Shown one piece after another: positions 1 to 10,197 of a DNA stretch of 10,197 nt. Where the stretch lies: assembly GCA_043822065.1 (NCBI GenBank), contig JBDRCC010000005.1, positions 1-10,197 of the forward strand, read 5' to 3'. The notes under the pieces were generated by a model. That model was given only the letters and a program-made list of their open reading frames with translations. It was not told the origin of the DNA and searched no databases. Every line of letters begins with the position of its first letter. Within the stretch, counting starts at the first letter, position 1. Source of the DNA: JBDRCC01 sp043822065 [NCBI: archaeon]. Lineage in GTDB: Archaea > Undinarchaeota > CAZHTU01. A program made the translations under genes and the position numbers.

Positions 1-914
1 TCCATTTTTGGCACTTTCCTTTTCTTGGTTTTTTTGATGGATATCCTGCCTGTTTTGTCAGCGTCAATCCTTTCCAGGAGGCCCTTCGACACAAGGTACT
101 GGTCAACCGCAAGCCTGTGCGGGAAGAAACTGATGCTCCGCGTCCCCATGAGTGCGGCTTCTCTAGACATGCTCCCGCCTCCGGACAGCACAGCATCTGC
201 GAAATAGCTGAGCGAAAGCGTGTCCACAGGCTTCCTCGCGACAAACAGGTTGCTTCCAGTATACTTCTCGCCTGGCTGGCGCGCAATAACAACCTTCTGG
301 ACGCCGTCATCAATCTTCTGGAGTATCTTTTCGGCGCCGCCTGGCCCTGCCGAATACGAAGCATTGTACGCTTCCGGCCGCACCACAACTATCTGCCCTT
401 TCCGGTCGAGCCCAAGCTCCTCAAGGACGGCACCGCTCCTTTTGAGGTTCTTGATATTTGCAACTTCGCACACACCGTCAAACTTTTCAAAACGCGCATT
501 GTACTTTCTTATTTCTGAATCCGGTATCGCCGCCGGGCAGACGACCTTGTCCGCGAACGGGAGCGTCAGAAGGTTTTGGACCCTTGCGTATTCATTGTCC
601 ATGACGGCTATGTATCTTACTCCGAGCCCTATCGCCACTCTCGCGCCCTCGACAGAGTACTTGTGGACGCACACGTCTGGCGAGTACCCCTTTACAATCT
701 TCGCGAGCTCAACAACCCGCCTGCCGCTCTCAATGAGCTTGTCCGCCTTTTCCTTCCCGCCATGAGCCCCAACCAGCTTGTAGTCAAGCCCTTCGAGTAT
801 GTACTCTATTGCGCCAAAATCGCGGGCGGTTATCAGCGTGTCTTCATGCTTCTCAAGGAACTTCCTGAAAAAGAGCGCCTGCGGGGCGTTTGAGATGTCC
901 ACCCAAACCTTCAT
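1..914 (-). CDS. DUF354 family glycosyltransferase-like protein (partial, C-terminus missing)
   Basis: The 304 visible residues begin MKVWVDISNAPQALFF and run off the left edge without a stop. The opening (V-D-I-S-N-A-P) and the segment SGGGSMSREAALMG at residues 244-257, followed by SISFFP, match the archaeal DUF354 family. That family has a GT-B-like fold related to UDP-GlcNAc 2-epimerases and glycosyltransferases; the glycine-rich loop in the C-terminal half would be the nucleotide-sugar/phosphate-binding region. No signal peptide or membrane segment is seen. The start is the ATG at 914, which overlaps the TGA of the upstream GT4 gene as ATGA, so the two are probably translationally coupled. 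Lying directly behind a lipid-linked sugar-phosphate transferase suggests a role in cell-surface glycan or N-glycan assembly, which is inference. The substrate cannot be read from the sequence. Family call is confident; function is not. Confidence 0.85.
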   Translation of the reverse strand, partial: MKVWVDISNAPQALFFRKFLEKHEDTLITARDFGAIEYILEGLDYKLVGAHGGKEKADKLIESGRRVVELAKIVKGYSPDVCVHKYSVEGARVAIGLGVRYIAVMDNEYARVQNLLTLPFADKVVCPAAIPDSEIRKYNARFEKFDGVCEVANIKNLKRSGAVLEELGLDRKGQIVVVRPEAYNASYSAGPGGAEKILQKIDDGVQKVVIARQPGEKYTGSNLFVARKPVDTLSLSYFADAVLSGGGSMSREAALMGTRSISFFPHRLAVDQYLVSKGLLERIDADKTGRISIKKTKKRKVPKM

Positions 915-1825
915 GCGAGCCACCCCCACAGTGCGAGCAAGAGAACAACGAGAACTTCCGTTGACAGGACCCTTGCAACGAGCTGGGGCTCTGTAAGCGG
1001 CTTCCTTAGGAAATGCCTTGCGAGGGAGCGGTAGCCTTTCTTAGGCAGGTAAAGCCTGCCCTTCTTCAGGACAACGGGCTTGAAGTCAGACCGGCTCATA
1101 ACCCCTGCCGACCTGAACTTAAGCCAGGCGTCGGCAATGTGCGGCGCAAGCGCCAATGGCAGGACGTAGGGGTATGGGCTCAGCAGCACTATGCTGGCGA
1201 TTACCGCCCCGCAGAACATCGTGCCAGAATCCCCTGGAAAGACGCTGGCAGGATAAAGATTGTAAAGCAGGAACCCCGCGAGGCATGCGAAAAGCAGAAG
1301 CAGGGAGTAGGATTCAAACATGTAGCCCTGCAGGTAGAAAAACACAGCCAGCCCGGCTGAAGCCAGCGCACTCATGCCGGCTTCTATGCCATTGAACCCG
1401 CCGAGCATGTTTGTGAAATTGCTTGAGGCCATGAATCCTGCCGCAAGCAAAATTGCGTACAGGACCTTCCAGCCGCCGTCGAACTGGTATATCGCCGGCA
1501 TCAGCATCAGCCCCGCAACAAACGGGAAGACCAGCTTAACCCTTGGCTTGAACGCGAATTTGTAGTCTGCAAGCCCGAAGGCAGAAACTGCAAGTGCCGC
1601 AGCCAGTGCCCAGAGCATTTCAACCTTCCCGTAGGCGTAAACCAACATCAGGAAAAAAACCGAAAACGAGGCGACAAAGGCAATTCCCACGTGCTCCGGC
1701 ACGGCATGCCCATTCTCCTTGTTCACGTCCCGCCCGACAACCCGCAGCCGCATCATCAGCCTGCCTATGGCTGGAGTAAGGACTGCAGTTAGGGCAAATG
1801 CGTAAACTGATAGCTCAATCGCCAT
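911..1825 (-). CDS. GT4 family UDP-sugar:polyprenyl-phosphate sugar-1-phosphate transferase, GPT/AglH-like
   Basis: This is a polytopic membrane protein of 304 residues from the ATG at 1825. Members of the family move a sugar-1-phosphate (often GlcNAc-1-P) from a UDP-sugar to a polyprenyl or dolichyl phosphate, the first step of lipid-linked glycan synthesis. Visible signatures are NFTNMLGGFNGIEAG (136-150), which resembles the eukaryotic ALG7/GPT version of the NxxN..NG motif, and YPASVFPGDSGTMFCGA (191-207), the PGDxG loop. The usual GxxDD motif reads G-L-A-D-Y (84-88), so only one of the two acidic residues remains. About ten hydrophobic segments are seen. A TTG at 1849 would extend the frame into the upstream gene. 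The ATG at 1825 is preferred because it lies one base after that gene's TAG. The 3' end overlaps the DUF354 gene by 4 bases. The exact sugar is unknown. Confidence 0.85.
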   Translation of the reverse strand: MAIELSVYAFALTAVLTPAIGRLMMRLRVVGRDVNKENGHAVPEHVGIAFVASFSVFFLMLVYAYGKVEMLWALAAALAVSAFGLADYKFAFKPRVKLVFPFVAGLMLMPAIYQFDGGWKVLYAILLAAGFMASSNFTNMLGGFNGIEAGMSALASAGLAVFFYLQGYMFESYSLLLLFACLAGFLLYNLYPASVFPGDSGTMFCGAVIASIVLLSPYPYVLPLALAPHIADAWLKFRSAGVMSRSDFKPVVLKKGRLYLPKKGYRSLARHFLRKPLTEPQLVARVLSTEVLVVLLLALWGWLA

Positions 1826-1826
1826 T

Positions 1827-2471
1827 CTATTGACGGAGTATCTCTCCAACCGTCATGTCTATTATCCGGGAGGGCTTTTTATATTTGCACATGCCCCCAT
1901 CTATCATTATGTCTGCCTTGACTTTTACCTGGTTGAAGGCCCATGGCGCCTGCTGCCCTGTCTTGTTGGCGCTTGTGGTTATTATCGGGCCGGTCAGCTC
2001 TATAAGCCGCCTTACCGCCCTGGCGTCAGGAATCCTGATGCCAATGTTCCTGCGGCTGACATAGTCTGGCACCCCCTCAAGAAGTATGCCGCTTGAGCTG
2101 TAAACCGGGGGCTTTTTTTGCAGTATCACAGTAACCGGTCCGGGGAGCTGCTCAGCCACGAACGACATCTGCGCGTTAGAGATAACTGCATACTTGCGTA
2201 TATCCTCTAAATTGGCGACTGCTATCGAAAGCGGCTTCGAAGGCGCGTTTCCCTTTATTCTTCGTATTCTCTTAACTCCCCCCTCGCTCGAAATTACAGC
2301 CCCGAGGCCATAAACTGTATCCGTTGGGTAGACTGCTACCTTCCCGTCCCGCATGGCGGCGGCAATCCTCTTTATCTTCTCACTCTCAATTATGTCGACA
2401 TTTAGCGTTATGACTATTGGCTTTGCGCCAGGCTTCTTTCCCGTTTTTGGTTTTGGCTTTTTTGCGCTCAT
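1827..2471 (-). CDS. L-threonylcarbamoyladenylate synthase (TsaC/YrdC type)
   Basis: The enzyme makes threonylcarbamoyl-AMP from threonine, bicarbonate and ATP. This is the first step of the t6A modification at position 37 of ANN-decoding tRNAs; the Kae1/Bud32 (KEOPS) complex then transfers the group in archaea. The 214 residues contain the YrdC-fold marks YPTDTVYGLG (48-57), KGNAPSKPLSI (73-83), LPGPVTVIL (109-117), IGIRIPD (143-149) and TTSANKTG (165-172). The extra C-terminal domain of the longer Sua5 proteins is absent, so this is the short YrdC/TsaC form. Residues 1-18 are a Lys/Pro-rich basic tail, possibly for RNA contact (inference). The ATG overlaps the TGA of the HAD gene as ATGA, and the next gene begins one base after its TAG, so it sits mid-operon with coupled translation. 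Confidence 0.93.
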   Translation of the reverse strand: MSAKKPKPKTGKKPGAKPIVITLNVDIIESEKIKRIAAAMRDGKVAVYPTDTVYGLGAVISSEGGVKRIRRIKGNAPSKPLSIAVANLEDIRKYAVISNAQMSFVAEQLPGPVTVILQKKPPVYSSSGILLEGVPDYVSRRNIGIRIPDARAVRRLIELTGPIITTSANKTGQQAPWAFNQVKVKADIMIDGGMCKYKKPSRIIDMTVGEILRQ

Positions 2472-3139
2472 TTTAGCATCCTTATCGCAGATGGCAGCTG
2501 GCTGAGGCTGTTTATCACCGCGTCAGCTCCATGCATGCTGCCCTTTTTGTTCCTATCCACTAGAATCGCCCTGAGCCCGGCGCCCTTTGCGCCCTTGATG
2601 TCGGTCTCGGGCTTGTCACCGACCATGACCGCATCCTGCGCCCTGGCGCCAGCCTCCCTCAGCGCCGAAGCAAACAGCTGCGCGTCAGGCTTCTCCATGC
2701 CTGCAGTTTCTGAGACGTGAACAACATCGAAAAAGTGGTGTATCCTGAGCCGGATAAGCTTCTCCCACTGCTTCACGGCTCGCCCATTTGATATTATCCC
2801 CAATGAATACCCCTCGTCCCTGAGCGAAAGGAGGACGGGGACTGTTTCCGGGTAAGGCCTCAAAAATGACAGCTTCGTGTCGTGGTATGCCGCAACCCCT
2901 GCAGCTATAATCTCAGGGTTCCATTCGACCTCGAGCCTGTCCAGCAGCGCGTCAAAATGCTTGTCATAATTCGAGCCCTTCCCTTTGACTATTGAGTTCA
3001 GCGCACTCAGAATTTTTTTTTCATTTCCCTCAAGCCCAGCCTCAATCATCGCCTTTACGGCATTCTCCCTCGCAGTGTCGGCAAGCTTCCTGCTGTCATA
3101 CAAAGTCCCGTCAATGTCAAAAAAGACTGCCTTTATCAT
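2468..3139 (-). CDS. HAD superfamily hydrolase (phosphatase-like)
   Basis: The 223 residues carry all four HAD motifs: DIDGT (8-12, nucleophile D8 and acid/base D10), the Ser of ISNG (motif II, S117), K150 in MEKPD (motif III) and GDKPETDIKGA with D175 and D180 (motif IV). The insert between motifs I and II is a helical C1-type cap (about 18-90). Such enzymes dephosphorylate small metabolites, and archaeal members of this size are usually annotated as HAD family hydrolases of unknown substrate. It is a soluble cytoplasmic protein. It is the first gene of the HAD-tsaC-GT4-DUF354 string and overlaps the next gene by 4 bases (ATGA). A TATA-like element lies about 30 bases upstream of its ATG. 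Nothing in the sequence identifies the substrate. Confidence 0.9.
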   Translation of the reverse strand: MIKAVFFDIDGTLYDSRKLADTARENAVKAMIEAGLEGNEKKILSALNSIVKGKGSNYDKHFDALLDRLEVEWNPEIIAAGVAAYHDTKLSFLRPYPETVPVLLSLRDEGYSLGIISNGRAVKQWEKLIRLRIHHFFDVVHVSETAGMEKPDAQLFASALREAGARAQDAVMVGDKPETDIKGAKGAGLRAILVDRNKKGSMHGADAVINSLSQLPSAIRMLK

Positions 3140-3166
3140 CGCACCAAATTGTAAAAGCGCTTACAG

Positions 3167-3174
3167 TTAATAAT
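3167..3174 (-). promoter_or_regulatory. TATA-like element for the HAD-tsaC-GT4-DUF354 operon
   Basis: The minus strand reads ATTATTAA here, placing initiation near 3144, about 5 bases before the ATG at 3139. Between the box and the start is an imperfect palindrome, GTAAAAGCGCTTAC at 3151-3164 (12 of 14 positions symmetric). Its location would suit a repressor operator, but that is speculative. The box is weaker than the others in this window. Confidence 0.4.
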
Positions 3175-3184
3175 GATTTTGCGT

Positions 3185-3607
3185 TCAGGACGCCGCCGCT
3201 TTTTTTGGGTTTTTGCCAGTTTCCGCAAATTTGGCTGCCTGTACCATCTTAGTATAGAACCACGGCATAGACGGGTAAACCTGGGAGCAAAGGTTTTTGT
3301 TTAATATGTCTCCAAGCGCGGCGTCTACTGCCTTCACGACTTTGGCGTCTGGCGCTGTAAAGAAGATATACGGGAAAGTATAATGCACTATGCTTTGCCC
3401 CCCTGCCGTGCTTATTATCCTTGAAATCACCTTTGCGCGCATCCTCGCGGCGTTGGCGTCAGCAACCTTCCAGGGCGGGGCGTAGACTAGGCAGCGCCTT
3501 TTGCCTTTTCCAGTTTTGGCGACGGGAACCTCAAACTTGCTGCCGAATACTCCGCCAAACCTCTTTGTTTCCGTTTGCCTGTTCTTGTCGGTATCGCCTT
3601 TTTTCAT
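3185..3607 (-). CDS. Hypothetical protein, 140 residues, unrecognised
   Basis: I do not recognise a family. The protein begins with a charged, probably disordered tail (MKKGDTDKNRQTETKRFGG, 1-19), then a compact alpha/beta core of about 100 residues. The core includes a hydrophobic stretch IVHYTFPYIFFTA (73-85) and two cysteines (39 and 107), and the protein ends in an Ala/Lys-rich tail (129-140). There is no signal peptide or clear membrane span. The start is the ATG at 3607, preceded by a weak purine-rich stretch (AGGGTAGGAAA). Downstream it is separated by 45 bases from the HAD gene, which appears to have its own promoter. Its upstream side is unusual: about 260 bases of structured, mostly non-coding sequence lie between a good TATA box and this start. 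The basic N-terminus and small size would fit a nucleic-acid-associated protein, but that is a guess. Confidence 0.75.
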   Translation of the reverse strand: MKKGDTDKNRQTETKRFGGVFGSKFEVPVAKTGKGKRRCLVYAPPWKVADANAARMRAKVISRIISTAGGQSIVHYTFPYIFFTAPDAKVVKAVDAALGDILNKNLCSQVYPSMPWFYTKMVQAAKFAETGKNPKKAAAS

Positions 3608-3628
3608 TTTCCTACCCTCTTGTTAAAC

Positions 3629-3642
3629 CGGGTGAACCACTT
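3629..3642. repeat. Left arm of 14-bp inverted repeat
   Basis: The plus strand reads CGGGTGAACCACTT, the exact reverse complement of 3815-3828. The arm overlaps a 9-base direct repeat ACCGGGTGA found at 3627-3635 and again at 3850-3858. Confidence 0.9.
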
Positions 3643-3649
3643 TCCCTCC

Positions 3650-3657
3650 TATTTAAA
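3650..3657 (-). promoter_or_regulatory. Possible alternative TATA element for the 140-residue gene
   Basis: The minus strand reads TTTAAATA inside the second hairpin, which would place a start near 3628 and leave a leader of about 21 bases before the ATG at 3607. It competes with the interpretation of the same bases as the loop and 3' arm of a hairpin. No purine-rich BRE precedes it, so it is a weak candidate. Confidence 0.25.
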
Positions 3658-3684
3658 AAAATAGGAGGGGGGCTGTGCCCCCCT
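3655..3684 (-). terminator. GC-rich hairpin followed by U-tract (terminator or attenuator)
   Basis: On the minus strand AGGGGGGC-ACA-GCCCCCCT (3684-3666) forms a perfect 8-bp stem, followed within four bases by seven consecutive T (3661-3655). U-tracts terminate archaeal RNA polymerase, and the hairpin makes this look like an intrinsic terminator. A second perfect stem, CCCTCCTATTT with AAATAGGAGGG (3669-3659 and 3654-3644, loop TTTT), shares bases 3666-3669 with the first and pulls part of the U-tract into its own stem. The two hairpins therefore compete. Confidence 0.5.
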
Positions 3685-3709
3685 CAGAAGAAGTTCTGGT
3701 CCGCGCTTC

Positions 3710-3781
3710 TTAGACGGTCAGAGCTCCTTGGCTTTCGCTTCCGATCTCTTCTTCGTCTCGGTCTGCGTTGTTTCTTTCCAT
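3710..3781 (-). CDS. Possible 23-residue leader peptide in the structured leader
   Basis: A short frame begins at the ATG at 3781 and ends at TAA (3712-3710), encoding an acidic peptide MERNNADRDEEEIGSESQGA followed by LTV. Its AGGAGG at 3792-3787 is a perfect Shine-Dalgarno five bases from the ATG, the strongest in the window. It lies between the GNRA-type hairpin and the GC-rich hairpin, so ribosomes on it could influence folding downstream. Nothing else supports translation, and the frame may be fortuitous in a purine-rich strand. Confidence 0.35.
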   Translation of the reverse strand: MERNNADRDEEEIGSESQGALTV

Positions 3782-3814
3782 GTTTTCCTCCTGGGTGACG
3801 CCGCCTGGTCTCCC

Positions 3815-3828
3815 AAGTGGTTCACCCG
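3815..3828. repeat. Right arm of 14-bp inverted repeat
   Basis: The plus strand reads AAGTGGTTCACCCG, exact reverse complement of 3629-3642. Flanking bases show no target-site duplication, so the pair is read as an RNA stem rather than transposon ends. Confidence 0.9.
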
Positions 3829-3888
3829 ATGCTTGTTCGCGTGAACATGACCGGGTGATCCGGTTTGGGTATACTTTGTGCTTTAGAC

Positions 3889-3896
3889 TATATAAA
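3889..3896 (-). promoter_or_regulatory. TATA box for the structured leader / 140-residue gene
   Basis: The minus strand reads TTTATATA preceded by purine-rich AAGGGAG, a good BRE-TATA pair. Using the 29-30 base spacing of the other promoters here, transcription would begin near 3866, exactly at AAACCGG, which can pair with CCGGTTT near the 3' end of the leader. Confidence 0.6.
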
Positions 3897-3945
3897 CTCC
3901 CTTAATGACCCCTGATCTGCATAATCAGCACCGCCTGTTTTTAAT

Positions 3946-4563
3946 CTACCTCACCAAGTAATTTATCCAGTAAACCATGCCCTGCCTGCCCGCAGCATAC
4001 TCCCCATGCCAAACATGAAGCGCCCTTGCGCCATTCCGCGCGGCCGCAAGTTCGAGCCTTTTTTGTTCGCCATCAGTTGCAGTCACCCACAGGCAGATTC
4101 CTTCCGCAGCCAACACCTGTAAAACTTCCGCAAGCAAACCATCCATATTGTGTTGGGCCTTTGGGGTCCTGAAACTTATAACGACATCTGCCGAGCCTTT
4201 CTTGAGCCGCATGCCTTTCTCCGAGTCTGCACGCATGAACCTGCACTGGAGCTCAAGCTTCCTGGCAGCTTTCTTTGAGGGAGCAGCCATTCTCATTATT
4301 TCAGTTGTTCCAACAACCCTTGCGCCGTACTTCCAGGCAATATAGCATACCGTCTCGCCGCTCCCGCAGAACAGCTGGAGCACCCTCTTTTCAGGGGAAA
4401 GAAATGGACACCTACTTGCGAGCTCCGCAGGTAGCTTCTTGCCCCCATAGTTTGCCTTTTCAACCGACTTAAGCGCCTCGGACATCAGCAGGTCATCTGG
4501 CGACTCCTTAGAGCCAAGTATGAGCTTCTTGAATCCCAAAAAGGAAAGCGGCGCGCTCTTCAT
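3946..4563 (-). CDS. Class I SAM-dependent methyltransferase, substrate unknown
   Basis: The 205 residues (from the ATG at 4563) hold a Rossmann-like methyltransferase core. LQLFCGSGE at 62-70 is the glycine-rich SAM loop (motif I), followed by VVGTTE, whose Glu could bind the ribose. An acidic residue in FMRADSEKG may contact adenine, and ADVVISFRTP stands at the position of motif IV. No DPPY/NPPY motif is present, so an amino-methylating N6/N4 enzyme is not indicated. An ATG at 4572 would add three residues, but the TATA box ends only 13 bases upstream of it, while 4563 fits the 29-base spacing seen elsewhere. The gene stands alone between its own promoter and the leader region. Substrate class (small molecule, RNA or protein) cannot be told. 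Confidence 0.8.
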   Translation of the reverse strand: MKSAPLSFLGFKKLILGSKESPDDLLMSEALKSVEKANYGGKKLPAELASRCPFLSPEKRVLQLFCGSGETVCYIAWKYGARVVGTTEIMRMAAPSKKAARKLELQCRFMRADSEKGMRLKKGSADVVISFRTPKAQHNMDGLLAEVLQVLAAEGICLWVTATDGEQKRLELAAARNGARALHVWHGEYAAGRQGMVYWINYLVR

Positions 4564-4584
4564 GCTAACCATTTGTAGAATGCT

Positions 4585-4592
4585 TTAATAAA
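4585..4592 (-). promoter_or_regulatory. TATA box for the methyltransferase gene
   Basis: The minus strand reads TTTATTAA. Its first base lies 29 bases from the ATG at 4563, the same spacing as in the mscS promoter, implying a leaderless transcript and favouring that start over 4572. Confidence 0.6.
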
Positions 4593-4640
4593 TCTATCGG
4601 GGACAGACGCATAGCTAAATGCCGCACACATGCGCTCTGT

Positions 4641-4781
4641 TTAGTGCCACTCAGTGTCGTCCTTTTTCGGCTTGTGCGAGGAGACGCAGACATACCTCAG
4701 CTTGCTGCCCTCGTAGCAGTTGTCCGCCAGGTCGCATTCGTCCTTAATCCTGACGGGGCACTTCTTTTTCTCGCCCTTCAT
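4641..4781 (-). CDS. 46-residue four-cysteine protein, possible metal-binding
   Basis: The small frame starts at the ATG at 4781 and ends at TAA (4643-4641). The peptide begins MKGEKKKCPVRIKDEC and has cysteines at 8, 16, 22 and 32 plus histidines at 36 and 46. Spacing is C-x7-C-x5-C-x9-C, which could hold zinc or another metal, although no standard CxxC pair is present and disulfides are possible. Both ends are lysine-rich or charged. A strong TATA box lies with its first base exactly 30 bases before the ATG, which supports real expression as a leaderless message. It lies between the antiporter and methyltransferase genes on the same strand, but each has its own promoter. I recognise no family. 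Confidence 0.6.
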   Translation of the reverse strand: MKGEKKKCPVRIKDECDLADNCYEGSKLRYVCVSSHKPKKDDTEWH

Positions 4782-4803
4782 GGGAGAACTATCTAAGGCT
4801 TAC

Positions 4804-4811
4804 TTTATAAA
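4804..4811 (-). promoter_or_regulatory. TATA box for the 46-residue gene
   Basis: The minus strand reads TTTATAAA with GGAAAG directly upstream as a BRE. The spacing of 30 bases to the ATG at 4781 puts the transcription start at or within a base or two of the start codon. The element lies just past the antiporter stop codon (4822-4820). Confidence 0.65.
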
Positions 4812-4819
4812 ACTTTCCG

Positions 4820-5977
4820 CTACAGCTCCTTCCAGTGGTAAAGCGCCTTCAACATAAGCGGTGCGAGAAGGCTGGTCACTATTGCGAGCGCGACAATGTT
4901 CGTCAGGAGTGCGTCGTTGAAGACCCCGAATGTCGAGGCTATCATGGCAATCGCGAGAGTCGACGTCATCTGCGGGATTGTCGCAATCCCGACTCCAAGC
5001 GCCTTCTTCCTCGGCAGCCCTATGAGCTCGGCTCCAAGCGCCCCGCTTCCTGCCTTGCTTATCACCAGCGTCAGCACGATTAGCAGCAGAACGCCCATGT
5101 CCGCGCCTGAGGATATGAGCCTAAGGTCAGTCCGCATCCCAAGGTAGAACATGAACACAGGTATCAGGAACCCATACCCTATTGCGTGCATCTTCGCTAT
5201 GACCTGCTCATGCTTCAGCACGCCCGCAAGCGCGACTCCAGCTATGAACGCGCCAATCATTGCAGGGAGCCCTATGTACTCAGATATGAATGCGACCACA
5301 AGCAGGGTGAAAAACACAAACCTGACTTCCCTGTCCTCCGGGTCCTTCCCAAAGTGCTCCCACTTCAGGAATTTTGCTTCTGCCTTTGGCAGCAGCCAGA
5401 ACACCGATAGGAGGAAAGCTGCAAATACAGCCAGGTACGCCCAAAGGCTTAGCTTCGAGACGCCAACAGCCGACTGCAGCAGGACTGCAAACAGTATGAG
5501 GCTGGCTATGTCCTCAAAAACAGTGGTGACGACTATTGATTTTCCCATTTCCCCGGAAAGAAGCTTGTGCCTCTCAAGGAACGGCATCATTATGCTCACG
5601 GAAGACGACGCAAAAATTGTCCCAAGAATCATCGCAGGTATTGTCCCAAGCCCGATGTAGATGCCCAGATAAGTTCCAGTTAGAAGCGGAATTACGAAGT
5701 TCAGCGTTGCAACCATGATTGACTTTCCGTCCGCCTTTCTAAGCTGCCTCATGTCCACACCGGTCCCGACAAGGAACATCATGTAGAGAAGCCCGAACAT
5801 CGCTATGAAATGGATGCTGTCGTTTACAGGGATGGTCTTGAAGCCGAATGGCCCAAGGAGCATTCCGGCCAGTATAAGCAGGGTCAGGTGGGGCATGTGG
5901 CTCTTCCTGAGAACCTCAGGCAAAAAGAAGGTCGCAGCCATCACCAATAGGAAAAACACAACATAGTCAGTTACCAT
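4820..5977 (-). CDS. CPA2/Kef-type Na+(K+)/H+ antiporter, membrane domain only
   Basis: This is a 385-residue polytopic membrane protein with about twelve hydrophobic segments, the usual length for the CPA2 transport domain. It exchanges protons for Na+ or K+ across the cytoplasmic membrane. Family marks include the second segment LTLLILAGMLLGPFG (31-45), LVGTGVDMRQLRK (69-81), FASSSVSIMMPFLERHKL (122-139) and the ion-site pair in VVTTVFEDIASLILF, with E155 and D156. The ion site has two carboxylates (Glu-Asp) instead of the Gln-Asp of KefC or Asn-Asp of CPA1 proteins, which by analogy with NapA/NhaA (Asp-Asp) hints at electrogenic exchange (inference). No C-terminal RCK/TrkA-N domain is attached, so there is no sign of NAD or glutathione gating. 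It is transcribed divergently from the MscS channel, suggesting a shared ion/osmotic role. Confidence 0.9.
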   Translation of the reverse strand: MVTDYVVFFLLVMAATFFLPEVLRKSHMPHLTLLILAGMLLGPFGFKTIPVNDSIHFIAMFGLLYMMFLVGTGVDMRQLRKADGKSIMVATLNFVIPLLTGTYLGIYIGLGTIPAMILGTIFASSSVSIMMPFLERHKLLSGEMGKSIVVTTVFEDIASLILFAVLLQSAVGVSKLSLWAYLAVFAAFLLSVFWLLPKAEAKFLKWEHFGKDPEDREVRFVFFTLLVVAFISEYIGLPAMIGAFIAGVALAGVLKHEQVIAKMHAIGYGFLIPVFMFYLGMRTDLRLISSGADMGVLLLIVLTLVISKAGSGALGAELIGLPRKKALGVGIATIPQMTSTLAIAMIASTFGVFNDALLTNIVALAIVTSLLAPLMLKALYHWKEL

Positions 5978-6004
5978 GGTTATCAGCTAGTTAACAGCGC
6001 CCCA

Positions 6005-6012
6005 ATTTATAA
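6005..6012 (-). promoter_or_regulatory. TATA box for the antiporter gene
   Basis: The minus strand reads TTATAAAT preceded by purine-rich GAAAGAAAGAG. The predicted start near 5984 leaves a leader of about 7 bases before the ATG at 5977. It lies 25 bases from the mscS TATA box on the opposite strand, so the two preinitiation complexes may interfere. Confidence 0.6.
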
Positions 6013-6037
6013 CTCTTTCTTTCGCCTGAAAAACGTA

Positions 6038-6045
6038 TTTATACT
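6038..6045 (+). promoter_or_regulatory. TATA box for mscS
   Basis: The plus strand reads TTTATACT preceded by GAAAAACG as BRE-like sequence. The first T is 29 bases upstream of the ATG at 6067, consistent with a leaderless message. Confidence 0.6.
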
Positions 6046-6066
6046 ACCCTGCCATTCTACCCATAC

Positions 6067-7170
6067 ATGAATATCCAGTGGTTTTACTCCTGGCTTGGCA
6101 CCTACGGCATCCAGCCGGAATGGGTCTCCGGCGTTTTCGTAATCCTGTTGGGCCTCATATTTGGCAAGTATGTTTCGGGATTTGTCAACCGGATGCTTGA
6201 GAACCTTGCAAAGAGGACACACAGCTCAGTCGATGACATGCTTGTCGGGATATTCGGCAAGCCGCTGGCAGTCATATCTTACCTAATAGGCATTTGGGGC
6301 GGGCTCTACATCGCCGGCATAAACCCAGCCAATCTTGGAGTGTTCTACAGGTTCTACAAAATAATATTCATACTAATCGCAGCCTATGCAATCATCACCG
6401 GTTTCAAGAGCTTCTGGCTGAGCTACAGGATTTACGTCCGCCGCCGGGGAATGACCTCTGCCGAGAAAATCATCATACCGCTCGGAAGCCGGCTCGTTCC
6501 GCTTCTCATCTGGTTTGGGGCAACATTTGTCATACTCTCCGTCCTGGGGGTAAACGTCACGCCGTTCCTCGCAGGAGCCGGCATAGTGGGTCTTGCCCTG
6601 GCGCTTGCGGCGCAGACCCCGCTCTCAAACTTCTTTTCAGGCATACTGCTGACCGTCAACCGGCCATTTGACGTCGGGCACCGCGTAGAGGTCATCGGCA
6701 AGTACGTTGGGGACGTGGTGGACATCGGAACCTTCTCGACCAAGATACGCACGCTCGACAACAACATAATCGTCGTGCCGAACGTCCAGCTCACCCAGAC
6801 CGAGGTGATAAACCACGACCTAACCGACGACCGCGTGAAGATACAGGTCCCGATAGGCGTCGCTTACGGCACTGACTCAGAAAAAGTGAAAAAAGTCCTC
6901 CACAAAGTAATCTCCGGAATCGACGGCATAGTCGAAAGCCCGCTAGAGAGTTCAACCCACCTCGATGCCAAAGCCGAGGCAAAGACTGGCATCTACTTCC
7001 TTGGCTACGGCGACTTTGCCCTAAACTTTATGATAATAGCATGGATAAAAAACACCCGGATGAAGTTCAAAATCTTAGACGAGATTAACACCAGAATCCA
7101 GAAAGAGTTCAAGAAGGCAGGAATCCAGATACCATTCCCAGTCCGCGACGTCTACCTGCACAAGGGCTGA
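6067..7170 (+). CDS. mscS: MscS-family small-conductance mechanosensitive channel
   Basis: The 367 residues form a membrane-tension-gated channel that releases solutes on hypo-osmotic shock. Hydrophobic segments at about 20-40, 62-84, 95-118, 138-160 and 164-196 give roughly five membrane passes, more than the three of E. coli MscS. The last is the pore helix, with the Gly/Ala-rich GAGIVGLALALAAQTPLSNF (170-189). The beta domain follows: NRPFDVGHRVEV (198-209), then GDVVDIGTFSTKIRT and DNNIIVVPN (231-239). An alpha/beta domain (about 255-360) closes the cytoplasmic vestibule. It is the only plus-strand gene in the window, with its own TATA box, divergent from the antiporter and convergent with the small membrane gene, leaving ten bases between stop codons. 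Family assignment is firm. Confidence 0.95.
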   Translation: MNIQWFYSWLGTYGIQPEWVSGVFVILLGLIFGKYVSGFVNRMLENLAKRTHSSVDDMLVGIFGKPLAVISYLIGIWGGLYIAGINPANLGVFYRFYKIIFILIAAYAIITGFKSFWLSYRIYVRRRGMTSAEKIIIPLGSRLVPLLIWFGATFVILSVLGVNVTPFLAGAGIVGLALALAAQTPLSNFFSGILLTVNRPFDVGHRVEVIGKYVGDVVDIGTFSTKIRTLDNNIIVVPNVQLTQTEVINHDLTDDRVKIQVPIGVAYGTDSEKVKKVLHKVISGIDGIVESPLESSTHLDAKAEAKTGIYFLGYGDFALNFMIIAWIKNTRMKFKILDEINTRIQKEFKKAGIQIPFPVRDVYLHKG

Positions 7171-7177
7171 ATGCGCA

Positions 7178-7182
7178 TTTTT
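7178..7182 (+). terminator. Short U-tract just past mscS
   Basis: Five T follow the mscS stop codon by seven bases, enough to act as a weak archaeal terminator. A perfect palindrome AATGCGCATT (7170-7179) overlaps it, but has no loop and is unlikely to form a hairpin. Confidence 0.3.
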
Positions 7183-7639
7183 ACATCGCAAGCCAGGTAA
7201 CAATCTTCCAGCCAAACTGCGAGGTTATCAGCCAGCTCAGCCAGGTCGAGAAGGCGAAAAATTTCAGTATTGACATGGGGTTCGGCCATATCGGGTACAA
7301 AACTACATTTGATACTATGTTGTACGCCACGACGAGAAGAAGGACGTTCTTTACAATACTCGCTTCCGTGAACGTGAACAGCCCAGTAAGATAGCAGAAG
7401 ACGACCATGCATACGCCCATGATGATGAGCCCCATCAGGTTGAAGGGAAAGAGGAACCAGGAAACTACCATTATGGTAAGGGCAACCGCAATCCCTGCAA
7501 GCGGGCTGATGCCTATGCTTACCAGAATCCCCATCGGCAGCCAGAGCTCAAGCCCGCCCATGTCGACCCTGCGGACCCAGTAGCTGAGCGGGATGCCTGC
7601 CGCAATAACACAAAGGACAAACAGCGCCTGCTGGATCAT
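7181..7639 (-). CDS. Small integral membrane protein, 152 residues, unrecognised
   Basis: The protein is almost entirely hydrophobic, with about five membrane segments: roughly 1-21, 31-50, 52-88 (probably two), 93-115 and 124-150. The only obvious charged loop is near residues 22-30 (W-V-R-R-V-D). Very few charged residues lie inside the membrane, which argues against an ion transporter with a buried carboxylate site. I do not recognise the family; a small transporter subunit or scaffold is possible, but nothing shows it. The start is the ATG at 7639, whose first base is exactly 30 bases from the first T of a strong TATA box, so it is probably a leaderless single-gene transcript downstream of the polymerase genes. 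It converges on mscS with ten bases between stop codons. Confidence 0.75.
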   Translation of the reverse strand: MIQQALFVLCVIAAGIPLSYWVRRVDMGGLELWLPMGILVSIGISPLAGIAVALTIMVVSWFLFPFNLMGLIIMGVCMVVFCYLTGLFTFTEASIVKNVLLLVVAYNIVSNVVLYPIWPNPMSILKFFAFSTWLSWLITSQFGWKIVTWLAM

Positions 7640-7661
7640 GCGGTTTTATACTGCCCAGCGG

Positions 7662-7669
7662 TTTATAAA
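7662..7669 (-). promoter_or_regulatory. TATA box for the 152-residue membrane gene
   Basis: The minus strand reads TTTATAAA, 30 bases before the ATG at 7639, and lies in the 53-base gap behind the small polymerase gene. Confidence 0.65.
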
Positions 7670-7690
7670 GATTAGGTAAAATCTTTTTTT
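7667..7690 (+). terminator. Hairpin plus T-run facing the polymerase genes
   Basis: AAAGATT (7667-7673) and AATCTTT (7680-7686) form a 7-bp stem with loop AGGTAA, running into seven T (7684-7690) on the plus strand. Any plus-strand antisense transcription toward the polymerase genes could end here. It overlaps the minus-strand TATA box, so it may be coincidental AT-rich sequence. Confidence 0.25.
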
Positions 7691-7692
7691 AT

Positions 7693-8349
7693 CTACTTAA
7701 ACCACGCATCAAGCTTCTTCTGGTCGCCAAAATCCATGCCGTTGTACCCGAACGCCTCAAGAATCCTGAGCACCGGCGGGAGGACCTGGTTCTCAATATA
7801 GTACTGCGGGTCGTACCCGCCCTCATAAAGCTCAACGGGCACTGCCCTGTCGCCGATTTTTCCCTTGCTTGCGCCCTTGACAACGATGTACCCTATGACG
7901 CTTCCCTGCTCCACCTGCCTTCCAGCCGCCTTCGCCTTTCGCGCAGCGGCGACGTGCGGCCCCTCCGCTTTGTAGCTGTCTATCTCCTTTATCAGCTGGG
8001 TGTATATTACAAGGTCTTCAGTCTGGACGTCGCCCTTCTTCAGGCGGAGAATTACTTCCTGGACAATCTTTACGGCCTCGTCCTGCTTGCCTTCAAGCAC
8101 GGTCCGGATAACCCCCTGCTGGGTCTCCTTGGCAATCTTCGACCAGTCGCGCCGCCTGACCTCAAGCCCGCGCGTCTTGATGTTTCCGTCATAATCTATC
8201 AATGCATACCTCTTCTTTGTTATGAACACCCCGCGGCGGTAATAGCCCTCAAGCTCGAGCTCCATCACCCCAGGGAGGTTTTTGTTCACCTCCGCCAAGA
8301 ACTTCCCGACCTTGCCTACGAATTTCTCCGGCGGCTTATCCATTGGCAT
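7693..8349 (-). CDS. polB2: Family B DNA polymerase, small (C-terminal, thumb) part of a split enzyme
   Basis: The 218 residues (from the ATG at 8349) are the C-terminal palm and thumb of an archaeal family B polymerase. FLAEVNKNLPGVMELELEGY leads into RRGVFITKKRYALID, the KKRY motif at 45-48 that contacts primer-template DNA. TRGLEVRRRDW (59-69), GPHVAAARK (130-138), GSVIGYIVV (149-157) and YYIENQVLPPVLRILE (183-198) follow, all as in intact enzymes such as Pfu polymerase. QKKLDAWF (210-217) at the extreme C-terminus is a good PCNA-interacting (PIP) box. On its own it has no catalytic carboxylates, so it must join the large part. TTG 8355, GTG 8352 and ATG 8343 are alternative starts. No Shine-Dalgarno is visible, and the gene begins inside the large-part gene, so reinitiation after that gene's TAA is likely. 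Confidence 0.92.
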   Translation of the reverse strand: MPMDKPPEKFVGKVGKFLAEVNKNLPGVMELELEGYYRRGVFITKKRYALIDYDGNIKTRGLEVRRRDWSKIAKETQQGVIRTVLEGKQDEAVKIVQEVILRLKKGDVQTEDLVIYTQLIKEIDSYKAEGPHVAAARKAKAAGRQVEQGSVIGYIVVKGASKGKIGDRAVPVELYEGGYDPQYYIENQVLPPVLRILEAFGYNGMDFGDQKKLDAWFK

Positions 8350-10135
8350 CACCAAAGAACAGGGAATCCGTGTCCCCGTATATGACTGTGAATCCCGCCT
8401 TTTCCGCCCTGTCCATTATGTCCTGTATGAAATGCCTTCCAAACGCAGTCACGCTCTCTGCGCATTGGCGCGAATGCCAGCGCGAGCCTGCGTAGCCCAA
8501 GTAGCCGTAGGCAGAATTCAGGAACAGCTTGAGCGCGTACTGCTCGGCGTCAAGGCGCTTGTACTCCTTGCTGCCCTTCTGCGCCTCCTTCATTCTTTTC
8601 TTTATCGCGCCACGGTTATCGAGCAGCTCCTTCAGCGCTGAAGGCAGGAGCCCAGTCCGCTTCTTGCAGAAGTAATGCGGCATCCCCGGTACAGCCATCC
8701 GTTCCTTCGGCGAACAGCAGTCGCAGTTCAGCATATCCGGTCCGATGTTGTGGCTTATTATCACCGAGGGGTACAGGCTCCTGAAGTCGAGGACCGCAAG
8801 GTGCTCGTGCATGCCCTTGATTGGGTCCCTCACGTAAGCCCCTTCGATTGCGCCCTCTGCAATCCTGCTTGACCGCTCGTCATAATGCGGGCGCGACGGA
8901 GCGACTTCCCCCCGCTCATGCGCCTTGTTTAGGAGGAGGCTCTCGACCAGCTGGCCGGAGGTCATCCTGCTGACGTCAAAAATCGGGCCCTTCACGAGCC
9001 TGGAGAACTCAAGCTGGAGGGGAAGGAACTCGAGCGCCAGCTTAGCCGTCGCGTCGGCGTCCTCGCGGGTGTACTGCATTATCCTGTTGAGGTCCTTGCC
9101 CTCGTCCCAGACCTTCCACATGTCGCCGTCGAACGGCTTTTTGTCCGTCCCGAAAATGTGGTTTGCCACGTGCTCAAGCGTGTACCTGGGGAGGCTCAGG
9201 CTGCCCCTCAAAATATTGAACACTACGTGGTAAAGGTCGGCATGAAGCCTTCCAGGAATTTTCGCCGCCTCAAACCGCCCGCGCTTTGAGAAACTGACGC
9301 CCATCTTCTCACGCCCTAAGATAAGCTCGACCTTCAGGGCGTCTGCCCTCTTCTCAATATACGGGAAGTCAAACTGGTCGCCGTTGTAGGTCACGACAAC
9401 GTCCGGGTCTCTCTCCTGGTAGGTGCTGACGATTTCCTCTATCAGCTCACGCTCATCCTTCACAACCGTTATCCACGGCTTTTTCTCCTTCGGCTCTTTT
9501 GAAGTTATGACCCGCTCCCAGCCGGAATTGTCAGCAAAGCTTGCAGCGATTATCGGGTCAATCTCAGGCCGCGGCGCGCCTTCGGGGTTGTAGACCTCAA
9601 GGTCGAAGCTCATTATCCTCAGGGAATCAATGTCTGTCAGCTCGGCGGAGCGCTTTATGTCCTCAACCGCGTATGCGTTCTCAAGCCCCTCTGCATTCTT
9701 TGCCTCCTGCGCCTTGACGTCCAAGAGCACGGACTGCTCGAGCCCGAGGTCAATCATGTACCTCCTGACGAATGGGATGTCGTCCTCCCGCGACTCGTAT
9801 CCGAGGTTGCGCACGAGCTCACGATAGATAGGCACGTCGCCCGGGCGCTTGAAATACACTTTCAGGACTTCCCTGGGCGTCCCGCTAACATTCCTTTGGA
9901 CATGCTCAAATCTTACTGCCTTTACTTCCTGCCCGCTCTCCGTCGCCCCTGACTTGCCCTCCAGCTCCTTTTCGGCGTCCGCTGGCTTTGGCGCGAGCAC
10001 ATAAATATACGGCTGGTGCCTGGAATCAAGGAGGACTGCCGGCTTCCATTTGCCATCAGAAAGCGCCTTTCCGAAAAGCCTGACTGTTGTGAACTCTTCA
10101 GAACGGTAGTCTATGTCCAGCAAAAGAAATTTCAT
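8336..10135 (-). CDS. polB1: Family B DNA polymerase, large part (exonuclease and catalytic palm) of a split enzyme
   Basis: The 599 residues hold the N-terminal domain, the 3'-5' proofreading exonuclease and most of the polymerase. Exo I is SFDLEVYN (D178, E180), Exo II is YNGDQFD (N251, D256) and Exo III is YTRED (Y355, D359). Motif A is DFRSLYPS (450-457), motif B is K536-LFLN-SAYG (to 544), and motif C is YGDTDS (586-591) with D588 and D590. The protein ends eight residues later with LFFGDANG and a TAA. Intact archaeal family B enzymes continue about 190 residues more, and those are encoded by the next gene. All catalytic and proofreading residues are present. The ATG at 10135 shares its A with the TAA of the upstream gene. 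No intein sequence is seen at the break, unlike the Nanoarchaeum equitans case; a Methanothermobacter-type split is the closest known parallel. Confidence 0.94.
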   Translation of the reverse strand: MKFLLLDIDYRSEEFTTVRLFGKALSDGKWKPAVLLDSRHQPYIYVLAPKPADAEKELEGKSGATESGQEVKAVRFEHVQRNVSGTPREVLKVYFKRPGDVPIYRELVRNLGYESREDDIPFVRRYMIDLGLEQSVLLDVKAQEAKNAEGLENAYAVEDIKRSAELTDIDSLRIMSFDLEVYNPEGAPRPEIDPIIAASFADNSGWERVITSKEPKEKKPWITVVKDERELIEEIVSTYQERDPDVVVTYNGDQFDFPYIEKRADALKVELILGREKMGVSFSKRGRFEAAKIPGRLHADLYHVVFNILRGSLSLPRYTLEHVANHIFGTDKKPFDGDMWKVWDEGKDLNRIMQYTREDADATAKLALEFLPLQLEFSRLVKGPIFDVSRMTSGQLVESLLLNKAHERGEVAPSRPHYDERSSRIAEGAIEGAYVRDPIKGMHEHLAVLDFRSLYPSVIISHNIGPDMLNCDCCSPKERMAVPGMPHYFCKKRTGLLPSALKELLDNRGAIKKRMKEAQKGSKEYKRLDAEQYALKLFLNSAYGYLGYAGSRWHSRQCAESVTAFGRHFIQDIMDRAEKAGFTVIYGDTDSLFFGDANG

Positions 10136-10197
10136 TATTTGAGGGCGGCAGAAACCTTGTCAAGGGTTTTTCTCCTCTTTGACATGTCCTTCCTCAT
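10135..10197 (-). CDS. C-terminal tail of an upstream gene (partial)
   Basis: The frame is open from the right edge to a TAA at 10137-10135 and encodes a basic tail MRKDMSKRRKTLDKVSAALK. Its stop overlaps the polymerase ATG by one base (TAATG), so the gene is probably the operon partner just ahead of the polymerase. The ATG at the very edge may be internal. Too little is visible to name a family. Confidence 0.5.
   Translation of the reverse strand: MRKDMSKRRKTLDKVSAALK

What the first reader, a model, noticed from the sequence alone, without database searches (positions are those of the whole stretch)
7693..10135. Family B DNA polymerase split immediately after catalytic motif C, with overlapping adjacent genes
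The catalytic core ends eight residues after YGDTDS, and the remaining palm and thumb are encoded by the next gene in another frame, overlapping by 14-20 bases. Established parallels are the two-gene, intein-free PolB of Methanothermobacter and the split-intein PolB of Nanoarchaeum equitans, whose halves lie apart on the chromosome. Here the halves are adjacent, which could represent an early state of the fission, with coupled translation fixing their ratio. All exonuclease and polymerase residues are present, and both parts align without loss to intact enzymes, so the pair is probably functional.
Basis: partly seen in the sequence, partly recalled or inferred. Interest (0 to 1): 0.7.

Follow-up and report, generated by a model that had tools for sequence, protein, structure and literature searches.

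The report
Archaeal DNA polymerase gene, one-base frame break
An otherwise ordinary archaeal family B DNA polymerase gene is cut in two by a one-base shift of reading frame just after its catalytic motif; it is more likely a sequencing error or a very young mutation than an evolved two-part enzyme, though the break lies at a spot where a split could work.

Summary
A PolB N-part (8336-10135, minus, 599 aa, ending eight residues after YGDTDS) and a C-part (7693-8355, minus, up to 220 aa, other frame) together cover one archaeal family B polymerase with nothing lost. 'Early fission with coupled translation' is not established. The DNA is a net one base from a continuous gene: in the overlap the C frame still spells F-L-V-M-P, the family pattern (99 relatives' tails); the N frame's tail fits poorly. 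Of 217 genomes with an ortholog, 211 read through this junction in one frame, 6 do not cover it, none is broken there; at least 4 are broken elsewhere in the gene. A start codon close before the new stop arises in 40% of simulated insertions. For a real split: the break lies in a loop after the motif C hairpin, about ten residues past the site where N. equitans PolB is split (PMC549080), and GGTGAT stands 4 nt before one start (2.0% of simulations). No close relative, reads or genome were available. Lone frame break 0.65; functional young split 0.25.

The parts
8336..10135 (-). PolB N-part, 599 aa: N-terminal domain, 3'-5' exonuclease, palm/fingers with motifs A, B, C
   Evidence: AlphaFold2 mean pLDDT 90.1
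7693..8355 (-). PolB C-part, up to 220 aa: rest of palm with KKRY, and thumb
   Evidence: AlphaFold2 mean pLDDT 80.6; Foldseek best hits in the PDB are archaeal PolB structures, best E 5.9e-23
8363..8380 (-). motif C, YGDTDS
8353..8359 (-). place where the frame changes: conserved F codon (8359-8357) in the N frame, conserved L codon (8355-8353) in the C frame, one base apart
8344..8355 (-). overlap codons that in the C frame spell L-V-M-P, matching the relatives' pattern, and in the N frame fit it poorly
8348..8353 (-). Shine-Dalgarno-like GGTGAT, 4 nt before ATG 8343
   Evidence: chance level
8341..8343 (-). candidate start codon ATG of the C-part, overlapping the N stop by 8 bases
8336..8338 (-). 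stop codon TAA of the N-part

Best explanation
It is one ordinary archaeal family B DNA polymerase gene (nearest in sequence to the PolB of Thermococci, Theionarchaea and DPANN) whose reading frame is broken by a net one-base indel at the codons just after motif C. The break is either an error in the sequenced or assembled contig or a very recent mutation in the sampled strain. If an error, the cell makes a normal single-chain polymerase. If a mutation, the cell makes a truncated chain that holds the catalytic residues but lacks the rest of the palm and the thumb, plus whatever C-part reinitiation gives. Shown: one net base, no residue lost, relatives intact. Inferred: that it is an error or is young.
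For: A profile of 36 unbroken relatives (6 of them other archaeal PolB types) is covered at positions 14-604 by the N frame (633.9 bits) and 609-826 by the C frame (255.5 bits) of 828; the four skipped positions lie in the overlap. In 99 distinct relatives' tails after TD[SGA] (picked by a motif that allows F, Y, A or M at position 2) position 3 is L in 53, A in 29, I in 14 and F in 1, position 5 is I/L/M/V in 86, position 6 is P in 68. The C frame gives F-L-V-M-P (compare FLVLP in L012, L044, L064 and FLIMP in L065, L131), the N frame F-F-G-D-A. So the joined sequence is still intact. The junction is open in one frame in 103 of 104 genomes, 74 of 75, 25 of 29 and 9 of 9; the other 6 do not cover it; 0 are broken there. 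At least 4 of these 217 have a frame change or a stop elsewhere in polB (G162, G238, G056; G017), so lone breaks are a background event in such drafts. A start codon within 20 nt upstream of the new stop arises in 39.9% of 5,953 simulated one-base duplications in eight window ORFs.
Against: The break falls in a loop and near a known split/intein site rather than inside a helix or strand. A GGTGAT 4 nt before an ATG that overlaps the stop is uncommon by chance: an SD-like start within 20 nt of the stop comes up in 2.0% of simulations (4.6% in the N-part, 9.4% in the C-part). The T run at the place is only three long, not a typical error site. The six neighbours with Pfam matches (of eight checked) are covered nearly end to end, one of them cut by the window edge, so the contig is not generally error-rich. 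No read was examined, and no relative above about 57% identity over most of the C-part, or about 47% over most of the N-part, was found.
Confidence: 0.65

Rival explanations
1. A true, young gene fission: the two chains are made from one transcript, the second by reinitiation at ATG 8343 helped by the GGTGAT, and they assemble into one polymerase, as the split enzyme of Methanothermobacter is reported to do (recalled).
For: Break in a coil between strand 592-595 of the N-part and helix 10-26 of the C-part. All catalytic residues kept. Site about ten residues past YGD|TDS, where N. equitans is split. SD-like GGTGAT with 4 nt spacing. Split PolB3 known in Methanobacteriales.
Against: 0 of 217 ortholog-bearing genomes share it. 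The overlap still spells the joined protein's conserved residues, so no drift is visible. A start near the stop is common by chance.
Confidence: 0.25
2. Programmed +1 ribosomal frameshifting joins the frames, so one full-length PolB is made from the broken gene.
For: The frames differ by +1, the conserved residues run across the junction, and the C frame is open back to 8415, so a shift anywhere in about 77 bases would read on.
Against: No stop or rare codon and no classic slippery site at the shift codons (judged by eye; motif knowledge recalled). No relative that covers the junction needs such a shift. The SD-like element is downstream of the shift point, not upstream as in prfB (recalled).
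Confidence: 0.05
3. Remnant of an intein at the pol-c site: imprecise loss of an intein left the gene split, as proposed for Methanobacteriales (PMC4104785, passages).
For: At least 9 relatives carry a large insertion at that site: G019, G021, G041, G046, G052, G059, G062 and G001, G108 have N matches ending at residue 589 in open frames of 1,213-1,308 aa.
Against: In the window YGDTDSLF is uninterrupted, the break is about ten residues further on, and no intein domain was matched in either part.
Confidence: 0.03

Closest known systems
Split PolB3 of Methanobacteriales (Methanothermobacter thermautotrophicus; Kelman et al. 1999, not held, recalled; PMC4104785 and PMC4390880, passages)
   Same: Archaeal family B polymerase in two genes; recalled part sizes (about 586 and 223 aa) are near 599 and 220.
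   Different: There the split is reported for the order and an enzyme was isolated (title of Kelman 1999 seen in reference lists). Here it is one sequence, a net one base from a joined gene. The break site of the Methanobacteriales genes could not be compared, because no such sequence was at hand.
Nanoarchaeum equitans PolB (NEQ068/NEQ528; PMC549080, PMC3655853, PMC4104785, passages)
   Same: PolB of a small archaeon broken beside motif C.
   Different: There the halves are non-adjacent and carry intein parts at the pol-c site (YGD|TDS), by which they could be trans-spliced. Here they are adjacent and overlapping, without an intein, about ten residues downstream.
Intact PolB of Diapherotrites and related DPANN, Theionarchaea and Thermococci (loci L001-L021, L037-L093, L099-L162; names only for those)
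   Same: Same domains, motifs and junction pattern; about 32-47% identity in the N-part, 40-57% in the C-part.
   Different: One continuous reading frame across the junction wherever the junction is covered.

Membership tests
Archaeal family B DNA polymerase | Exonuclease and polymerase domains with Exo I-III and motifs A, B, C | tested here: met
   Pfam PF03104 and PF00136; PDB matches; invariant columns
Archaeal family B DNA polymerase | PolB3 subgroup (naming of PMC4104785) | tested here: inconclusive
   Closest in identity to Thermococci and DPANN PolB; no labelled subgroup tree was made, and no NCBIfam cut-off was reached
Archaeal family B DNA polymerase | Single continuous chain, as in the relatives | tested here: not met
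   As sequenced the frame is broken at 8353-8359; 211 of 217 ortholog-bearing genomes are continuous here, 6 do not cover it
Functional split PolB (Methanobacteriales kind) | Split conserved across related genomes | tested here: not met
   0 of 217 ortholog-bearing genomes; but none is a close relative, and Methanobacteriales, Micrarchaeota or Altiarchaeota could not be picked for a search
Functional split PolB (Methanobacteriales kind) | Two proteins that form one active enzyme | not testable with these tools
   Needs proteomics and biochemistry
Split-intein PolB (N. equitans kind) | Intein halves at the break, exteins joined by trans-splicing | tested here: not met
   Only eight residues follow YGDTDS; no intein domain matched in either part
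Sequencing or assembly error | Reads disagree with the contig at the junction | not testable with these tools
   No reads; no whole genome held for the window

The most novel reading that the evidence does not exclude
A polymerase caught in the act of fission: adjacent halves overlapping by eight bases, the second start served by an internal Shine-Dalgarno that also encodes the old joining residues, so that coupled reinitiation yields a two-chain PolB close to the position where N. equitans splits its own, without an intein as go-between.
Probability: 0.22. Interest if true: 0.6.

Novelty: not a real feature. Interest (0 to 1): 0.25.

Why it matters
If real, it would show that a replicative-type polymerase can be cut beside its catalytic aspartates by one indel and survive, giving a start point for splits now attributed to inteins (PMC4104785, passages). 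As it stands it is mainly a caution: one-base breaks in draft archaeal contigs look like gene fission, and because a start codon close before the new stop arises in about 40% of simulated insertions, overlap alone is no sign of translational coupling.

Tried and rejected
Close relatives: the window protein alone found none in genome contigs or viral contigs; an alignment query gave 36 loci in genome contigs, of which L031-L036 are weak bacterial matches, and 1 weak locus in viral contigs; a 26-base pattern just upstream of the frame change found nothing in viral contigs. Lineage: a PolB tree placed the window on no well-supported branch (support 0.42); the 140-aa neighbour matched 0 of 87 genomes; the glycosyltransferase neighbour matched 28 of 34 and 82 of 87 genomes, but only at 27-38% identity. 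The organism is therefore unplaced (DPANN or a neighbouring archaeal lineage, by similarity only).

Rejected: intein remnant (clean pol-c site); established fission (no sharing, no drift seen). Papers: searches brought up no report of an adjacent, overlapping split PolB of this kind in the listings or passages I saw; this is no proof of absence. Searches returned no paper at all. Kelman 1999 is not held.

Limits: of 156 loci with a match, 132 hold the N end and the C part in one frame, 10 are open for 111 or more residues upstream of the C match without an N match that reaches its end, 1 is cut at the locus end (L139) and 13 have no C match at the cut-off used (fragments, or other polymerases such as L023-L027 and L030); L153 was left out, and some loci overlap. 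The 14 stretches were picked because their frames were short or cut, so 'at least 4' breaks elsewhere is a lower bound. In one search, 108 of 115 genomes match; I counted as orthologs the 104 with E of 1e-40 or better and dropped G129, G130, G131 and G135. In one search (10 of 10 match) I dropped G123 for the same reason. In 'open' means an open frame long enough to reach past the C-part (284 aa or more) around the C match. In one search neighbouring positions share stops, so the 5,953 cases are not independent. The Shine-Dalgarno observation is post hoc. The PF00136 search of 13 genomes served only to get handles.

Full report
What is there. The minus strand of the window carries, head to tail, a 599-aa ORF (8336-10135) and a 220-aa ORF (7693-8355) in another frame. 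Pfam assigns exonuclease and DNA_pol_B to the first (profile positions 12-234 of 453 for DNA_pol_B) and the remaining DNA_pol_B (247-452) to the second. Against PDB chains the first matches archaeal PolB from the N-terminus to Pfu residue 547, the second from residue 556 of the D. Tok enzyme on. Neither part alone reaches a curated NCBIfam cut-off. The catalytic residues of exonuclease and polymerase are all present (motif names recalled).

How the frames meet. Reading down the minus strand, YGDTDS (8380-8363) is followed in the N frame by L-F-F-G-D-A-N-G-stop. The C frame, one base further on, is open from 8415 and spells L-V-M-P-M-D-K from 8355. A profile built from 36 unbroken relatives, 6 of them other archaeal PolB types, is matched at positions 14-604 by the N frame and 609-826 by the C frame of 828; the skipped four positions lie in the overlap. 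In 99 distinct relatives' tails the residues after TD[SGA] run x-F-[L/A/I]-x-[I/L/M/V]-P: F 81, L 53 (A 29, I 14), I/L/M/V 86 and P 68 of 99 at positions 2, 3, 5 and 6. The joined reading F-L-V-M-P fits this pattern, while the N frame's F-F-G-D-A does not (F at position 3 in 1 of 99). Nothing is missing, and the conserved residues just past the break are still there in the other frame. This is what a single-base indel in an intact gene looks like when it is an error or has not had time to drift.

Relatives. No close relative was found. Best identities over most of the N-part are about 42% against genomes of the phyla of G001 and G002 and about 47% against genomes of the phylum of Theionarchaea; over most of the C-part they are up to 56-57%. 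Of genomes with an ortholog, the junction is read in one open frame in 103 of 104 (phylum of G005; the other, G141, matches from base 1 of its contig), 74 of 75 (phylum of G002; G070 is cut by a contig end), 25 of 29 (phylum of G001; G100, G105, G111 and G116 have no C match in the stretch fetched) and 9 of 9 (phylum of G123): 211 of 217, 0 broken there. Frame changes or stops elsewhere in the gene occur in at least 4 of these genomes (G162, G238, G056; G017). Lone breaks are thus background in such drafts, and this one is not shared. No locus known to lie in Methanobacteriales, where split PolB3 genes are reported, was at hand.

Signs in favour of a real split. (1) In AlphaFold2 models the N-part ends with strand 592-595 and a short coil, and the C-part, read from TTG 8355, begins with nine coil residues of low confidence (block mean pLDDT 59) and helix 10-26: the break is in a loop right after the motif C hairpin, a place where a chain break could be tolerated (inference). 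(2) It lies about ten residues past YGD|TDS, the pol-c intein site at which N. equitans PolB is split (passages of PMC549080) and where at least 9 relatives carry a large insertion. (3) GGTGAT, a good match to an archaeal Shine-Dalgarno (recalled), stands 4 nt before ATG 8343. GGTGAT lies 3-13 nt before only 3 of 880 start-like triplets on both strands of the window, this place included, and simulated insertions give an SD-like start within 20 nt of the stop in 2.0% of 5,953 cases (4.6% in the N-part, 9.4% in the C-part). A start codon as such within 20 nt of the stop arises in 39.9%, so the overlap alone means little. These signs were noticed after the fact, and I discount them accordingly.

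Weighing. A lone frame break, error or very recent mutation, explains everything except the mildly unusual start signal and place. A functional young fission explains those but needs an event not seen in any of 217 ortholog-bearing genomes. [quoted passage not shown] NRC-1. Programmed frameshifting lacks a recognisable site. I put 0.65 on the lone break, 0.25 on a functional split, and small values on the rest.

Compared with what is known. As a protein it is an archaeal PolB, nearest to those of Thermococci, Theionarchaea and DPANN; its place in the PolB3 subgroup was not tested with a labelled tree. As a split it would resemble Methanobacteriales PolB3 (two genes; PMC4104785 and PMC4390880, passages) more than N. 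equitans (intein parts, non-adjacent). Of the features of a functional split, sharing among relatives was tested and not met, and activity cannot be tested here.

Noticed in passing
L038, L048, L052-L054, L070 and genomes G046, G059, G062: Large insertions (roughly 400-500 aa, presumably pol-c inteins) at YGD|TDS of PolB in several genomes; not examined for intein motifs.
   Followed up: partly
window 3185-3607 minus: 140-aa ORF with no Pfam or NCBIfam match and no relative in 87 genomes of the phylum of G002.
   Followed up: partly
window 7181-7639 minus, between polB and a MscS-like gene: 152-aa membrane-like ORF without a Pfam or NCBIfam match directly downstream of polB.
   Followed up: no
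L140 (G162), L150 (G056), L144 (G238), L149 (G017): Other archaeal polB genes with a frame change or an in-frame stop, at other positions.
   Followed up: partly
window starts at 4572, 6067, 7639: T/A-rich TATA-like stretches about 25 bases before the start codons suggest leaderless transcripts; Shine-Dalgarno-like sequences are rare at the window's gene starts (by eye).
   Followed up: no
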